This document shows, piece after piece, positions 1 through 64,000 of a DNA stretch of 64,000 bases (within the stretch, counting starts at the first letter, position 1; every line of letters begins with the position of its first letter). Origin of the DNA: Bacteroidales bacterium. GTDB lineage: Bacteria > Bacteroidota > Bacteroidia > Bacteroidales > F082. The position numbers and the translations under genes were made by a program. The stretch spans positions 1-64,000 of the forward strand of contig JAFZKP010000047.1 in NCBI GenBank assembly GCA_017553625.1, in the 5' to 3' direction. Below the pieces are notes generated by a model. That model made no database searches, was not told the DNA's origin, and saw nothing but the letters and a program-made list of their open reading frames with translations.

Positions 1-216
1 GCCGGCATCGTTGACGCTTACGACAAGCAAGTTGAGGTTTGGGGCGCCGACAAACTCGATGTCGACGAGAACAAACTCGGCTTGAAAGGCTCACCAACCA
101 AGGTGTGGCAGTCATTCCCGAAACAGCTCAAAGCACCGGGCGAGGTGTTCGAAGTGAGCGAGGAAGAAGCAGTCGAAATCATTGTTAAGAAATTGAAAGA
201 GAAACATTTAATCTAA
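1..216 (+). CDS. etfB: Electron transfer flavoprotein beta subunit, C-terminal part (truncated by window edge)
   Basis: Only the last 71 codons are present; the reading frame enters at base 1. The translated tail contains AGIVDAYDKQVEVW and LGLKGSPTKVWQSFPKQ, which fits the C-terminal region of EtfB, including the part that contacts the alpha subunit. It lies 11 bp ahead of etfA on the same strand, the usual etfB-etfA order. The EtfAB heterodimer carries electrons between flavin dehydrogenases and the quinone or ferredoxin pool. Identity rests on the tail plus this adjacency. Confidence 0.85.
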   Translation, partial: AGIVDAYDKQVEVWGADKLDVDENKLGLKGSPTKVWQSFPKQLKAPGEVFEVSEEEAVEIIVKKLKEKHLI

Positions 217-227
217 AAGTAAGAGTT

Positions 228-1247
228 ATGGATATCAAAGATTATAAAAACGTTTATGTGTTCGCAGAACAGCGCGGTGGTACAATCCAATCCGTAGCTT
301 ACGAACTTTTAGGTAAAGCACGCGACTTGGCTGACGCTCTCGGTGAGAAAGTCGTTGCAATGTTACTTGGTCACAACGTGAAAGATCAGGCTCAGAGCCT
401 TATCGAGATGGGCGCTGACGAAGTGCTCGTTGCCGACTGCCCAGAATTGAAAGATTACTTGACAGAACAGTACTCACAGGTTGTGTATCAGATGATTACA
501 GCCGGTTGCCCAAGCATCGTTCTTTACGGTGCAACAACCATCGGCCGTGACCTCGCACCACGTATCGCATCACGTTTGAAGACCGGTCTGACAGCAGACT
601 GCACCAAACTTGAAATAGGTATCGTCGAGGAGACAGGCGAGAAGCAGTTCCGCTCGACACGTCCTGCATTCGGTGGCAACTTGATGGCAACCATTCTTTG
701 CCCTAACACACGTCCTCAGATGTCGACAGTGCGTCCAGGCGTGATGCAGAAACGCGTCCGCGAGGCTGGCAGAAAAGGCACCATCACGATGTTTGCTCCT
801 AAATTCGACACAAGCAAGTTCAAAGTGAAAGTCATTGAGACCAAGATGAACTGCAAGTGCGCCGACGACATCGCCGATGCCAAGATTTTGGTGTCAGGTG
901 GCCGTGGCGTTCACGACAAGGAAGGATTCAACAAGCTTCAGGCTTTGGCCGACGTCCTCGGCGGCATGGTGTCATCATCACGTGCTATGGTCGACGCAGG
1001 CATCATGGATCACTGCTTCCAGGTCGGTCAGACAGGTAAGACAGTGCGTCCGGCCCTTTACATGGCATGCGGTATCTCTGGCGCTATCCAGCACCTCGCA
1101 GGTATGGAGGAGTCAGATTTCATCATCGCCATCAACAAGGACAAATACGCACCAATCTTCTCAGCCGCTGACCTCGGCATTGTCGGCGACCTCCACAAGA
1201 TCGTCCCGATGCTGACAGAACGTCTGAAGAAGGAAGTGGAGAAATAA
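228..1247 (+). CDS. etfA: Electron transfer flavoprotein alpha subunit
   Basis: This 339-residue protein has the full EtfA layout: an N-terminal nucleotide-binding-like domain (about 1-190) and a C-terminal FAD-binding domain (about 215-335). Visible FAD-domain signatures are SGGRG (223-227), SSSRAMVDAG (249-258), VGQTGKTVRPALY (266-278) and AINKDKYAPIF (301-311), followed by ADLGIVGD. Length matches the family. It acts in the cytoplasm with EtfB as an electron shuttle, commonly for acyl-CoA dehydrogenases. It starts 11 bp after the etfB stop, so the two are probably one operon, and a strong hairpin terminator follows the stop. Base composition is GC-richer than the accessory region downstream. 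Confidence 0.96.
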   Translation: MDIKDYKNVYVFAEQRGGTIQSVAYELLGKARDLADALGEKVVAMLLGHNVKDQAQSLIEMGADEVLVADCPELKDYLTEQYSQVVYQMITAGCPSIVLYGATTIGRDLAPRIASRLKTGLTADCTKLEIGIVEETGEKQFRSTRPAFGGNLMATILCPNTRPQMSTVRPGVMQKRVREAGRKGTITMFAPKFDTSKFKVKVIETKMNCKCADDIADAKILVSGGRGVHDKEGFNKLQALADVLGGMVSSSRAMVDAGIMDHCFQVGQTGKTVRPALYMACGISGAIQHLAGMEESDFIIAINKDKYAPIFSAADLGIVGDLHKIVPMLTERLKKEVEK

Positions 1248-1266
1248 TCACTTTTTTCTAATGATT

Positions 1267-1305
1267 AAAATTCCCGGCAGAAGCGATTCTGTCGGGAATT
1301 TTTGT
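1267..1305 (+). terminator. Rho-independent terminator of the etf operon
   Basis: A 16-nt arm at 1267-1282 (AAAATTCCCGGCAGAA) pairs with 1287-1302 across a GCGA tetraloop, with one G-U pair. The hairpin ends in a T-rich run. It begins 20 bp after the etfA stop. Confidence 0.85.
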
Positions 1306-1331
1306 GTTTTGTCAAAAATGATTAAAATAAA

Positions 1332-1363
1332 TTTGCATTTGTCTTAATCTTTGAATATCTTTG
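1332..1363 (+). promoter_or_regulatory. Bacteroidota-type promoter for structured RNA copy 1
   Basis: TTTG at 1332-1335 and TATCTTTG at 1356-1363, separated by 20 bp, match the TTTG/TAnnTTTG promoter pattern of Bacteroidota. Initiation would be expected near 1370. No equally good box lies between the RNA and the 1643 gene, so this may also drive that gene. Confidence 0.7.
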
Positions 1364-1369
1364 CAACGT

Positions 1370-1600
1370 TAAATGAGTATTAGTAAAAGAAATAAAAGGA
1401 ACGAAGATATTAACGACAATTAATAATATAGTATAAAAGCGCTTTCGCTTTTCTTTGTGAAGTCGAAATCTGGTAAATTTCAAAAACTTAGTACACAAGA
1501 AAGTGAAAACGTTCACGGTATCCGTGAACTTTTCTTGTTTGTACTAAAGGTTTTACCAGAACCTCGACTTCAGGCAGAGAGTCTCACGGATTTTTTTATT
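1370..1600 (+). ncRNA. Structured RNA element, copy 1 (unidentified; possible leader or 6S-like RNA)
   Basis: A ~230-nt element runs from a promoter to a T7 run (1591-1597). It has an A-rich 5' leader and a small hairpin (1435-1441 with 1446-1452). A long rod follows: GAAGTCG 1459-1465 with 1565-1571; TCTGGTAAA 1469-1477 with 1552-1560; TTAGTACA 1488-1495 with 1540-1547; CAAGAAAG 1496-1503 with 1530-1537; GTTCACGG 1511-1518 with 1522-1529. A second copy at 49926-50149 (minus) keeps the same helices while changing paired bases, which supports a real RNA structure. TCCGTGA (1521-1527) can instead pair with TCACGGA (1584-1590) just before the T run. It precedes the helicase gene by about 43 bp. 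It could belong to the known Bacteroidales-1/6S-like RNAs; I could not test this. Confidence 0.75.
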
Positions 1601-1642
1601 TGTGGTATCTAGTAATGCGAAGCGCATAAAACGCTGAGCATC

Positions 1643-4600
1643 ATGAGCACCAACTTCTTCACCAACCGTAATGGCAATACCCTCATTCAAGAATTTGAGG
1701 GCACATTGGGCAATAATCCGCAAATCAAGAATCTCGATGCCATGGTTGGTTTTCTACGAGCTTCAGGTTATTTCACACTACGCCCGTTTCTTGACAATAT
1801 CAACAAAGTCCGAATACTGATTGGCATTGACGTTGACAAATACATCGCCAGCGCTGAGCAAAAAGGCGAATTGTTTATGGGGGCGGAGGAGGATGTCAAG
1901 GAAGAGTGTCTTCGTATGCTCAAAAACGATATCGAGCAATCGCGTTATACTAAGAAAGTTGAAGACGGCATGCTCCAAATAGTGCAGGACATGCTTGACG
2001 GGAAGCTGGAATTGCGCGCTCATCCTTCAAAAAAGATTCATGCCAAGCTTTATATTCTTTATCCCGACAATTTTAACCAGCATACTTTCGGCGCAGCTAT
2101 CACCGGCAGCAGCAACCTAAGCGGAAACGGCTTGGGTATTGGTGAAGACAAACAATATGAGTTCAATGTCAAGCTGACACAATATGATGATGTTGCGTTT
2201 GCCAAGCAGGAGTTTGAACAGCTTTGGGAAGAGGCTGCCAGTGTTCCGATAAATGCCGAAGACTATCAGTCAACTTTGGATAAGACATATCTTAAAGGTG
2301 ACGTCAGTCCGTACGAGCTTTACATCAAGATGCTGATGGAGTATTTCTCCGACCGAGTGTTGGCTGTCGACAAAGAAGACCCGTTCGATATCCCAAGTAA
2401 ATACGATAAGTTTGAATATCAGACAGATGCAGCCGTTGAAGGCTATCAGAAACTGATTCGTTACGATGGATTCTTCCTCGCTGATGTGGTTGGTCTTGGT
2501 AAAACAGTCGTAGCCACGATGATAGCAAAGAAGTTCTTGATAGAAAATGGTCGTGAAAACACTAAAATTCTCGTGGTTTATCCGCCAGCGGTGGAGCAGA
2601 ACTGGAAGACAACTTTCAAGGATTTTGGAATTGACCAATATGCAAAATTTGTCAGCAACGGCAGTCTGAACAAGGTTCTTGATGACGACAACTATGATTA
2701 TTGGAATGCCGATGAATATGACCTTGTTTTAGTCGATGAGGCCCATAAATTCCGCAACCATACAACAGGAGTATTTCAGCAATTGCAAGAGATTTGTAAG
2801 ATGCCTCGCGTTGAAACCGGCAATATTCCTGGATATAAGAAAAAGGTCATGCTTATTTCAGCAACACCAATGAACAACTCGCCAGCCAACCTTTACTATC
2901 AGATTTTGATGTTCCAAGATCCTCGCCACTGTACCATCGACGGTGTGCCAAACCTGACGGCGTTTTTTTCTCCACTTACCGTGGAATTTAGGAAGATGCG
3001 CAATCAGGAGAACTTCGACTTGACTAAGTTTAAGAAACTTGCCGAAAAAGTCCGCGACAGAGTTATCAAACCATTGACAGTCAGACGCACAAGGACTGAC
3101 ATCGAAAGCGTTGCACGATATAATAAGGACATAAATGGTTTTCCTAAAGTTGCCAAACCGATAAAGAAAGAATATGAGCTTAACGACCATCTGGCGGATT
3201 TGTTTGATGAAGCCATGGATATACTTGACAAAAAGTTGACTTACGCCCGATATCAAGCTATCGCATATCTGAAACCTGAAGTTTCAAAAGGACTTTACGA
3301 CAATGCAAAACTCATTAGCCGTAGCTTGGCTGGAATCAGAAAGAACGGTTTGGTCAAACGATTGGAAAGCAGTTTCCACGCATTCAAGATTTCGGTTGAG
3401 AATTTCCGTCAAGCCAATGAGAATCTGATAAAAATGTGGGAAAACGACAGAATTTTCATTGCTCCAGATATGGATATCAACAAGCTTTATGAACTTGGTT
3501 ATACGGATGATGAAATAGAGGAGAAACTTAACGAAAAAGCAGAGGATAATCCTAAAAACGCAGTGTTTAAGCGCGACGACTTCACTTCTGATTATATCGA
3601 GATGCTTCGCAAAGACCAGCAAATACTTGATGATATGTGCCGTGATTGGGAATGCATCGACGATGAAAAAGATGACTCCAAATTTGCCAAGTTTGAAGAC
3701 CTCTTGAAGCATGAGCTTTTCAAAAAAGAACGTAATCCTGAAGGGAAAATCGTTGTCTTCTCTGAGTCTGTCGATACCATCGAATATCTTGCGCGTCGAA
3801 TAAATCGTAAGGATGTGATTGTGATTTCCGCAAAGAACCGGAGTAATCAGTTCAAGACTATTCGTGAAAATTTTGACGCCAACTATAAAGATAAAAAGGA
3901 CGATTACAACATAATTCTGACGTCTGATGTCCTGGCAGAAGGTGTGAACCTGCATCGCTCCAATATTATAATTAACTATGATACGCCATGGAATTCAACC
4001 CGACTGATGCAGCGTATCGGACGTGTGAATCGTATCGGCTCCAAGTCCAACACCATATACAACTATGTTTTTTATCCGTCTCGACAAGGAAATAAGCAGA
4101 TTAAGTTGAAACAGATAGCTTTGAGTAAAATCCAGACATTCCATACAACTTTTGGCGAAGACAACCAGATTTATTCAACGGAGGAAATCATTGACCGCGA
4201 TTTGGACAAGCTTTTCGATGAAGGCATTAAAAAAGAGCAGGAAGACCGCAATCTTGAACTGCCTTTTTATGAAGAGTTGCGAAACCTTTATCAGCAAAAC
4301 AAAAAGGAATACAACCGCATTGAGAAAATGTCGTTGCGTAGCCGTACAGGACGCGAACATCGTGAGATTGAAGGAGTTACTTTATCTAATGACACCTTGG
4401 TTTTCTTGAAAACAAACTTCCGAAAGGTTTTCTATTTGGTTAACGACGAAGAAGCTAGGGAATTGTCGGTGCTGGATGCTCTGCATTATTTCAAGGCAAA
4501 TAAAGAGGAAAAAGCTGTCGCAAGGATTTTACAGCATCATGAACATGTTGAAAAAGCTGTAAAACAATTTGAGTCTTCAAAAGAAGAAGAGATGCATAAT

Positions 4601-4951
4601 CTTGAGGCAAACCAAAGCCAACGCAGCAATCTCGGCGCTCAAGTTGCAACAGCTATAAATTTGATTAACAATATGTTATCTCATATTGAAGATGGCGATA
4701 CACGTCTGAAACTGGTTCAATTGAGGGAATTGGCTGAGCGAGGCACAATAACATATATCGCCAAACGACTGCAGCGCATACAGAAAGACCTGCAAAGGCA
4801 TGGTGGAAATGCTCCAAAGTTGGCTTTTGAAGATGCATTGAAACAAGTGCTTGAAATGGCTAACCACTACAACGCATATTATCGCGACACACAAAAAGCC
4901 GAGGAAGAATCCGACGCAACCATCATATTATCTGAAAGTTTCCAAAAATAA
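1643..4951 (+). CDS. PLD-nuclease/SF2 (SNF2-like) helicase fusion of a restriction-type defence system
   Basis: 1102 residues. The N-terminal domain is phospholipase-D-like: IHAKLYILY holds H133 and K135, and GSSNLSGNG follows at 155-163. The helicase core follows: DVVGLGKT (Walker A, 281-288), VDEAH (364-368), SATP (406-409), and motifs V/VI around 760-795 (LAEGVNL, QRIGRVNRIGS). The tail is helical and charged. It starts 6 bp upstream of the end-to-end partner methylase. Combining a helicase motor, a PLD-type nuclease and an adjacent adenine methylase suggests restriction-modification. It resembles the DrmD/DrmMI part of DISARM, but no DrmA or DrmB is present. The ATG lies about 43 bp after the structured RNA and no separate consensus promoter was seen. 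Confidence 0.85.
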   Translation: MSTNFFTNRNGNTLIQEFEGTLGNNPQIKNLDAMVGFLRASGYFTLRPFLDNINKVRILIGIDVDKYIASAEQKGELFMGAEEDVKEECLRMLKNDIEQSRYTKKVEDGMLQIVQDMLDGKLELRAHPSKKIHAKLYILYPDNFNQHTFGAAITGSSNLSGNGLGIGEDKQYEFNVKLTQYDDVAFAKQEFEQLWEEAASVPINAEDYQSTLDKTYLKGDVSPYELYIKMLMEYFSDRVLAVDKEDPFDIPSKYDKFEYQTDAAVEGYQKLIRYDGFFLADVVGLGKTVVATMIAKKFLIENGRENTKILVVYPPAVEQNWKTTFKDFGIDQYAKFVSNGSLNKVLDDDNYDYWNADEYDLVLVDEAHKFRNHTTGVFQQLQEICKMPRVETGNIPGYKKKVMLISATPMNNSPANLYYQILMFQDPRHCTIDGVPNLTAFFSPLTVEFRKMRNQENFDLTKFKKLAEKVRDRVIKPLTVRRTRTDIESVARYNKDINGFPKVAKPIKKEYELNDHLADLFDEAMDILDKKLTYARYQAIAYLKPEVSKGLYDNAKLISRSLAGIRKNGLVKRLESSFHAFKISVENFRQANENLIKMWENDRIFIAPDMDINKLYELGYTDDEIEEKLNEKAEDNPKNAVFKRDDFTSDYIEMLRKDQQILDDMCRDWECIDDEKDDSKFAKFEDLLKHELFKKERNPEGKIVVFSESVDTIEYLARRINRKDVIVISAKNRSNQFKTIRENFDANYKDKKDDYNIILTSDVLAEGVNLHRSNIIINYDTPWNSTRLMQRIGRVNRIGSKSNTIYNYVFYPSRQGNKQIKLKQIALSKIQTFHTTFGEDNQIYSTEEIIDRDLDKLFDEGIKKEQEDRNLELPFYEELRNLYQQNKKEYNRIEKMSLRSRTGREHREIEGVTLSNDTLVFLKTNFRKVFYLVNDEEARELSVLDALHYFKANKEEKAVARILQHHEHVEKAVKQFESSKEEEMHNLEANQSQRSNLGAQVATAINLINNMLSHIEDGDTRLKLVQLRELAERGTITYIAKRLQRIQKDLQRHGGNAPKLAFEDALKQVLEMANHYNAYYRDTQKAEEESDATIILSESFQK

Positions 4952-4957
4952 TACGCC

Positions 4958-7900
4958 ATGGATTACAAAGAAGTTATCGAATCGAGGTATAACCGCCAGA
5001 ATTGGCAGAAACTGTTACACGACATTTTTGGCAGCAGAGTGAAGTTTTGGAGCACGCCATCTACTGTTATGACAAGCAGTCCGTTTGCCAAACAAGCGCT
5101 TTGGTTGGGAACAATAACTCTCAGCGACGAACAAACCATCTCAATATATGAAGTGGAACTCGCTGATAGTGTTGATATTGAGCGCAACCGACGCGGCATT
5201 CGCGACATGCTTCTTACTTCTTGGCGTAACAATGGCAATGCTGGCGCTTTTATGTTCTGCTATCGCAAAAATGAGAGTGTATTGCGTTTCTCGTACGTCA
5301 GCGAATCGTGGAAATTTGCCGAAGACGGCACTTATCAGAAGGAGACAACCGACACGAGACGATTTACGTATCTTTTGGGCGAAGGACATCGTAGCCGTAC
5401 AGCCATTCAGCAGTTCCAGAGGTTGCGTGATAGCGAGCTTTCGCTAAAAGACCTGACAAAAGCGTTCTCGGTTGAAGCTGTTAGCGACATGTTCTTCGAC
5501 GGCTACAAGAAGCAGTACGAAAACATCATATTCTACATCACTGGCAAGCGGATGGTTAAGGTCGCCAACAAATGGGAGGAGCGTCTGGAAGGAAAGCCGT
5601 GTGCATACATCATGCAGCAGTTTGCGCATTTTACAAATCCTGAGAAATCGATTCGCGATTATGTCAAAAAACTGATGGGACGCATTGTGTTTCTTCAGTT
5701 TTTGCAGAAGAAAGGATGGCTGGGCGTAGGTGTCAATGAGGAATGGGGTAGTGGTGACCCTGAATTTATACAGAACCTATTTAAAAATTGTAAAGATACA
5801 GACCATTTTGTTGACAATGTTCTTGAGCCGCTTTTCAACGATTTGAATACTGAACGAGCTAACGATGTCTCAAGTTGCGGGAAATATAAAATACCTTATT
5901 TAAATGGTGGTTTGTTTGAACGTGAGGCGACTGACGAGACGGAGTTTCCGCTTCCTGAGAAATACATGCAGTCGCTGCTCGATTTCTTTGCTCAGTATAA
6001 TTTTACTATCGACGAAAACGACCCTGACGATGCCGAAGTAGGTGTTGACCCTGAAATGTTGGGGCGTATCTTTGAAAATCTTCTGGAAGACAACAAGGAC
6101 AAAGGCGCTTTTTACACTCCAAAAGAGATTGTCAGTTACATGTGCCGCGAGAGCTTGATAGCATATCTGCAGACAGGCATCGAAGATGATCAAACAAAAG
6201 AAGCAATACGCCAGTTTGTTACCACGCACCAAATACAGGAAGGTTTGCCAACGAATACCGACCAACTGCTCAAAGATGTGAAGATTTGCGACCCTGCCAT
6301 TGGCTCCGGAGCATTCCCGATGGGCTTGCTGAAAGAGCTTTTCCTCTGTCGCACTGCTTTGGAAGGCATCGACCAGCATCATGCTGCTGAGATTAAGAAG
6401 CACATCATCCAGCAAAACGTTTATGGCGTTGACATTGAGCGCGGCGCCGTTGACATCGCCCGACTTCGTTTTTGGCTATCGCTCATTGTTGATGAGGAAA
6501 CACCGCAGGCGTTGCCGAATTTTGATTATAAATTCATGCAAGGCAATAGTTTAATTGAAAGTTTTGATGGCGTTGATTTGAGTCAGATGATGAGCAATGG
6601 AAGCCAGTTCAGCCGTTATGGAAAGGGCAGGAGTAAAGTTGGGGATAACCAATATGGTATTGAATTTGCGAGTGACGATACGAAACGTAATTTGCAAATG
6701 CAGCTAAAGAAGTATTTCGATATTACCGACCATAGGAAAAAGCTTGAAATGCGACGGAGTATCAACGACAGCGTTAAGAACTATATCAGACAAATGGGAA
6801 TCACACCACCAGCCGAACATCATCTTGCCGCCATCGACCCTTCTGCCAATCAAGAGTTTTTCCTTTGGCATACGTGGTTTAAGGATATTTTTGACAATGG
6901 AGGCTTTGATATTGTGATTGGGAATCCTCCGTATGTATTAATACAAACATTTAAAAATGAAGAGTTAGAGAATACGTATAAAAGGATATACTCTGTCGCT
7001 TCATATAAAATAGACCTATTTCATTTATTTATTGAGCATGGGTATAATATATTAAAAAAAGATAGGGTGCTAACATATATCAACCCAACCACATATTTGA
7101 CAAATAATTACACCCAACCTTTGCGTGATTTATTACTACAAAAAACATGTGTTCTTGGAATAATAAACATAAGTGATGAAGTGTTTGATGCCAGTGTTAA
7201 TACAGGTATTGAAATACTCATTAAAAAGGATCCGGTGAATTCTAGTTTGTTGGGCTACTATAATGCGGAATTTGTAGATTCTATCTTTGAAGTTAACCTT
7301 ATATCTTCTGTAAAACAATTTCATTATTTGGAAACAGAGAAACACATTATCCAACCCATATATTCAAATGATGCAAATAGAATCGCACAAAAAATAGAAC
7401 GGCAAACAGATGTATTGAAAAATCATGCGACTGTAAATTTCGGTATGCAATTAAGAAATCGCAAATTATTTGAAAATGATGTAGTTGTCACTTGCGATGT
7501 CAAGTCTTTAACTGTATATCATAGGAAATGCTTAACAGGTAAAGATATTTTCAACTATTGCTCAATATGGCAACATCGATACTGTTATTTCAATGAAGAA
7601 GCAAGATGTGGCGGTTGTTGGACAGAAAGCGTTCATAATGCAAAGAACAAAATAGTGATTAGACAAGTTGGTTCGACCCCCGTGTGTGGAATTGACACAG
7701 AAGGTTTGGCTGTATTGAATAGTGCATTCATGATTGTTTGTAAGGATTATGATCCATTTGGAGTATTAGGAATTATTAACTCAAAACTGATGCGTTTTTA
7801 TTGGAGTCAAAGATTTGAAGACAAGAGGAAAACTTTTCCAAAGATTAAAGGTTCATATTTGGAATTATTACCCGTTCTAGAACCTTCAGATACAATTATC

Positions 7901-8041
7901 AAACACGTACAAACTATTGTTAAAGCTAAGAAGGGAAATCCTACTATCGATACTACTGAAATAGAATCCGAAATCGATCATCTTGTTTATCAACTTTATG
8001 GGCTGACGGATAAGGAAATAGCGGTGATAGAAGGTAAATAA
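4958..8041 (+). CDS. Eco57I-like N6-adenine DNA methyltransferase
   Basis: 1027 residues, starting 6 bp after the helicase stop, so probably translated from the same message. It carries the SAM-binding motif DPAIGSGAFPMGLL (about 445-458) and the N6-adenine catalytic motif NPPY (about 657-660). YTPKEIVSYMCRESL precedes motif I, as in Eco57I and Type I HsdM-like enzymes. The C-terminal third (about 660-1027) should hold the target-recognition region. From about base 6930 onward the DNA becomes clearly AT-richer than the first two thirds, suggesting that the specificity part has a different history. It should protect self DNA; whether it also cuts is not evident, as I see no separate endonuclease motif. 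Confidence 0.88.
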   Translation: MDYKEVIESRYNRQNWQKLLHDIFGSRVKFWSTPSTVMTSSPFAKQALWLGTITLSDEQTISIYEVELADSVDIERNRRGIRDMLLTSWRNNGNAGAFMFCYRKNESVLRFSYVSESWKFAEDGTYQKETTDTRRFTYLLGEGHRSRTAIQQFQRLRDSELSLKDLTKAFSVEAVSDMFFDGYKKQYENIIFYITGKRMVKVANKWEERLEGKPCAYIMQQFAHFTNPEKSIRDYVKKLMGRIVFLQFLQKKGWLGVGVNEEWGSGDPEFIQNLFKNCKDTDHFVDNVLEPLFNDLNTERANDVSSCGKYKIPYLNGGLFEREATDETEFPLPEKYMQSLLDFFAQYNFTIDENDPDDAEVGVDPEMLGRIFENLLEDNKDKGAFYTPKEIVSYMCRESLIAYLQTGIEDDQTKEAIRQFVTTHQIQEGLPTNTDQLLKDVKICDPAIGSGAFPMGLLKELFLCRTALEGIDQHHAAEIKKHIIQQNVYGVDIERGAVDIARLRFWLSLIVDEETPQALPNFDYKFMQGNSLIESFDGVDLSQMMSNGSQFSRYGKGRSKVGDNQYGIEFASDDTKRNLQMQLKKYFDITDHRKKLEMRRSINDSVKNYIRQMGITPPAEHHLAAIDPSANQEFFLWHTWFKDIFDNGGFDIVIGNPPYVLIQTFKNEELENTYKRIYSVASYKIDLFHLFIEHGYNILKKDRVLTYINPTTYLTNNYTQPLRDLLLQKTCVLGIINISDEVFDASVNTGIEILIKKDPVNSSLLGYYNAEFVDSIFEVNLISSVKQFHYLETEKHIIQPIYSNDANRIAQKIERQTDVLKNHATVNFGMQLRNRKLFENDVVVTCDVKSLTVYHRKCLTGKDIFNYCSIWQHRYCYFNEEARCGGCWTESVHNAKNKIVIRQVGSTPVCGIDTEGLAVLNSAFMIVCKDYDPFGVLGIINSKLMRFYWSQRFEDKRKTFPKIKGSYLELLPVLEPSDTIIKHVQTIVKAKKGNPTIDTTEIESEIDHLVYQLYGLTDKEIAVIEGK

Positions 8042-8095
8042 ATACTCTTATTGTAAATGTTGAGAAATAATCACACATATTTTTAGAAATATTCC

Positions 8096-8103
8096 TATCT
8101 TTG
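8096..8103 (+). promoter_or_regulatory. -7 promoter box ahead of the 8117 gene
   Basis: TATCTTTG, matching TAnnTTTG, lies 13 bp before the ATG at 8117, which implies a very short leader. The -33 element is not clear. Confidence 0.55.
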
Positions 8104-8116
8104 CAAAAAAGTACCT

Positions 8117-8812
8117 ATGAGTGAATATTTTCAAAGTGCTAGAATTCATTTGAATTTAGAGGATGGGAAGAACAACTACATTTTACCGGATTATACAAAT
8201 CAATATGTGGTAAGATTGAAACATATTTTGGAAGACATTGAAAACGGGAAAGGTGAAGATATTGATTACATTTATTTTTCGTCTATCGCATTATCCTCTG
8301 CTACATTGGAATATTCAATAAACTATCTTTTTTCGCTTTATTATTTTGATGCTCACATTAATATCACAAAGCAGGGATTATTATGGAAGAGATTCTCAAA
8401 TAAAGACTTTGTTGAAAGAGTGTCATATATTGTTTGTTTAATTTCTGAAAAGAAATACATAATAGACAAAAATGACCCAACCATAAAGTCAATCAATAAA
8501 ATGATCCGTTTACGTAATATGTTACTGCATAATTCCAATACAGTGCAGCCTTTTTCGTTTGAAACTGAGAAAAATGGCGCATGGGGTGATGGAGATAATT
8601 GGTATATCCCTGTGGAGAGCTTAGTAAATGAATCAGAAATGCATTCTTCTTTACAAGTGAAAGAAAACCCAATGTCGGAAATAACAAAAGAGAAATGTTT
8701 AGAATATGGTCGAGCAGTCCTTGATTATTATGATACAATAGTATTCCCATACATTAATCAAGAGGGGTTTTATGATCATTCTTTTGTCCACAAAAAACGC
8801 AAAAAGCATTGA
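8117..8812 (+). CDS. Uncharacterised protein with a HEPN-like RX4H motif
   Basis: 231 residues, no family recognised with confidence. It is largely helical with few low-complexity stretches and ends in a basic tail (HKKRKKH). The segment KMIRLRNMLLHNS contains R-N-M-L-L-H, which fits the R-X4-6-H motif with a polar residue after the arginine, typical of HEPN-fold ribonucleases and abortive-infection proteins. An effector role would fit its place just after a restriction-modification pair. It has its own promoter box. The sequence is AT-rich like its two downstream neighbours and unlike the helicase gene. HEPN assignment from one motif is tentative. Confidence 0.6.
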   Translation: MSEYFQSARIHLNLEDGKNNYILPDYTNQYVVRLKHILEDIENGKGEDIDYIYFSSIALSSATLEYSINYLFSLYYFDAHINITKQGLLWKRFSNKDFVERVSYIVCLISEKKYIIDKNDPTIKSINKMIRLRNMLLHNSNTVQPFSFETEKNGAWGDGDNWYIPVESLVNESEMHSSLQVKENPMSEITKEKCLEYGRAVLDYYDTIVFPYINQEGFYDHSFVHKKRKKH

Positions 8813-8956
8813 GTTATTAGTATATGAGTATACGAGTTATTAGTTGGCAATAATTAATGATATAGCGGTGATTGATTGCTGATTCATAACTGACAAAGTG
8901 TCACTCATAATATATTGGCATGATTTTTGAAGTAAACGGTTTGTAATTGATTGATT

Positions 8957-9964
8957 ATGATTTGTATTATAACGTGTATCATTATGGCAATATCAATGTC
9001 TTATAGTACTGATATTGCAAAAGATTCTGTGAGTATATTAGATACAAATTTTTCTGTTGTACAATCAGATAGTTTATTTGCTAGTTTTGAAAATGGTACG
9101 ATTGCTTTTCAAGAACCAATCTCGGTATCTCAAATTATTTATGCAGAACACAAAGAGTCTCCAAGTGTATTGTATAGTATTATACTTCCTATTATAATGC
9201 TTATTATAGGTGTTTTTATAGACAGATTGGCTCAAATTCTTGTTGATAGAGGAAGGATGAAAAAGAATGGGAGGCGATGGAAGTATGAATTGCTATCTTG
9301 TGTTAAACCAATTCAAAAACAAATAGAGTCATTATCAGAGTTCAAGAATAGTTATTGTAAAGATTCCTTAAGATATAATATACCTGATACACCCATATAT
9401 CCATATTTATCTGGGAAAGATTTCTTATCATTAAACAAAGAGGATTTATATGATTATTTAATGTATAAGATGGGTGGTAAGAAAAAAAACGAAAAACAAG
9501 CACAAGATAGGTTTTATAAAATCACAACATTTGTAATGTCGTTGGAAATGATTCACGACTCCATCATGGAATCGTTTAAATCATTCAAAGATGAGTCCAG
9601 TAATCAGATAGAATCCTTCAATAATACTCAAGTTGGTTATTCTCAGATATTGCTATCTAAATACCGCGAACAAAACGATGAATTGTATCATGAATTAATG
9701 GCCCTGTTTAATAAAGCATTTGATAACCAACCAGATATTAATCTATTAACGTTAGAAGACAAGCTTATTAGTCCTTCATTATCACTCTTGTGTAACCATA
9801 AAGGTGTTGAGAATAGTAGTTTAATCGACAAGTTGATAGATATGAGGTATTGTATTAATGGATTAAAAAATGAGAAAACGTATTTACAAGACGGAATAGA
9901 AAATGTAATAGAACAATACAAATTATGTCTTGCTGCACTAAATGAGATTTTAGATTACTTTTAA
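8957..9964 (+). CDS. Uncharacterised two-helix membrane protein
   Basis: 335 residues from the ATG at 8957; an in-frame TTG six bases upstream is less likely. An N-terminal hydrophobic helix (about 1-17, MICIITCIIMAISMSYS) could be a signal anchor. A second hydrophobic segment lies at about 71-88 (VLYSIILPIIMLIIGVFI). The remaining ~240 residues are charged and helix-rich, probably cytoplasmic. I recognise no domain. It sits in an AT-rich run between the HEPN-like and nuclease-like genes, and membrane proteins of this shape are common in phage-defence clusters. That link is contextual only. Confidence 0.65.
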   Translation: MICIITCIIMAISMSYSTDIAKDSVSILDTNFSVVQSDSLFASFENGTIAFQEPISVSQIIYAEHKESPSVLYSIILPIIMLIIGVFIDRLAQILVDRGRMKKNGRRWKYELLSCVKPIQKQIESLSEFKNSYCKDSLRYNIPDTPIYPYLSGKDFLSLNKEDLYDYLMYKMGGKKKNEKQAQDRFYKITTFVMSLEMIHDSIMESFKSFKDESSNQIESFNNTQVGYSQILLSKYREQNDELYHELMALFNKAFDNQPDINLLTLEDKLISPSLSLLCNHKGVENSSLIDKLIDMRYCINGLKNEKTYLQDGIENVIEQYKLCLAALNEILDYF

Positions 9965-10047
9965 ATATAATGGTTTAGTATAAAAATTGTTGAGTTTTCT
10001 ATTTTACTTATTAGTGTTTTAATATTATCCTTGAAGAATGATTATAA

Positions 10048-11325
10048 ATGATTAATACTATATCAGAACTGTTGAAAGAATTTGTTGAGGGTGAAAAACT
10101 CGCCCTAAACAAATACAACATTAAGCATCGCCCAACAATTGGAGATATGTACGAGGGCTTAACAAAAGAAATTGTGAATAAGTCTATTTTTGATGGATTA
10201 AACCTTAATGTATCAACTCAGAGTTTCATAGAAGGATGTGACACGGAGTTCGATGTAATTCTATCGGAAGGTAAAGGCGAATCAATTCCATATACTCAGA
10301 GCTATAAGTTCAAACCATCACAAGTAATAGCAGTAATTCAGGTTAAAAAATCTTTGTCATATCAAGAATTGCGAAATAGTTATGACAATTTAAGACAAGT
10401 TGCAGAAGTCTTTTATAGAAACATTCGTGCTATGGATGCATCTATGGTTGATGATTCATTTAGAAAAATATGTCATAAAAAAATTACATCATATGACAAA
10501 GGAGTGCTAAATAAACAAGAAGAGAGTATATACCATTCGTTGGTTATGGATAGTTTCTTCCCTTTACGTATAGTTCTTGGATATAATGGCTATAAAACAG
10601 AACTGGGCATTAGGAATAGTTTTGTTGATTTCCTCGAAAGCAATACAGGTAACACGACAATGCCCATCAAGGGCTTTTCTCCGATATCGTTCCCTAATTT
10701 AATAATAAGTGAAAACTATTCTCTTATAAAACTAACAGGATGTCCCTATTGTGTTCCATTGGGAAATATAAGAGAAGGTTGGTGGGAAATAATGACATCA
10801 AGTCATTATAATCCAATGCATTTCTTCTTGGAAATGTTGTGGACGAAATTGTCATATCGGTTTCATGTTATTCCAACTGAGGTTTTTGGAGATGATCTTA
10901 TAATAGAGCCTCACACGAAGTTTTTAAGAGCTAAAATTCATTTAAACAACGAAGAAGAACCAGATGGATGGGAATATGAATATTCCGAAATTAGCGAACA
11001 GTCTCTTTCAATGTATAACAGTGTAAAGGATTGGGAACCTATTGTTGTCGATACAATGCAAGTGCAAATACTAAATGAACTTAATAGACATAGTATTAAT
11101 ATTAACGATGCACATGAATTGGAAGATTTTGTGATAAAAAATGGATATCCTTCATTGTTATCTATCGTAAAATCTCTCGAAAAAAAAGGATTTATATCTA
11201 TTGAAGGTGATGAAATAAGTTTACTAACAAAGCAGTTGGCTTTTTCATTTTCACCAGATGGTAAAATTTATGCTTTTGACAGCTGCGATAAGAAAATGAG
11301 TCAATGGTTAATAAAAAATCTTTAA
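10048..11325 (+). CDS. DUF6602-like protein with a PD-(D/E)XK-type nuclease core
   Basis: 425 residues. The N-terminal ~200 residues resemble DUF6602-type proteins: KHRPTIGDMYEGL (26-38) precedes TEFDVIL (66-72) and IAVIQVKKS (94-102). D69 followed by Q98-V-K100 fits the D...(D/E/Q)XK arrangement of restriction-endonuclease-fold enzymes, with E35 or E62 as extra acids. The C-terminal ~100 residues (LNELNRHSININDAHELEDF and after) look like a winged-helix. A nuclease role is inferred. It ends the AT-rich run that begins in the methylase, and converges on the ORF6N gene. Confidence 0.6.
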   Translation: MINTISELLKEFVEGEKLALNKYNIKHRPTIGDMYEGLTKEIVNKSIFDGLNLNVSTQSFIEGCDTEFDVILSEGKGESIPYTQSYKFKPSQVIAVIQVKKSLSYQELRNSYDNLRQVAEVFYRNIRAMDASMVDDSFRKICHKKITSYDKGVLNKQEESIYHSLVMDSFFPLRIVLGYNGYKTELGIRNSFVDFLESNTGNTTMPIKGFSPISFPNLIISENYSLIKLTGCPYCVPLGNIREGWWEIMTSSHYNPMHFFLEMLWTKLSYRFHVIPTEVFGDDLIIEPHTKFLRAKIHLNNEEEPDGWEYEYSEISEQSLSMYNSVKDWEPIVVDTMQVQILNELNRHSININDAHELEDFVIKNGYPSLLSIVKSLEKKGFISIEGDEISLLTKQLAFSFSPDGKIYAFDSCDKKMSQWLIKNL

Positions 11326-11398
11326 TGCTGTAATAAGATGTTAATCATACCATATAAAACAAAAAACTTTTAAAATCCATCCTAAACCTACTCAACCA

Positions 11399-11468
11399 TT
11401 GCCGTTCAACCAGCCCAGCTAACGGCAACCAAAACCTGTCGCTTTCGATAAGGGATGCCTGCGGCATG
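11399..11468. other. Convergent intergenic spacer with two inverted repeats
   Basis: TTGCCGTT (11399-11406) pairs with AACGGCAA (11421-11428) across 14 nt. A smaller hairpin, ATGCC-TGC-GGCAT, lies nearby at about 11456-11468. Neither ends in a long T run, so bidirectional termination is possible but unproven. Confidence 0.35.
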
Positions 11469-11478
11469 GCGAAAATTC

Positions 11479-12441
11479 CTATTTCAGTAATTCTAAAATG
11501 GTTTCCGGTGCAACCGTCATCTCAATCACAGCACACATGCCCGCACCCATATCCTTAACACTGGCTCCGAGTGAATGAACCTTATCGTCAATGATCAGGA
11601 ATCTGTCATGATGGCGATGCGAAAGCTGGACGAACTCAATAGTTGGATACTGCTCGTTGTGCTTCTTGAGGTCGGTGAGGAACTGCTCGGAATAACGGGT
11701 GTGGATGGTGGCCGTAACGCCGTCGGCACGTTTGGTTAGCATTGTCAACACGCGATCGTCAACAAAATTATCAATCAAGACAATCCGTTGCTTGGCACTT
11801 CGAACCAAGTCGGAAATATAAGTCCAAGCATCCCATACGCAACCGGTAGGAAAGATGGCTTCAGGTAGCATTTTTTGAGAGTTTTGATCAATTCGATCTA
11901 GAATAGCATCAATTTTTTCGTCGGTTTCAATTTGGTGCTTCTCAAAATGCGCTATTCGCATCAATAGATTTGCATTTTGGACAATAAACCTGCGCATTGT
12001 AACAAAAGCGTTCATTATTTTGATGCTTGTTTCAATGGCTTTCTTGCTGTGAACAACAGTTGACAGTTGTGCAATTCCCTGCTCAGTAAAGGCATAAGGC
12101 AAAGAGGGGTTGAACTTCAACGAACGTAGGTTATCACAATTTGTGACAACCTCATCGCGCTCTGTTTCTGTTAGCTGAAATCGGAAAGACGAAGGGAACC
12201 TCTCTTTGTTTCGTTTTACCTGTTGGTTTATTTGACTAGTGGTTGTACCGTATAGGTTAGCGACATCGCGGTCAATTATAACTTGCTCACCTCTAATAAT
12301 ATGAATGCGTTTCTCGATTTCATATTGGGTTAAATCAGTGTGGCTTTTTTCAAGGTGATCACAATCTGTTACAACCTCCAGGGACTGGTCGAAATTTACG
12401 ACAGGTTTCGATTTGTCTATTTTGGTTTTCTTCTTTGCCAT
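11479..12441 (-). CDS. ORF6N-domain protein with C-terminal PLD-like segment
   Basis: 320 residues from the ATG at 12441. The open frame extends to a TTG at 12462, but the -7 box at 12460-12467 puts transcription start downstream of that codon. Residues about 40-135 form an ORF6N (phage antirepressor-like DNA-binding) domain: IIRGEQVIIDRDVANLYG, then NKERFPSSFRFQLT and LPYAFTEQGIAQLSTVV. The C-terminal part contains HDRFLIIDDKVHSLGASVKD, a PLD-like H-x-D pattern, after WDAWTYISDLVRSAKQRIVL. Such proteins are common chromosomal genes in Bacteroidota, often near restriction systems; their role is not established. The first 40 residues are lysine-rich and poorly conserved. Confidence 0.8.
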   Translation of the reverse strand: MAKKKTKIDKSKPVVNFDQSLEVVTDCDHLEKSHTDLTQYEIEKRIHIIRGEQVIIDRDVANLYGTTTSQINQQVKRNKERFPSSFRFQLTETERDEVVTNCDNLRSLKFNPSLPYAFTEQGIAQLSTVVHSKKAIETSIKIMNAFVTMRRFIVQNANLLMRIAHFEKHQIETDEKIDAILDRIDQNSQKMLPEAIFPTGCVWDAWTYISDLVRSAKQRIVLIDNFVDDRVLTMLTKRADGVTATIHTRYSEQFLTDLKKHNEQYPTIEFVQLSHRHHDRFLIIDDKVHSLGASVKDMGAGMCAVIEMTVAPETILELLK

Positions 12442-12459
12442 ATCAATTATATTTGCTTG

Positions 12460-12467
12460 CAAAAATA
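12460..12467 (-). promoter_or_regulatory. -7 promoter box of the ORF6N gene
   Basis: TATTTTTG on the minus strand. Expected initiation near 12453 rules out the upstream TTG and selects the ATG at 12441. Confidence 0.6.
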
Positions 12468-12867
12468 CGATAAAAAATTAAATATTAAGAATTGATGTAA
12501 ATTTTTTTTATTGTAGTAAGTCGCGAAGAACTACTACCAAGAAATCCATGCCGTATGGCAGAATTCGGGTTTGGTTAAACGAAACAGATTTCCGTTTTGA
12601 TCATAAAACGTATTTATCAATAATACTTGGTCGTTTGAAAATATTTACCACCTTTGCATTCCCAAAAGTAGCCAAAAATAGCAAAAAATGGGAATAAACG
12701 TAAAAAATATCATCGAAAAAGTGCAAATACGGCAGCTTAACCAAATATCGGGGATAAATAAATATTTCGTAATAAAAATTTGGGGATAAATATTATTTTA
12801 GGCATAAAAATATCGGGGAAAGATAGATTTTTTGATAAAAACAACTCTGTTTTATCCATATTTTTAT
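12468..12867. other. ~400-bp AT-rich non-coding stretch with GGGGATAAAT direct repeats
   Basis: No gene seen on either strand. Related words occur on the plus strand: GGGAATAAACG at 12690-12700, GGGGATAAAT at 12750-12759 and 12782-12791, and GGGGAAAGATA at 12815-12825. They stop about 45 bp before the -7 box of the ATPase gene. They could be an operator series or decayed sequence. Confidence 0.4.
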
Positions 12868-12875
12868 TATCTTTG
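12868..12875 (+). promoter_or_regulatory. -7 promoter box of the AAA ATPase gene
   Basis: TATCTTTG. Expected initiation near 12882 makes the ATG at 12901 (or a nearly leaderless ATG at 12886) the start, not the more upstream TTG at 12832. Confidence 0.6.
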
Positions 12876-12900
12876 CAACGATTTTATGTTTATAAAGAAT

Positions 12901-14235
12901 ATGGATACTGTTTTTAAAAGAAAAATATATCAACAAATACTATCTTGGAAACAAGAAAACCAGGGCAAAAGCGCTCTTTTGATAGAGGGCGCCCGACGAA
13001 TCGGCAAGTCAACAATTGTAGAGGAATTTGCCAAACGTGAATATAAGTCATATATTCTAATTGATTTTAACAAAGCTTCCGATAGAATTAAATCTCTGTT
13101 CGACGATTTAATGGACTTGGATTATATTTTTCTGTATTTGCAGAGTGCGTATCACAAAACACTTCATAAGCGAGAATCAGTTATTATTTTTGATGAAGTT
13201 CAGCAGTGCCCAAAAGCTCGGCAGGCAATTAAATATTTGGTACAGGACGGAAGATATGACTATATCGAGACAGGTTCTTTGATTAGCATCAAACAGAATA
13301 CTGCCGGCATTACTATTCCAAGCGAAGAGGATAGACTGGAGATGTTCCCTTTGGATTATGAAGAGTTTCGTTGGGCAATGGGCGACACTGCCACCATTCC
13401 GTTATTGCGTCATTTTTTAGAGACAGGTAAATCGATGCCCGAAGACCTAAATCGTCAGTATATGCACGATCTTAGGTTGTATATGCTTGTCGGAGGCATG
13501 CCACAGGCAATCAGTGAATATCTGAAAAGCAAAAGCTTAAGGGCTGTAGATGCCGTTAAGAGAAAGATTCTTAATCTTTATTTTGATGACTTTAGAAAAA
13601 TAGATAAAACTGGTAAGATAGGAAAGCTCTATCAATCTATTCCATCCATGTTGTCCAGAGGTGTAGGCAGATTCTATCCAACAGCAGTAATCAAAGGACT
13701 TGGTCCCGACAAAATAGAGGACCTTCTGATAGCACTGGAGGACAGCAAAACCGTAAACATGGCTTATCATACAACAGATCCTAACGTGGGCTTATCTTTG
13801 GGTGAAGATAGAAGTCGCATGAAGATATATGTGGGTGACACAGGACTAATGGTTACCCTTACATTCTGGGATAAACGTTTCGCCGATAATATATTGTACG
13901 ACAAGCTGCTGTCCGATAAGCTTCCTGCCAATTTGGGATATATTTATGAGAATCTTGCTGCACAAATGCTTCGAAGTAATGGCAATGAATTGTATTTTTA
14001 TACATGGGCTAAAGATGATAAGCATAATTACGAGATTGATTTCCTATTATCTCGCGGAATAAAAATATGTCCGATAGAGGTTAAGTCGGCGAGTTACAAA
14101 TCACATGTTTCATTAGATGTTTTTTGTAAAAAATTCTCATCTCGTATTGGGAAAAGATATGTTGTATGTAATAAAACATTCCGCCATGAAGGCACAACAA
14201 TTTTTTTGCCAGTATATATGTTGGAACTGCTTTAA
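12901..14235 (+). CDS. AAA family ATPase with DUF4143-type C-terminal domain
   Basis: 444 residues from the ATG at 12901. Walker A is GARRIGKST and Walker B is IIFDEVQQCPKARQ, followed by ETGSLISIKQN (sensor-like) and SEEDRLEMFPLDYEEF. The C-terminal part contains DTGLMVTLTFWDK and YEIDFLLSRGIKICPIEVKS, a PD-(D/E)XK-like E-V-K element seen in the DUF4143 class. Bacteroidota carry many paralogues of this ATPase; their function is unknown, with roles in stress, toxin-antitoxin or defence suggested. A distant relative lies at 50229-51434. The SRP RNA promoter begins 20 bp after its stop. Confidence 0.85.
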   Translation: MDTVFKRKIYQQILSWKQENQGKSALLIEGARRIGKSTIVEEFAKREYKSYILIDFNKASDRIKSLFDDLMDLDYIFLYLQSAYHKTLHKRESVIIFDEVQQCPKARQAIKYLVQDGRYDYIETGSLISIKQNTAGITIPSEEDRLEMFPLDYEEFRWAMGDTATIPLLRHFLETGKSMPEDLNRQYMHDLRLYMLVGGMPQAISEYLKSKSLRAVDAVKRKILNLYFDDFRKIDKTGKIGKLYQSIPSMLSRGVGRFYPTAVIKGLGPDKIEDLLIALEDSKTVNMAYHTTDPNVGLSLGEDRSRMKIYVGDTGLMVTLTFWDKRFADNILYDKLLSDKLPANLGYIYENLAAQMLRSNGNELYFYTWAKDDKHNYEIDFLLSRGIKICPIEVKSASYKSHVSLDVFCKKFSSRIGKRYVVCNKTFRHEGTTIFLPVYMLELL

Positions 14236-14255
14236 TGAAAAAGTAAAAAAATATC

Positions 14256-14284
14256 TTGCACAATCCAAAAATTTCGTATTTTTG
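14256..14284 (+). promoter_or_regulatory. Promoter of the SRP RNA gene
   Basis: TTG at 14256-14258 and TATTTTTG at 14277-14284, with 18 bp between, match the Bacteroidota promoter pattern. Initiation near 14289 coincides with the 5' arm of the RNA. Confidence 0.75.
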
Positions 14285-14288
14285 CAGC

Positions 14289-14384
14289 GGGTAAGTCTTA
14301 TACGACCAGCTCCTGTCAAACTCCCCCAGGGTCGGAAGGCAGCAAGGGTAGATGGTTGAGCGGTGCGATATAAGTAGCTTACCC
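14289..14384 (+). ncRNA. ffs: Signal recognition particle RNA (small bacterial 4.5S type)
   Basis: The ends pair (GGGTAAGT at 14289 with AGCTTACCC ending 14384) and a T6 run follows. The centre holds the conserved apical domain, CCCCCAGGGTCGGAAGGC then AGCAAGGGTA, containing the GGAAG-type tetraloop and the AGCA symmetric loop bound by Ffh. At ~96 nt it is the short hairpin form without an Alu domain. It guides nascent membrane proteins to the translocon with Ffh and FtsY. Confidence 0.93.
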
Positions 14385-14391
14385 TTTTTTG
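14385..14391 (+). terminator. T run ending the SRP RNA
   Basis: TTTTTT follows the closing helix of the SRP RNA directly, so the RNA's own terminal stem serves as the terminator hairpin. It is 8 bp before the next ATG. Confidence 0.65.
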
Positions 14392-14398
14392 TCTCGTT

Positions 14399-14866
14399 AT
14401 GATGATAAACCCTACATATACAGGCAAACAGTACTGGCTCACAACAGTCGTCTCCGGATTGTTGTTAAGTGTCATATTATCAACTGTTTACATTGTCTTT
14501 TATGAACGCCTTTATGTCGAGTCGTCATACCTTTTCTCAATAATTTACCTCATTCCGTTCGTCTGGCTCAGCGCCACTCTCGCTTATTTCAAGAACAAAT
14601 TCGTGTGGAGTAGTTTCCCTTACGGACGCGCATTTCTGATGGGTTTTGTCTGCGGAATTGTCGGCGCTGCGCTTTTCAGTGGCGTAATTTTTCTTTTATA
14701 TTCATATTTCGGAATGGAGAGTAGGATGGGACTTTATGAAAACGGACGCTTTATGCGGGAGCTTTTCTCACCTAAAGCTGCCGCCATCTCTATGCTGATA
14801 ATAAATGTCATTTTATCACTCGTTTATTCATTGATTATTGCTATCTTTGCACGAAAAAAAATTTGA
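14399..14866 (+). CDS. DUF4199 family inner-membrane protein
   Basis: 155 residues with four hydrophobic segments (about 12-34, 43-62, 80-101 and 130-152), the layout of DUF4199 proteins of Bacteroidota. Function is unknown. It ends 1 bp before the start of a GT2 glycosyltransferase; this DUF4199-GT2 pairing recurs in the phylum and suggests that it helps a membrane glycosylation step. A second ATG lies three bases downstream and is equally possible. Confidence 0.82.
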   Translation: MMINPTYTGKQYWLTTVVSGLLLSVILSTVYIVFYERLYVESSYLFSIIYLIPFVWLSATLAYFKNKFVWSSFPYGRAFLMGFVCGIVGAALFSGVIFLLYSYFGMESRMGLYENGRFMRELFSPKAAAISMLIINVILSLVYSLIIAIFARKKI

Positions 14867-14867
14867 A

Positions 14868-15803
14868 ATGGATATATCTGTCATCATACCTTTATTAAAT
14901 GAAGAGGAATCGCTGCCAGAACTCGAGGCATGGATTCGCCGGGTCATGGACGAGAACAATTATTCATACGAAATTGTGTTTGTCGACGACGGCAGCACCG
15001 ACGGCTCATGGCACTGCATCCAGAATCTGAAGGCTAACAACCCTAATATCAAGGGAATACGCTTCCGCAGAAACTACGGCAAGTCGGCGGCTCTCAACGA
15101 AGGTTTCAAGATTGTTCAAGGCGACGTGGTCATCACCATGGACGCCGACCTTCAGGACAGTCCTGATGAGATTCCTGAGCTTTACAACATGATTGAAAAA
15201 GACGGCTACGACCTCGTAAGTGGCTGGAAGAAAAAACGGTACGACTCCAAAGTCGCAAAAAACATCCCATCCAAGTTCTACAACTGGTCGACACGCCACA
15301 TGACTGGCATCAAACTCCATGACTTCAACTGTGGACTCAAGGCTTACCGCAACGAAGTGGTGAAAAGCATAGAGATTTATGGCGAGATGCACCGTTACAT
15401 CCCTGTCATCGCGAAGGCGGCAGGATTCACTCACATAGGGGAGAAGGTGGTTCATCACCAGAAGAGGAAATTTGGCGTTTCAAAATTCGGGATGAGCAGG
15501 TTTTTAAGAGGTTATCTCGACTTGCTCACAATTACATTCATCTCTAAATTCGGAAAACGCCCAATGCACCTCTTTGGCGGACTCGGCAGCCTGATGTTCA
15601 TCGTCGGTTTCATAATCGGTATTGTGTTGGTTGTCAAGAAGTTCGCTTTCCACGCCTACGGAATGACCAGCCGTCCGCTGTTCTATTTTGCCCTTGTCTG
15701 CATCATCGTCGGTGTCCAGTTGTTCCTAACCGGATTCCTTGCCGAACTCGTGCAGTCGTCATCATCAAAACAAAAGGTTTACGGAATCTCAGAAAAGATT
15801 TAG
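14868..15803 (+). CDS. Family 2 glycosyltransferase (polyprenyl-phosphate sugar synthase type)
   Basis: 311 residues from the ATG at 14868; a longer frame to 14838 would overlap the upstream gene and adds no conserved sequence. The GT2 domain shows SVIIPLLNEEESLPEL, FVDDGSTDGSW (nucleotide-binding DD), MDADLQDSPDEIPEL (D-x-D) and FRRNYGKSAALNEGF. Two C-terminal TM helices (about 236-260 and 272-298) follow, as in GtrB/DPM1-like enzymes that load a sugar onto undecaprenyl phosphate. It probably serves surface polysaccharide or lipid modification together with the DUF4199 protein. A tandem repeat begins at its stop codon. Confidence 0.9.
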   Translation: MDISVIIPLLNEEESLPELEAWIRRVMDENNYSYEIVFVDDGSTDGSWHCIQNLKANNPNIKGIRFRRNYGKSAALNEGFKIVQGDVVITMDADLQDSPDEIPELYNMIEKDGYDLVSGWKKKRYDSKVAKNIPSKFYNWSTRHMTGIKLHDFNCGLKAYRNEVVKSIEIYGEMHRYIPVIAKAAGFTHIGEKVVHHQKRKFGVSKFGMSRFLRGYLDLLTITFISKFGKRPMHLFGGLGSLMFIVGFIIGIVLVVKKFAFHAYGMTSRPLFYFALVCIIVGVQLFLTGFLAELVQSSSSKQKVYGISEKI

Positions 15804-15866
15804 TTAATCAGTTGTTCAGTTAACTGACTAACTGGCTAACTGACTAACTGATTAACTGACTAACTA
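15802..15866. repeat. Tandem TAACTGAC-type repeats between convergent genes
   Basis: A run of degenerate 8-mers (TAACTGAC, TAACTGGC, TAACTGAT) fills the space between the stops of the glycosyltransferase and the acidic protein gene. The same repeat occurs at 52168-52226. Confidence 0.75.
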
Positions 15867-16274
15867 TTAATATCGGTCATACGGGTCGTCATACGGCTCG
15901 TCAAAACTCTCTTCGTCAAAATATTCCTCGTCTTCGCCGAAAATGTCTTCCTCCTCGTCGGCAAACATGTTTTCGCCCTCTTCCCAGTCGAAGTCCTCTT
16001 CAAGCTTGCTCTCGTCAAACTCGTCGATGTCGTTCATCTCGTTCATGAAGTCGCGCAATTCCTCATCGCTCATCTCATCGAGGTTGGCTGTCAATAACTT
16101 ATTGTCGCGTGACGATGCCCTCAGCTCCTTCAAAACGTCAGGAGCGATGTAGAAATCATCGATGTTTTCCTGGCAATATTTGATGTATTTAGGGTCTTTT
16201 TCAAATACTTCCGCTAAAGTCTCACCCTCGTATTTTCCAAAAGTGAAAATCGAATCAATGTCGTAAAATTTCAT
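15867..16274 (-). CDS. Small acidic protein with an exonuclease-X/DUF3820-like N-terminal motif
   Basis: 135 residues. The N-terminal ~45 residues (FTFGKYEGETLAEVFEKDPKYIKYCQ, read across 10-36) resemble the short module found at the C-terminus of ExoX-like exonucleases and in DUF3820 proteins. The C-terminal half is almost all Asp, Glu, Phe and Tyr (EEEDIFGEDEEYFDEE) and is probably disordered. No catalytic exonuclease residues are present, so it is not itself a nuclease. It has its own -7 box at 16297-16304. Confidence 0.75.
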   Translation of the reverse strand: MKFYDIDSIFTFGKYEGETLAEVFEKDPKYIKYCQENIDDFYIAPDVLKELRASSRDNKLLTANLDEMSDEELRDFMNEMNDIDEFDESKLEEDFDWEEGENMFADEEEDIFGEDEEYFDEESFDEPYDDPYDRY

Positions 16275-16296
16275 ATCTTAACAAATTTTTGATTTA

Positions 16297-16304
16297 CAAA
16301 ATTA
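16297..16304 (-). promoter_or_regulatory. -7 promoter box of the acidic protein gene
   Basis: TAATTTTG on the minus strand, about 23 bp ahead of the ATG at 16274. Confidence 0.5.
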
Positions 16305-16335
16305 CAGCGTTTTCTTTTAAAATGCAAGTTTTTTC

Positions 16336-16704
16336 TTATTTTTTGAAAATAAAATAAACGGCGAGAACCAAGAAGCCGAATCCGATAAGATGATTCCAGT
16401 TGAATTCGCCCATCTTAAACACTTTAATGCTGATAATCATAAAGATAATAAGACTCACAGCTTCTTGAATAACCTTCAACTGCACGAGAGTAAACGGACC
16501 GCCATGTACGACAGAGCCCATTCTATTCGCAGGAATCATAAATGAATACTCAAACAGTGCCACGCCCCAGCTTGCTAAAATGACAAGAATCAATGGCCAA
16601 TCTTTCATAATACCCATCTCGCTTAGCTTGATATTGCCATACCAGGCGAACGTCATGAAGATGTTCGAGACAATGAGCATTAAAACCGTATAAAGTCCTT
16701 TCAT
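16336..16704 (-). CDS. DUF486/DMT family small membrane protein
   Basis: 122 residues with four predicted TM helices (about 3-21, 34-54, 75-93 and 101-120), the size of half a drug/metabolite transporter. The stretch IPANRMGSVVHGGPFTLVQLKVIQE (read as IPANRMGS, then PFTLVQLKVIQE) is characteristic of DUF486. The transported substrate is unknown. It is divergent from gmhA. Confidence 0.88.
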   Translation of the reverse strand: MKGLYTVLMLIVSNIFMTFAWYGNIKLSEMGIMKDWPLILVILASWGVALFEYSFMIPANRMGSVVHGGPFTLVQLKVIQEAVSLIIFMIISIKVFKMGEFNWNHLIGFGFLVLAVYFIFKK

Positions 16705-16742
16705 ATTTTAAAAATTTGCGTGCAAAATTCGGGATTTTTATT

Positions 16743-16750
16743 TATCTTTG
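16743..16750 (+). promoter_or_regulatory. -7 promoter box of gmhA
   Basis: TATCTTTG, 16 bp ahead of the ATG at 16767. It supports that start over an in-frame ATG at 16716 that lies upstream of the box. Confidence 0.65.
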
Positions 16751-16766
16751 CAAAAATATTTCAAAA

Positions 16767-17342
16767 ATGATTTCAATTGAAAATATCATTCAAGATTCTA
16801 TAAATGTCAAGCAATTGATTCTCAATGATAAAGAACTTGTAATGCGAATCAATGAAGCTGCAAAAATGTGTGTGGAGTCGCTGAATAACGGTGGTAAGAT
16901 TCATTTTTGCGGTAATGGAGGCAGTGCTGCCGACGCACAACATCTCGCTGCCGAACTGAGCGGGCGTTTCTATTACGACCGTCAGCCGCTGAATGCCGAG
17001 GCTTTGCACGTCAATACGAGCTATCTTACCGCTGTGGCGAATGATTATTCTTACGACATGATTTATGCCCGTATGATTGAGGCTTCCGCTAAGAAAGGCG
17101 ATGTCCTTGTCGGGATAAGCACTTCTGGAAATTCCGCTAACATATTGAAAGCCATTGATAAAGCCAATGAAATTGGCGTGAAGACCATAGCGATGACAGG
17201 GGAGAAGGGCGGTAAAATGGCTGGCTGCTGCGACATATTAATTAATGTGCCGAGCACTTGCACGCCACGAATCCAGGAAGCGCACATCATGATTGGACAT
17301 ATCATCTGCGAAATAATAGAATCCTCAATTTTCCCTCGATAA
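16767..17342 (+). CDS. gmhA: Sedoheptulose-7-phosphate isomerase (phosphoheptose isomerase)
   Basis: 191 residues from the ATG at 16767. It is a SIS-domain protein: HFCGNGGSAADAQHLAAELSGRF (sugar-phosphate loop, read as CGNGGSAADAQHLAAE) and GISTSGNSANILKAI are clear, and NVPSTCTPRIQEAH, which includes the catalytic His, closes the fold. It converts sedoheptulose 7-phosphate to D-glycero-D-manno-heptose 7-phosphate, the first step of ADP-heptose synthesis for LPS core. gmhB follows after 2 bp, so the pair is co-transcribed from the box at 16743. Confidence 0.93.
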   Translation: MISIENIIQDSINVKQLILNDKELVMRINEAAKMCVESLNNGGKIHFCGNGGSAADAQHLAAELSGRFYYDRQPLNAEALHVNTSYLTAVANDYSYDMIYARMIEASAKKGDVLVGISTSGNSANILKAIDKANEIGVKTIAMTGEKGGKMAGCCDILINVPSTCTPRIQEAHIMIGHIICEIIESSIFPR

Positions 17343-17344
17343 TC

Positions 17345-17884
17345 ATGGATTGGAATAGCAAAATCGACAAAAGCTGGTCTTTGTTCCTCGACCGCGACGG
17401 CGTTGTCAACACGCGGCTCGTTGACGATTATGTCAAGAATATCAATGAGTTCGAGTTTATGCCTGGCGTTTTGGATGCTTTTGGGATTTTTGCTGAGAAA
17501 TTCGGTAAGATTATCATAGTGACAAACCAACAAGGTGTCGGGAAAGGCATAATGACGATGAATGACGTTGCGAAAGTGCACGATTTTATGCTGAAGGAGA
17601 TTGAAAATCAAAAGGGTAGGGTGGATGCCATCTACGTTTGCCCGCAGCTTAAATCAGACCCTAACAATTTCCGCAAGCCGAGCCCGAAAATGGCTTACAT
17701 GGCTCAACATGATTTTCCGGAAATCGACCTTGAAAAATCAATCATGGTGGGTGACATGAATTCAGACCTTGAATTCGGGAAAAACTGCGGAATGTACACG
17801 GTTTTTGTCGGCGATGAACCGATAAAAATCAGACCTGACGCGAAATACAAGTCGCTTTTCGACTTTGCTAAAATATTAAAGTGA
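17345..17884 (+). CDS. gmhB: Heptose-1,7-bisphosphate 7-phosphatase (HAD family)
   Basis: 179 residues from the ATG at 17345. HAD motifs are LFLDRDGVVN (nucleophile and acid Asp), IIVTNQQGVGKG and MVGDMNSDLEFGKNCG. The insertion IYVCPQLKSDPNNFRKPSP fits the GmhB/histidinol-phosphatase subfamily, although the usual zinc-binding C-x-H-x-C set appears incomplete here (one Cys only). It would remove the 7-phosphate in ADP-heptose synthesis. Adjacency to gmhA supports this assignment over HisB-N. Confidence 0.87.
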   Translation: MDWNSKIDKSWSLFLDRDGVVNTRLVDDYVKNINEFEFMPGVLDAFGIFAEKFGKIIIVTNQQGVGKGIMTMNDVAKVHDFMLKEIENQKGRVDAIYVCPQLKSDPNNFRKPSPKMAYMAQHDFPEIDLEKSIMVGDMNSDLEFGKNCGMYTVFVGDEPIKIRPDAKYKSLFDFAKILK

Positions 17885-17927
17885 GACTTTAAATAAAATA
17901 TTGTAAAATATTTATAATCAAAAATAT

Positions 17928-19412
17928 ATGTCGTTGTTGATTTTATCGGTTTTTGTCATTTACACGGTGCTGATTCTTTTTATCGCACATGTGACGTCAC
18001 GCAAATCGACAAATGAGACTTTCTTTACCGGAAACAGGAAATCGCCATGGTTTGTGGTGGCTTACGGTATGATAGGAGCGTCGCTTTCGGGTGTGACTTT
18101 CATGTCGGTGCCTAGCGATGTTTACACCGGGCAGTTCACGTATTTCGGAATCGTACTCGGCTATATCATCGGTTATGCGGTTATTGCATTGATTTTGTTG
18201 CCTTTATATTATAAACTCAACCTGACTTCCATTTATTCATACCTTGAAATGCGATTCGGAAAACATTCCGAAAAAACCGGCGCGGCGTTCTTTATTTTAT
18301 CACGATTGCTTGGCTCGGCGCTTCGTATGTATCTGGTTGTCTTTGTGTTATATGAGTTTGTTTTCAAGGCTTGGGGAATCCCGTTCTGGGTTCCAGCCGT
18401 CATTTTTATAGCGTTAATACTTGTTTACACTTTCAAAGGTGGCATAAAAACCGTTGTCTGGACAGACACTCTGCAGACCACGTTTCTTCTTCTTGCAGCA
18501 ATAATAACCGTTGTATGCATACTGAAAGAGCTGAATATCTCAATTCCTGATTTGCTGAAAGCATCATCAGATCAAGGCTATACAAGGCTTTTTGAAACTG
18601 ATGCAAACCGACCTAACTTCTGGTTAAAACAGATTATCAGCGGCGCATTTATCACAATTGTGATGACAGGTCTAGACCAGGATATGATGCAGAAAAACAT
18701 GACGTGCAAGAATCTCCGCGCCGCCCAGAAAAACGTGATGACTTCAAGCATTCTGTTCATTTTTGTAAATATTATATTTCTTTGTCTCGGGGCCTCTTTG
18801 ATTTATTACGCACAACAAACGGGTTTCCAGCTTCCGACAAACGACAGTGGAGTAGTGGTAAACGACAAGATTTTCCCTTCTATAGCATTCAGTTTCAGTA
18901 AATTTACGAGCATAGTGTTCGTAATAGGACTTGTCGCTGCTGGTTATTCTTCCGCCGATGGCACTTTGACGGCACTCACGACGACATTCTGCTATAATTT
19001 CTTGGATTTTGGCAGCAAAAAAGACATTTCTGAAGAAGTGAAACTGAATAAAAGAAAGCAGATTCACATCATCTTTGCAATACTTTACCTGTTGGTAATC
19101 ATTGCGTTCCGTCCGTTCCACGACCAGTCGCTTATCAATAAGGTGTTTCAAATCGCGAGCTACACCTATGGTCCGTTGCTTGGACTATATACGTTCGGAC
19201 TTTTTATCAAAAAGCGCAAACCTATCGACAAAATTGTGCCTTACATTGCAATAGCGTCGCCTATTTTGAGTTATATATTAAATCTGTATTCAAAACAGAT
19301 ATTCAACGGATATCAATTCGGATTTGAGATATTGATAGTCAATGGCTTGATAACGTTTGTCGCGTTGCTTGCCATCAGTAAAAATGAATCAAAGGAAATA
19401 AACAAATGTTAA
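17928..19412 (+). CDS. Sodium:solute symporter (SSS family)
   Basis: 494 residues with about 13 hydrophobic helices. The early segment FFTGNRKSPWFVVAYGMIGASLSGVTFMS (read as GNRKSPWFVVAYGMIGAS) is the SSS core TM2 region, and GLVAAGYSSADGTLTALTTTF fits the TM9 Na+-site region with Ser and Thr residues. The substrate cannot be read from sequence; relatives carry sugars, sialic acid or amino acids. It lies 43 bp after gmhB and 16 bp before the DUF4831 gene, on the same strand. Confidence 0.9.
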   Translation: MSLLILSVFVIYTVLILFIAHVTSRKSTNETFFTGNRKSPWFVVAYGMIGASLSGVTFMSVPSDVYTGQFTYFGIVLGYIIGYAVIALILLPLYYKLNLTSIYSYLEMRFGKHSEKTGAAFFILSRLLGSALRMYLVVFVLYEFVFKAWGIPFWVPAVIFIALILVYTFKGGIKTVVWTDTLQTTFLLLAAIITVVCILKELNISIPDLLKASSDQGYTRLFETDANRPNFWLKQIISGAFITIVMTGLDQDMMQKNMTCKNLRAAQKNVMTSSILFIFVNIIFLCLGASLIYYAQQTGFQLPTNDSGVVVNDKIFPSIAFSFSKFTSIVFVIGLVAAGYSSADGTLTALTTTFCYNFLDFGSKKDISEEVKLNKRKQIHIIFAILYLLVIIAFRPFHDQSLINKVFQIASYTYGPLLGLYTFGLFIKKRKPIDKIVPYIAIASPILSYILNLYSKQIFNGYQFGFEILIVNGLITFVALLAISKNESKEINKC

Positions 19413-19428
19413 ACTAAAATACTGAATC

Positions 19429-20592
19429 ATGAAAAAGCTATTATTTGTATTCTCGTTATTCATGATGTCGTTAGGGCTTAATGCTCAATTTGTTACGACA
19501 AGTGCAAAGGATTTGACCGAATCAGATGATGACGGCATGTTTTATTATCTTCCAAGAAATGTGATAAAACTGGAGTTCACCGTTGAGCAGACAGATTATT
19601 ACATTGGACCATACGCTGAATTTGCTTCAAAAATGTTAGGATTGACTGATTTTGTCAAGGAACAAAAGACAGAATTTGCAATAAAAGATGTTGATATTCA
19701 AATAAGTAACGAGGCTGATCCAAATGCATTGTATTGCGTTGTCGATGAAAGAGGCAAGGATCCTATGCAAAGCCTGCTTGTTGACGATGACGGAATTATT
19801 CTCGCTTACGGCTTCGACAGCATTCCATCAGATGTTAAAATGACTCGTAACGTATTCAAATACAGTGACTTTACTGAAACAGAAAAGCCTGTGGTGTCTT
19901 TTGTTGAGATTTTGGATAAGGATTTTGAACCTGCTGAAGATGAAGAGGAAAAAGACGATGAAGAAGAAGAGGGTGGTGGTGAAAACACAAAAAAGAAGTC
20001 TACTGCAAAAATGTCAAAGGAAGACAAAGCCAAAGCTGTTGTTGAAAAGATTGCAAAGTTAAGAAACACTTATTTTGAGCTCGTTTCCGGTTATCAGGAA
20101 GTTTCATACGGCGAAGCTATAAAATTTATGGCTGAAAGTATGAAAAATATTGAAAATGAATATGTTAGCCTTTTCAAAGGAAAGGTTGTGAAAAGCATTT
20201 ACAAGAAAACTTTCTATATCACACCGGAAAGCAACCAGGCTGGTGGCTCGGCGACAGTTGCCAAACTTTCAGGCACTGACGGTCTTGTTGACGCCAACGG
20301 TAAAGGCGATGCCGTAAAAATACACTTTGAGAACATCAACACATTGTCAAATATATCTCAATTGAAGGAAAAAAAGAGAACGAGATTCGACAACATACTT
20401 TTCTACAGAATCCCTGCAAAATCAAATGTGAAGATTACTCTGGGCAATGTCGTTCTTGCTGAAAAGAAATTGAATATCAGCCAGTTCGGAATAATCAGAC
20501 CGATTGGTATAAAGAATAACAAGGTGCTGTTCAATCCGAATACCGGACAGATAATTTCAATCTTGAAGCAAGAAATTCCTGTTAAGAACTAA
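19429..20592 (+). CDS. DUF4831 family secreted/periplasmic protein
   Basis: 387 residues. A signal peptide (MKKLLFVFSLFMMSLGLNAQ) with cleavage after NAQ is clear. The mature protein matches the DUF4831 pattern: FYYLPRNVIKLEFTVEQT, then YYIGPYAEFASKMLGL and IKDVDIQISNEADPNALY. An acidic and lysine-rich linker (about 165-200, EDEEEKDDEEEEGGGENTKK) divides it from a C-terminal beta-rich domain. Function is unknown; the family is restricted to Bacteroidota. Its stop overlaps that of the convergent DUF3127 gene by 4 bp. Confidence 0.85.
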   Translation: MKKLLFVFSLFMMSLGLNAQFVTTSAKDLTESDDDGMFYYLPRNVIKLEFTVEQTDYYIGPYAEFASKMLGLTDFVKEQKTEFAIKDVDIQISNEADPNALYCVVDERGKDPMQSLLVDDDGIILAYGFDSIPSDVKMTRNVFKYSDFTETEKPVVSFVEILDKDFEPAEDEEEKDDEEEEGGGENTKKKSTAKMSKEDKAKAVVEKIAKLRNTYFELVSGYQEVSYGEAIKFMAESMKNIENEYVSLFKGKVVKSIYKKTFYITPESNQAGGSATVAKLSGTDGLVDANGKGDAVKIHFENINTLSNISQLKEKKRTRFDNILFYRIPAKSNVKITLGNVVLAEKKLNISQFGIIRPIGIKNNKVLFNPNTGQIISILKQEIPVKN

Positions 20593-20990
20593 AAAGGCAA
20601 ATCGTCACCATTGTCTGATGCGAAATATGCGTCAGGCATTGGTGGCAAAGGCTGTTGCGGCGCTTGTGGCGGCATTTGTCCCATTGTGGGCTGCTGTGGC
20701 GCTACAGGCTGCTGTGCAGCAGGCTGGTCAAGGTCGAATCTGAACGCCCTGACATCTGTATACCATTTCCCGTTAAATTCACGCGATTCTATGCTAATCT
20801 GGACCTTTATAGTTTGGCCGACAAAGAAACTGTTGGCTTCGTTTACACGTTCGTTCCAGCAAATCAGACACACTTTCTTTGGATACTGTTCAAGAGTCTC
20901 AATAATCAATTCCTGCTTTTTCCATGGTCCACGAGGTGAGTTTCCCTCAGTCAATGTGCCCAATTGTACAACTTTTCCAATGATTTCCAT
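20589..20990 (-). CDS. DUF3127 family protein (OB-fold-like)
   Basis: 133 residues. Residues 1-85 match DUF3127 (EIIGKVVQLGTLTEGNSPRG, then WKKQELIIETLEQYPKKVCL and NGKWYTDVRAFRFD), a small beta-barrel family of Bacteroidota that resembles single-strand-binding OB folds. A Pro/Gln/Ala-rich linker (QQPVAPQQPTMGQMPPQAPQ) leads to an acidic tip, DNGDDLPF, strikingly like the C-terminal tip of SSB. A DNA-binding or SSB-like role is therefore inferred. The convergent neighbour overlaps by 4 bp. Confidence 0.85.
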   Translation of the reverse strand: MEIIGKVVQLGTLTEGNSPRGPWKKQELIIETLEQYPKKVCLICWNERVNEANSFFVGQTIKVQISIESREFNGKWYTDVRAFRFDLDQPAAQQPVAPQQPTMGQMPPQAPQQPLPPMPDAYFASDNGDDLPF

Positions 20991-21016
20991 ATATTTTTCA
21001 AATTATTTTCCAAACG

Positions 21017-21024
21017 CAAAGATA
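21017..21024 (-). promoter_or_regulatory. -7 promoter box of the DUF3127 gene
   Basis: TATCTTTG on the minus strand, 27 bp ahead of the ATG at 20990. The remaining ~170 bp to the next gene are AT-rich, with only the TPR-gene terminator recognised. Confidence 0.6.
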
Positions 21025-21162
21025 ACATATTTTTTTCAACGTTTTCAAATTTCGACAAATTTTAACATAAGTTTCAAAATGATGAAAATTATCTAAAAAT
21101 TCTTTAAGATTTTCAAAATCCCTATTGTAAAATAATAAACATTATGTTAAATAGAGTATTTC

Positions 21163-21190
21163 AAAAAAGTGGAGACTTCTCATCTCCACT
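21163..21190 (-). terminator. Terminator of the gyrA-TPR operon
   Basis: On the minus strand AGTGGAGA (21183-21190) pairs with TCTCCACT (21168-21175) across 7 nt and is followed by T6 (21163-21168). It lies just after the TPR gene stop. Confidence 0.85.
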
Positions 21191-21196
21191 GGATTT

Positions 21197-22438
21197 TTAA
21201 TCAAGAGCTTTTGCTTTGTCCATCATCTTAAGACGTGTGTAGATGCCTCTCAAAGCCTGTTTTACAGCAGGATCTTCAGGAAGCAGTTCGTAAGTCTTTT
21301 CAACGTATGGCAATGCTCTCTCGTCGTATGTCTTAGCTTCTGCTGACAATGCGTCAGTCGCTGCAAGATATGCCTTGAAGTTTGAATACTCGCTCGGATC
21401 TTTCTTGTTTGCATCTTCGTAGATTTCTGAAGCCTTATCAATTAACAAAGCGCCTGCGTTGTAATATGCGTCAGCGAAATCCGGTTTTTCCTTAATTGCG
21501 CTTTCATAGTATCCAAGAGCTTTTTCAATGTCAAACAATTCTGAATCTTTGTTTCCGTAGATTGTACCGAGAATCAGATAATAAACTGGCTGATCAGTGT
21601 ATTTCTGAGCCATTCCCAAAATCTCATCAATGATTTCACCTTCTCTGTGAAGAGTCAAATAAGTGGTAATCATTTCGTTTATTAAGTTGGCATCATCCGG
21701 ATATTTCGCTCTACCTGTCGCGATTGTCTCAACTGCCTTGTCACCCTGGCCGAGTTCCTTGTAAGCGTTGATAAGACCAGCGTAATATGCAGGTTCTTCA
21801 TAGCCTTTTGACAACAGTTCCTCGTATGTTGCAGCTGCCACGTCATATTTGCCGAGTTTGTTTGCACAAATTGCGAGGTTGCTCAATGCTGCATCGTCAA
21901 TAACACCAAGCTTTGACACAGCGTCGTTGGCTTTCTGGAAATTGACGAGAGCGTCCTCATAATTGCCGTTGTTGAAGCTGTCGACACCAAGCTGATAGAA
22001 ATTGTTATCAATTGATTTAACGTAACTTGCGAGTTCCTGACCCACTTGTTGGAAATAATTCGGGTCATATTCGTTGACTTTCTGAACTGCGTCCAAAACC
22101 TTTGTGTAAGCATCTGGATCGAGGTCATAAAACTCAGGATATGCGCCGATTTTGTAGTAAACAACTGAATAATAATGCCAGGTCTTGCCTTGTTTTGCCG
22201 TCTCTTCGTTGAGAGTTGCTTTGTCGATGGCGTCTTTAGCTCTCTGCAAGACTATCTTGGCGTTGTTCATCTGTTTGGCAGCCTTGTCCATCTTGTTGAC
22301 AGCCTTGTAGTTATCAGCGGTTTCTATGAGCTGCTGAGCCTGTCTTTGGAACGACAATGCGCTCTGAACGTTTGAATTTTGTGCAATAGCAAAATTACCT
22401 AAAATTGCTAGTACTAAAACTAATACGGTTTTCTTCAT
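21197..22438 (-). CDS. Exported tetratricopeptide repeat protein
   Basis: 413 residues from the ATG at 22438, where MKKTVLVLVLAILGNFAIAQ forms a signal peptide; the open frame to 22549 would run back into gyrA. At least six TPR-like helix pairs are visible (YYKIGAYPEFYDLDPDAY, NFYQLGVDSFNNGNYEDALV, AYKELGQGDKAVETIATG, YYESAIKEKPDFADAYYNAG). It is probably periplasmic and binds partner proteins. It starts 16 bp after gyrA and the gyrA-TPR pairing is common in Bacteroidota, but no functional link to gyrase is known. Confidence 0.88.
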   Translation of the reverse strand: MKKTVLVLVLAILGNFAIAQNSNVQSALSFQRQAQQLIETADNYKAVNKMDKAAKQMNNAKIVLQRAKDAIDKATLNEETAKQGKTWHYYSVVYYKIGAYPEFYDLDPDAYTKVLDAVQKVNEYDPNYFQQVGQELASYVKSIDNNFYQLGVDSFNNGNYEDALVNFQKANDAVSKLGVIDDAALSNLAICANKLGKYDVAAATYEELLSKGYEEPAYYAGLINAYKELGQGDKAVETIATGRAKYPDDANLINEMITTYLTLHREGEIIDEILGMAQKYTDQPVYYLILGTIYGNKDSELFDIEKALGYYESAIKEKPDFADAYYNAGALLIDKASEIYEDANKKDPSEYSNFKAYLAATDALSAEAKTYDERALPYVEKTYELLPEDPAVKQALRGIYTRLKMMDKAKALD

Positions 22439-22454
22439 ATTTAATAATTTTAAG

Positions 22455-25019
22455 TTATACTTCTTGTTGGTTGTTTTCTGTATTAACGTTTTCGTTGTTC
22501 TCATTATTATCTTGATTCTCAACGTTTTCGATGTTTTCAGCGTTTTCATCGAATTCCTCGTCTTCTTCGATGTCCTCAGCCTTGACCTTTGTAACAGCAG
22601 CTATTTCGTCGTTGTCGCGGAGGTTGATGAGGCGCACGCCTTGTGTTGCACGTCCCATAACTCTAAGAGTTTCAACGGCTATTCTGATGAGGATGCCCGA
22701 TTTGTTGATAATCATGAGGTCGTCGCCGTCCACCACGTCCTTGATAGCCACCAACTTGCCTGTCTTGTCAGTAATGTTCATGGTCTTGACGCCCTTGCCG
22801 CCTCTGTTGGTGATGCGGTATTCCTCGAGGTCGGAACGTTTTCCGTAGCCCTTTTCAGAAACCACGAGCACGTTGGTTGCAGGGTCATCGATGCAAATCA
22901 TGCCCACCACTTCGTCGTCTTCGTCGTCAACGGTGATGGCGCGCACGCCGGAAGCCGTTCTACCCATCGGTCTTACGGTGGATTCTGGGAATCTGATAGC
23001 CCTACCCGACTTCAACGCGATGAGAATCTCGCTGTTGCCGCTTGTCATCTTGGCTTCAAGAAGCTCATCGCCTTCGCGGATGCCCAACGCGATGATACCT
23101 GTGGCACGCGGACGTGAGTAAGCCTCAAGCGTGGTCTTCTTGATGATACCCTTCTTCGTGATGAGTGTAAGATAATGATTCTCACAGAATTCAGGGCTCA
23201 TGTTTGTCAAGTTGATATACGCTTTGACGTTGTCGTCAGGGTCGAGGTGGATGAGGTTCTGGATTGCCCTGCCTTTGCTCGACTTGGTGCCTTCCGGAAT
23301 CTCGAACACGCGGAGCCAGTAGCATCTGCCCTTCTCTGTGAAGAACAGCATGTAGTTGTGGTTCGTCGCCACGAAAATCTGTTCGATGAAGTCCTCGTCG
23401 CGGGCGTCGGAGCCTTTAGAGCCCTTGCCTCCCCTGCTCTGGCGGCGGTATTCCGTCAGGTTGGTGCGTTTAATATAATTAAGGTGTGAGATTGTCACCA
23501 CGACGGCGTCGTCAGCGATGATGTCTTCCATCTTGAAATCTTCGGCGGTGTGTTCGATGGTGGTTCTGCGCTCGTCGCCGTATTTCTCCTTGATATTGAT
23601 GAGCTCGTTCTTGATGATGTCGAACTGCATCTCAGTGCTGCCGAGTATCTCTTTCAGATGAGCGATGAGCTTGTGGAGCTCGTCGAGTTCATCCATAATC
23701 TTCTTGATTTCAAGGCCTGCCAACTGTCCGAGACGATATGCCACGATTGCTGTCGCCTGTGGGTCGTCGAAACCGAACTGTTCCATGATGGCTTGTTTTG
23801 CCTCAGAGGAACCGCCTTTACAAGCCCTGATGGTGGCAATGATTTCGTCGACGATGTCGATGGCGCGTGCCAAACCTTCGAGGATATGGGCGCGTTTCTC
23901 GGCTTCGTGCAAGTCGTATTGCGTTCTGCGCACCACGCACTGGTGACGATGTTCCACATAATATTGAATCAGCTGTTTGAGATTCAATGTAAAAGGACGT
24001 CCATGCACCAGACACACGTTGTTGACGCTGAATGAGCTCTGGAGACCTGTCATCTGGAACAGCTTGTTCAGCACCACGCTCGACACGGCGTCGCGTTTGA
24101 GTTCGTAAACGATACGGAGACCGTTACGGTCGGATTCGTCACGGATGTCGGCAATGCCGTCAAGTTTCTTTTCAGATATAAGGTCGGCAGTACGTTTTAT
24201 CATGTCGGCCTTGTTGATTTGATAAGGTATCGACGTGGCTATGATGCGTTCGTGACCGCCATGTTCTTCGATGGTGGTGTTGGCTCTGATAACGATACGT
24301 CCCCTACCCGTCTCAAACGCCTGGCGAACACCTTCGTAACCGTAGATTATGCCGCCTGTCGGGAAATCAGGAGCCTTGATGTATTCCATCAACTCGCTGA
24401 TGGTGATGTCGTTGTTGTCGATGTAAGCGATGATTCCGTCAACCACCTCTCTCAGGTTGTGCGGTGCCATATTTGTTGCCATACCAACAGCGATACCGCT
24501 TGCTCCGTTGACCAGCAGGTTCGGGATGAGAGCAGGCAGCACTGTCGGCTCCTTTTCGGAATCATCGTAGTTGTTCATGAAATCGACCGTATCCTTGTCA
24601 AGGTCGGCGAGCAGTTCTTCCGATATCTTTCTCAAACGAGCCTCGGTGTAACGCATAGCCGCCGGCGGGTCGGCATCGGGCGAGCCGAAGTTGCCCTGTC
24701 CATCAACAAGAGGATAACGCATGTTCCAATCCTGCGCCAAATGCACCATGGCATCGTAAATAGACGAGTCGCCGTGAGGATGGAATCTTCCCATAACCTC
24801 ACCCACTACCTTAGCCGACTTCTTATAAGGGCGATTCGAGAGAACGCCCATGTCCATCATACCATAAAGGATACGGCGGTGTACAGGTTTCAAACCGTCT
24901 CTTACATCAGGCAAAGCACGCGCCACAATAACTGACATGGAGTAATCGATGTAGCTCGATTTCATGTGGTCCTCAATGCCGATAGGGACTATTCTTTCAC
25001 CTTCAAATTGTTCTTCCAT
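22455..25019 (-). CDS. gyrA: DNA gyrase subunit A
   Basis: 854 residues. The catalytic tyrosine is Y124 in [10 protein letters not shown]. The quinolone region [13 protein letters not shown] keeps Ser85 and Asp89 (equivalents of E. coli S83 and D87), so the sequence reads as quinolone-sensitive at these sites. The GyrA box appears as QSRGGKG, near the start of the C-terminal beta-pinwheel, which marks gyrase rather than ParC. With GyrB it introduces negative supercoils. The last ~40 residues are acidic and Asn-rich ([20 protein letters not shown]). A TPR gene follows 16 bp downstream. Confidence 0.97.
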
Positions 25020-25059
25020 TTATCTTTCCTTTAAATTTAAAAATCCAAAAAATAATTTA

Positions 25060-25067
25060 CAAAAATA
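25060..25067 (-). promoter_or_regulatory. -7 promoter box of gyrA
   Basis: TATTTTTG on the minus strand, about 41 bp ahead of the gyrA ATG. An inverted repeat (CGGATT...AATCCG) immediately upstream overlaps the region where the -33 element should lie. Confidence 0.55.
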
Positions 25068-25166
25068 CGGATTTTTTTTGAATCCGAAACAAAAATATTT
25101 CATATTTTTTTTATTAAAATAAAACAAAAAATAACGTTTAAGGGTTATAAATACGTTTATTATTCG

Positions 25167-25174
25167 TATCTTTG
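25167..25174 (+). promoter_or_regulatory. -7 promoter box of clpC
   Basis: TATCTTTG, 22 bp ahead of the ATG at 25197. It excludes most of the upstream TTG-initiated extension. Confidence 0.6.
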
Positions 25175-25196
25175 CAATTTGAAAAAATTTAGTTTT

Positions 25197-27749
25197 ATGG
25201 ATCAGAAATTTTCACCAAGAGTGCGGGAGATTTTGTTTCACAGCCATGAGGAAGCCGTGAAAATGGGGAATCCGTATATCGGGCTGGAACATATTTTTCT
25301 TGGCATCATTGATGACAACGACAGTAATGCGGTTCATATTTTAAGGACGTTAGAGCTTGATATTGAGGCGTTTAGGTCAAAGTTGGAGGCGTCGGTGAAA
25401 TCCAACAACGTCATTGCGGGAAACACCGACAACCTGCCGTTGACAAAACAGGCCGAGAGAGCTTTGAAGTTCACAAATATTATTGCAAAAGACTTCAACA
25501 GCGACCATGTGGCGTCGGAGCACCTGATGCTCGCCATTTTGCACGATGATAACAATATCATTTCGCAACGTCTTGAATATGAGGGAATTACATTTGACAA
25601 GTATAAAAAGGAAGTGATGAAATTAACGCCTAAATATCCTGTAAAGGACAAGGATGAAGATATAGTTGAGGCACCTCAGAACATGTTTCAGTTTGATGAG
25701 GATGACGATGATGGCGGAGTGAAATCGTCGGAAACGACGCAGCGCAAGGGCAACTCGAAGTCGAGCACGCCTGCTCTTGACAGTTTCGGAAGGGATTTGA
25801 CGCGCGCCGCCGAGGAAGGCCGCCTCGACCCTATCGTTGGACGCGAGAAGGAACTGGAGCGCATCGCGCAGATTTTGAGCCGTCGCAAGAAAAACAACCC
25901 GATTCTCATTGGAGAGCCTGGTGTCGGAAAGTCGGCGATAGCGGAAGGACTGGCGCAACGCATTGTGGAACATAAGGTTTCGCGCACTTTGTACAACAAG
26001 CGCATAGTGATGCTCGACCTCGGCTCTGTCGTCGCCGGAACGAAATACAGAGGTCAGTTTGAGGAACGTATGAAAGCGATTCTCAATGAGTTGGAGAAGA
26101 ATCCGGATATCATCATTTTCATTGATGAGATTCACAACATTGTGGGCGCAGGCAACGCAAACGGCTCACTCGACGCTTCCAACATGTTCAAGCCGGCGCT
26201 TGCGCGCGGCGAGCTGCAGTGCATCGGCTCCACCACTCTTGACGAATACCGCCAGTATATCGAGAAAGACGGTGCTCTTGAACGCCGTTTCCAGAAAATA
26301 TTGGTGGAACCGACGACATCGGAAGAGACAGTGCAGATTCTCAACAACATAAAGAGCAGGTACGAAGACCATCATCAGGTGAAATACGAGCCTGAGGCGA
26401 TTGAGGCTTGCGTCAAGCTGACGAACCGCTACATCTCAGACCGCAACCTTCCAGACAAAGCCATTGACGCGATGGACGAAGCGGGCGCGCGAGTGCATAT
26501 CAGCAATATTCATGTGCCATTGGAAATCATAGAATTGGAACATGAGATTGAAAATGTACGTCTGAAAAAGAAACAGGCCATAAAGGAGCAGAAATTTGAA
26601 GATGCCGGGCATTATCGCGATGAGGAGAAACGCATGGTCGAGGCTCTTGAAAAGGCGAAGAAAGACTGGGATAACGAGACAAACATACATCGTGAGACGG
26701 TGACGGAACAGAATGTGGCTGAAGTCGTCGCGATGATGACGGGCGTGCCGGTTCAGCGCATCGCGCAGAACGAAGGCGACCGTCTGATGAGCATGGAGAC
26801 GGAGCTAGAAGGCACCGTCATCGGACAGGATGATGCGATAAAGAAAGTGGTCCGCGCCATCCGCCGTAACCGTGCCGGATTGAAAGACCCGAACAGACCT
26901 ATCGGAAGTTTCATTTTCCTTGGTCCGACAGGTGTCGGAAAGACATATCTCGCCAAGGTTCTTGCGAAGTATCTCTTTGATTCCGAGGATGCTTTGATAA
27001 GAATCGACATGAGCGAATATATGGAGAAATTTGCGGTGTCGCGTCTCGTTGGAGCGCCTCCAGGATATGTCGGATACGAGGAAGGCGGCCAGCTTACTGA
27101 AAAAGTGCGCAGGAAGCCCTACTCTATCGTACTCCTTGACGAAATCGAGAAGGCGCATCCAGATGTGTTCCATCTGCTTCTGCAGGTCCTTGACGACGGC
27201 GTTCTGACTGATTCTCTTGGCAGGAAAGTCGATTTCAAGAACACGATTATCATCATGACATCGAACATCGGCTCACGACAGCTGAAAGACTTCGGATTAG
27301 GCGTCGGATTTGGCACACAGGCGAAGAAGAACTCGAAAGATGCATATAGTCACAGCGTTATAGAAAACGCGCTAAAACGTTCGTTTGCCCCTGAATTCCT
27401 TAACAGAGTCGATGACGTGGTGATTTTCGAGTCGCTTGACAAGGAGAGCATCAACAAGATTATTGACATCGAGCTGAAAAACGTGTACGAGCGCATTGCA
27501 GAGATGGGCTATCAGATGGAACTCACGGAAAAGGCTCGCGATTTCATCGTCGAGAAAGGCTGGGACGAGCAATACGGAGCACGTCCGCTGAAACGCGCCA
27601 TCCAGAAATATGTGGAAGACGTTTTGGCAGAGGAAATCATCAAGACGAGACTGAAAAAAGGAGCGAAAATCGTGATAGATTACGATTCTGAAAATGATGA
27701 TATGACTGTACAGACACAAAATTTTGCGTCTGTACAAACGGCAGAATAA
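25197..27749 (+). CDS. clpC: ClpC-type AAA+ chaperone of the Clp protease
   Basis: 850 residues from the ATG at 25197. The N-domain (1-145) has two Clp repeats, followed by an acidic linker. AAA module 1 carries GEPGVGKSA and [15 protein letters not shown] middle region with a UVR-like coiled coil ([20 protein letters not shown]) marks ClpC rather than ClpB. AAA module 2 has [22 protein letters not shown] and [15 protein letters not shown]. An FGLGVGFG segment after module 2 Walker B resembles the ClpP-docking loop. It unfolds substrates for ClpP degradation in the cytoplasm. cca follows after 2 bp. Confidence 0.96.
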
Positions 27750-27751
27750 TA

Positions 27752-29221
27752 ATGAATCTGAAGGACAAGATTGATAATAAATTTTTCAAGGTGATAACCG
27801 CCGCGTCGCGCGAATTGGGATACGATTCCTATATCGTGGGCGGTTATGTCCGTGACTTGTTGTTGCATCGCCAATCAAATGATATTGACGTGGTTACGGT
27901 GGGCAGCGGTATTGAATTGGCGAAGAAAACGGCCGAGTTGCTTCCTGGCAAGAAACACGTTAAGTATTACGGACGTTTTGGCACCGCGATGATTAACGTG
28001 GCAGGTCATGAGATTGAGTTCGTTGGCGCGAGGAAAGAATCTTATACTGCCGACAGCCGCAAGCCCACTTGCGAAAACGGAACCTTGGAAGACGACCAGA
28101 ACCGCAGGGATTTCACCATCAACGCAATGGCTATCTCATTGAATGAGAGCGATTTCGGCGAGCTTGTCGACCCTTTCAACGGCATACAAGACCTTGAAGA
28201 TAAGATTATCAGGACACCGCTTGACCCCGATATTACCTATTCCGACGACCCTTTGCGAATGATGCGTGCCATAAGATTTGCGACACAGCTTCATTTCATG
28301 ATTGAGGCGGAATCGTTTGAAGCCATTAGACGTAACGCTCAGAGAATCAAAATAATATCGATGGAACGCGTGACTGAGGAAATGAATAAAATCCTTATGT
28401 CGAGTGTTCCGAGCATCGGTTTCAAACTCCTTGACAAGAGTGATTTGTTGCCATTGATTTTCCCGCAGATGGTGGCCTTGAAAGGTGTTGAGATACATGA
28501 AGGCAAAGGTCATAAAGACAACTTCTATCACACATTGGAAGTGCTTGATAATGTGGCGAATAGCGGTGGTGACCTGTGGTTGAGATGGGCAGCGGTGCTC
28601 CATGACATCGCAAAACCGCAGACGAAACGTTTTGAGAAAGAAGCGGGCTGGACGTTCCATGGACACGAGGTCAAGGGAGCGAAGATGGTGCATAAGATTT
28701 TTGCGAATTTCAAGCTTCCACTGAATGAGAAAATGAAATATGTTGAGAAGCTCGTTTATCTCCACCTCCGCCCTATCGTGCTTGCTCAAGACATCGTAAC
28801 TGATTCAGCAGTAAGACGTTTGCTATTTGACGCAGGCGATGATATTGATGATTTGATGACGCTTTGCGATGCTGACATCACTTCTAAAAATGAAGAAAAG
28901 AAGGCGCGTTTTCACAATAATTTCCAGATTGTCAGACAAAAACTGAAGGAAATCGAGGCGAAAGACCATCTGCGCAACTGGCAGCCACCTGTCAACGGAC
29001 AAGTCATAATGGAAACATTTGGTATTCCTGAGAGTCGCGAGGTTGGAGTGATAAAAACCGCTATCCGTGAGGCGATTTTGGACGGAATTATCGGCAATAA
29101 TTTCGCGGAAGCGTATCAGTTCATGAAAGAAGAAGGTGCAAAATTGGGATTGAAAATTGTCAAGGAAGTGACTGAACCTGTTGAAGTTAAGTCAAACGGG
29201 CCCGTTCCAACGAAGAAATAA
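27752..29221 (+). CDS. CCA-adding enzyme/poly(A) polymerase family tRNA nucleotidyltransferase with HD domain
   Basis: 489 residues. The class II nucleotidyltransferase head shows GGYVRDLLL (30-38) and NDIDVVTVG (43-51) with the metal-binding D-x-D, then RRDFTINAMA and DDPLRMMRAIRFA. An HD hydrolase domain follows (VLHDIAKPQTKRF, near 290), typical of Bacteroidota enzymes. It builds or repairs the 3' CCA end of tRNAs. It is 2 bp after clpC and overlaps miaA by one base (TAATG), consistent with an operon carrying tRNA-maturation genes. Whether it adds the whole CCA or only part is not decidable here. Confidence 0.93.
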   Translation: MNLKDKIDNKFFKVITAASRELGYDSYIVGGYVRDLLLHRQSNDIDVVTVGSGIELAKKTAELLPGKKHVKYYGRFGTAMINVAGHEIEFVGARKESYTADSRKPTCENGTLEDDQNRRDFTINAMAISLNESDFGELVDPFNGIQDLEDKIIRTPLDPDITYSDDPLRMMRAIRFATQLHFMIEAESFEAIRRNAQRIKIISMERVTEEMNKILMSSVPSIGFKLLDKSDLLPLIFPQMVALKGVEIHEGKGHKDNFYHTLEVLDNVANSGGDLWLRWAAVLHDIAKPQTKRFEKEAGWTFHGHEVKGAKMVHKIFANFKLPLNEKMKYVEKLVYLHLRPIVLAQDIVTDSAVRRLLFDAGDDIDDLMTLCDADITSKNEEKKARFHNNFQIVRQKLKEIEAKDHLRNWQPPVNGQVIMETFGIPESREVGVIKTAIREAILDGIIGNNFAEAYQFMKEEGAKLGLKIVKEVTEPVEVKSNGPVPTKK

Positions 29222-30150
29222 TGGCTAAGAAGTATCTCATAGTTTTGGCAGGACCGACGGCATCTGGAAAGACCGCGACGGCGATAAAGCTCGCTAAGGC
29301 TTTTGATGCTGAAATCATATCCGCCGACAGCCGTCAGTTTTACAAAGAATTGTCGATTGGAACGGCGGCTCCAACAGCTGAGGAATTGGCACAGGTAAAG
29401 CATCATTTTGTTCATAATTTAAGCATTGAAGACAAATACGATGTTGCTGATTATGAAAAAGATGTGTTATCTTATTTAAATGAATACTTTAAAACTAAAA
29501 ATGTCGCCATCATGACTGGTGGTTCGGGGCTTTTCATCGATGCTGTGTGTAACGGACTGGATGCGATTCCTGATATTTCTGAAGAAATTAGGAATAGAGT
29601 TACAAAAATGCTGGAAATTGATGGATTAGAGACTTTACAAAAGGAAGTTGAACGTGTTGATCCAGAGTATTTTCAGATTGTCGATAAGCAGAATCCGCGT
29701 CGTTTGCAGCGTGCTTTGGAGGTCTTTTACCAGACCGGCAAGCCCTACTCCACTTTCAGGCAGAAAAACGCCGCAGAACGCGATTTTGACATCATAAAAG
29801 TGGCTTTGTTGTGGGACAGGACCGCGCTCATCAACAGAATCAACGCACGCGTGGAGGCGATGATGGCACAGGGATTGCTCGACGAAGTGAAGTCGGTTTA
29901 TCCGAAACGACATCTAAACTCTTTAAATACAGTAGGTTACAAAGAATTGTTTGGTTATCTTGACGGGAAATGTACATTGGAGCAGGCTGTTGAGCAGATT
30001 AAGATTAACACTCGGCAATATGCAAAGCGGCAGATGACGTGGTTGCGAAAGAATAATGATTATCAGTGGTTTACGATTGATGAGGTTGATGAGATTATTA
30101 AATCTTGTAGGGACAAGGCATGCATTGTCCGTACTGGTGGAGAAAAATAA
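29221..30150 (+). CDS. miaA: tRNA dimethylallyltransferase
   Basis: 309 residues. The P-loop is GPTASGKTA (11-19); DSRQFYKELSIGTAAP and ISEEIRNRV follow, with NPRRLQRALEV and INTRQYAKRQMTW, all MiaA signatures. It adds a dimethylallyl group to A37 of tRNAs that read UNN codons. The ATG overlaps the cca stop. The last ~13 residues (CRDKACIVRTGGEK) are encoded by a palindromic repeat (30107-30134), so the natural C-terminus has been extended or replaced by repeat sequence. Confidence 0.95.
   Translation: MAKKYLIVLAGPTASGKTATAIKLAKAFDAEIISADSRQFYKELSIGTAAPTAEELAQVKHHFVHNLSIEDKYDVADYEKDVLSYLNEYFKTKNVAIMTGGSGLFIDAVCNGLDAIPDISEEIRNRVTKMLEIDGLETLQKEVERVDPEYFQIVDKQNPRRLQRALEVFYQTGKPYSTFRQKNAAERDFDIIKVALLWDRTALINRINARVEAMMAQGLLDEVKSVYPKRHLNSLNTVGYKELFGYLDGKCTLEQAVEQIKINTRQYAKRQMTWLRKNNDYQWFTIDEVDEIIKSCRDKACIVRTGGEK
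30107..30134. repeat. GTAGGGAC-type palindrome inside the miaA 3' end
   Basis: A 28-bp inverted repeat (GTAGGGACAAGGCA / TGCATTGTCCGTAC) differs at two positions from the perfect copy at 56360-56387. It is read in frame as the C-terminal residues of MiaA. Confidence 0.8.
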
Positions 30151-30159
30151 ATTGTTAAT

Positions 30160-30771
30160 ATGATAAAGAATATAATTTTTGATTTCGGTGGTGTTTTGGT
30201 TGATTGGAATCCACATTATCTTTTTGATAAATATTTCAATGACATTGATGAGGCGAATTATTTCGTTGAGAATGTGTGCAATAGCGAGTGGAATGCCGAG
30301 ATGGACGGTGGTAAGCCTTTTGCACAGGCTGTTAAAGAACGTACAGAAATGTTCCCGAAATATGCTGAAGCCCTGAATCTGTATAAAACCAACTGGATGG
30401 ACACAATGGGCGATGAAATTCCAGACATGTATGACCTTATCAAATCACTGAAAGACAATGGCTTCCCAATAATTTACGGTCTTACCAACTGGTCGGCCGA
30501 GACATTTCCAGCAGTGCAGAAGACATATCGCATTTTCAGTCTCATCGACAAGATAATAGTTTCTGGTGAAGTCAAGCAATTAAAGCCCAATCCAGAGATT
30601 TTCCACACCTTGCTGAACACTTTCAACCTCAAAGCCGAGGAAAGTTTATTTATTGATGATAATATCAAAAACGTTGAAGGTGCTAAAGCTGTAGGAATCA
30701 ATGCTATACGATTCGAAAACGTCAATAAACTGAAAGAAGATTTAGAGACTTTAATACACTATCCACTTTAA
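30160..30771 (+). CDS. HAD family phosphatase (class IA)
   Basis: 203 residues. Motif I is IIFDFGGVLVDWN (nucleophile and acid/base Asp), motif II is in IIYGLTNWS, motif III is the Lys in VKQLKPNPEIF, and motif IV is LFIDDNIKNVEGA. The form resembles the YihX/epoxide-hydrolase N-terminal group of sugar-phosphate phosphatases. The substrate is unknown. It lies 9 bp after miaA and is probably the last gene of the clpC-cca-miaA transcript. Confidence 0.88.
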   Translation: MIKNIIFDFGGVLVDWNPHYLFDKYFNDIDEANYFVENVCNSEWNAEMDGGKPFAQAVKERTEMFPKYAEALNLYKTNWMDTMGDEIPDMYDLIKSLKDNGFPIIYGLTNWSAETFPAVQKTYRIFSLIDKIIVSGEVKQLKPNPEIFHTLLNTFNLKAEESLFIDDNIKNVEGAKAVGINAIRFENVNKLKEDLETLIHYPL

Positions 30772-30803
30772 GCTTTTAACTTTCAACCACTCTACACTCT
30801 AAA
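30772..30803. other. Convergent spacer sharing a motif with 45079-45160
   Basis: CCACTCTACACTCTAAACT in this spacer is nearly repeated at about 45130 as CCACTCTACACTTTAAACT. Both lie between genes near 3' ends. No hairpin terminator was found. Confidence 0.45.
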
Positions 30804-31505
30804 CTAAAGGAACTTCAGTTCCTTTTTCCATTGTTTCCAGTCGGGCATCATCTCTTCCATCAATGCATAGAAGCCAGCTTGGTGGTTGAAATAAACGAGA
30901 TGGCACATTTCGTGTATCATCACCTGGCGGATGCAGTTTTCATTCAACTTGATTAGTTGCAAATTCAAGCTGATGTTGCCTCTTCGGGAGCAGCTGCCCC
31001 ATCGTGAGCGCATGTTTCTAATGCTGATTTTCGCTGGAGAAACGTTGTGTTTTTTGAATTTTTCAAGGATGGGAGGAAGAAGGCCAGAAAACACTTTTTG
31101 GGCTTGGGTTTTATACCATTTATTCATTAGATGCTCAAGAAAAACTGGATTATCGAGATGTTCTTGAGATTTTACGTTGATTATTAACGAGTTGTCCTCA
31201 ATAAAAACTGCGTTTTTATCGCCTTCACGCACCTGCAACATATATTTTTCACCAAGATAATAATGGGTTTCACCTGAAACGTATTTTTTTTCTTGATTAT
31301 AAGAGTTTTGCAATCTATCAAGATGATTAAAAATCCAACGTTTGTGCTGGTTCAGGAATGCGAGCATGTCGCTTTCGCGGTATAAAAGCGGCGCCTTGAC
31401 TTCAATCACGCTGTCGCGACGTATTTTTGCTGACACTCTCCGACGATGCGAGCGTTTGAACTCGTATCGGACTTCCTTCCCGTTGATGGTTGTCGTTTTA
31501 ATCAT
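30804..31505 (-). CDS. YgjP/SprT-like zinc metallopeptidase domain protein
   Basis: 233 residues. The active-site motif HEMCHLVYFNH (HExxH plus a downstream His) and the conserved region SRWGSCSRRGNISLNLQLI are diagnostic of the YgjP/DUF45 metallopeptidase group. The final GFYALMEEMMPDWKQWKKEL is also typical. Proteolysis of a physiological substrate has not been defined for most relatives. It overlaps the upstream thioesterase gene by 4 bp, so the two are translationally coupled. Confidence 0.9.
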   Translation of the reverse strand: MIKTTTINGKEVRYEFKRSHRRRVSAKIRRDSVIEVKAPLLYRESDMLAFLNQHKRWIFNHLDRLQNSYNQEKKYVSGETHYYLGEKYMLQVREGDKNAVFIEDNSLIINVKSQEHLDNPVFLEHLMNKWYKTQAQKVFSGLLPPILEKFKKHNVSPAKISIRNMRSRWGSCSRRGNISLNLQLIKLNENCIRQVMIHEMCHLVYFNHQAGFYALMEEMMPDWKQWKKELKFL

Positions 31506-31876
31506 TTGATTTTTGCCATAAACCTCTCGATGTCAACAATATAGCGGATATGTGTGCCTTCGCCGATGAGACCGTCGTTGTCGCATGCCGACACTTTGAA
31601 TGTCAGTTTGCGTCCGTCTATTTCTTCAAGAACGGCTGTCGCTTTTATTACTGCGCCTAATTTTGACGGCTTGACGTGTGAGGTGCTTATATGTGCGCCG
31701 ACCGTTGACGAGCCTTGCGGCAGCTCGTTCTCAACGGCAGTCATCGCTGCGTTTTCCATCAATCCGACCATGGCAGGCGTGGCAAAGACGTCGAGTCCGC
31801 CAGAGCCGTAAGTGCGGGCGGTGTTGGAATTGTTAACGATGGTTGTCGAGGTGTGAGAAAGACCAATTTTAAGCAT
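31502..31876 (-). CDS. Hotdog-fold thioesterase (FlK-like)
   Basis: 124 residues. VFATPAMVGLMENAAMTAVENELPQG (read as ATPAMVGLMENAAMTAVE) and the HISTSHVKPSKLGAVIKATA segment match the small thioesterase family that includes fluoroacetyl-CoA thioesterase FlK. Candidate catalytic residues are Thr, Glu and His in those stretches. The likely role is hydrolysis of an unidentified acyl-CoA; fluoroacetate specificity should not be assumed. It overlaps the metallopeptidase gene by 4 bp. Confidence 0.85.
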   Translation of the reverse strand: MLKIGLSHTSTTIVNNSNTARTYGSGGLDVFATPAMVGLMENAAMTAVENELPQGSSTVGAHISTSHVKPSKLGAVIKATAVLEEIDGRKLTFKVSACDNDGLIGEGTHIRYIVDIERFMAKIK

Positions 31877-31897
31877 AATATTGATAAATTTTAAATT

Positions 31898-32677
31898 TCA
31901 TCGGGAGCAGTATTTCCTATCAAAATCATTGAAAACCCTTAGCATTTCTGCAGGAAGATAGCGCAAAGCCTTCAGGCTAAGCTCTTCCGGTATTTCGTAG
32001 TAAGCACCGGCTAACGCGCCGACGATTGCGCCCATAGTGTCGCTGTCGCCGCCGTACGACACCGCCAAACGGATAGCATCTTCAAAGTTCTTCGACTTCA
32101 AGAAGAGATTAACGGCAAGCGGCACGCAGCCTTGGCAGGTGCCGTCCCAGACACCTGGTGCAGGAAGATGTCTGGCATAGTCAGAGCCGTACATCCCGCC
32201 ACAAATGTCATCCACCATCTTCTTGGCGTCGCTGAAACTACGATTGTTGGATAGATACCACGTGCACATCGCGATGGTTTGAGCACCTTTGACGCCCTCC
32301 GGATGGTTGTGTGTGCATTCGGCGGATTTCTTAGCTTCTTCAAGCACATCCATCGATTTCAGAAAAGCCCATCCTACAGGGCTGACTCTCATTGCAGCGC
32401 CGTTGCCGAAAGAGTCGTAAGGCCTGGGATAATGTGAATGCACCCATTTTGCGAACATGCTGCCATAAGCCCCAACGGGATTCGGATATTTGCGGCACCA
32501 TTTCAAGAGGCTGTCGCGGTAAGGGATACCTTTCATGATGGCATCGGCGACTGCGACAGTGCAGATGGTGTCGTCGGTAAAGGAGCTGCCCTTCGGGAAA
32601 AGCGCGAAGTTGTAGTCGCGAGTGTTGTTGAACTCGTAGGTGCTGCCGATGATATCGCCGATGATGGAGCCGAGCAT
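31898..32677 (-). CDS. ADP-ribosylglycohydrolase family protein
   Basis: 259 residues. Metal-binding motifs are visible: GSIIGDIIGSTYE (N-terminus), FTDDTICTVAVADA and SYGGDSDTMGAIVGALAGAYYG-like (read SYGGDSDTMGAIVGALAGA), matching the ARH/DraG fold. It would remove ADP-ribose from an arginine or other target. The -7 box at 32692-32699 lies just ahead. The substrate is unknown, and there is no ADP-ribosyltransferase gene nearby. Confidence 0.92.
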   Translation of the reverse strand: MLGSIIGDIIGSTYEFNNTRDYNFALFPKGSSFTDDTICTVAVADAIMKGIPYRDSLLKWCRKYPNPVGAYGSMFAKWVHSHYPRPYDSFGNGAAMRVSPVGWAFLKSMDVLEEAKKSAECTHNHPEGVKGAQTIAMCTWYLSNNRSFSDAKKMVDDICGGMYGSDYARHLPAPGVWDGTCQGCVPLAVNLFLKSKNFEDAIRLAVSYGGDSDTMGAIVGALAGAYYEIPEELSLKALRYLPAEMLRVFNDFDRKYCSR

Positions 32678-32691
32678 AAAGAGATTTTTTG

Positions 32692-32699
32692 CAAAGATA
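32692..32699 (-). promoter_or_regulatory. -7 promoter box of the ADP-ribosylglycohydrolase gene
   Basis: TATCTTTG on the minus strand, 15 bp upstream of the ATG at 32677. Confidence 0.6.
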
Positions 32700-32707
32700 G
32701 GGAATTT

Positions 32708-32962
32708 TTATTTTCGCTTCAACTCTTTCAACGCCTGGCACAGCTGATCGGGGCAAGAAGTAATCTTGTTTCCGCAGCGGATGCCGTCGAGTTTGGCGAT
32801 AACGTCGTCGATCTTCTGCCCTGTAACGAGTCGGCAGATTCCTTGAAGGTTTCCGTTGCAGCCACCGAGGAACGCCACATTTTGAATGACGTTGTCATCG
32901 TCGGCAGTCACGTCAATGAGAATCGAGCAGGTGCCTTGGGTAGTGTATTGAATGTGCTTCAT
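32708..32962 (-). CDS. TSCPD domain protein (TIGR03905-like)
   Basis: 84 residues. The sequence IQNVAFLGGCNGNLQGICRL and the ending TSCPDQLCQAL give the TSCPD domain, found alone and at the C-terminus of some ribonucleotide reductases. Cys residues (GGC, GIRCG, TSC, LC) may bind a metal. Its role is unknown. It marks the boundary between the housekeeping block and the BREX operon, whose last gene ends 50 bp upstream. Confidence 0.88.
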   Translation of the reverse strand: MKHIQYTTQGTCSILIDVTADDDNVIQNVAFLGGCNGNLQGICRLVTGQKIDDVIAKLDGIRCGNKITSCPDQLCQALKELKRK

Positions 32963-33012
32963 ATGAAAGAAAACTCTTATTTGATAAAAAACTATATAGC
33001 CATAGGATAAAT

Positions 33013-34458
33013 CTACGATTTAATCTCTATAATTGGCATTCTTGTTTTAAATTCTGCGTCAATATTATGACATTGTTCTTTGATAATCCCTCTGCGCCGA
33101 ATTGCTGGCTGCAAACAATAATCATCAAACTCTTGCAGATTCACGTCTTCCACCTTGGTCCAGTGAGGGAACAAAAGTTTCATATATGCTGTGGCGATAC
33201 GTTTCACAGCGTTAAAATCACGCATGTCGGCATCTTTCTCAAAAACCACCAATTTATCAAACAATTGAGCGTATTGGTTTTGAGTACGCATAGAATGAAG
33301 GATTTCGGAAAAATATTCCACATTGATTGTCCATCCTTTGAAAATCATACTTTTGTTAATCCTCGGAAGATGCCATCCTTCAATAAAGCAATGAAAGCGG
33401 TCAAGCAGTGCCGATTCCCTGAAATTCACTGGTAGAGAATTGAAATAAAAATTCGACAATGGCCTTTTGTTTTCATTCAAAGGAATGTTGCCCATCAGCA
33501 TCAAGCCACATTCCGAAGAAAACTCATTGTTATCAATAGTCGTTTTGCCGCTTTCCAAGTATGATTTTAATGCTGCTTGTATCTCGGACGGCTCTTGAAA
33601 AACAATGGTTTGAATCTCATCAAACACTGTGAAATCATGGTTTTTGATTATGCCATTCTGCTGTTTTTGCTTGTCGTAAAACAATTTAGCACGGGTTACT
33701 TTGCCACCACTTACCAACCAACCATATTTTGATAGATTGCCATATACATACGATTTACCTGTTCCTTTTGGTGCCAACTCTATAACATTCAATCTTGGTT
33801 CAACAAAGATTAACAACCGGGTAAGAAACTCCATTTTACAGGCAATACTTTCAAAACCTTCGGGATCATATTCCATTGCCGAAAGCAGAAAATCCAACCA
33901 TTCTAAAGTGGTAAAATGACTTCGTGCTTCGCGATAAAAATCAACATCTACCGACTTATATGGCTTGAACGGCTTATAATCCACCATCTCAACATGATTC
34001 TTTTTCCCGTCTTCATCTGGCAGCACACAAAGTTTGATGATACCCCATTTCTCTCCATCCACCAAGGTTCCTTTATGTTTACTGTAAACGTATTCAGGAA
34101 TCTGGCCTTCATTGGTCTTAATGCCCAAATCAGGAATGCCAAACCTCCTAATTCCTTTCACCAAATCAATATAAATGATGAAACGGGTCAACAAAGTTAC
34201 TTCTTCATTGTTGCCCAGGCGATCTTTAACTTCTTCTGCTTTTTGAGGAATCACCGTATTCAGGAAGTTGGTCAGACCTTGTGCATCCACTTGCCCCAAT
34301 TCATTGATGTATTTCTTTAGTACAAAGTCCTTTACAAATGAAGGCAAATTACGTCCTGCAAACAAGCTATTTGTCGAGGCAGAATCCTTATATATTGCCA
34401 TCGACGCGAAAAAGGTCTTTATTTTCTGATTCAGTACTTCGTTCATATTTCTATCCAT
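33013..34458 (-). CDS. brxL: BREX type 4 BrxL (AAA part, no Lon protease domain seen)
   Basis: 481 residues. ELAPKGTGKSYVYG carries the Walker A (231-236) and FTVFDEIQTIVF the Walker B (279-283), followed by GNIPLNENKRPLSNFYF and LLDRFHCFIEGWHLPR with an arginine-finger-like Arg, matching BrxL/Lon-related proteins. Longer BrxL proteins of other BREX types continue into a Lon-type protease-like domain. Here the frame ends ~140 residues after the AAA module and no Ser-Lys protease signature is visible. It starts in a TAATG overlap with pglZ. Expected role: last component of phage exclusion, DNA-binding AAA ring. Confidence 0.88.
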   Translation of the reverse strand: MDRNMNEVLNQKIKTFFASMAIYKDSASTNSLFAGRNLPSFVKDFVLKKYINELGQVDAQGLTNFLNTVIPQKAEEVKDRLGNNEEVTLLTRFIIYIDLVKGIRRFGIPDLGIKTNEGQIPEYVYSKHKGTLVDGEKWGIIKLCVLPDEDGKKNHVEMVDYKPFKPYKSVDVDFYREARSHFTTLEWLDFLLSAMEYDPEGFESIACKMEFLTRLLIFVEPRLNVIELAPKGTGKSYVYGNLSKYGWLVSGGKVTRAKLFYDKQKQQNGIIKNHDFTVFDEIQTIVFQEPSEIQAALKSYLESGKTTIDNNEFSSECGLMLMGNIPLNENKRPLSNFYFNSLPVNFRESALLDRFHCFIEGWHLPRINKSMIFKGWTINVEYFSEILHSMRTQNQYAQLFDKLVVFEKDADMRDFNAVKRIATAYMKLLFPHWTKVEDVNLQEFDDYCLQPAIRRRGIIKEQCHNIDAEFKTRMPIIEIKS

Positions 34459-36887
34459 TATAAATCAAAATCAAACAAATCATCTTCTGTTGCACCCAAA
34501 TTCACAACAATGGAGTCTTTCTGTTCAATGTCGCCAACTACCAGTTTTATGGTTGTTGCATCTTTGTCGAGTGTAAGTCTATCGCTTTCAAACAACGTAT
34601 CATTTATTCGCTTTAACGCATATTGTTTGCCGTTGTAAACAATACGAGGATAAAGATTCGTTGTATCACCTTTGAAAACGTATCTCACTATTGGATCTGA
34701 CTCTGATAGCGTCTTTGTCTGAAGAGTGGCCGTCCAATCGCTGGAGTTTTCTTTTGATGAAATGACAATAATTGGAGCCAATATTTCTTCAGGAGTACAA
34801 CCGCCATGAATGCTTTGGCCTTCAGGAACTTTAGCACATAATGACTTGTGCTGCAACGCACACATGGTTTTGCCGTCATCACAAATCACATATTCATTAC
34901 CTGACACGCACTTGCCATCAGTTCGTATCGCAATTCTTCCATGATGATCGGATTCCACGCCTGCCATATTCATACCATCACAATATTGTGAAAGGGCCGT
35001 TAAGCCATGGTCGGATACGATGGCTATTTTCTTACCATTATATTCACTAATGATTTTATGAATGGCCGTTTTTACAATATCCAATTCTTCCAATACAAAG
35101 TCCGGGAAGTGGTTTGTGTTCTTATGGGCATGTGCATCTAAATCCCCTATCTTCTTCAAAGTGTTATTGCTCAAATCCATCAAATCTTGCTTGTTGTTTG
35201 ATGTTGTCGTTGGATAATGGGCACAGCCAACATAAATTTCATTCAGGTAAATGCCTTCATCCTTTTTCAAGCTCACAAGCCACTGGATATAAGGAATCCA
35301 ATCTATTCCAAGTCCATCAATCCAATAATAAACGTCAATATCGGCGCGGTTATGCAAGATTGTTTTCACAGTCTTGAAATCTTGACACCAACTGTTAAAC
35401 GCAACAACGGAAGCATTCTTTTCATTGATTACATCTTGGACTTCCTTCGTGTATTTATTGTGGACTTTTGACAATTTATAACAATCGATGTAATCCAAAA
35501 TCCATTGCTGTGATGTGCCCACACTCGGCGACAGGTAATGATACAAGTCTGGGAAAAAGTCTTTAATTTCATCTACCGTGATGACATCCAAAGAGAGCCA
35601 TTCCAGGGCGAGCTTTTTCTCGCCTTCAGTTAACGGCGAGAAATAACGTATCGCTGTCGCATGACCATCTTTCGTTGCAAACTGCCTTAGCAACTCGCAT
35701 AACTCATTTTGGTTTTCATCGCTCAGCTTGACACCATGTTCGGCTGCCAATTTCAGACAGACTCCCCTTTCTTCTATACAAGTTTCTTTGTTCTCAATTC
35801 CCAAAATGGTCAGTGCTACAGCCGCAAAGAAATCACTGTTGGTGTAGCTGTTTGAAGCTCTTAATGCTTGGCAAATATAGCCTTGGTTGCAGAACTTGTG
35901 GACATAGTATTTGGACAGCAACCATTTTTCAAACTCATCCTTACAATCAAACCAAGTTTTTAAGAAAACTTTGTAATCGGCTAAATTATCGATGTGGAAA
36001 TAAGCGTTAAAGAATTTCTCGAATGAAAAGTCGTTAATACTAATTTCCTGAGCCAAGCGAAGCCAATGCTTTTCCTCAGAAGAATCATACTCCACATCAT
36101 TGAGATTAAGGCCCAGTCCGTCTGTTAGGAATTGATAAACATCGTGGCAGACTGTAAACGCAAAAGCATTATCAGGTTGAGCATAATCAGCGTTTGCAAA
36201 CAGCGATGATGAAGTAGATATAATCTTGGACTTTGCGTTCTCGTTGCGCCATAACTCAACCCATTGACGAACATTATTAACCACAGAATACTGTTCTTCA
36301 AGACCATTAACACCATAAATAGTGTTATTCGTCATAATCAATCTATAGTCGAGCTGTTTGTCACCGCTTTTCAAATACCAAATGAATATCTGGGAATCGT
36401 TGTGGAACTGCGACATTTTTCCTTCCAATCCAACAATCGGGATATATAACCTAAACCCTAAATACCGTGATTGTTTTTCCAAATATCGGGATTCTTTCCC
36501 TTTAATGGTTTTAACAAGGGCATCAAACTCCGTTTTATCCTTATTATCATAGAATCGGGCCAGTTCAGAAAAAGGGGCAATGACATAATCCTTAACTATT
36601 GTGGAAGCCATTTTAGCATCCATAAAAGCCTCGATTTGCTTTGCCAATTTGCTATGAGTCATCATACGGTCATCATAATCGACATCAAGCCAATCATTGA
36701 CATTCTTCACCAAACAGCCCATTTCGGTCTGCATGGTTGCTACAAATTCACGAGAATCACGAAAGTTATCGAAAAGGACAAAACGTACCGGATAACGGTC
36801 AAGTGTTGTGGACAAGGCACCATTGCACCATTTATCGGTTCGTACCTCGTCCATCAATTCATCAATATGTGAGAAGCACTTATACAT
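34458..36887 (-). CDS. pglZ: BREX type 4 PglZ, alkaline-phosphatase-superfamily protein
   Basis: 809 residues. The C-terminal half carries the phosphatase-fold metal motifs: YYWIDGLGIDWIPYI (about 515-530) and IAIVSDHGLTALSQY (about 615-630). These are PglZ hallmarks. The first ~450 residues (YPVRFVLFDNFRDSREFVATM and after) are helical and family-specific. It is required in all known BREX types. The start codon overlaps the brxC stop (TAATG) and the stop overlaps brxL, so the three are translationally coupled. Confidence 0.92.
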   Translation of the reverse strand: MYKCFSHIDELMDEVRTDKWCNGALSTTLDRYPVRFVLFDNFRDSREFVATMQTEMGCLVKNVNDWLDVDYDDRMMTHSKLAKQIEAFMDAKMASTIVKDYVIAPFSELARFYDNKDKTEFDALVKTIKGKESRYLEKQSRYLGFRLYIPIVGLEGKMSQFHNDSQIFIWYLKSGDKQLDYRLIMTNNTIYGVNGLEEQYSVVNNVRQWVELWRNENAKSKIISTSSSLFANADYAQPDNAFAFTVCHDVYQFLTDGLGLNLNDVEYDSSEEKHWLRLAQEISINDFSFEKFFNAYFHIDNLADYKVFLKTWFDCKDEFEKWLLSKYYVHKFCNQGYICQALRASNSYTNSDFFAAVALTILGIENKETCIEERGVCLKLAAEHGVKLSDENQNELCELLRQFATKDGHATAIRYFSPLTEGEKKLALEWLSLDVITVDEIKDFFPDLYHYLSPSVGTSQQWILDYIDCYKLSKVHNKYTKEVQDVINEKNASVVAFNSWCQDFKTVKTILHNRADIDVYYWIDGLGIDWIPYIQWLVSLKKDEGIYLNEIYVGCAHYPTTTSNNKQDLMDLSNNTLKKIGDLDAHAHKNTNHFPDFVLEELDIVKTAIHKIISEYNGKKIAIVSDHGLTALSQYCDGMNMAGVESDHHGRIAIRTDGKCVSGNEYVICDDGKTMCALQHKSLCAKVPEGQSIHGGCTPEEILAPIIVISSKENSSDWTATLQTKTLSESDPIVRYVFKGDTTNLYPRIVYNGKQYALKRINDTLFESDRLTLDKDATTIKLVVGDIEQKDSIVVNLGATEDDLFDFDL

Positions 36888-39800
36888 TAAAGTTCACTTT
36901 CTATTATGTTAATAACACTCTCATCGCCGATATCTACAATCCTCTCCAAAATACTTTTTGCCTTATCGACAGAGGAAATAGCCCGTACCTTTTTGATAAC
37001 AGACTGCTTCTTCTCATTATTTGGTTTCTTTGGAGGCTGAGGTTTTTCCGTAATTGGCTTGAACTTTGCCGTAAACTCCAAAGTGTATTCTGCAATAATA
37101 ATCAAAGGATTGGTTCTATCATCGATTCCTTGCCAACACTCAAATTCATAGCCATGGGATGGCATAGCAGCCAACTTGATTTCTTGTCCTGTTTTAAATT
37201 TGCCGACTCCAATTACTTGACCACTGCCATACGGATAAACTCCTGCTGTTATCTCCACCTCTTTTGGCTTTTCTTGCGCTAGTCGCCAATCTTTAAGTTT
37301 AATTGAAACTTCACTTTCTGACCATAATCCAACTTCACTATGAAGATGTGTTTTTAAATATTCCTTTGCGCTTTCAATTTCTTCATCTTTGAGATTAACC
37401 ATCTCCACCTGCTTCATAAATGTATTGAAACCAATACTGAAAGAATCCGGCTCATTCAACACATTTCCCATCTCGTAGGAATATGTCTGCATACCATCCA
37501 ATGTGTTTACTATCAGGTCTGGGTTACGCATATCCGTTTCATTGCAAATCTTAAGGATATTGTCAATCAATGGTTGGATCTTTTCTTGATCGGGATTGGG
37601 AAAATATTTCAAAGCCCACAATGGATAGCCCTGCTTGTCAGAATACGCATGAAGAATTGCCCAACGGGCATCAGTAAGACTGCTGATGTCGCTGTATTTT
37701 GGCAACTGGTTTAGTTTAAACATCTTGACCAAGGAATCGCACAATTTTCTGGTCTCTTTTGTTTCAAAACGGAAATTCAACTTATTGCTTGACTTATTCG
37801 AATCCCAGCTTTTGAACATTTCCACAATGTCGTCAGCAAGCTGTTTTTGGTCACGGGGCTTGCCATTAAGATCGAATATTTGCTTCACATAACGGCGCAT
37901 GGCGAAGGCCACCATGCCCATTCCTGCAGCTGACATGAATAAGCCATACGGTGGACGAGTAAGGTATTCCAACTTATCACCAAGGTTGAACTGGTCATTT
38001 TTATTGATATGGTCAAAAGTGGCTTTTATCTTTGACGAAACAATATAAAGAGGATGGTTCTCCTTGTCAACATCCGACTTCCATTCCAGGTTTTCATCCA
38101 CGCTGTCCTGAAGCAAAAATTCCACATGGCGGTTTGGTCCAGCGCATTCCTTAATGATTTCAGACTTAGTGTTGTATTGCAACACGTTGTTGACCAGCTT
38201 TTCCTTTTTCTCTTTCTTCCAATATGTTTGTGAGTTGTTTTGTTGAATCAGATTTAACGATTCCGGACCGTTAAAGAAGATAATTGGACCTACACAAGCA
38301 TTGATAGTGGAAGTCATTTTGATAGCCGCATTGCTATCTTTGTTACCTTGCAAGTAATAAGTGAAGTTGCTACGACGTATTTCGCTTATCCAAGTTCGCA
38401 CCATCTCGGAAGCATTTTTGATATGGGTCTGCTGCTGGTCAGCATAGTTATGCTTCAATGCAACGGTGGCGTTAGCTTGGTATTCAATAAAACGCTCATA
38501 GTTTTTATCACCAAATACCGCATCAAAGACAATGAAAGCGACATATTTAAATCGTTCTTCATCTTTTGCTTTTTCGACAATGGTTTTCACCTCATTCAAT
38601 TCTTGATTGTTGCGGGCAAACAGAAAAGCAAAGAACAATTCGTATGGTGGTACTTCTTTATAGCTGTTTTCAATCTTGCTTAGAAGGGTGTACTCATTGC
38701 TATCGGTTGAAAACAGCTTATAACTATAAGGGCGGTTCACACCTTTGAGAAACAGCTTTTCAATTTCTTTACTGGCTGTTTCGTTGAAATTTACAATTTG
38801 ACTAGTAAATTTGAATTGTGTGTTAAGCAACTCTTGCTTTACTTCCTCGATTTCCTTGGTAGGAAGAGCAGTAAATTGAATTGAAAACAGACCTCCAGGT
38901 TGTCGTTGGATGATGCCGTTGTTATCAAGCCAATTCAGTATGTCTACCAACTGATTCTCGATACAGGTGCCTGCAAAAAGGTTGTTGATGTTTTCTTCAC
39001 TTGGTGTTACCGTTACATTGTTAGCAATGTTATTCAAGGCATTCAACAATAAAATGCCTTTGAAAACGGCGTTATATTCATAACCTTTCGCCTCGACCTG
39101 CAATCTTCGAGAATTAAAACGTTCGGTTACTGCACCGAATCTCGATGTATTTCCATTAAACACCTCCAAGACATAATCCCATAAATAATCCGCTGTAATG
39201 GTGTCGTTTTTTAAATAATGCTCTTCACTATCCAAAAAGTCGGCAATTGCAGGATTCTGCCCAATAAATTCGAACACGCTGCGGCTTGAAGAGCCCACCT
39301 CACGGGCATAATAGGTTGCCAAGTTTGCTGTTGATGGGTGAATCGGGAAAAGATTCATTATATCTATTCGAGTTTCCGCCGGGTCACTTGAGGAAGAAGA
39401 ATAAATATCCAACAAATCCCGATGATCGGCTATGAAACTATCGGCGAGGTTGTGTTGGGTAATTCTTGCATTCTCATCCACAAATTGGAACTTGCGCGAC
39501 ATAATCTTGAAAGCTGAAACGGGTTCCATGTTGTAGTTCATGGCATGGTAGCGCCCCTTAGTCTTTTCACGTTCCTCAGCTCGCATGGCATTAAGCGCAG
39601 ACGGATGCATGATATAGAAGAAGTACGAGTTGCATTCAGGCTTCATCAGCATCTCATCTACTTCCTGTAGGATGGTAAGCAACCTCATTCCTATAGCAGA
39701 ATTCATCACATCGGTAAATTCATCCCAAATGACGAACAATCCGTCATAGACTCCCTGAACAGCCAATTGTTGTTGTACTTCATAAATCCATTGGGGCAAG

Positions 39801-40471
39801 TTGTTGTTTGTAAGACGGATGTCGAATTGGCGTTCACGTAAGGCAGTACGCACCTTGTCCAAAGTAGCAGTGTCACCATCTTGGAGGTCGTTTACCAACT
39901 TCTGCCGAACAGGAGCAATTGACTTTAGTTGGGCGTTTTGCTCAATAAGATTGTCCCAAAAGTCGGGATTGCTGTTGATATGTTCCACATAATTCTCGAA
40001 GTCTGTTTTGACCGCAACGGTTATTCCAGCCGATTTCAGTGCCTGGGTGATTTCGCGTTGAAGTTGCAGCGAAAGGTCGTCTTCGTGGGTAATATTTTGC
40101 TGGCCGTAGAGCATCACAGGGAAAAGACGTTTATTCTTTCTCAGGACAAACATGTCGTTTCTGAGCACGTCGTATTTGCTTTCAGCATATTCCTCATTAA
40201 GCCAATCTGCAATCTGATCTACTGGGTCGCAAAGCAAGTGCATGACTACGGCTCCAGCATGGCTTTTACCAGTTCCGTATGTGCCTTCCATCCAAAACGA
40301 CTTGTGCATGTCAATGTTGTTGTTGCGCACGGAAGCAATCACCTTTTGTAGCACACTGTTGAATTGCTCATTTGGAATGAACGATTTCCAGTTGTCTTTG
40401 TCTTCGTTCTTGATGTTGTATGCCGCCCGTTGTCCACGGATGGTTATGATGTCTGAATACTTGGTGGCCAT
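36887..40471 (-). CDS. brxC: BREX type 4 BrxC, large P-loop ATPase with an InlB-repeat-like insert
   Basis: 1194 residues. Walker A is EGTYGTGKSHAG (62-73) and Walker B is LFVIWDEFTDVM (245-256), as in BrxC/PglY proteins. The length suits the family. Near the C-terminus, residues about 1073-1139 (GVYPYGSGQVIGVGKF, then YEFECWQGIDDRTNP and LEFTAKFKP) read as a divergent InlB B-repeat-like module, normally seen in cell-surface proteins. A Lys-rich linker and a short helical tail follow. It lies 40 bp after the small reader-like gene and overlaps pglZ. Confidence 0.9.
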   Translation of the reverse strand: MATKYSDIITIRGQRAAYNIKNEDKDNWKSFIPNEQFNSVLQKVIASVRNNNIDMHKSFWMEGTYGTGKSHAGAVVMHLLCDPVDQIADWLNEEYAESKYDVLRNDMFVLRKNKRLFPVMLYGQQNITHEDDLSLQLQREITQALKSAGITVAVKTDFENYVEHINSNPDFWDNLIEQNAQLKSIAPVRQKLVNDLQDGDTATLDKVRTALRERQFDIRLTNNNLPQWIYEVQQQLAVQGVYDGLFVIWDEFTDVMNSAIGMRLLTILQEVDEMLMKPECNSYFFYIMHPSALNAMRAEEREKTKGRYHAMNYNMEPVSAFKIMSRKFQFVDENARITQHNLADSFIADHRDLLDIYSSSSSDPAETRIDIMNLFPIHPSTANLATYYAREVGSSSRSVFEFIGQNPAIADFLDSEEHYLKNDTITADYLWDYVLEVFNGNTSRFGAVTERFNSRRLQVEAKGYEYNAVFKGILLLNALNNIANNVTVTPSEENINNLFAGTCIENQLVDILNWLDNNGIIQRQPGGLFSIQFTALPTKEIEEVKQELLNTQFKFTSQIVNFNETASKEIEKLFLKGVNRPYSYKLFSTDSNEYTLLSKIENSYKEVPPYELFFAFLFARNNQELNEVKTIVEKAKDEERFKYVAFIVFDAVFGDKNYERFIEYQANATVALKHNYADQQQTHIKNASEMVRTWISEIRRSNFTYYLQGNKDSNAAIKMTSTINACVGPIIFFNGPESLNLIQQNNSQTYWKKEKKEKLVNNVLQYNTKSEIIKECAGPNRHVEFLLQDSVDENLEWKSDVDKENHPLYIVSSKIKATFDHINKNDQFNLGDKLEYLTRPPYGLFMSAAGMGMVAFAMRRYVKQIFDLNGKPRDQKQLADDIVEMFKSWDSNKSSNKLNFRFETKETRKLCDSLVKMFKLNQLPKYSDISSLTDARWAILHAYSDKQGYPLWALKYFPNPDQEKIQPLIDNILKICNETDMRNPDLIVNTLDGMQTYSYEMGNVLNEPDSFSIGFNTFMKQVEMVNLKDEEIESAKEYLKTHLHSEVGLWSESEVSIKLKDWRLAQEKPKEVEITAGVYPYGSGQVIGVGKFKTGQEIKLAAMPSHGYEFECWQGIDDRTNPLIIIAEYTLEFTAKFKPITEKPQPPKKPNNEKKQSVIKKVRAISSVDKAKSILERIVDIGDESVINIIESEL

Positions 40472-40511
40472 TATTTAATTGTTATCTTAATATTTGCGTT
40501 TGTTTTTCTTG

Positions 40512-40940
40512 TCAAGTCAGGAAATGCTTTATTATCACCTCTCGTAACGCTTGCCTACTTTCACTATCTTGAAGCAAATCCCATAAAGCATTATCAAATC
40601 GAGCATATTTTACGTTTTCCTTAAGGTATTTAGCAGAAATCTTAACCTCACTTTGAACCTTCCATTCGATGTGCCAAAAACCATCGGAAATAAGATGGTA
40701 AAATGGCTTGTACAATGGAGTCACCTCCATTGCTGGTTCATATGTATTATAGCAATGTTTATAACACTCCTCGACTTGCTCTGTATAGAATACCTTGTTA
40801 TCAATTATTTCTTTTTTCTCAATGAGATCAAATAGCGACAAAAGGAAAATAGGTTTGGCATTAATGATACGACCTCTGCTATTCCCTCTTTTCATTTGCA
40901 TGAAAACATAACAATAATATTGCAGTTTCAGATTATTCAT
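40512..40940 (-). CDS. Small protein resembling a phosphorothioate-DNA sulfur-binding domain (SBD)
   Basis: 142 residues. The order AKPIFLLSLFDLIEKKEIID (28-47), then PLYKPFYHLISDGFWHIE (75-92), then ARFDNALWDLLQDSESRQAL (113-132) follows the layout of sulfur-binding domains in phosphorothioate-dependent endonucleases such as ScoMcrA: KPxxLL helix, P-x-x-PF-x-HL-x-SDGFW strand, and a final ALxxLLxDxxxRxxL helix. No HNH nuclease domain is attached. Its start overlaps the brxP stop (ATGA), so it is made with BrxP. As BrxP has a PAPS-reductase domain like DndC, a reader of sulfur-modified DNA is a sensible inference. The assignment is by pattern, not by search. Confidence 0.6.
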   Translation of the reverse strand: MNNLKLQYYCYVFMQMKRGNSRGRIINAKPIFLLSLFDLIEKKEIIDNKVFYTEQVEECYKHCYNTYEPAMEVTPLYKPFYHLISDGFWHIEWKVQSEVKISAKYLKENVKYARFDNALWDLLQDSESRQALREVIIKHFLT

Positions 40941-43450
40941 TGTAACAGAATAGAAAGTGCCTTAACGGCATTTAAATCTTCTCTAAGTGAAATATGATCT
41001 AAGCCCATGTTTAATTCTGCGGTAATTATCCTATTTTTCTCGCTGTTCAATGACCTAAGATGGCCTTCGAGCTCGCTTTTTGCAATGCCAAATTCTTTGA
41101 AAACTCCTGATTTAGTATTTGAATACAAATCAGAAACTCGGAACGAGCTAATAGAATTTTCTTCGCCGAATTTATATAAAGAATAAGCAACAGCTTCGCG
41201 CGAAATGTTTTCACATGGAGCTTTTATAAATCGCAGTCTGTCAATTTCTTTCAGAAGTCCCATCTCTCCAATTGGAGACTCTTTAAAAGTCCTAAAAAGT
41301 GCGTAAACAATGTTTTTTATTGTAGTGGCGCTATCGTTTGGATAGTCATTCCTAACCAATTCTTGAATGTCTTGTTGGGTAAAAGAATAATTCCAATCTA
41401 CACTCTCTTTATACCATCGTGCGATTGGTGAGTATATACTCAAGTTGACCCAAATCAATTCCCACATCAGATCACTCATATCGACGTGAATTTGATATAG
41501 AAGCTGGCCAAAATCTGTGAGATTTCTCGTTTTAAGATCGTCGATGATATTAGCGTGATATAACCATTTTACAAAATTGGGTAACTGTTCCTTAGGATGC
41601 AATCCGTGATTGTTATCCGTAAAATATGTATCTGGAGAAGAAAGAAACATGTCAAGCCACTCTTCTCTCAGTCCAAAGTTGTTATAACTAACTAATTTCA
41701 TTTTATTGTTGTTTTCTGAGATATTTAATGAATTTGCCACTATACAACCTAGAGCATGAAACAATAGGCATTTTTGGCAATGAATGCATAAAGACTTATC
41801 AATGGAGCAAGAAGGCAATATTGATAATGCTCCTGTGGGGCATTCAACTTCACAAGATTCGCAATTAATACAATAGGTTGCCTTGTATATTGCTCTTTTG
41901 ATTAGTCCCTGAAGGACTGGGGTGTTATATGTATTGTAAAAAACTAATTCGGACGCTTTGTTTGTTTGCTTAATAGTAAAAGAATAAATCTGTTTTTGAA
42001 ATAGCAGCTCTCCATTGATTTGACCAGAGTCTGAATTATTGCTTATAGTATAGTCACCGACGGCCAATAACCACGTCAATAGGTTCTTTTCGGGATTTAC
42101 ACACTTAATTCTCAAATCTGGTTTTATGGACACTATTTCCATACATGATGTCGTCTTAATGCCGCGTCCTCCAGCTCTTCTTTTCCAATTTCCATCTTTA
42201 ATATAGTCTTGAACGTCTTGTATTCCTGAATTCTGAACAGAACGCTCAATCCTATATAAGAAAGGATGTAAGTGCTCCGAATAGCAATTACTGGCTATCA
42301 TTTCGTTCCATTCCGAAGAAAATGGGCATATTAGACATCCAACACGGGTCATACCTTGCCTATATGCAGGATTTATTGGCAGAGTATGACCAAAAAGATA
42401 TAAGAACACTTCTGTCGTATTCCACTCAAGAATTGGGCTGGCATTAATAACGGTGTCATGTTTCACTCCACGACCAATACGACTATAGTTACTCCGACGA
42501 GTACTCTCCTCAGCTCTTACCCCATCAAAGGTGAGCACTTTTGCCTGCTTATTAGAACCTTCAATCTTCAACAATCGATACAAAGGGGCGGTTTTCATCA
42601 CGGAACAGCACCAACGGTGAGTGTCGCTAGGAGTGCCGATCTTGTCCCAATAGTTAAGTACGCTTTCGTGGTTACGTGCTGTGCGGAAACGGAGCTCCGG
42701 AAATAGTTCACGATAATGAGCTTTCACTTCATCATAAAGTGCCAGTGAAGAGGGCAACTCGTAACCTGTATCACTATAGATCACTTCGAAATCGGAAGGT
42801 GGTATTGCACGGGTGCAGAGATCAAGCACCACCTGACTGTCCTTTCCACCTGAGAAGGAAGCTAAGAACACATCAATTTTGGTGGTTTGATACACTTTTT
42901 TCCCTTCTACCTTTGCGGTTTCCAAAGGCATAATGTCAAAGCTGTCACAGTCTTGCTTAACAATGGCCATCTTCCGCTTCTGGGTTTTCTCTGCCTTTGC
43001 TGCCAAAGCTTCAAAGTCCATCTGGTTGGCTTTCACCTTTTCAACACTGTGTCGAGCACTGGCATATTGCAGATAGGTGTCACGGATAAACTCTATTGCC
43101 TCGCTTTCTGCAAGAAACATGTAGTCTTTGCACCGTTTCAGCATAGCATCAACGTCAATCGGCTTTAATGTGAGACTCTCAAAGCCTGTCTGCAACAGCA
43201 CTTGTGGTGCATTGTATAGGTTGGCTCCTTTGACCTCAAAAACGAAATCTCCACGATAATAATATTGCTTGTTGCAAGCCCAAAGCAAAGGCTCCTTGCA
43301 ATGAGGATAGGTCCAGCCAAGCTTATCAAGCTTCAAGAGGTCAAGCTCCTCAAAAAACACAGGGCGGGGAGAAACACCAAGTGTATCATTGGTGTGCACA
43401 TTTCTTAAGCGAACACCACCAGTTATACTATCCCATGTTATATAGAACAT
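40937..43450 (-). CDS. brxP: BREX type 4 BrxP: PAPS-reductase domain, Fe-S ferredoxin-like domain and DUF4007-like C-terminus
   Basis: 837 residues. The PP-loop is ASFSGGKDSQVVLDL (197-211), followed by VIYSDTGYELP, HRWCCSVMKTAP (C281, C282) and GCLICPFSS (C372, C375). A ferredoxin-like stretch has CxxCxxCxxxC at 527-537 and again at 555-569 (spacing CxxCxxC...C), enough for two 4Fe-4S clusters. Residues about 588-770 resemble DUF4007, a domain found with Dnd phosphorothioation genes. A PAPS-reductase protein in place of PglX defines type 4 BREX. It is the first gene of the operon, 106 bp from the promoter box at 43556-43563. Confidence 0.92.
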   Translation of the reverse strand: MFYITWDSITGGVRLRNVHTNDTLGVSPRPVFFEELDLLKLDKLGWTYPHCKEPLLWACNKQYYYRGDFVFEVKGANLYNAPQVLLQTGFESLTLKPIDVDAMLKRCKDYMFLAESEAIEFIRDTYLQYASARHSVEKVKANQMDFEALAAKAEKTQKRKMAIVKQDCDSFDIMPLETAKVEGKKVYQTTKIDVFLASFSGGKDSQVVLDLCTRAIPPSDFEVIYSDTGYELPSSLALYDEVKAHYRELFPELRFRTARNHESVLNYWDKIGTPSDTHRWCCSVMKTAPLYRLLKIEGSNKQAKVLTFDGVRAEESTRRSNYSRIGRGVKHDTVINASPILEWNTTEVFLYLFGHTLPINPAYRQGMTRVGCLICPFSSEWNEMIASNCYSEHLHPFLYRIERSVQNSGIQDVQDYIKDGNWKRRAGGRGIKTTSCMEIVSIKPDLRIKCVNPEKNLLTWLLAVGDYTISNNSDSGQINGELLFQKQIYSFTIKQTNKASELVFYNTYNTPVLQGLIKRAIYKATYCINCESCEVECPTGALSILPSCSIDKSLCIHCQKCLLFHALGCIVANSLNISENNNKMKLVSYNNFGLREEWLDMFLSSPDTYFTDNNHGLHPKEQLPNFVKWLYHANIIDDLKTRNLTDFGQLLYQIHVDMSDLMWELIWVNLSIYSPIARWYKESVDWNYSFTQQDIQELVRNDYPNDSATTIKNIVYALFRTFKESPIGEMGLLKEIDRLRFIKAPCENISREAVAYSLYKFGEENSISSFRVSDLYSNTKSGVFKEFGIAKSELEGHLRSLNSEKNRIITAELNMGLDHISLREDLNAVKALSILLQ

Positions 43451-43613
43451 GATGGCATCTCCTTTTATAATTAAATGAACAATAATACTTTAATAATATA
43501 TTGTTGTAAGCTTTATATAAAACATTTCCTCTCATCATAATAAATATCAATTTTGCAAAAATACAAAAACTAGCAAAATAACAAAACATTTTAAAAGAAA
43601 TATTTAATTTTTA
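43451..43613 (-). promoter_or_regulatory. BREX operon promoter region (box at 43556-43563)
   Basis: TATTTTTG on the minus strand (43556-43563) with TTTTG at 43582-43586 fits a Bacteroidota promoter. It leaves a leader of roughly 100 nt before brxP. The rest is AT-rich without further recognised signals. Confidence 0.6.
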
Positions 43614-44321
43614 TTATGATTTCATAACTTTCATTTCGTTTTTAAGTTTCTCATTCTCTTTCCGAAGCTCGGCCAGCTCTTTTCTTAAATCTTCAATAAC
43701 AGTTTCCTGCTCGTTTCGATAGCCGATTCTGGCAGCAGTCATTCGCTCACGGATTCCACCTTGGGTTATAAATTCCTGCTCCTTTTTCTTCTGATAAGTC
43801 ATCATCATTTTATCAACCATCCGGCAAAGCGTTATCGCTATATTGCAAAACTCTTCTTCATTCCAACGGTAAAAATATATCGCATAATCATCCAAGCGAT
43901 TGTGCTTGCGGCAATATTTCAGCATGCCGTCAAACCGAGGGTGACCCTGCGTCCAAAGCGTCAATCCCTTTTTAATAATGTCGTCAGCATAATCCTCCCT
44001 GAGCTCTTGAATACTTGAACGAGCAACATTTAGTAGTTTCAGCTCCATTTCAGAAGATGTAACTCCGTCAGCAGTACCTTCAACGATGTTTTGCTTTCCT
44101 GAACGTGCTGCTTGCACCATTTGGTCAACAGTTCTGTCACCATATTCGGGCAAGAATCTTTTCGTAAAAACGTATGTCATGTGGTATAGAACCTCCGTTT
44201 TCTGATAAAACCAAAGCTCTTTCCAATTGACCTGTTTCTTTAAAACAGATTGAATGTTTCCTGCTTTTTCACCGCAGGACTTTGCTAAATCGACATCTGA
44301 TAAAATTTTTCTATTTTCCAT
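43614..44321 (-). CDS. Four-helix-bundle suffix-domain protein
   Basis: 235 residues. Residues about 25-150 (VNWKELWFYQKTEVLYHMTY, RTVDQMVQAARSGKQNIVEG, SRSSIQELREDYADDI-like text) match the four-helix-bundle family related to the 23S rRNA intervening-sequence protein and the DGR accessory protein Avd. The C-terminal ~60 residues form a charged coiled coil (EELRKELAELRKENEKLKNE). Many Bacteroidota carry several such genes; the role is unknown. It sits directly upstream of the BREX operon on the same strand, with its own promoter and a structured leader. Confidence 0.85.
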   Translation of the reverse strand: MENRKILSDVDLAKSCGEKAGNIQSVLKKQVNWKELWFYQKTEVLYHMTYVFTKRFLPEYGDRTVDQMVQAARSGKQNIVEGTADGVTSSEMELKLLNVARSSIQELREDYADDIIKKGLTLWTQGHPRFDGMLKYCRKHNRLDDYAIYFYRWNEEEFCNIAITLCRMVDKMMMTYQKKKEQEFITQGGIRERMTAARIGYRNEQETVIEDLRKELAELRKENEKLKNEMKVMKS

Positions 44322-44466
44322 AAATTTTTAAGTTTTTGAAAAAGGCTAGACATTCTGGTTCAAGTAGTTGATATAGTTAATTTTAACGAGGATCTAAAGA
44401 GTCCTGTGTCTCGGTATTCTCTCATCCCGATCCTTGTTATATCTTTTATCGAGTTAACGACAATGA
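44322..44466 (-). promoter_or_regulatory. Structured ~145-nt leader of the four-helix-bundle gene
   Basis: On the minus strand, from the expected initiation near 44465, AAGGATC pairs with GATCCT (with AAC/GTT flanking) and GATATA pairs with TATATC further out, with CGG...CCG inside. The leader is long for this genome and not T-rich at its end. Whether it acts in cis or is a separate RNA is unclear. Confidence 0.4.
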
Positions 44467-44471
44467 CATCA

Positions 44472-44500
44472 CAAAAATACAAAAGATTTTTGATTGTCAA
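44472..44500 (-). promoter_or_regulatory. Promoter of the four-helix-bundle gene
   Basis: TTG (44498-44500) and TATTTTTG (44472-44479) on the minus strand, 18 bp apart. Initiation near 44465. Confidence 0.7.
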
Positions 44501-44509
44501 GTACTTTTT

Positions 44510-45070
44510 TCAAAAAATTTCCTCAAACATCCTCCTATACGCTTCCGCTTTCTTTTCAAACGCCAGCGGATACGCCCTCGAGGATGACGGCAAGCGGTAT
44601 AAAACCAAGTCGTTTTCTAATGCAATTTTGGTGTTTAGTGCAGGTATCTCATTGATATTGAAATAATTACATACTTCAATAGTCGCCTTCTCCCCTGTCG
44701 TGGCAATGGTTTTGCATTGAGGAATCTTCGCCAATAATGCTCTAATATCGGTTCTTTCAACGATTTCAAGAAATGCATCAGAAGCGTTGTCTTTCAATCG
44801 GTTAACAGCTATTGCGGTGTCGAAAAACGCAATTCCTTTTTTATTTAAAAATGTGATTATCTCATCTTTTTTAAAACATTTATGCTCCAAATCGACGAAG
44901 AAATTCTTGTCGTGAAACCAAATCTCGCCTTCCAGACGCCAGTGGTCGTTCAGGAAATTCGGGTAATAGAACTCCATGCACCAACGCTTCTTCGGTGGCG
45001 GAAAACTGCCCAGAAACAGCACTTTCGCATTCTCCGGCAAAAACGGCTTCAAAGGATGGCGCTCAATCAT
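44510..45070 (-). CDS. Uracil-DNA glycosylase superfamily protein
   Basis: 186 residues. KVLFLGSFPPPKKRWCMEFYYPN (read as VLFLGSFPPPKKRWCMEFYY) is the first UDG-superfamily motif, and LYRLPSSSRAYPLAFEKK holds the second (the usual LPSTSP/HPS position). AFFDTAIAVNRLKDNASD fits the DNA-mismatch or uracil glycosylase relatives annotated in Bacteroidota. It lacks the classical family 1 GQDPYH. A role in base excision repair is inferred from fold only. It is followed by a 90-bp spacer with a palindrome. Confidence 0.85.
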   Translation of the reverse strand: MIERHPLKPFLPENAKVLFLGSFPPPKKRWCMEFYYPNFLNDHWRLEGEIWFHDKNFFVDLEHKCFKKDEIITFLNKKGIAFFDTAIAVNRLKDNASDAFLEIVERTDIRALLAKIPQCKTIATTGEKATIEVCNYFNINEIPALNTKIALENDLVLYRLPSSSRAYPLAFEKKAEAYRRMFEEIF

Positions 45071-45097
45071 TTTAAAAAATTTTAACTTTTAAACTTT

Positions 45098-45117
45098 AGA
45101 CGGTTGACCAACCGTCT
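45098..45117. repeat. GTAGAGAC-family palindrome (AGACGGTTG arms)
   Basis: AGACGGTTG (45098-45106) pairs with CAACCGTCT (45109-45117), and TCTAC follows. It shares its outer ends with the copies at 51568, 52137 and 54388. Confidence 0.7.
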
Positions 45118-45162
45118 CTACTAAAAAACCACTCTACACTTTAAACTCTACAATCTCAACTA

Positions 45163-45927
45163 TCACTTCACCGTCCATTTTGTGAAATCAACCTCCGACT
45201 CCGCCCTTTTCTCAATCTTATCGGGCAACGACGGGAAGAAATCGATGCCAGTAAGCTCCTCAACCTCATCGACAGTCATTGCGTAGGTTGACATCGGACG
45301 ACGGCCGGCAACGTTTTCATAAACAAATCCGATGGTATAAATCTTCCCGTTTTCTTCTTGCAAAAGCACTTTAAAAAACGCACTCGGAATCACCACATTA
45401 TTCGCTCCAATAGTTTGATAATCAGCATTTACGATCGGACCGCACACCACGTAAATACTTCCTTTCTGAGCTGCAAGGTCGCGAACCTGCTCCTCCAAAT
45501 CCTTCCAAACGCCACCATTTAGATTATGGTTCTGCGGACAGACATTCGACAGGTAAAACGACTCTTTCATTGCCTGCAAATCCCATTTCATGTCGGCTGC
45601 CGGCGCCATGTGACCGCGGTCCCAACCTGAATTCTTGTAATCGTCAGTGGTCGCCGACTCATATTTCGGCACCATCGGGTCGGGAACAAATTTCTTCGCC
45701 CGCGGCTCCTCGCCCGCCACCTCAACATCGGTCAGCTCATACGCCACCCAGTTCGGAATCTTCCAGTCGGCATTGTATGAAACGGTGTATCCCTTATGCA
45801 CGATAACACGTTCCGTGCGGTCTTTAATCTTTCCGGGAATCTCAACATTTTCAAGGTTTACAGGCTTCTGCGAAAACGCAAATATACTTGCAAAAACAAG
45901 GGATAAAAACAAAAATGACCTTCTCAT
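45163..45927 (-). CDS. Exported DNA/RNA non-specific endonuclease (NUC family)
   Basis: 254 residues from the ATG at 45927. An in-frame ATG at 45942 lies at the expected transcription start, so it is less likely. MRRSFLFLSLVFASIFAFSQ is a signal peptide. The catalytic motif DRGHMAPAADMKW holds the general-base His, and NVCPQNHNLNGGVWKDLE supplies the metal-binding Asn, both as in Serratia-type nucleases. It would degrade nucleic acids outside the cytoplasm, perhaps for nutrition. A -7 box lies just upstream. Confidence 0.92.
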   Translation of the reverse strand: MRRSFLFLSLVFASIFAFSQKPVNLENVEIPGKIKDRTERVIVHKGYTVSYNADWKIPNWVAYELTDVEVAGEEPRAKKFVPDPMVPKYESATTDDYKNSGWDRGHMAPAADMKWDLQAMKESFYLSNVCPQNHNLNGGVWKDLEEQVRDLAAQKGSIYVVCGPIVNADYQTIGANNVVIPSAFFKVLLQEENGKIYTIGFVYENVAGRRPMSTYAMTVDEVEELTGIDFFPSLPDKIEKRAESEVDFTKWTVK

Positions 45928-45946
45928 AAACACTAATTTCATTTTG

Positions 45947-45954
45947 CAAAATTA
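45947..45954 (-). promoter_or_regulatory. -7 promoter box of the secreted nuclease gene
   Basis: TAATTTTG on the minus strand; initiation near 45940, which favours the ATG at 45927. Confidence 0.55.
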
Positions 45955-45996
45955 GAAAAATCTGTGTAAATCTGCGCAATCTGTGAGAAAATGTTA

Positions 45997-46004
45997 TAAT
46001 TTTG
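45997..46004 (+). promoter_or_regulatory. -7 promoter box of pncB
   Basis: TAATTTTG, 19 bp ahead of the ATG at 46024, divergent from the nuclease promoter. Confidence 0.6.
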
Positions 46005-46023
46005 CAAAAAATTAGGATTAGTA

Positions 46024-47499
46024 ATGGAAATAAATGCTTCTTATTGCTCCGACAAGTATCAGTATACGATGGGCAAGTCGTTCTACGACAATGGGATGAA
46101 GGACAAACGCGCTGTGTTCAACCTCTTCTACCGCAAGGCTCCGGACACCAACAACTGGGCTGTGGTGAGCGGCGTGCGTGAGGTGCTGAAAATGGTGGAA
46201 GGTCTAGGAAAAGCTGACGAAAGCTTCTTTGAGCAGTTCCTCCCTGGCGACGAATACGAAGAAGTTCGCAAATATTTCGCCACGATGAAGTTCACCGGCA
46301 ACATCTATGCCATGCGTGAAGGAGAAATCGCGTTCCCGAAAGAGCCAATCATTACCATTGAAGGTCCGATTATCGAAGCGCAAGTGCTTGAAACTCCTAT
46401 GCTTTGCATCATGAACCATCAGATGGCGGTGGCAACGAAAGCATCGCGTGTGACACGCAGCACTACCAAGCCTGTCAGCGAGTTCGGTAGCCGCAGAGCA
46501 CATGGTCCGTGGGCTGCAATCTACGGCGGAAAAGCAGCATTTATCGGCGGTTGCCAGAACACATCTAACATCGTCACTGGCGTTGAGTTCGGTTTTCCGG
46601 CATCAGGAACGATGGCTCACAGCTACGTGACATCGTTTGGCCCAACAGTGAAAGGCGAATACGAAGCATTCGACAAATATATTAAGACTCACAAAAACGA
46701 GGTGCTGATTCTCCTCGTCGATACATACGACACCCTTAAATGCGGTGTCAAAAACGCTATCAAGGCATTCAAAGCCAATGGAATAGACGACTCCTACCCT
46801 TACGGCTACGGCATCCGTCTCGACAGCGGCGACCTTACCTATCTTTCAATAAAAGCTCGCGATATGCTTGATGAGGCTGGTTTGAAGAATTGTAAGATAT
46901 TCGCTACCAACGCGTTAGACGAATATCTAATCACAGAACTTGAGCGTCAGGGTTGCAAGGTCGACAGCTACGGTGTTGGCGACGCAATCGCGACGAGCAA
47001 GCATAATCCTTGTTTCGGTAACGTTTACAAGCTGGTTCAGGTCGACGACATGCCTGTTTTGAAGCGCTCGGAGGAAAGCAGCAAGCTGATAAATCCTGGT
47101 TTCCAGATTACATATCGTATCATTAAAAACAACAAATTCAAGGTCGATGTGACTTGTCTGCGTGGCGATAGACTTGCGCAAGCCATTGAAAATCACGAAG
47201 AAATAACACTTCGCGATGAATATGACCCTTTAAAAACGAGAACCTTCCAACCAGGAGAATACGAATATCGCATCCTTCAGCCGCAGGTGATGAAAGACGG
47301 CAAATCAATTGTGGAGTACGTCTCGATTACCGAGAAGCGTAATTATTACCTCGACAACCTCGCCCACCTCGACGACACCGAGAAACGTCTCATCAACCCG
47401 CACTACTACAAATGCGACATCTCCGACGACCTTTACGATTTGAAAGAAAGATTGATTAACAATATCGTTAAGGAAATCGAAGAATTTGATAAAGAATAA
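46024..47499 (+). CDS. pncB: Nicotinate phosphoribosyltransferase
   Basis: 491 residues. YCSDKYQYTMGKSFYDNGMKD opens the NAPRTase fold; EFGSRRAHGPWAAIYGGKAAF, GGCQNTSNIVTGVEFGFPASG and IRLDSGDLTYLSIKARDML are diagnostic active-site segments. SGTMAHSYVTSFG holds the phosphorylated His region. It makes nicotinate mononucleotide from nicotinate and PRPP for NAD synthesis. A CYTH gene starts 3 bp downstream and an AlaX-like gene overlaps that, so the three likely form an operon driven by the box at 45997. Confidence 0.95.
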   Translation: MEINASYCSDKYQYTMGKSFYDNGMKDKRAVFNLFYRKAPDTNNWAVVSGVREVLKMVEGLGKADESFFEQFLPGDEYEEVRKYFATMKFTGNIYAMREGEIAFPKEPIITIEGPIIEAQVLETPMLCIMNHQMAVATKASRVTRSTTKPVSEFGSRRAHGPWAAIYGGKAAFIGGCQNTSNIVTGVEFGFPASGTMAHSYVTSFGPTVKGEYEAFDKYIKTHKNEVLILLVDTYDTLKCGVKNAIKAFKANGIDDSYPYGYGIRLDSGDLTYLSIKARDMLDEAGLKNCKIFATNALDEYLITELERQGCKVDSYGVGDAIATSKHNPCFGNVYKLVQVDDMPVLKRSEESSKLINPGFQITYRIIKNNKFKVDVTCLRGDRLAQAIENHEEITLRDEYDPLKTRTFQPGEYEYRILQPQVMKDGKSIVEYVSITEKRNYYLDNLAHLDDTEKRLINPHYYKCDISDDLYDLKERLINNIVKEIEEFDKE

Positions 47500-47502
47500 G
47501 TT

Positions 47503-47982
47503 ATGCTTCAGGAAATTGAAAGAAAATTTCTGATTAACGGTGACTTCAAAAAAGACGCTTACGGCTCTGTAAGAATCACCCAAGGATACATCAGCAGCGT
47601 ACCTCAACGTGTTGTGCGCGTGAGAGTTAAGGGCGAAAAAGGCTACATCACCATCAAAGGAGCCGCTGATGAAACCGGCGTTTCGCGTTTTGAGTGGGAA
47701 AAAGAGATTTCCTTGCAAGATGCCCAGTCATTGCTGCAACTCGCAGAGCCTGGAACCATCGACAAGACACGTTATCTGATTAAAAACACCGATGGCAAAC
47801 ACACCTGGGAAGTCGATGAGTTTCATGGCAATAACGAAGGCTTGGTGATGGCGGAAATCGAGCTCGAAAGCGAAAATGAGCATTTCGACAAGCCGAATTG
47901 GTTAGGAAAAGAGGTTACGGGCGATAAGAGATATTATAATTCATATTTGTCGAAGCAGCCGTATAAATCATGGACGAATTAA
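47503..47982 (+). CDS. CYTH domain protein (triphosphate tunnel metalloenzyme)
   Basis: 159 residues. The CYTH signature EIERKFLI (3-10) starts the protein, followed by TQGYISS (26-32), RVRVKGEKGYITIKG and DKTRYLIKN. The tunnel-lining EXEXK and Arg/Lys residues are present. It is cytoplasmic; bacterial relatives hydrolyse inorganic triphosphate or related compounds, but the substrate here is unknown. It lies 3 bp after pncB and overlaps the next gene by 13 bp. Confidence 0.92.
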   Translation: MLQEIERKFLINGDFKKDAYGSVRITQGYISSVPQRVVRVRVKGEKGYITIKGAADETGVSRFEWEKEISLQDAQSLLQLAEPGTIDKTRYLIKNTDGKHTWEVDEFHGNNEGLVMAEIELESENEHFDKPNWLGKEVTGDKRYYNSYLSKQPYKSWTN

Positions 47983-48425
47983 TCAACGAGCACAACAAGA
48001 AGGAATATCCGCCGATGCACACTGCGGAGCACATCCTGAACGGCACCATGGTTAAGATGTGGGGCTGCAAACGCTCATGCAAATCGCATGTTGAGCGCGA
48101 GAAATCGAAGCTCGACTATGTCTTCCCTCGCGCGTTGACACCTGAAGAGATAAAATCCATAGAAGACCACGTTAACGAGGTAATACAGAAAGACTTGCCT
48201 GTCACCATCGAATATGCAACCCAAGATGAAGTAAAACACCGATTCGACATGGAGCGCCTTCCTGACAATGCTTCAGATACCGTCCGCATTGTGAAAGTCG
48301 GTAACTACGACGAATGCCTCTGCGCCGGCGACCACGTTCAGCACACCGCTGAGATAGGAACTTTCAGAATTACAAGTTCAAGGTATCAAGATGGAATGCT
48401 GAGGTTGGTGTTCAGGTTGGGATGA
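47970..48425 (+). CDS. Stand-alone tRNA-synthetase editing domain (AlaX/SAD-like)
   Basis: 151 residues. HTAEHILNGTM gives the HxxxH zinc pair and CLCAGDHVQHT the CxxxH pair of the Thr/Ala-tRNA synthetase second additional domain. No catalytic synthetase domain is present. Such free-standing AlaX proteins hydrolyse mischarged Ser- or Gly-tRNAAla; the substrate here is inferred. The start overlaps the CYTH gene by 13 bp. Confidence 0.9.
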   Translation: MDELINEHNKKEYPPMHTAEHILNGTMVKMWGCKRSCKSHVEREKSKLDYVFPRALTPEEIKSIEDHVNEVIQKDLPVTIEYATQDEVKHRFDMERLPDNASDTVRIVKVGNYDECLCAGDHVQHTAEIGTFRITSSRYQDGMLRLVFRLG

Positions 48426-48537
48426 TTTTCGGACATCTGTTGACATCTATCTGACAAAAGTAAATCTTTTTATCAATCAAATTTAAGGTGACTTCCGGGC
48501 AAAGCCCGAACAACCACCTGATATTTAAAATGTCCTT

Positions 48538-48563
48538 CGATTGCGCATTTGCACGCGCAATCG
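48538..48563. repeat. 9-bp perfect inverted repeat directly after the FISUMP gene stop
   Basis: CGATTGCGC (48538-48546) and GCGCAATCG (48555-48563) flank ATTTGCAC. It abuts the stop codon of the 48564 gene on the minus strand. A hairpin at this spot is typical of DGR target genes, though a terminator-type hairpin is also possible; no T run follows. Confidence 0.65.
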
Positions 48564-49844
48564 TTAATCTTGGACGAGGCGCACGGATTGCCCGTAGCAC
48601 CGGCTGTAGTAGTCCATGTACACTTCGCTCGAATTGAAGTCGAGGTCCCATGCGTTCTCTGAGCTGTAGGGCGTGGACGACCAATAGTAGCCGTTGGAAC
48701 CCACGTAGTCCACGCTTCCATTGCAATAGCAGTAGCCCTTTGCGGGCAGAACGATTGAATTACCGTTTGGTCCTGTAACCTTATAACCGCTACCATTCCA
48801 AGTCAATTGGCACGAATTTTTTAGTTCCTCAAATTGCTCTTTGGTTGGCAGTTTGTTTCCAAATTTACTTACAGCTTGGTCGTATGTGTAAAAACCGCCC
48901 TCTTCATTTATATCTTTCCACAAAGTTCCACTTGGCAAGCCCAAATCCACAAAGCCTTGTGCCTTGAGACTTGCTAATCTTTCCTGTTTTGCTTGCTCCT
49001 CTGCTGCATTACGTTCTTGTTCTGCTTTAATTCTTGCTTGCCTTTCTTCCTCAGCCTTTCTCTCTTGTTCCATTACAGTCTGATAATCATCACCATCTGA
49101 AACAAGTAGGACCACACCTCTTCTGCTTTCGCGAGTCATATATTCACCGCTGCCAAGATAATTGTTGGCACGCAACAATGCCAATTCTTCATTGGTGGGG
49201 ATACGCCAGTTGTTGTAGCCATGCTGTGCCTGTCTGTTTATTTGGGCGATTACTGAGGTCGGCTCGGCTTGGAATTCTCCCAGCTCATTGGGGAATATCT
49301 TCAAATATCCATACAACACCTCAACCGCAGTGCGTTTTTTGGGACTTACAGGCACTACTGTTGTTGATGGCTTTGCTTGCACCGTAGGTCCTGGTGTTAT
49401 GGCTATTTTGGACGCCAATTTTGTTGCCACATTTTGCATACTGCTACGGTAGGACGACGTGGCAAAAGTCGCCCCTTCTGTAGCCGCTATAGTCCCACTT
49501 TCCACATTAATAACCCGTGCATCAACATTGTATTGGTTCATCACAACATTAATATCGCCAACCACGATTTTTGATACATTTAATATTTTTCCCACCCGAA
49601 CCATTTGACTTTGTGTCATATTTGAACGCTGGAAACCTTGTTCCTCTATAACCTTGTCAATTTGTGTTCGTTCCACCATTGTGTAACCTGAAGGTTGGAA
49701 ATAAGTGATAAAAATGGCAGAAATACCGTCAACATCTGATTGTGATATGCCGACACCTGCTTTAAATTCAAGCACTGCGCAACGCTGTGCCCTAATCGTC
49801 AGTGCAAAGATGCACATCAGGCTTAATAAAAATAGCTTTTTCAT
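48564..49844 (-). CDS. Exported CsgG/LpoB-like protein with C-terminal FISUMP (DUF1566-like) domain
   Basis: 426 residues. MKKLFLLSLMCIFALTIRAQ is a signal peptide. Residues 20-150 (CAVLEFKAGVGISQSDVDGI, TMVERTQIDKVIEEQGFQRS, VSKIVVGDINVVMNQYNVDA) form a CsgG/LpoB-like domain. A linker and an alanine/glutamate-rich coiled coil (about 265-295) lead to FVDLGLPSGTLW and a FISUMP-type domain ending YYWSSTPYSSENAWDLDFNS then YYSRCYGQSVRLVQD. This end is a C-type-lectin-like place where diversity-generating retroelements write variation. The last ~180 bp are more GC-rich than the rest of the gene. The structured RNA copy 2 lies in its leader. Role: probably cell-surface ligand binding. Confidence 0.8.
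   Translation of the reverse strand: MKKLFLLSLMCIFALTIRAQRCAVLEFKAGVGISQSDVDGISAIFITYFQPSGYTMVERTQIDKVIEEQGFQRSNMTQSQMVRVGKILNVSKIVVGDINVVMNQYNVDARVINVESGTIAATEGATFATSSYRSSMQNVATKLASKIAITPGPTVQAKPSTTVVPVSPKKRTAVEVLYGYLKIFPNELGEFQAEPTSVIAQINRQAQHGYNNWRIPTNEELALLRANNYLGSGEYMTRESRRGVVLLVSDGDDYQTVMEQERKAEEERQARIKAEQERNAAEEQAKQERLASLKAQGFVDLGLPSGTLWKDINEEGGFYTYDQAVSKFGNKLPTKEQFEELKNSCQLTWNGSGYKVTGPNGNSIVLPAKGYCYCNGSVDYVGSNGYYWSSTPYSSENAWDLDFNSSEVYMDYYSRCYGQSVRLVQD
48567..48750 (-). other. Candidate DGR variable region at the gene 3' end
   Basis: About 180 bp encode YYWSSTPYSSENAWDLDF... to the stop. Many codons end in C with varied first two bases (TAC, AGC, GAC, TGC, AAC), as expected when AAC codons of a template are altered at A. 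GC content rises sharply against the upstream coding sequence. No template repeat or reverse transcriptase was seen in this window. Confidence 0.45.
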
Positions 49845-49925
49845 TTTGTTAGATTTTATGTGAATAATATTGTTTTCAATCTATTCATTGTTAATTAGTT
49901 CTTTTGAGTTCTATTAGTCAAAACA

Positions 49926-50149
49926 ATAAAAAACCGTGAAACTTTTTGTTCCAAACCGAGGTTCTGGTAAAACCCTTAATGCAAACAAGAAAGCTCACGG
50001 TTAACTACCGCAAGCGTTTCTCACTTTCTCATGCATTAAGTTTTGAAATTTACCAGATTTCGGTTAGGCTAAGAAAAGCGAAAACGCCTTTTTAATATGT
50101 CTTTATACTTTATTTAACTGTCTGTTTCTTAATGTGTTTGTTTAATTTG
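49926..50149 (-). ncRNA. Structured RNA element, copy 2 (minus strand)
   Basis: It runs from initiation near 50149 to a T6 run (49928-49933). Compared with copy 1 the invariant pieces are AAATCTGGTAAATTTC, AAAGTGA and TTTACCAGAACCTCG. Helices with compensating changes are AACCG/CGGTT (copy 1 GAAGTCG/CGACTTC), TTAATGCA/TGCATTAA (TTAGTACA/TGTACTAA) and GCTTGCGG/CCGTGAGC (GTTCACGG/CCGTGAAC). AACCGTGA can alternatively pair with TCACGGTT next to the T run, as in copy 1. It precedes the CsgG/FISUMP gene by about 80 bp, and no separate consensus promoter was seen between them. Confidence 0.75.
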
Positions 50150-50155
50150 ACACTG

Positions 50156-50163
50156 CAAATTTA
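50156..50163 (-). promoter_or_regulatory. -7 promoter box for structured RNA copy 2
   Basis: TAAATTTG on the minus strand with TTGG about 22 bp upstream. Its distance to the RNA core matches copy 1. Confidence 0.65.
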
Positions 50164-50228
50164 CTAATTATCCTTGAATTTCCAAAACAAATTCTGTAAA
50201 TCTTGTTAATCCTGCCTGAAACCATGTT

Positions 50229-51434
50229 TCAATAAAGCATCCCGAACATCCATAATGGTATTCGGTTACCGTAGCCGATTTCCGTATCGTCAATAGCAAG
50301 GAAACTGTTTGGAACATCGGCAATCTGGTCAAATCCCTTTTTCTTTCCCCCAACTTCAAACAAATAATTGTCATTGATAATAAAATCGCCTTTTTTCGGA
50401 TATTTTACATCATGAGCCGTACGCCACTGACTCAAGAAAAATGTTTCTCGTTCATTACCCTTGTCAATTTTCGGACATAAAACATGCATCAGATTGGTGT
50501 TGCCCAAAAAAATCTTGTCAGGTTTGAAAAGATATTTATAGTTTTTCGTTTTAGATGTAAGCAAAGCCAATATCTGCGCCTTATCAAGAGCATAAAGCAT
50601 ACGCAAGCCCAATTCGTTGTTGGTTGAAAGTTGTCGCCAAAGCTCCGACATATTCGGCTCAAACGGTACATTCTCACATATAATCATCAATAATCGTTTT
50701 ACCTTTTGCATCGTATCAAACGAAACATTTTCAACCGCTGGCAAATCAGTGTCGATAACTACAGAAACAATCTCACGCAAACGGATTGGAAAGTCCTCTG
50801 GCACTTCATTGTAAAAAGGATAGCATCCGTGATCAAGATATGCCTCAAACAAAGGAGCTATCTTGATTTTTTTCACAATATCCATCGCATATCTGACATG
50901 ATCAAAAAGCAAATCATTAAGCGAAATCGCGTCAACATTTATAATACCTTCAAATGCAAGAAATTCACGAAACGACATCGCATATAGCGTATATAATGTC
51001 TGCCGTCGTGACAAGTCAACCTTTGCATTGTCCATAATAAGCAAAGAACTGCTCGTATAAACAATACTCATATCAGGATAATTGTCGTAAATGTATTTCA
51101 GATTGGCAGACCATTGGTCATAACGATGCACCTCATCAAGATAAAGACGAATAATCCCATGCTGGTTGGCCCAATCCACCAAATCCATAAGCGAATGCGA
51201 CGAAAACCACAAATCATCCAATGATGCATACAGCGTTTTATCAATATCTTCATAGTTTTCTAAAATATGCTGAAGCAACATTGTGGTTTTCCCAACACCA
51301 CGCGCTCCTTTTATGCCAATCAACCGCGCTTCCCAATTTATCTGTTCATACAAATAACGCTTGAAATATAAGTTTACCTTTGATATTTTACGATGGTAAT
51401 TATTTAACAAAGGCTGAAGTTCTACAATTTCCAT
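50229..51434 (-). CDS. AAA family ATPase (AAA_14/DUF4143 type)
   Basis: 401 residues. GIKGARGVGKTTMLLQHIL holds Walker A; IIRLYLDEVHRYDQWSANLK holds Walker B; VYTSSSLLIMDNAKVDLSRR and MSFREFLAFEG follow as in the family. A C-terminal nuclease-like segment (YPKKGDFIINDNYLFEVGGKKK) has a D...E-V-x-K element. It is a distant paralogue of the ATPase at 12901-14235. Function is unknown. It is divergent from nothing obvious and its stop lies ~65 bp before the RNA copy 2 promoter. Confidence 0.87.
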   Translation of the reverse strand: MEIVELQPLLNNYHRKISKVNLYFKRYLYEQINWEARLIGIKGARGVGKTTMLLQHILENYEDIDKTLYASLDDLWFSSHSLMDLVDWANQHGIIRLYLDEVHRYDQWSANLKYIYDNYPDMSIVYTSSSLLIMDNAKVDLSRRQTLYTLYAMSFREFLAFEGIINVDAISLNDLLFDHVRYAMDIVKKIKIAPLFEAYLDHGCYPFYNEVPEDFPIRLREIVSVVIDTDLPAVENVSFDTMQKVKRLLMIICENVPFEPNMSELWRQLSTNNELGLRMLYALDKAQILALLTSKTKNYKYLFKPDKIFLGNTNLMHVLCPKIDKGNERETFFLSQWRTAHDVKYPKKGDFIINDNYLFEVGGKKKGFDQIADVPNSFLAIDDTEIGYGNRIPLWMFGMLY

Positions 51435-51567
51435 AACCGTATTTTTTGTAAAATTTTAGACCGCAAATATACAAATTATATTTGAAACTACAAATATTTT
51501 TAATTTTTTATATTTTCAACTACAAATTATAGTCTATTTTTTACATATAAAACCATAAAATGGCAAA

Positions 51568-51594
51568 TAGAGATGTCATAATATGGCATCTCTA
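51568..51594. repeat. GTAGAGAC-family palindrome (TAGAGATG arms)
   Basis: TAGAGATG with inner TCATA pairs with TATGG and CATCTCTA, with one G-T. It lies in the 184-bp AT-rich spacer upstream of ribH's stop, where I see no gene. Confidence 0.65.
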
Positions 51595-51618
51595 CTAATG
51601 GCTATTGGCTAATGGCTG

Positions 51619-52080
51619 TTAAATCTGCTTCAGCAGATTCACCATCTCAATAGCAGTTGTCACTGCATCGTAGCCTTTGTTTCCAGCCTTTGAACCTGCT
51701 CTTTCAACCGCCTGTTCGATGCTGTCGGTTGTGAGAACACCAAAGATTACTGGGACTTCGGTCTGCAAACCGACTTGAGCGATGCCTTTTGTGGCTTCAT
51801 TTGCAACCATGTCGAAATGAGGTGTTGCACCACGGATAACGGCACCAAGGCACACGACTGCGTCGTATTTCTTGCTTGCAGCCATCTTCTTTGCCACGAG
51901 TGGAATCTCGAACGCGCCTGGAACCCAAGCGATATCAATGTTTTTCTCATCGCCGCCGTGACGTTTGAAAGCGTCGATGGCGCCACCTAACAGCTTGTTG
52001 GTGATGATTTCGTTGAAACGGCCAGCCACGATAGCGATTTTCTGGCCTTCAGCCAATAATTTTCCTTCTAATACGTTCAT
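51619..52080 (-). CDS. ribH: 6,7-dimethyl-8-ribityllumazine synthase
   Basis: 153 residues. [32 protein letters not shown] and [23 protein letters not shown] are lumazine-synthase signatures, with the catalytic His in the last. It condenses the pyrimidine from RibD with dihydroxybutanone phosphate from RibBA. It is the last gene of the rib operon, ~127 bp after ribBA; the spacer holds a palindrome and TAACTGA repeats and may carry processing or attenuation signals. Confidence 0.96.
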
Positions 52081-52136
52081 AATTTTTTGATATTTAATTA
52101 TTTATGTTTAATTCTCACTGTTTTTTGTACTTAATT

Positions 52137-52156
52137 AGATGCGATGAATCGCATCT
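52137..52156. repeat. GTAGAGAC-family palindrome (AGATGCGAT arms)
   Basis: AGATGCGAT (52137-52145) and ATCGCATCT (52148-52156) flank GA. CTAC follows, as at the ends of the other copies. Confidence 0.7.
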
Positions 52157-52167
52157 CTACCAACATC

Positions 52168-52226
52168 TTAACTGACTAACTGAACAACTGATTAACTGAT
52201 CAACTGACTAACTGACTAACTGATTA
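52168..52226. repeat. TAACTGAC tandem repeats running into the ribBA 3' end
   Basis: The same degenerate 8-mer series as at 15802-15866. Its right end is read in frame as the last residues of RibBA (NQLVS) and supplies the stop codon. Confidence 0.75.
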
Positions 52227-53434
52227 ACTTCTTTCACGTGCAGCATGTGCCCCATTTTTTTATACTTTGTATATAGATAAAATGCGTCTTTTTCATTGCA
52301 AGTCATTTCAATCGGTTCTCGACCTACAATTTCTATGCCGTATCCTTCCAATCCGCTGATTTTCATTGGGTTGTTGGTCATCACGATGATTTTTTTCGCG
52401 CCTAAATCAGCCAAAATCTCAGCTCCTGTGCCGTAATCTCTTAAATCTGCAGCAAAACCGAGTGCGAGATTAGCCTCGACGGTGTCCATGCCTTTATCCT
52501 GCAAGGTGTAGGCTTTCAGCTTGTTAATCAAACCGATACCACGGCCTTCCTGGCGGAGATAAAGCAGCACGCCCCTGCCCTTTTCCTCGATACGGCGCAT
52601 CGCTTCGTGCAGCTGCTCGCCACAGTCGCAACGCATGGAGCCGAAAGCGTCGCCAGTCAAGCATTCAGAGTGTACGCGGCATAAAACCGGCTCGTCGGTG
52701 CTTAAATCTCCTTTCACCAACGCAACATGGTGCTCGCCAGTGATTTTGTCGACGTAACCGATGGCTTTGAATGTGCCGTATTTCGTCGGCATTTCCGCCT
52801 CAGTCACCTTCTCGACAAGAACTTCTGTCTTTCTGCGATACTTTATCAATTCGGCTATAGAAGTGATTTTCAAATTGTTGGCTTTCGCGAATTGCACCAA
52901 TTCAGTTGTGCGCATCATGGTGCCGTCTTCGCGCATGATTTCACAGCACAGACCGCATTCCTTCAATCCTGCCAGGCGCATCAAATCGACGGTAGCCTCA
53001 GTGTGGCCGCCACGTTTCAGCACTCCACCCTGACGGGCTTCAAGCGGAAACATATGTCCAGGACGACGAAAATCTTCAGCTCTTACGCCATCTTCAACCA
53101 CCTTGCGAGCAGTTATTGAACGTTCCACAGCCGAAATGCCGGTCGTGGTGTCCCTGTAGTCGATTGAAACCGTGAACGCGGTGCAGTGATTGTCAGTGTT
53201 TTCCACCACCATCTGGTTGAGTTTCAAGCGTTTGCATATATCCGAGCTCATCGGCATGCAAATCAATCCCTTGCCGTATGACGCCATAAAATTCACGTTC
53301 TCGACGGTCGCAAACTCAGCCGCACAAATCAAATCACCCTCGTTTTCGCGGTCAGGGTCATCAACCACGATGATCATCTTGCCGGCGCGAAGGTCGTCCA
53401 AAGCTTCCTCAATAGTATTAAAATCCTTGTTCAT
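52208..53434 (-). CDS. ribBA: Bifunctional DHBP synthase / GTP cyclohydrolase II
   Basis: 408 residues. The RibB half has [39 protein letters not shown]-like text ([17 protein letters not shown]) and [20 protein letters not shown]. The RibA half carries the zinc/GTP motif [21 protein letters not shown] (read as [18 protein letters not shown]) and [17 protein letters not shown]. It makes both starting materials of riboflavin. It starts 5 bp after ribE. The last residues come from a TAACTGA repeat. Confidence 0.96.
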
Positions 53435-53439
53435 TTATA

Positions 53440-54081
53440 TTAAAAATTATTATCTTTCAATAAGTTAAGCAGTTTTTCGTCGTGTTGGAACGTGATGTTG
53501 CCAACAAACTTTTCGATATATTTTCCAACGATGTCGTTCTCCAAATTCACGGTATCGCCAATCTTTTTCTTGGTTAAAGTCGTCGCATCCTGAGTGTGCT
53601 CAATAATCGAAACTCCGAAATCGAAACTTGTTACATCAGTGACTGTCAACGAGATGCCGTCAATAGTGATGGAGCCTTTCTCAACAATGTAACGCAAAAT
53701 CTCAGGTCGTGTTTCAATTCTGATTCTGACAGCCTTATCGTCTTTGGTCATTTTTGAGACAAAACCGATACCATCAATATGACCGGAAACTATATGTCCA
53801 CCGAAGCGACCATTGGCCAGCATCGCGCGTTCACAATTTACCAAATCATTGATTCTCAAATCTTTGAAATTGGTTCGGTTCATTGTTTCCGGCATCACGT
53901 CGGCTGTGTAAGAACTGTCATCAAAGGTTGTAACTGTCAAACAAACGCCGTTTGTGCAGATGCTGTCGCCGATATGGATGTCCTCCAAAATCTTCTTCAC
54001 TGCAATAGTCAGTTTGATGCTGTTTGCATGACGAACTATCGCCTTCACCTTGCCGATTTCTTCAATTATTCCCGTGAACAT
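53440..54081 (-). CDS. ribE: Riboflavin synthase alpha chain
   Basis: 213 residues. MFTGIIEEIGKVKAI opens the first lumazine-binding repeat; SICTNGVCLTVTTFD and NGRFGGHIVSGHIDGIGFV are catalytic-site segments. The second repeat begins near residue 100 with KGSITIDGISLTVTDV. It dismutates two lumazines to riboflavin. Its start lies inside the ribD 3' end (16 bp overlap), which indicates translational coupling. Confidence 0.95.
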   Translation of the reverse strand: MFTGIIEEIGKVKAIVRHANSIKLTIAVKKILEDIHIGDSICTNGVCLTVTTFDDSSYTADVMPETMNRTNFKDLRINDLVNCERAMLANGRFGGHIVSGHIDGIGFVSKMTKDDKAVRIRIETRPEILRYIVEKGSITIDGISLTVTDVTSFDFGVSIIEHTQDATTLTKKKIGDTVNLENDIVGKYIEKFVGNITFQHDEKLLNLLKDNNF

Positions 54082-55178
54082 ATCTTTCCTTTTATTAAAA
54101 CATCTCCGTTAATATTTTGAATGTCAATGTTTTGCAATTGTATTGCGTCGCTCATTTTATCGAATCCTTTGCCGGAAACAGGTGTTTTTGCATCTTCACC
54201 GCCAATGATTTTCGGTGCTATAAATGCCCACACCTCATCAACGCAGCCAGCCTCCAAAAACGCCGCATTCAATGTTCCGCCGCCTTCCAATAATAATGAA
54301 TCAATGCCCATTGCACCTATTTTTTTCATCAAATCGTTGATATCAACGTGACCGTTATTTGATTTGCATTCAAGGATTTCGATGTCCGTAGAGACGCACG
54401 GCCGTGCGTCTCTACAATCGTCGCGTTTGATTGTCGCAACAATTGTTCTGTATTCTTTCGCCGTCTTAACCAATTTAGAATCAATCGGTATTCTCAATTT
54501 TGAATCAACGACTATTCTAATCGGTTGATGCGGATTTCCTTCCAGCCTGACATTCAGCATCGGGTCATCGGCTAATACGGTGCCAATTCCAACGATAACG
54601 CCTGAAAGCTCGCTTCTGAGCTCATGAACCATCTTTCGGGACTCATCGCTCGTCACCCACCTCGAATCGCCCGTGTGAGCCGCTATTTTGCCGTCGAGGG
54701 TCATTGCAGTCTTCATGATGACATAAGGACGCTTGGTGGTGATGTATTTCAGAAAAACCTTGTTCAATTCACGAATTTCATCTTCACAAAGCCCTACTTC
54801 AACCTCAATGCCCGCATCTTGCAAAATATTAACGCCTTTCCCCGCAACCAGAGGATTTGGGTCAAGGATGCCAACAAAGACTTTTTTGATGCCTTTTTCA
54901 ATGATAATTTCGGTGCAAGGGGGCGTTTTCCCGTAGTGGCAGCAAGGTTCAAGTGTCACATAAAGTGAAGCACCTTTAGTATCTGATTGACAACGTAATA
55001 ATGCATTACGTTCAGCGTGAAATTCGCCGTATTTCTCATGGTAACCTTCAGCGACAATCTCTCCGTCTTTCACCACCACGCATCCCACCAAAGGATTAGG
55101 ATGGACGAAGCCTCCGCCCTTCTTCGCGAGCTCAATTGCCCGCCTCATGTACTCGATGTCTTTTCCGCTATATAACAT
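54066..55178 (-). CDS. ribD: Bifunctional pyrimidine deaminase / reductase
   Basis: 370 residues. The deaminase half has FHAERNALLRC and EPCCHYGKTPPCTEIII (zinc ligands). The reductase half begins near PYVIMKTAMTLDGKIAAHTG and has GVIVGIGTVLADDPMLNVR. It performs steps 2 and 3 of riboflavin synthesis. It is the first rib gene; its ATG is at the end of the terminator of the FMN riboswitch. Around residue 255, CRDARPCVST is encoded by a palindrome (54388-54415) and looks like an in-frame insertion in a surface loop. Confidence 0.95.
   Translation of the reverse strand: MLYSGKDIEYMRRAIELAKKGGGFVHPNPLVGCVVVKDGEIVAEGYHEKYGEFHAERNALLRCQSDTKGASLYVTLEPCCHYGKTPPCTEIIIEKGIKKVFVGILDPNPLVAGKGVNILQDAGIEVEVGLCEDEIRELNKVFLKYITTKRPYVIMKTAMTLDGKIAAHTGDSRWVTSDESRKMVHELRSELSGVIVGIGTVLADDPMLNVRLEGNPHQPIRIVVDSKLRIPIDSKLVKTAKEYRTIVATIKRDDCRDARPCVSTDIEILECKSNNGHVDINDLMKKIGAMGIDSLLLEGGGTLNAAFLEAGCVDEVWAFIAPKIIGGEDAKTPVSGKGFDKMSDAIQLQNIDIQNINGDVLIKGKICSRE
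54388..54415. repeat. Perfect 28-bp GTAGAGAC palindrome inside ribD
   Basis: GTAGAGACGCACGG and its exact complement CCGTGCGTCTCTAC. It is read on the minus strand as part of RibD with no frame disruption. Confidence 0.85.
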
Positions 55179-55210
55179 AAAAAAGCCCTAATGCAACAAC
55201 ATCAGGGCTT
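55179..55210 (-). terminator. FMN-riboswitch terminator abutting the ribD start
   Basis: AAGCCCT (55204-55210) pairs with AGGGCTT (55183-55189) on the minus strand, followed by T6 that ends at the ribD ATG. The 3' arm also contains AGGG, the only candidate ribosome-binding sequence, so the hairpin may block both transcription and translation. Confidence 0.85.
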
Positions 55211-55237
55211 AGAAATCCATTATATCAACAACTAATT

Positions 55238-55350
55238 AACTTCTCTCATCCGGACTGTCACCGTCGGTTTCGGAATTTCACCGAATCAGTTCCCAAAGGA
55301 AGTCGCGGACTGTCACCGCCGGAAAGGAATTTCACCTTGCCCTGAAGTAT
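55238..55350 (-). promoter_or_regulatory. FMN riboswitch (RFN element)
   Basis: On the minus strand it shows CTTCAGGGCAAGGTGAAATT, GGCGGTGACAGTCCGCGAC, GATTCGGTGAAATTCC, CCGACGGTGACAGTCCGGAT and GAGAGAAG, the conserved parts of the RFN aptamer in order. The expression platform is the terminator next to ribD. It lowers rib operon expression when FMN is high. Confidence 0.96.
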
Positions 55351-55357
55351 TGGACTG

Positions 55358-55365
55358 CAAAAATA
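55358..55365 (-). promoter_or_regulatory. -7 promoter box of the rib operon
   Basis: TATTTTTG on the minus strand; expected initiation near 55351 matches the start of the riboswitch. A -33 element is not clear. Confidence 0.6.
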
Positions 55366-55385
55366 CAAAATTTTTTAATGTTGTG

Positions 55386-56351
55386 CTATATTTTATTGCA
55401 TTTTTTTAACAAAATGAAGTCAAGGGTTACCATTGCGGCCATCGCCTCAACGATTGGAAGCACTCGTGGAACGACACAGGTATCATGTCGGCCTTGAATC
55501 TCCAAAGTAACAGCATTTCCTTGAATATCAACGGTTTGCTGCGGAAGCATTATCGATGGAATCGGTTTGAAAGCGACGTTGAACACAATGTCCTCGCCGT
55601 TTGTGATGCCGCCTTGCACGCCTCCGGAATGGTTGGTTTTGGTGTGAATCCGTCCACCGTCATTTATAAATTCATCATTGCATTCACTGCCTCTCATCCT
55701 TGCCGCGTTGAAGCCTTCACCGATTTCAAAACCCTTCGCCGCATTTATGCTCATCATAGCATATGCCAAAACCGCATGGAATTTCATGAAAGCAGGCTCT
55801 CCGAGGCCCACAGGAGCGTTTTTGATGGTTCCTTTGATAATTGCACCAACCGTATCCTTTTCTCTCGCCTCGCCCATCTCAATCACTTCAGATGAGATTT
55901 CGATGCTTTGTGTTGCAAGAATCTGTTTTGCGATAGCACCTGCAACAACACAAGGCAGCAATGTCCTCGCCGAACCTCTTCCGCCACCGGCATAATCTCT
56001 TATTCCGTATTTTTCTTGGTATGTGAAATCAGCGTGCGAAGGACGGAAAACGTTCTTAATATTCTCATAATCAGACGATTTTGCATCTTTGTTCCTGATA
56101 AGAAATGCTATCGGAGTGCCTGTTGTCTTGCCTTCAAACAATCCGGAAAGGAATTCAACTTCGTCAGGTTCTTTGCGAGCCGACATTGTGGCATTTTGTC
56201 CAGGTTTTCTTCTCGATAACTCATTTTCAATCAATGATTTATTTAAAAGAATGCCGGCTGGACAACCGTCGATCACTCCGCCGATGGCCGGACCATGGGA
56301 TTCACCGAAGGTCGTTAAACAAAATGCCGTTCCAAATGTATTCGAATTCAT
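55386..56351 (-). CDS. aroC: Chorismate synthase
   Basis: 321 residues from the ATG at 56351; a TTG at 56369 would lie in the palindrome and lacks homology. MNSNTFGTAFCLTTFGESHG and RPSHADFTYQEKYGIRDYAGG, then GRGSARTLLPCVVAGAIAKQ are signature stretches with the FMN- and EPSP-binding residues. It makes chorismate for aromatic amino acids. It is slightly shorter than common ~350-residue forms and ends in a Lys-rich tail. Confidence 0.95.
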   Translation of the reverse strand: MNSNTFGTAFCLTTFGESHGPAIGGVIDGCPAGILLNKSLIENELSRRKPGQNATMSARKEPDEVEFLSGLFEGKTTGTPIAFLIRNKDAKSSDYENIKNVFRPSHADFTYQEKYGIRDYAGGGRGSARTLLPCVVAGAIAKQILATQSIEISSEVIEMGEAREKDTVGAIIKGTIKNAPVGLGEPAFMKFHAVLAYAMMSINAAKGFEIGEGFNAARMRGSECNDEFINDGGRIHTKTNHSGGVQGGITNGEDIVFNVAFKPIPSIMLPQQTVDIQGNAVTLEIQGRHDTCVVPRVLPIVEAMAAMVTLDFILLKKCNKI

Positions 56352-56359
56352 AAAAACAT

Positions 56360-56387
56360 GTAGGGACAAGGCATGCCTTGTCCCTAC
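56360..56387. repeat. Perfect 28-bp GTAGGGAC palindrome between aroC and the DUF349 gene
   Basis: GTAGGGACAAGGCA followed by its exact complement TGCCTTGTCCCTAC. It is 26 nt identical to the copy read as the MiaA C-terminus. Confidence 0.85.
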
Positions 56388-56404
56388 GGGATGTTTGGAT
56401 TTTA

Positions 56405-58303
56405 TTATTGTTCGTTTAAAATCTTAATCTTTGCCTCGAGAACCTTAACATCGTTCTTAATCTTGGCGATTTTCTTCTCATATTCAGCCTTCAGGAGGTC
56501 TGACTGCTTGCTGCTTGCGAAGAATCCGATGTTGTTTTCCAAAGTCGATATTTCGTCGCGCAATTTCTGAATCTTGTTCTGGAGGTTGAGACGTTCCCTT
56601 CTGACCTTGTCGCGTGAATCAGGATCTTCTTTCAGGCCTGAAATCATGGTGCGGTACTCGCTGGTTGTCAATTCGTTATCGTTGGCGCGCATCTTGTCGA
56701 ACATGCCGTCGATAAGGCTGCGGTACTCGTTTTGGATAGCGTCTTTCACCTTCATCGGGACGTGACCGACAGCCATCCATTCTCTCTGGAATCCGCGGAT
56801 AGCCTCCATGTTTTCGTTGCGGTCTTTCTTCATCTCGTATGCCTTGATGCGCTCGATGATGGCTTTCTTCGCCTTCAGATTCTCATCCTCTTCGCCTTTA
56901 ATTCCTGAAAAATGCTCTGATTTCTTGCCGAAGAAGGCGTCGCAGGCGCTGCGGAAACGTTTCCATATCTTGTCGGAATGGCGTTTCGGAACAGGACCGA
57001 TGGTCTTCCATTCTTCCTGAAGCTTCTTGATGCGGTCGGTGGTCTTTTTCCACTCAGTTGAATCAACAAGATTCTCGACCTCAACGCAAATCTGCAGCTT
57101 CTTGTTATAATTCTCCATCTGCTGCACCTTGAGCTTGCTGAAGAACTCCTTCTTTGCCTCGAAGAATGTGTTCATCGAACCCTTGAAACGATTCCAGATT
57201 TCGTCGCTTTGTTTCTTCTGGACTGGTCCGATCTGTTTCCACATCTTGAACAGCTCGTTAACGTCGTTTGATTTCTTCTGATATGCGTTAATGCTGTTAA
57301 CAGATTCATTTACAATCTCTTCCATCTTCTCGCAGATGGCTGCTTTTGCCTCGTAGTTGGCTTTCTGTTCCTCTTCAAGCTTGGAATAATGCTCGCGGCG
57401 AATCTGGTTAACCTTGTCGGTGGTGTTCTTGAAACGCTCCCAGATTTCGTCTTTCTTGTCCTGCGGAACCGGTCCGATTTCCTTCCATTCGTCGTGGTAT
57501 TTCTGGAGAAGTTTGAACGCTTTTGTCAGCGATTTCTCGAGAAGCAGAAGCTCTGCTTTTTCGCAAAGTTCGATTTTCGCTTCAAGATTCTTCTTCAGGT
57601 CGAGGTCACGTAACTCTCTGTTAATCTTTACTTTGTCGTAGAATTTTTCGATAAGGAAATGATATGTGTTCCAAATGTTTGAAATCTCATTTGCCGGAAC
57701 CTGTCCGATTTCTTTCCATCTGTCCTGAAGCTCGCGGAAATCGTCGTATGTCTTTTTCAGCGTCTCTTCCGAGTAAATCAGCTGCTTAAGTTCCTCAATA
57801 ATAGCGAGTTTCTGTTTGAGATTCTCGTTTTTCTGTTTTTCAAGTTCCTCTTTATATTTGTCCTTGTTCTTTTTGTAAATGTCAAAAGCAGCCTTGAAAC
57901 GAGTCTCAAGCGGGTCGTCTTTGTGCTCGTAGCTGTCTTTGTCGCCACCGTCAAGGATGAACTGCTCCATTTCGCGGTCAAGGTCTTCCTTGTTGAGTTT
58001 CAGGAAGTTAGACTTGATTGCAACAACCTTGTCCTTGATTTTTGTTATGTCCTGTTCTTGGACTGTCTCTTCAAGCAATTCAACGAGTTGAAGTTTGTTG
58101 AGGTTAGAGAAATCAAATTCCGTCTCCTCTTCCATTTCCTCGTTGTCATTTGCCAAATCAAGGTCGGTGTCTTGAGGTAATTCCTCGTCTTTTGGAAGCA
58201 TTTCTTCTTCGTTTACATCAATTTTCACATTGATTTTTACAGAACCAGGCAAAATTGTCGGTTTGTTGAGTTTCTCAATTGTCTTGAGGTCGGTAGCGTT
58301 CAT
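56405..58303 (-). CDS. DUF349 repeat protein
   Basis: 632 residues. At least five DUF349 units are visible, each with a W-K-x-I-G-x-V/P pattern: DRWKEIGQVPANEISNIW, DEWKEIGPVPQDKKDEIWER, KMWKQIGPVQKKQSDEIWNR, EEWKTIGPVPKRHSDKIWKR and REWMAVGHVPMKVKDAIQ. An acidic N-terminal region (about 30-80) precedes them and a coiled coil ends the protein. It is probably cytoplasmic; the role in Bacteroidota is unknown. It has a clear -7 box. Confidence 0.9.
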   Translation of the reverse strand: MNATDLKTIEKLNKPTILPGSVKINVKIDVNEEEMLPKDEELPQDTDLDLANDNEEMEEETEFDFSNLNKLQLVELLEETVQEQDITKIKDKVVAIKSNFLKLNKEDLDREMEQFILDGGDKDSYEHKDDPLETRFKAAFDIYKKNKDKYKEELEKQKNENLKQKLAIIEELKQLIYSEETLKKTYDDFRELQDRWKEIGQVPANEISNIWNTYHFLIEKFYDKVKINRELRDLDLKKNLEAKIELCEKAELLLLEKSLTKAFKLLQKYHDEWKEIGPVPQDKKDEIWERFKNTTDKVNQIRREHYSKLEEEQKANYEAKAAICEKMEEIVNESVNSINAYQKKSNDVNELFKMWKQIGPVQKKQSDEIWNRFKGSMNTFFEAKKEFFSKLKVQQMENYNKKLQICVEVENLVDSTEWKKTTDRIKKLQEEWKTIGPVPKRHSDKIWKRFRSACDAFFGKKSEHFSGIKGEEDENLKAKKAIIERIKAYEMKKDRNENMEAIRGFQREWMAVGHVPMKVKDAIQNEYRSLIDGMFDKMRANDNELTTSEYRTMISGLKEDPDSRDKVRRERLNLQNKIQKLRDEISTLENNIGFFASSKQSDLLKAEYEKKIAKIKNDVKVLEAKIKILNEQ

Positions 58304-58396
58304 TTTTTGATAAATGTTTGATATTCAATAATTTAATTAAGTTGTTATCAGAGTTTTGCCAACGCAAAACACGATATGGGAGTAAAAATCTCGCTG

Positions 58397-58404
58397 CAAA
58401 GATA
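58397..58404 (-). promoter_or_regulatory. -7 promoter box of the DUF349 gene
   Basis: TATCTTTG on the minus strand, about 94 bp ahead of the ATG at 58303. Confidence 0.6.
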
Positions 58405-58445
58405 ATAAATTTCTCATGAATTGGAAATATTTTAAAAAAAATTTG

Positions 58446-58453
58446 TAAGTTTG
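58446..58453 (+). promoter_or_regulatory. -7 promoter box of the kinase/RapZ gene
   Basis: TAAGTTTG with TTGG at 58421, about 21 bp upstream. Initiation near 58460, 12 bp before the ATG at 58472. Confidence 0.55.
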
Positions 58454-58471
58454 TAAGCTAAAAAATTGGTT

Positions 58472-59914
58472 ATGCAGACTTTGGACGAGACAAGAAAAAT
58501 TATTGCGGAACTTACTGAAAATCTTGGAGAAAAAGCTTTGGAAATCACAGCGATGCCGAGTTCCGGCTCGTCGAGGCGTTATTTCAGGGTGAGAACTGAC
58601 AAACGTTTTTTGATTGGGGCGTACAATATTAATATTGAGGAAAATGACGCTTTTTTCAGTTTTTCAAAGCATTTTCTTGAATGCGGACTGCCCGTTCCTG
58701 AGGTTTTGGCTGTTTCTCCAACGAAGGAAGTTTATGTGCAGACCGATTTAGGCGACGTGACTTTGTTCCATTATGTTGAAGATTGTTTGAAACAAGGAAG
58801 TTTTAATCAAAACACCATAGATTTATATAAAAAATCCCTCGACAAACTCATTGATTTTCAGATAAATGGACATAAAGGTCTTGATTATTCAAAAGCATTT
58901 CCAACCCCTGCTTTCGACGAGATGTCGATAATGGAAGACTTGAATTATTTCAAGTATTGTTTTTTGAAGGAACAGGAAGAGATTACTTTTAACGAGACGC
59001 GTCTCGACACTGATTTTCAACGACTTGCGAAATATATCCTTGAAGCTCCATCCGACTTCTTCATGTATCGTGACTTCCAGTCGAGAAATATCATGATTGT
59101 TGACAACGAGCCTTATTTCATTGATTATCAGGGAGGAAGAAAAGGACCATTGCAATATGACGTGGTTTCGCTGCTTTATCAGGTGAAGGCTCGAATTCCG
59201 GAAAAATTGAGGATGGAATTGATTGATTATTATAAACAAAAATTGAAGAAATCGCTCGATTTTGATAGATATTTTCCGGCATTTGTTCTTTTGAGATTGC
59301 TTCAAGTTCTTGGCGCTTACGGTTTTAGGGGATTGATTCAGAAGAAGTTACACTTTATGCAAAGCATCCCATACGCACTAAAGGAAATTCTGAAAGTCAA
59401 CGAGGAATGGGCTATGCCGTTTGAACTTCCAGAGTTGCAGTCAGTGATCAGCCAATTTGACGTCTTGTTGAATAAATATGAAAGCGTTGAACCAGAGCAA
59501 CTTACGATAACGGTAAACAGTTTTTCATACAAAAATGGCGGCGTTCCTTACGACAAAAGCGGCAACGGAGGCGGTTTCGTTTTCGATTGCAGGGCGTTGC
59601 CCAATCCGGGACGTTATGTGGAATACAAGAAAAGCACTGGAGAAGATCGGGATGTTATTGAGTTTTTAGAAGACAAGTCTGATGTGCATTTCTTCTTGCA
59701 AAACGTTCAAATGCTTGTTTTTCAATCGATTGACAATTATTTGGAACGCGGTTTCAAGAATCTGCAAATCAATTTCGGGTGTACGGGCGGTCAACATCGG
59801 TCGGTGTTTTTCGCACAAAAAGTCGGGGAAATGATTCACGGGAACTATCCGATGGTTAAGGTCGAAATCAATCATTTGGCACAACATATATCTCACGTCT
59901 ATGAAGCAAAGTAG
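58472..59914 (+). CDS. AmgK-like amino-sugar kinase fused to a RapZ C-terminal domain
   Basis: 480 residues from the ATG at 58472. Residues about 1-325 are an APH-like kinase: SSGSSRRYFRV (ATP-binding loop), FMYRDFQSRNIMIV (catalytic Asp and Asn, Brenner motif) and YFIDYQGGRKGPLQYDVVSL (metal-binding Asp). Residues about 345-480 match the C-terminal half of RapZ/YvcJ: VNSFSYKNGGVPYDKSGNGG, FDCRALPNPGRY and FGCTGGQHRSVFFAQKV. RapZ's N-terminal kinase is missing, so this is a domain swap. The 14-bp overlap with a MurU-like gene suggests amino-sugar recycling toward UDP-MurNAc, possibly with sensing by the RapZ module. Confidence 0.87.
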   Translation: MQTLDETRKIIAELTENLGEKALEITAMPSSGSSRRYFRVRTDKRFLIGAYNINIEENDAFFSFSKHFLECGLPVPEVLAVSPTKEVYVQTDLGDVTLFHYVEDCLKQGSFNQNTIDLYKKSLDKLIDFQINGHKGLDYSKAFPTPAFDEMSIMEDLNYFKYCFLKEQEEITFNETRLDTDFQRLAKYILEAPSDFFMYRDFQSRNIMIVDNEPYFIDYQGGRKGPLQYDVVSLLYQVKARIPEKLRMELIDYYKQKLKKSLDFDRYFPAFVLLRLLQVLGAYGFRGLIQKKLHFMQSIPYALKEILKVNEEWAMPFELPELQSVISQFDVLLNKYESVEPEQLTITVNSFSYKNGGVPYDKSGNGGGFVFDCRALPNPGRYVEYKKSTGEDRDVIEFLEDKSDVHFFLQNVQMLVFQSIDNYLERGFKNLQINFGCTGGQHRSVFFAQKVGEMIHGNYPMVKVEINHLAQHISHVYEAK

Positions 59915-60659
59915 AAGAACGGCATTTATCCTCGCGGCAGGTCTCGGAACGCGTCTTAATGAGCTTACAAGTAACACTCCAAAGGCTTTGGTATCAATAA
60001 ATAACAAGCCTTTACTTGAAGTTATACTTGAAAACCTGATAAAACATGATTTCAATCATATTGTGGTTAATATTCATCATTTTGGAGAACAAATAATAGA
60101 ATTTTTGGAGGATTTCTCCACTTCGCTTCGCTCCGGTCGAAATGACGTGAGAATTGAGATTTCTGATGAGCGACCGCTGCTTATGGACACCGGAGGTGCG
60201 ATTTTGCAGGCTCTGCCCTATTTTGCGCAAAGCGAGGTGGTGTTGGTTCATAACGTCGATGTGCTCACAAACGTTGATTTAAAAGGCTTTTATGACGATT
60301 TCTACAAAAGCGATGATGCCGCATGGCTTTTGACCCAGGAACGCAACAGCAGGCGTAAATTGGTGTTTGACGATGAGGACAATTTCCTTGGAAGATTCAA
60401 CACTGAAACCAATGATTACGACGGAAAGGGAGCAATTCCGAACAATTGTAAATTGTTGTCATTCAGTGGAATACATCTTTTCAGACCTGAGTATTTCAAG
60501 AATTTTGATGTAAAACCATGCTATATTTTTAAATTATATCAAAAAATCGCTGAAAATCATGGAGTTAAGTCAAAGTTGATTCATCCTGATTACTGGTTTG
60601 ATTTAGGTACGAAGGAGCAATTGAAAAACGCGGAGTCATGGCTTTTATCAAGAAGATAA
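59901..60659 (+). CDS. MurU-like sugar-1-phosphate nucleotidyltransferase
   Basis: 252 residues. ILAAGLGTRLNELTSNTPKAL is the nucleotidyltransferase P-loop signature (read as LAAGLGTRLNELTSNTPKAL), with VLVHNVDVLTNVDL carrying the metal-binding Asp. Together with the upstream kinase it would act as MurU (UTP + MurNAc-1-P to UDP-MurNAc) or a related NDP-sugar synthesis step. Residues about 73-84 (STSLRSGRNDVR) are encoded by a short repeat and appear as an in-frame insertion between IIEFLEDF and IEISDERP. It overlaps both neighbours (14 and 22 bp). Confidence 0.88.
   Translation: MKQSRRTAFILAAGLGTRLNELTSNTPKALVSINNKPLLEVILENLIKHDFNHIVVNIHHFGEQIIEFLEDFSTSLRSGRNDVRIEISDERPLLMDTGGAILQALPYFAQSEVVLVHNVDVLTNVDLKGFYDDFYKSDDAAWLLTQERNSRRKLVFDDEDNFLGRFNTETNDYDGKGAIPNNCKLLSFSGIHLFRPEYFKNFDVKPCYIFKLYQKIAENHGVKSKLIHPDYWFDLGTKEQLKNAESWLLSRR
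60118..60152. repeat. In-frame repeat CTTCGCTTCGCTCCGGTCGA in the nucleotidyltransferase gene
   Basis: This sequence contains a hairpin-prone GAAGCG/CGCTTC-type element and is read as STSLRSGRNDVR. Its wording resembles short interspersed repeats known in Bacteroidota genomes; only one copy is in the window. Confidence 0.5.
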
Positions 60660-63370
60660 GTGATTATATTACAAGTCATTATGATTTGACGAAGGAGAAC
60701 ATAACGATTGTTTTCCCAAACAAACGCGCTGCTCTGCAATTGAGGAACGAGCTCGCTTCAAACATCAAGACAAACTTCTGGGTCCCGCAAATACTCTCAA
60801 TTCAGCAGGCGATGGAAGAATGGAGCGGCTTGCAACTCATTGATAGCATTGAGGTTATCTTTGAGATTATCAAGATGAACCAGGAGTTTTTTCCTTACGC
60901 CGCCCAGATGGCTAAAGATTTTGATGAAATCGACCAATATGGCGTTGACGCCGAAAAGCTTTTCAGGCATTTGAGGGATGCAAAGGAAATTGAGGAATGG
61001 AATTTGAGCCTCGAAAACGGAGTCGAATCGAATTATTTGAAGTTTTTCTCGTCACTCCTCACCTATTATAATAATTTACGTGACACGTTGCTGAAAAACG
61101 GACAAGGCTATTATGGATTGATTACCAAGAAGATAGCCACGTTTGACGATGAGACATTGCAGAAATGCACCCAAGGGCGCAAAATCATTTTTGCGGGTTT
61201 TAATGCGTTGACGACAACAGAGGAAAGCATTATTGTTCGCATGGTTGAAAGCGGTAACGCAGTGATGCTGTGGGACTTGGATAAATATTATTTTGAAGAC
61301 GAGAAACAGGAAGCGGGACTTTTTGCGCGGAAATTCTTCCAAAAACATCCAAACATAGAGAAACATTTTGTCGGTGACAGCTTCAAAACGCAGAAAAAAG
61401 ACATCAAAATCATCAGTGTCTCTGGAAATGCTGTCCAGACCAACGCCTTGCAGATTCAATTGAATAAAAATATTGACAATCAACAGGATAAGGAAGTCGT
61501 TGTGCTTGCTGACGAGTCACTCCTGATACCCGTATTGAATGCGATTCCGGAGTCGAAGAACAGCATCCAGGTGACTATGGGTTATCCGTTTGACAAAACT
61601 ATTGTTTATCATTTTGTGGATCAATGGTTCAGGTATCAACAGACGCTTACGGAAGACGAGAACAAGATATATCTTTGGACTTTTATACGTTTTTGCAATT
61701 CTGACTTTATCAAATTGATTTTCAATGATTTGGAATATGAAAAGCTGAATGAGTGGCTGATGCGGATGGCGAGAGATTCGGTTTATTATTTCAAGAAAGA
61801 AGATTTGAAATTATTCGAAAAGTGCGAGATACTCTATGGATTTCTTGATATTGCGACAAAAAAATGGAAAAATGTCAAGGAATGCGTTACATCATTAAAG
61901 GAAATTCTTGTCCTTTCCATTGGAAAACTTGCTAAAGACAGCAATTTCGTAAAGAATCAGATTAGTGTGGCGGGAAGAATTGTCAACAGGCTTGAATTAT
62001 TGCTCAACAAATATTCTGATTTTATCAAAATCATTGATTTACAGATGCTTTTCTCGCAAGTGGCAAGTCAGATGACAATCAATCTGCAGGGAGATTCCGA
62101 CGGGCTTCAAATCATGGGACTGCTTGAAACGCGAAATCTTGATTTCGACGTGATACATTTTTTGAGCGTCAATGAAGGAATTTTGCCACAGAACAAAAGC
62201 AATAATAGCTTGATTCCGTTTGATTTGCGCAAAGATTACGGTCTGCCGACGTACAACCAGCAGCAAGCCGTTTACGCATATCATTTTTATCGTTTGTTGC
62301 AAAATGCGAAACGTATCAATCTGTATTACAACAACATAGCTGATTTATCGGGCATGGGTGAGCCGAGCCGTTTTATCAGGCAGTTGGAATACGAATACGC
62401 CAAAAACAACGCGAATGCAACACTTGAGCATATTCAATACAAGTCACCGATAATCAATAAGAAACAAGATAAGATTGTAGTTCGGAAAAACGATGAGATG
62501 CTGGACAAAATAAAGAAGCTCTCTCCCACTTCAATTGGTGTTTATGTAAGATGTCCGCTACAGTTTTATTGGAAAAACATAGAGAAAATCGAGGACAAAT
62601 CACTTGACGAGGAGATTCAGGTCAATGTTGTTGGAAGTATCATACATGGCACTCTTGATTATTTCTACAGATATTTTGGAAAAGAAATAATCTCGCTTGG
62701 ACTTTTCGATGAGATGTACAAGAAACACTTCAAAGAGTGTTATGACAAGTCATTGGAATTCAATGGTTTCAAAAAAGGACTGCCTGAAACTGGATTCAAC
62801 TATTTGAACGAAACCGTTATTGAAAGTATGTTAAGGAATTTTATCAAATATGAGCGTGAATTCCTTGCAGCCGGCAATAAAATGTCGATAATTGACACTG
62901 AAATTGAGCTTGAAAACGAGATTGAATATCAAGGACATAAGGTGATTTTGCATGGTTTTGCCGACAGAATTGACAAGGTTAATGATGAAATTCGTGTTAT
63001 AGACTACAAAACCGGCAAGGTGAATCCTTACGACGTGAAAATCAACGATAAAGTTGTTGGAATCACTGAGATGGCGGAGAAATCGATTCAGTTGATGATA
63101 TACAAATACTTGTATTTGAAGGAACATCGGGACATTCCCGATGACAAGATAAAACCTGGTATTGTCGGATTCCAGAAGTTGAGTCATGGGCTTTATAACT
63201 TGGAAATCAGCGAGGCACATGAATTGAGCAAGTCGTTTGAAGAAACTTGTGACATGTACTTCAAAGACTTTTTAGCTAAGATTTTCAATAAAGACATCCT
63301 GTTCGCACAAACCGAAGACGTGAAATCTTGCAGTTTCTGCGATTTCAAAAACATCTGCAAACGAGGTTAA
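60638..63370 (+). CDS. AddB-like PD-(D/E)XK exonuclease/helicase-family protein
   Basis: 910 residues. The N-terminal part has TIVFPNKRAALQLRNELA, an AddB/RexB-like start with a degenerate ATPase site. The C-terminal nuclease core has LHGFADRIDKV and IRVIDYKTGKVN (D...E/D-x-K pattern) and SCSFCDFKNICKR, the Cys set of the AddB iron-sulfur nuclease. It probably processes double-strand breaks with an AddA partner encoded elsewhere. It overlaps the nucleotidyltransferase by 22 bp and directly abuts the convergent EEP gene. Confidence 0.87.
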   Translation: MAFIKKISDYITSHYDLTKENITIVFPNKRAALQLRNELASNIKTNFWVPQILSIQQAMEEWSGLQLIDSIEVIFEIIKMNQEFFPYAAQMAKDFDEIDQYGVDAEKLFRHLRDAKEIEEWNLSLENGVESNYLKFFSSLLTYYNNLRDTLLKNGQGYYGLITKKIATFDDETLQKCTQGRKIIFAGFNALTTTEESIIVRMVESGNAVMLWDLDKYYFEDEKQEAGLFARKFFQKHPNIEKHFVGDSFKTQKKDIKIISVSGNAVQTNALQIQLNKNIDNQQDKEVVVLADESLLIPVLNAIPESKNSIQVTMGYPFDKTIVYHFVDQWFRYQQTLTEDENKIYLWTFIRFCNSDFIKLIFNDLEYEKLNEWLMRMARDSVYYFKKEDLKLFEKCEILYGFLDIATKKWKNVKECVTSLKEILVLSIGKLAKDSNFVKNQISVAGRIVNRLELLLNKYSDFIKIIDLQMLFSQVASQMTINLQGDSDGLQIMGLLETRNLDFDVIHFLSVNEGILPQNKSNNSLIPFDLRKDYGLPTYNQQQAVYAYHFYRLLQNAKRINLYYNNIADLSGMGEPSRFIRQLEYEYAKNNANATLEHIQYKSPIINKKQDKIVVRKNDEMLDKIKKLSPTSIGVYVRCPLQFYWKNIEKIEDKSLDEEIQVNVVGSIIHGTLDYFYRYFGKEIISLGLFDEMYKKHFKECYDKSLEFNGFKKGLPETGFNYLNETVIESMLRNFIKYEREFLAAGNKMSIIDTEIELENEIEYQGHKVILHGFADRIDKVNDEIRVIDYKTGKVNPYDVKINDKVVGITEMAEKSIQLMIYKYLYLKEHRDIPDDKIKPGIVGFQKLSHGLYNLEISEAHELSKSFEETCDMYFKDFLAKIFNKDILFAQTEDVKSCSFCDFKNICKRG

Positions 63371-64000
63371 TCACCTGTATATCAAATCGATATACACCGG
63401 TAGATGGTCGCTGTAACCGCCGAAATACTTCGGTCCAACATACGTTCTGAACAGTCTTACTCCGCCAAACGATTCGTCTTTTTCGAACAAGAAATCGGCA
63501 TGAAAGATGGTTGCGCTGTTTTTCTTGTAAACCAACCCTGTTTTATTGTTTATCAATGAGTTGGTGACAATAATTTGATCGAAGATTTGCCAGGTGTATT
63601 GATGCTTCAAAGTGCCTTCGAAGCCCAGTTTCTTTTCATCAGCAAACAGATTTACCAAAGCATCACCCGCACACAGAATATCCTTAATACTCGGGTCTTC
63701 CGGAGTGTCATTAAAATCGCCCATGATAATGATTTTGGGGATGGTTTGATGTAGAAATACAAGTGAATCAATCTTGTGTTTCAATGTTTTAGCAGCCAAA
63801 GCACGCAGTTTTATAGTTTCGCGTTCTCCACCATAACGCGACGGCCAGTGGTTGACGAAAACATGAAGAGTGTCGCTATGGCGGTCGGAAAATTTGGCGT
63901 AGAGTATGTCGCGGGTTTTTATATTTTTGATTTTTATGGGTTCAGAATGAAGCAGTTGCATTTTGTCGATGCAGTACACCATAGCCACGTCGATGCCCCG
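63371..64000 (-). CDS. Endonuclease/exonuclease/phosphatase family protein (partial, N-terminus beyond the window)
   Basis: 210 codons to the window edge; the frame continues past base 64000 (RGIDVAMVYCID). EEP motifs are VNHWPSRYGGERE (His), IIIMGDFNDTPEDPSIK (Asp/Asn) and GYSDHLPVYI (final DH). The missing part should carry the signal and first motif (N and E). It is probably a secreted metal-dependent nuclease or phosphatase. It abuts the AddB-like gene with no gap. Confidence 0.88.
   Translation of the reverse strand, partial: RGIDVAMVYCIDKMQLLHSEPIKIKNIKTRDILYAKFSDRHSDTLHVFVNHWPSRYGGERETIKLRALAAKTLKHKIDSLVFLHQTIPKIIIMGDFNDTPEDPSIKDILCAGDALVNLFADEKKLGFEGTLKHQYTWQIFDQIIVTNSLINNKTGLVYKKNSATIFHADFLFEKDESFGGVRLFRTYVGPKYFGGYSDHLPVYIDLIYR

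Follow-up and report, generated by a model that had tools for sequence, protein, structure and literature searches.

Two segments of a 64,000-nucleotide stretch of Bacteroidales DNA (the window) had been proposed in a preliminary description to encode the same structured RNA, which raises the question of what this RNA is and what it does for the genes beside it. Both elements were borne out, at 1370-1600 on the forward strand and at ~49926-50149 on the reverse strand, each comprising a promoter, an A-rich leader, a small hairpin, a long rod and a terminal T run (Table 1). The promoter of copy 1 is of the Bacteroidota type, and its leader holds a single ATG opening a very short frame. Native sequences fold more stably than every one of their dinucleotide shuffles (n=200 per copy), with fold z-scores of -4.44 for copy 1 and -4.77 for copy 2.

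Table 1. Features of the two window elements and of the genes that follow them (P1 to P3, rod helices; A and T, strands of the apical hairpin; T', segment just before the U-run)
Feature	Position	Strand	Details and basis
Copy 1 promoter	1332..1363	+	TTTG 1332-1335, TATCTTTG 1356-1363; from sequence
Copy 1 A-rich leader	1370..1434	+	from sequence
Copy 1 5' hairpin	1435..1452	+	AAAAGCG-CTTT-CGCTTTT; fold, conserved in alignments
Copy 1 rod	1459..1571	+	folds and alignments (covariation)
Copy 1 rod P1	1459-1466/1564-1571	+	
Copy 1 rod P2	1469-1475/1554-1560	+	
Copy 1 rod P3	1487-1495/1540-1549	+	
Copy 1 rod apical hairpin	A 1511-1518 / T 1522-1529	+	
Copy 1 alternative terminator stem (predicted)	1520..1591	+	T ATCCGTGA 1520-1527 : T' TCACGGAT 1584-1591; extendable inwards
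Copy 1 U-run	1591..1597	+	from sequence
Gene after copy 1	1643..4951	+	SNF2-type helicase, weak PLD-like match below Pfam cut-off; PADLOC HKD+Snf2; defence-like
Second gene after copy 1	4958-8041	+	resembles type IIG restriction enzyme-methylases
Copy 2 promoter box	50156..50163	-	TAAATTTG; from sequence
Copy 2 element core	49927..50101	-	sequence, fold, covariance model, stem pairing
Copy 2 5' hairpin	~50075-50093	-	
Copy 2 T	49994-50002	-	
Copy 2 T'	49932-49940	-	
Copy 2 U-run	49928-49933	-	
Gene after copy 2	48564..49844	-	signal-peptide-like start; CsgG and Lcl_C above Pfam cut-offs, Fib_succ_major (FISUMP) below

Selection has acted on the structure of this RNA, and related genomes contain many homologues that covary. 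The compensating changes first reported between the two copies are confirmed by RNAalifold on a structure-free MAFFT alignment of 11 same-genome copies, not fitted to a covariance model, which returns 52 pairs, 19 of them with double changes. In a 96-sequence alignment (A7) that is fitted to a covariance model, 96.1% of rod cells are paired versus 66.1% in shuffles, double changes occur at 32 of the 34 rod pairs, and the rod covariation score is 0.829, as against 0.227 for shuffles and at most 0.111 for slid partners; the rod helices also keep G-U pairs. The words CTGGTAAA and TTTACCAG, previously described as conserved and unpaired, are in fact perfectly complementary and pair as the rod's middle helix (P2), whose pairing reaches 99.7% across the 96 sequences with both-side changes in all seven pairs. 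A structure-blind mutual-information list, computed on the model-fitted alignment, has rod pairs as its top 21 column pairs: 20 belong to the model and one extends P3. Two further hairpins, Pa and Pb, have 84-89% of their cells paired and show double changes (GC to UA 9, GC to AU 7, AU to GC 7 and UA to CG 7). They are probable rather than proven, because the pairs with double changes, counted jointly with P2, do not exceed the shuffle level (10 versus 10.0); one Pb pair stands at rank 39 of the mutual-information list with a score near background. One locus, L033 (G000:C36:3513-3661), is a natural deletion: P2 is without its first strand and P1 without most of its own, yet the 5' hairpin, T, T' and the U-run are retained.

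The RNA had been suggested to be 6S-like or Bacteroidales-1 and otherwise to represent a new family. All 4227 models of Rfam 15 were run, at gathering score and, on the window elements, also at E up to 10. Neither window element matched either family even at E <=10, the only matches lying far below the family cut-offs, and 36 further loci gave no match over the element at gathering score. Since no Rfam 15 family matched the elements scanned, 6S and Bacteroidales-1 are unsupported and the proposal of a new family, in the sense of one outside Rfam 15, holds. 6S RNA and 6S-Flavo do share with the element a long rod with internal loops, but 6S RNA is a stand-alone gene present in one or two copies, whereas the element has 22 gene-linked matches in its genome; with no 6S match at E <=10 to the two window elements, 6S RNA was rejected. 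Bacteroidales-1 was rejected for want of an RF01693 match over the window elements. It is named with Bacteroides-1, Bacteroid-trp and Flavo-1 in Table 1 of PMC2864571; all four are likewise structured RNA candidates of Bacteroidota, but differ from the element in that no Rfam match was found over it, in the window or at the 36 loci. The FopS/GibS sRNA family of Bacteroides resembles it as a multicopy RNA with a terminator in the same phylum, FopS being described in PMC11697453 as a trans-acting RNA with a single-stranded 5' stretch and a terminator hairpin. FopS was rejected as an identification because the element has a long covarying rod instead; it also has no match in Rfam release 15, which may lack a FopS model.

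A search of mainly open-access journal literature, including passages of PMC11697453, PMC8040213, PMC2864571, PMC9723704 and PMC7366714, yielded no description of the element; it may still be one of the 3161 motifs of PMC8040213 or the 64 structured 5' regions of PMC9723704. The window contains an FMN riboswitch (RF00050, 55234-55353, reverse strand) ahead of genes at 51619-55178 that are riboflavin operon-like by their translated starts, and a Bacteroidales small SRP RNA (RF04183, 14282-14388, forward strand); at another locus a DUF805b cis-regulatory motif (RF02914, L228:1714-1749) is found ~32 nt beyond an element, ahead of the gene.

Two copies are too few for the genome as a whole. DNA comparison found 13, the others being 69-78% identical to copy 1, and a covariance model built from 11 host-genome copies (R1) gave 22 matches at E <=0.001, the weakest at 3.2e-4; a pattern search of the host genome likewise recovers both window elements. 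The covarying homologues sought with R1 in related genomes were found in 58 of 60 genomes of the genus, including all 26 that were >=90% complete and <=5% contaminated. A second model (R2, 91 members, threshold E <=1e-5) matched 78 of 149 genomes (4 of 16 genera) in a sample of the family, 156 of 393 (96 of 206 genera) in the order, 108 of 396 (61 of 196 genera) in the class and 55 of 395 in the phylum, ten of the last outside the class; these samples overlap partly, and the genome of the window is among them. Copy numbers are minimum values, because the surveys scored part of the candidates (7 to 150 per genome). Within the family sample, the window's genus supplies 74 of the 78 genomes with a match, although the RNA also occurs in many other families of the order; so uneven a distribution suggests that it has been lost or transferred.

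An exact-pattern search gave 86 related stretches. Among the 80 listed, one is from Sulfurimonas and the others are uncultured Bacteroidales, Bacteroidia or Bacteroidetes by title, largely from ruminant and horse gut. When R2 was applied to ten exact-pattern loci, all nine from Bacteroidota matched. The Sulfurimonas contig (L126) was dismissed as chance-like, with no model match in the locus or its genome; as the only genome searched outside the phylum it is a weak negative control, whose empty answer shows little. Plasmid records gave no match in blastn searches with copy 1 only, and viral contigs none to one exact pattern, which fits only the subfamily near copy 1. The leader RNA family is real and widespread, and we found no earlier description of it.

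The position expected of a transcription attenuator, between a promoter and a gene on the same strand, is the one observed. The next gene is on the same strand at 85 of 89 elements in a first set (90 elements after one duplicate was dropped) and at 36 of 38 in a second, 121 of 127 in total; the upstream gene is on the same strand at 57 of 89. Distances are short: in the first set the median to the next gene is 46 nt and a same-strand gene lies within 150 nt of 79 of 90 elements, and in the second (40 further elements, mostly order- or class-level; among the 38, L213 repeats L071 of the first set and L210 is from the window's genus) 28 of the 36 same-strand genes are at <=150 nt and none is beyond 350 nt, neighbouring genes being called throughout with a simple in-house ORF caller. 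Among 122 elements with enough flank, 109 have the box TAnnTTTG within 120 nt before the element, compared with 10 in the reversed-sequence control; within 120 nt from the U-run onward the box occurs at 8, no excess over the control value of 7. The same-strand next gene and the lack of a promoter-box excess in between point to a leader acting in cis, and from the latter it follows that the gene most likely depends on read-through. The genes after the two window copies do differ, as had been noted; calling them unrelated, and by implication beside the point, does not fit the count of 121 in 127.

Among the genes downstream, many code for exported surface proteins or for proteins of restriction and defence. 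In a genus set of 80 first downstream genes (same strand, <=200 nt), Pfam at E <=0.001 gave ResIII 13, PLDc_2 11, MmeI methylase 7, PEGA 4 and CsgG 2, and PADLOC at E <=0.001 without curated cut-offs gave type I methylase 10 and HKD+Snf2 10; 11 of the proteins start like the copy 1 helicase and seven like one methylase family. A strongly hydrophobic N-terminal stretch is present in 37 of the 80 by a strict hydrophobicity rule, which replaced a first signal-peptide rule that returned 48 but flagged seven helicases too. The 36 genes of the second set include TonB plug (7), BspA leucine-rich repeats (4) and one each of peptidase C10, LytTR, sigma-70 and ResIII; score and genome guided the choice of samples, so none of these gene-class shares is unbiased. 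The genes are thus a mixture of surface, restriction/defence and regulator functions, in which a shared pathway for one ligand was not found. Upstream of homologues of the copy 1 gene in the genus, a leader match is present at 22 of 30 loci (30 of 33 homologue matches examined). Small proteins of 74-107 aa with an HIGxxIxxxLKxQxRS-like stretch near the start follow L035, L038, L042, L077, L088, L098, L104 and L106; the three searched (L035, L042, L077) had no Pfam match at E <=0.01.

The 3' end of the element offers a second structure. In most elements T, the 3' strand of the top hairpin, has two potential partners: A, inside the rod, and T', the segment just before the U-run. Over 125 elements (126 after L033, L042, L043 and two duplicates were dropped, less L088, which has no U-run), and with the tested T' window extended 3 nt into the U-run, the T:T' duplex has a mean energy of -20.6 kcal/mol and reaches -8 or better in 121. 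Reversing T' gives a mean of -8.9 kcal/mol, with -8 or better in 77 of 125, and permuting partners (n=1000) a mean of -14.2 (sd 0.32, lowest -15.3); a simple stem score in 90 elements is 22.0 for own partners versus 17.1 for permuted ones (sd 0.35, highest 18.1 in 2000), although both permutation margins are inflated because partner permutations ignore sequence kinship. The rival A:T pairing averages -19.3 kcal/mol, so the two are closely matched, T:T' being the stronger in 94 of 125. In 119 of 125 elements the T:T' stem ends <=3 nt from where the U-run starts, and in six it ends farther away; the loop between T and T' has a median of 30 nt, and four of the 90 elements match poorly (L036, L042, L043 and L068); we take some of these poor or misplaced stems for faulty parsing.

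By column, 84.5% of T:T' cells are paired, compared with 77.0% in shuffles and 35-50% for slid partners, and the covariation score is 0.314 versus 0.191; none of 500 shuffles reaches either figure. Cells with double changes exceed all 500 shuffles, whereas the count of double-change pairs stays within the shuffle range (5 versus 3.8, reached in 123 of 500). T:T' pairs, which lie outside the model, appear at ranks 24 and 43 of the mutual-information list with scores near background. Two mutually exclusive stems, one of them terminator-like at the U-run, are thus conserved by covariation, with the number of double-change pairs at the shuffle level.

This terminator/antiterminator anatomy, together with the positions of promoter and gene, leads us to conclude that the element is probably a cis-acting transcription attenuator, a leader RNA like a riboswitch or a protein-sensing antiterminator. 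Structure, covariation, alternative stem and the places of promoter and gene are read from the DNA itself; expression, termination, read-through, a signal and its identity, and the direction of the switch are what we infer from them. RNA started at the promoter would fold into the long rod, and polymerase would then read through into the gene. Were T of the top hairpin to pair instead with T', the last segment before the U-run, an intrinsic terminator would form and transcription would stop. The choice between folds would most likely be made by a recogniser of the conserved rod loops (GAAA..UUUC and AGGU..ACCU around the middle helix), and our guess is that binding of the rod switches the gene on. 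The energies count against so simple a scheme: the nested T:T' fold is a median 13.4 kcal/mol less stable than the best fold of the leader, the rod, and within 3 kcal/mol of it in 7 of 125. By energy the rod would therefore be the default fold, and transcription could terminate only if the rod closed slowly, if a factor intervened or if a pseudoknot formed; the need for such a kinetic, factor-driven or pseudoknot decision is the weakest step of the attenuator reading. Also against it are the lack of an obvious metabolite common to the regulated genes and the 8 of 30 copy 1-gene homologue loci without a leader match.

What might decide between the folds divides the attenuator reading in two. 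The element may be a true riboswitch that senses one small molecule directly and governs one surface and defence regulon, a possibility that we hold to be somewhat short of even. Like riboswitches with intrinsic-terminator platforms, it is a 5' leader with a covarying fold and an alternative stem before the gene; its conserved words flank variable helices, its platform is conserved together with the rod, and it occurs in many copies per genome, as do c-di-GMP riboswitches. It differs from such riboswitches in that the top hairpin of a long rod supplies the competing strand, the genes do not form one evident pathway and a ligand is only conjectured. Just as tentatively, a protein or the elongation complex may decide (a NusG paralogue, an RRM protein or another RNA chaperone), as in processive antitermination leaders. 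NusG-paralogue control of surface genes is known in Bacteroidota, and UpxY/LoaP leaders stand before surface-polysaccharide or other large operons, so that long leaders before surface genes, with possible conditional read-through, would fit. However, those leaders are not known to share the fold of the element, and by presence or absence in samples of 149 genomes of the same family neither NusG-domain genes (144 of 149) nor RRM genes (121 of 149) track the RNA (78 of 149), since they are found in genomes with and without it.

Outside the attenuator reading, the likeliest alternative is a stand-alone, multicopy, FopS-like sRNA that terminates at the U-run, works in trans and stands before genes by accident. 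Its own promoter and U-run and the many copies would suit such an RNA, and a terminated leader of ~225 nt would exist in any case. We nevertheless consider it improbable: a gene on the same strand follows 121 of 127 elements, promoter boxes between the RNA and its gene show no excess over the control (8 of 122 versus 7), and the terminator of an sRNA needs no competing partner inside a rod. Ribosome-mediated attenuation by a leader peptide would share the terminator/antiterminator anatomy and is highly improbable; it was rejected for the lack of any sign of a conserved leader ORF in the family and the depletion of ATG, which occurs in 37 of 109 leaders versus 76.3 expected from mononucleotide shuffles, with frames of >=6 codons in 14 versus 60.2 expected (ATG starts only, leader start inferred from the promoter box). 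Least probable of all is that the element is mobile DNA, a repeat or the edge of a cassette, and not an RNA. Its patchy spread and many dispersed copies might speak for this; against it stand the orientation to gene and promoter, the G-U pairs kept in the helices, the far lower score of the opposite strand where seen (L225, 44 versus 118 bits) and the identity of 69-78% between the other host copies and copy 1.

Beyond the attenuator itself, it is conceivable, though on balance doubtful, that the leaders constitute a Bacteroidota-wide switch class answering to a single common signal, with a large regulon (>=20 leaders in some genomes) that couples surface display (TonB receptors, BspA repeats, CsgG/FISUMP) with restriction and other phage defence. 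Its core would be a four-way junction in which the GAAA:UUUC and AGGU:ACCU hairpins kiss through complementary variable loops, open into the rod and set the terminator. If this is true, a large phylum of the gut and the environment has a common, unlisted RNA control element upstream of the genes through which it meets hosts, food and phages. The leaders would form an orphan switch class whose covariation is strong enough to guide a search for its ligand or protein, and the gating of Bacteroidota surface and defence genes after transcription start would become directly testable.
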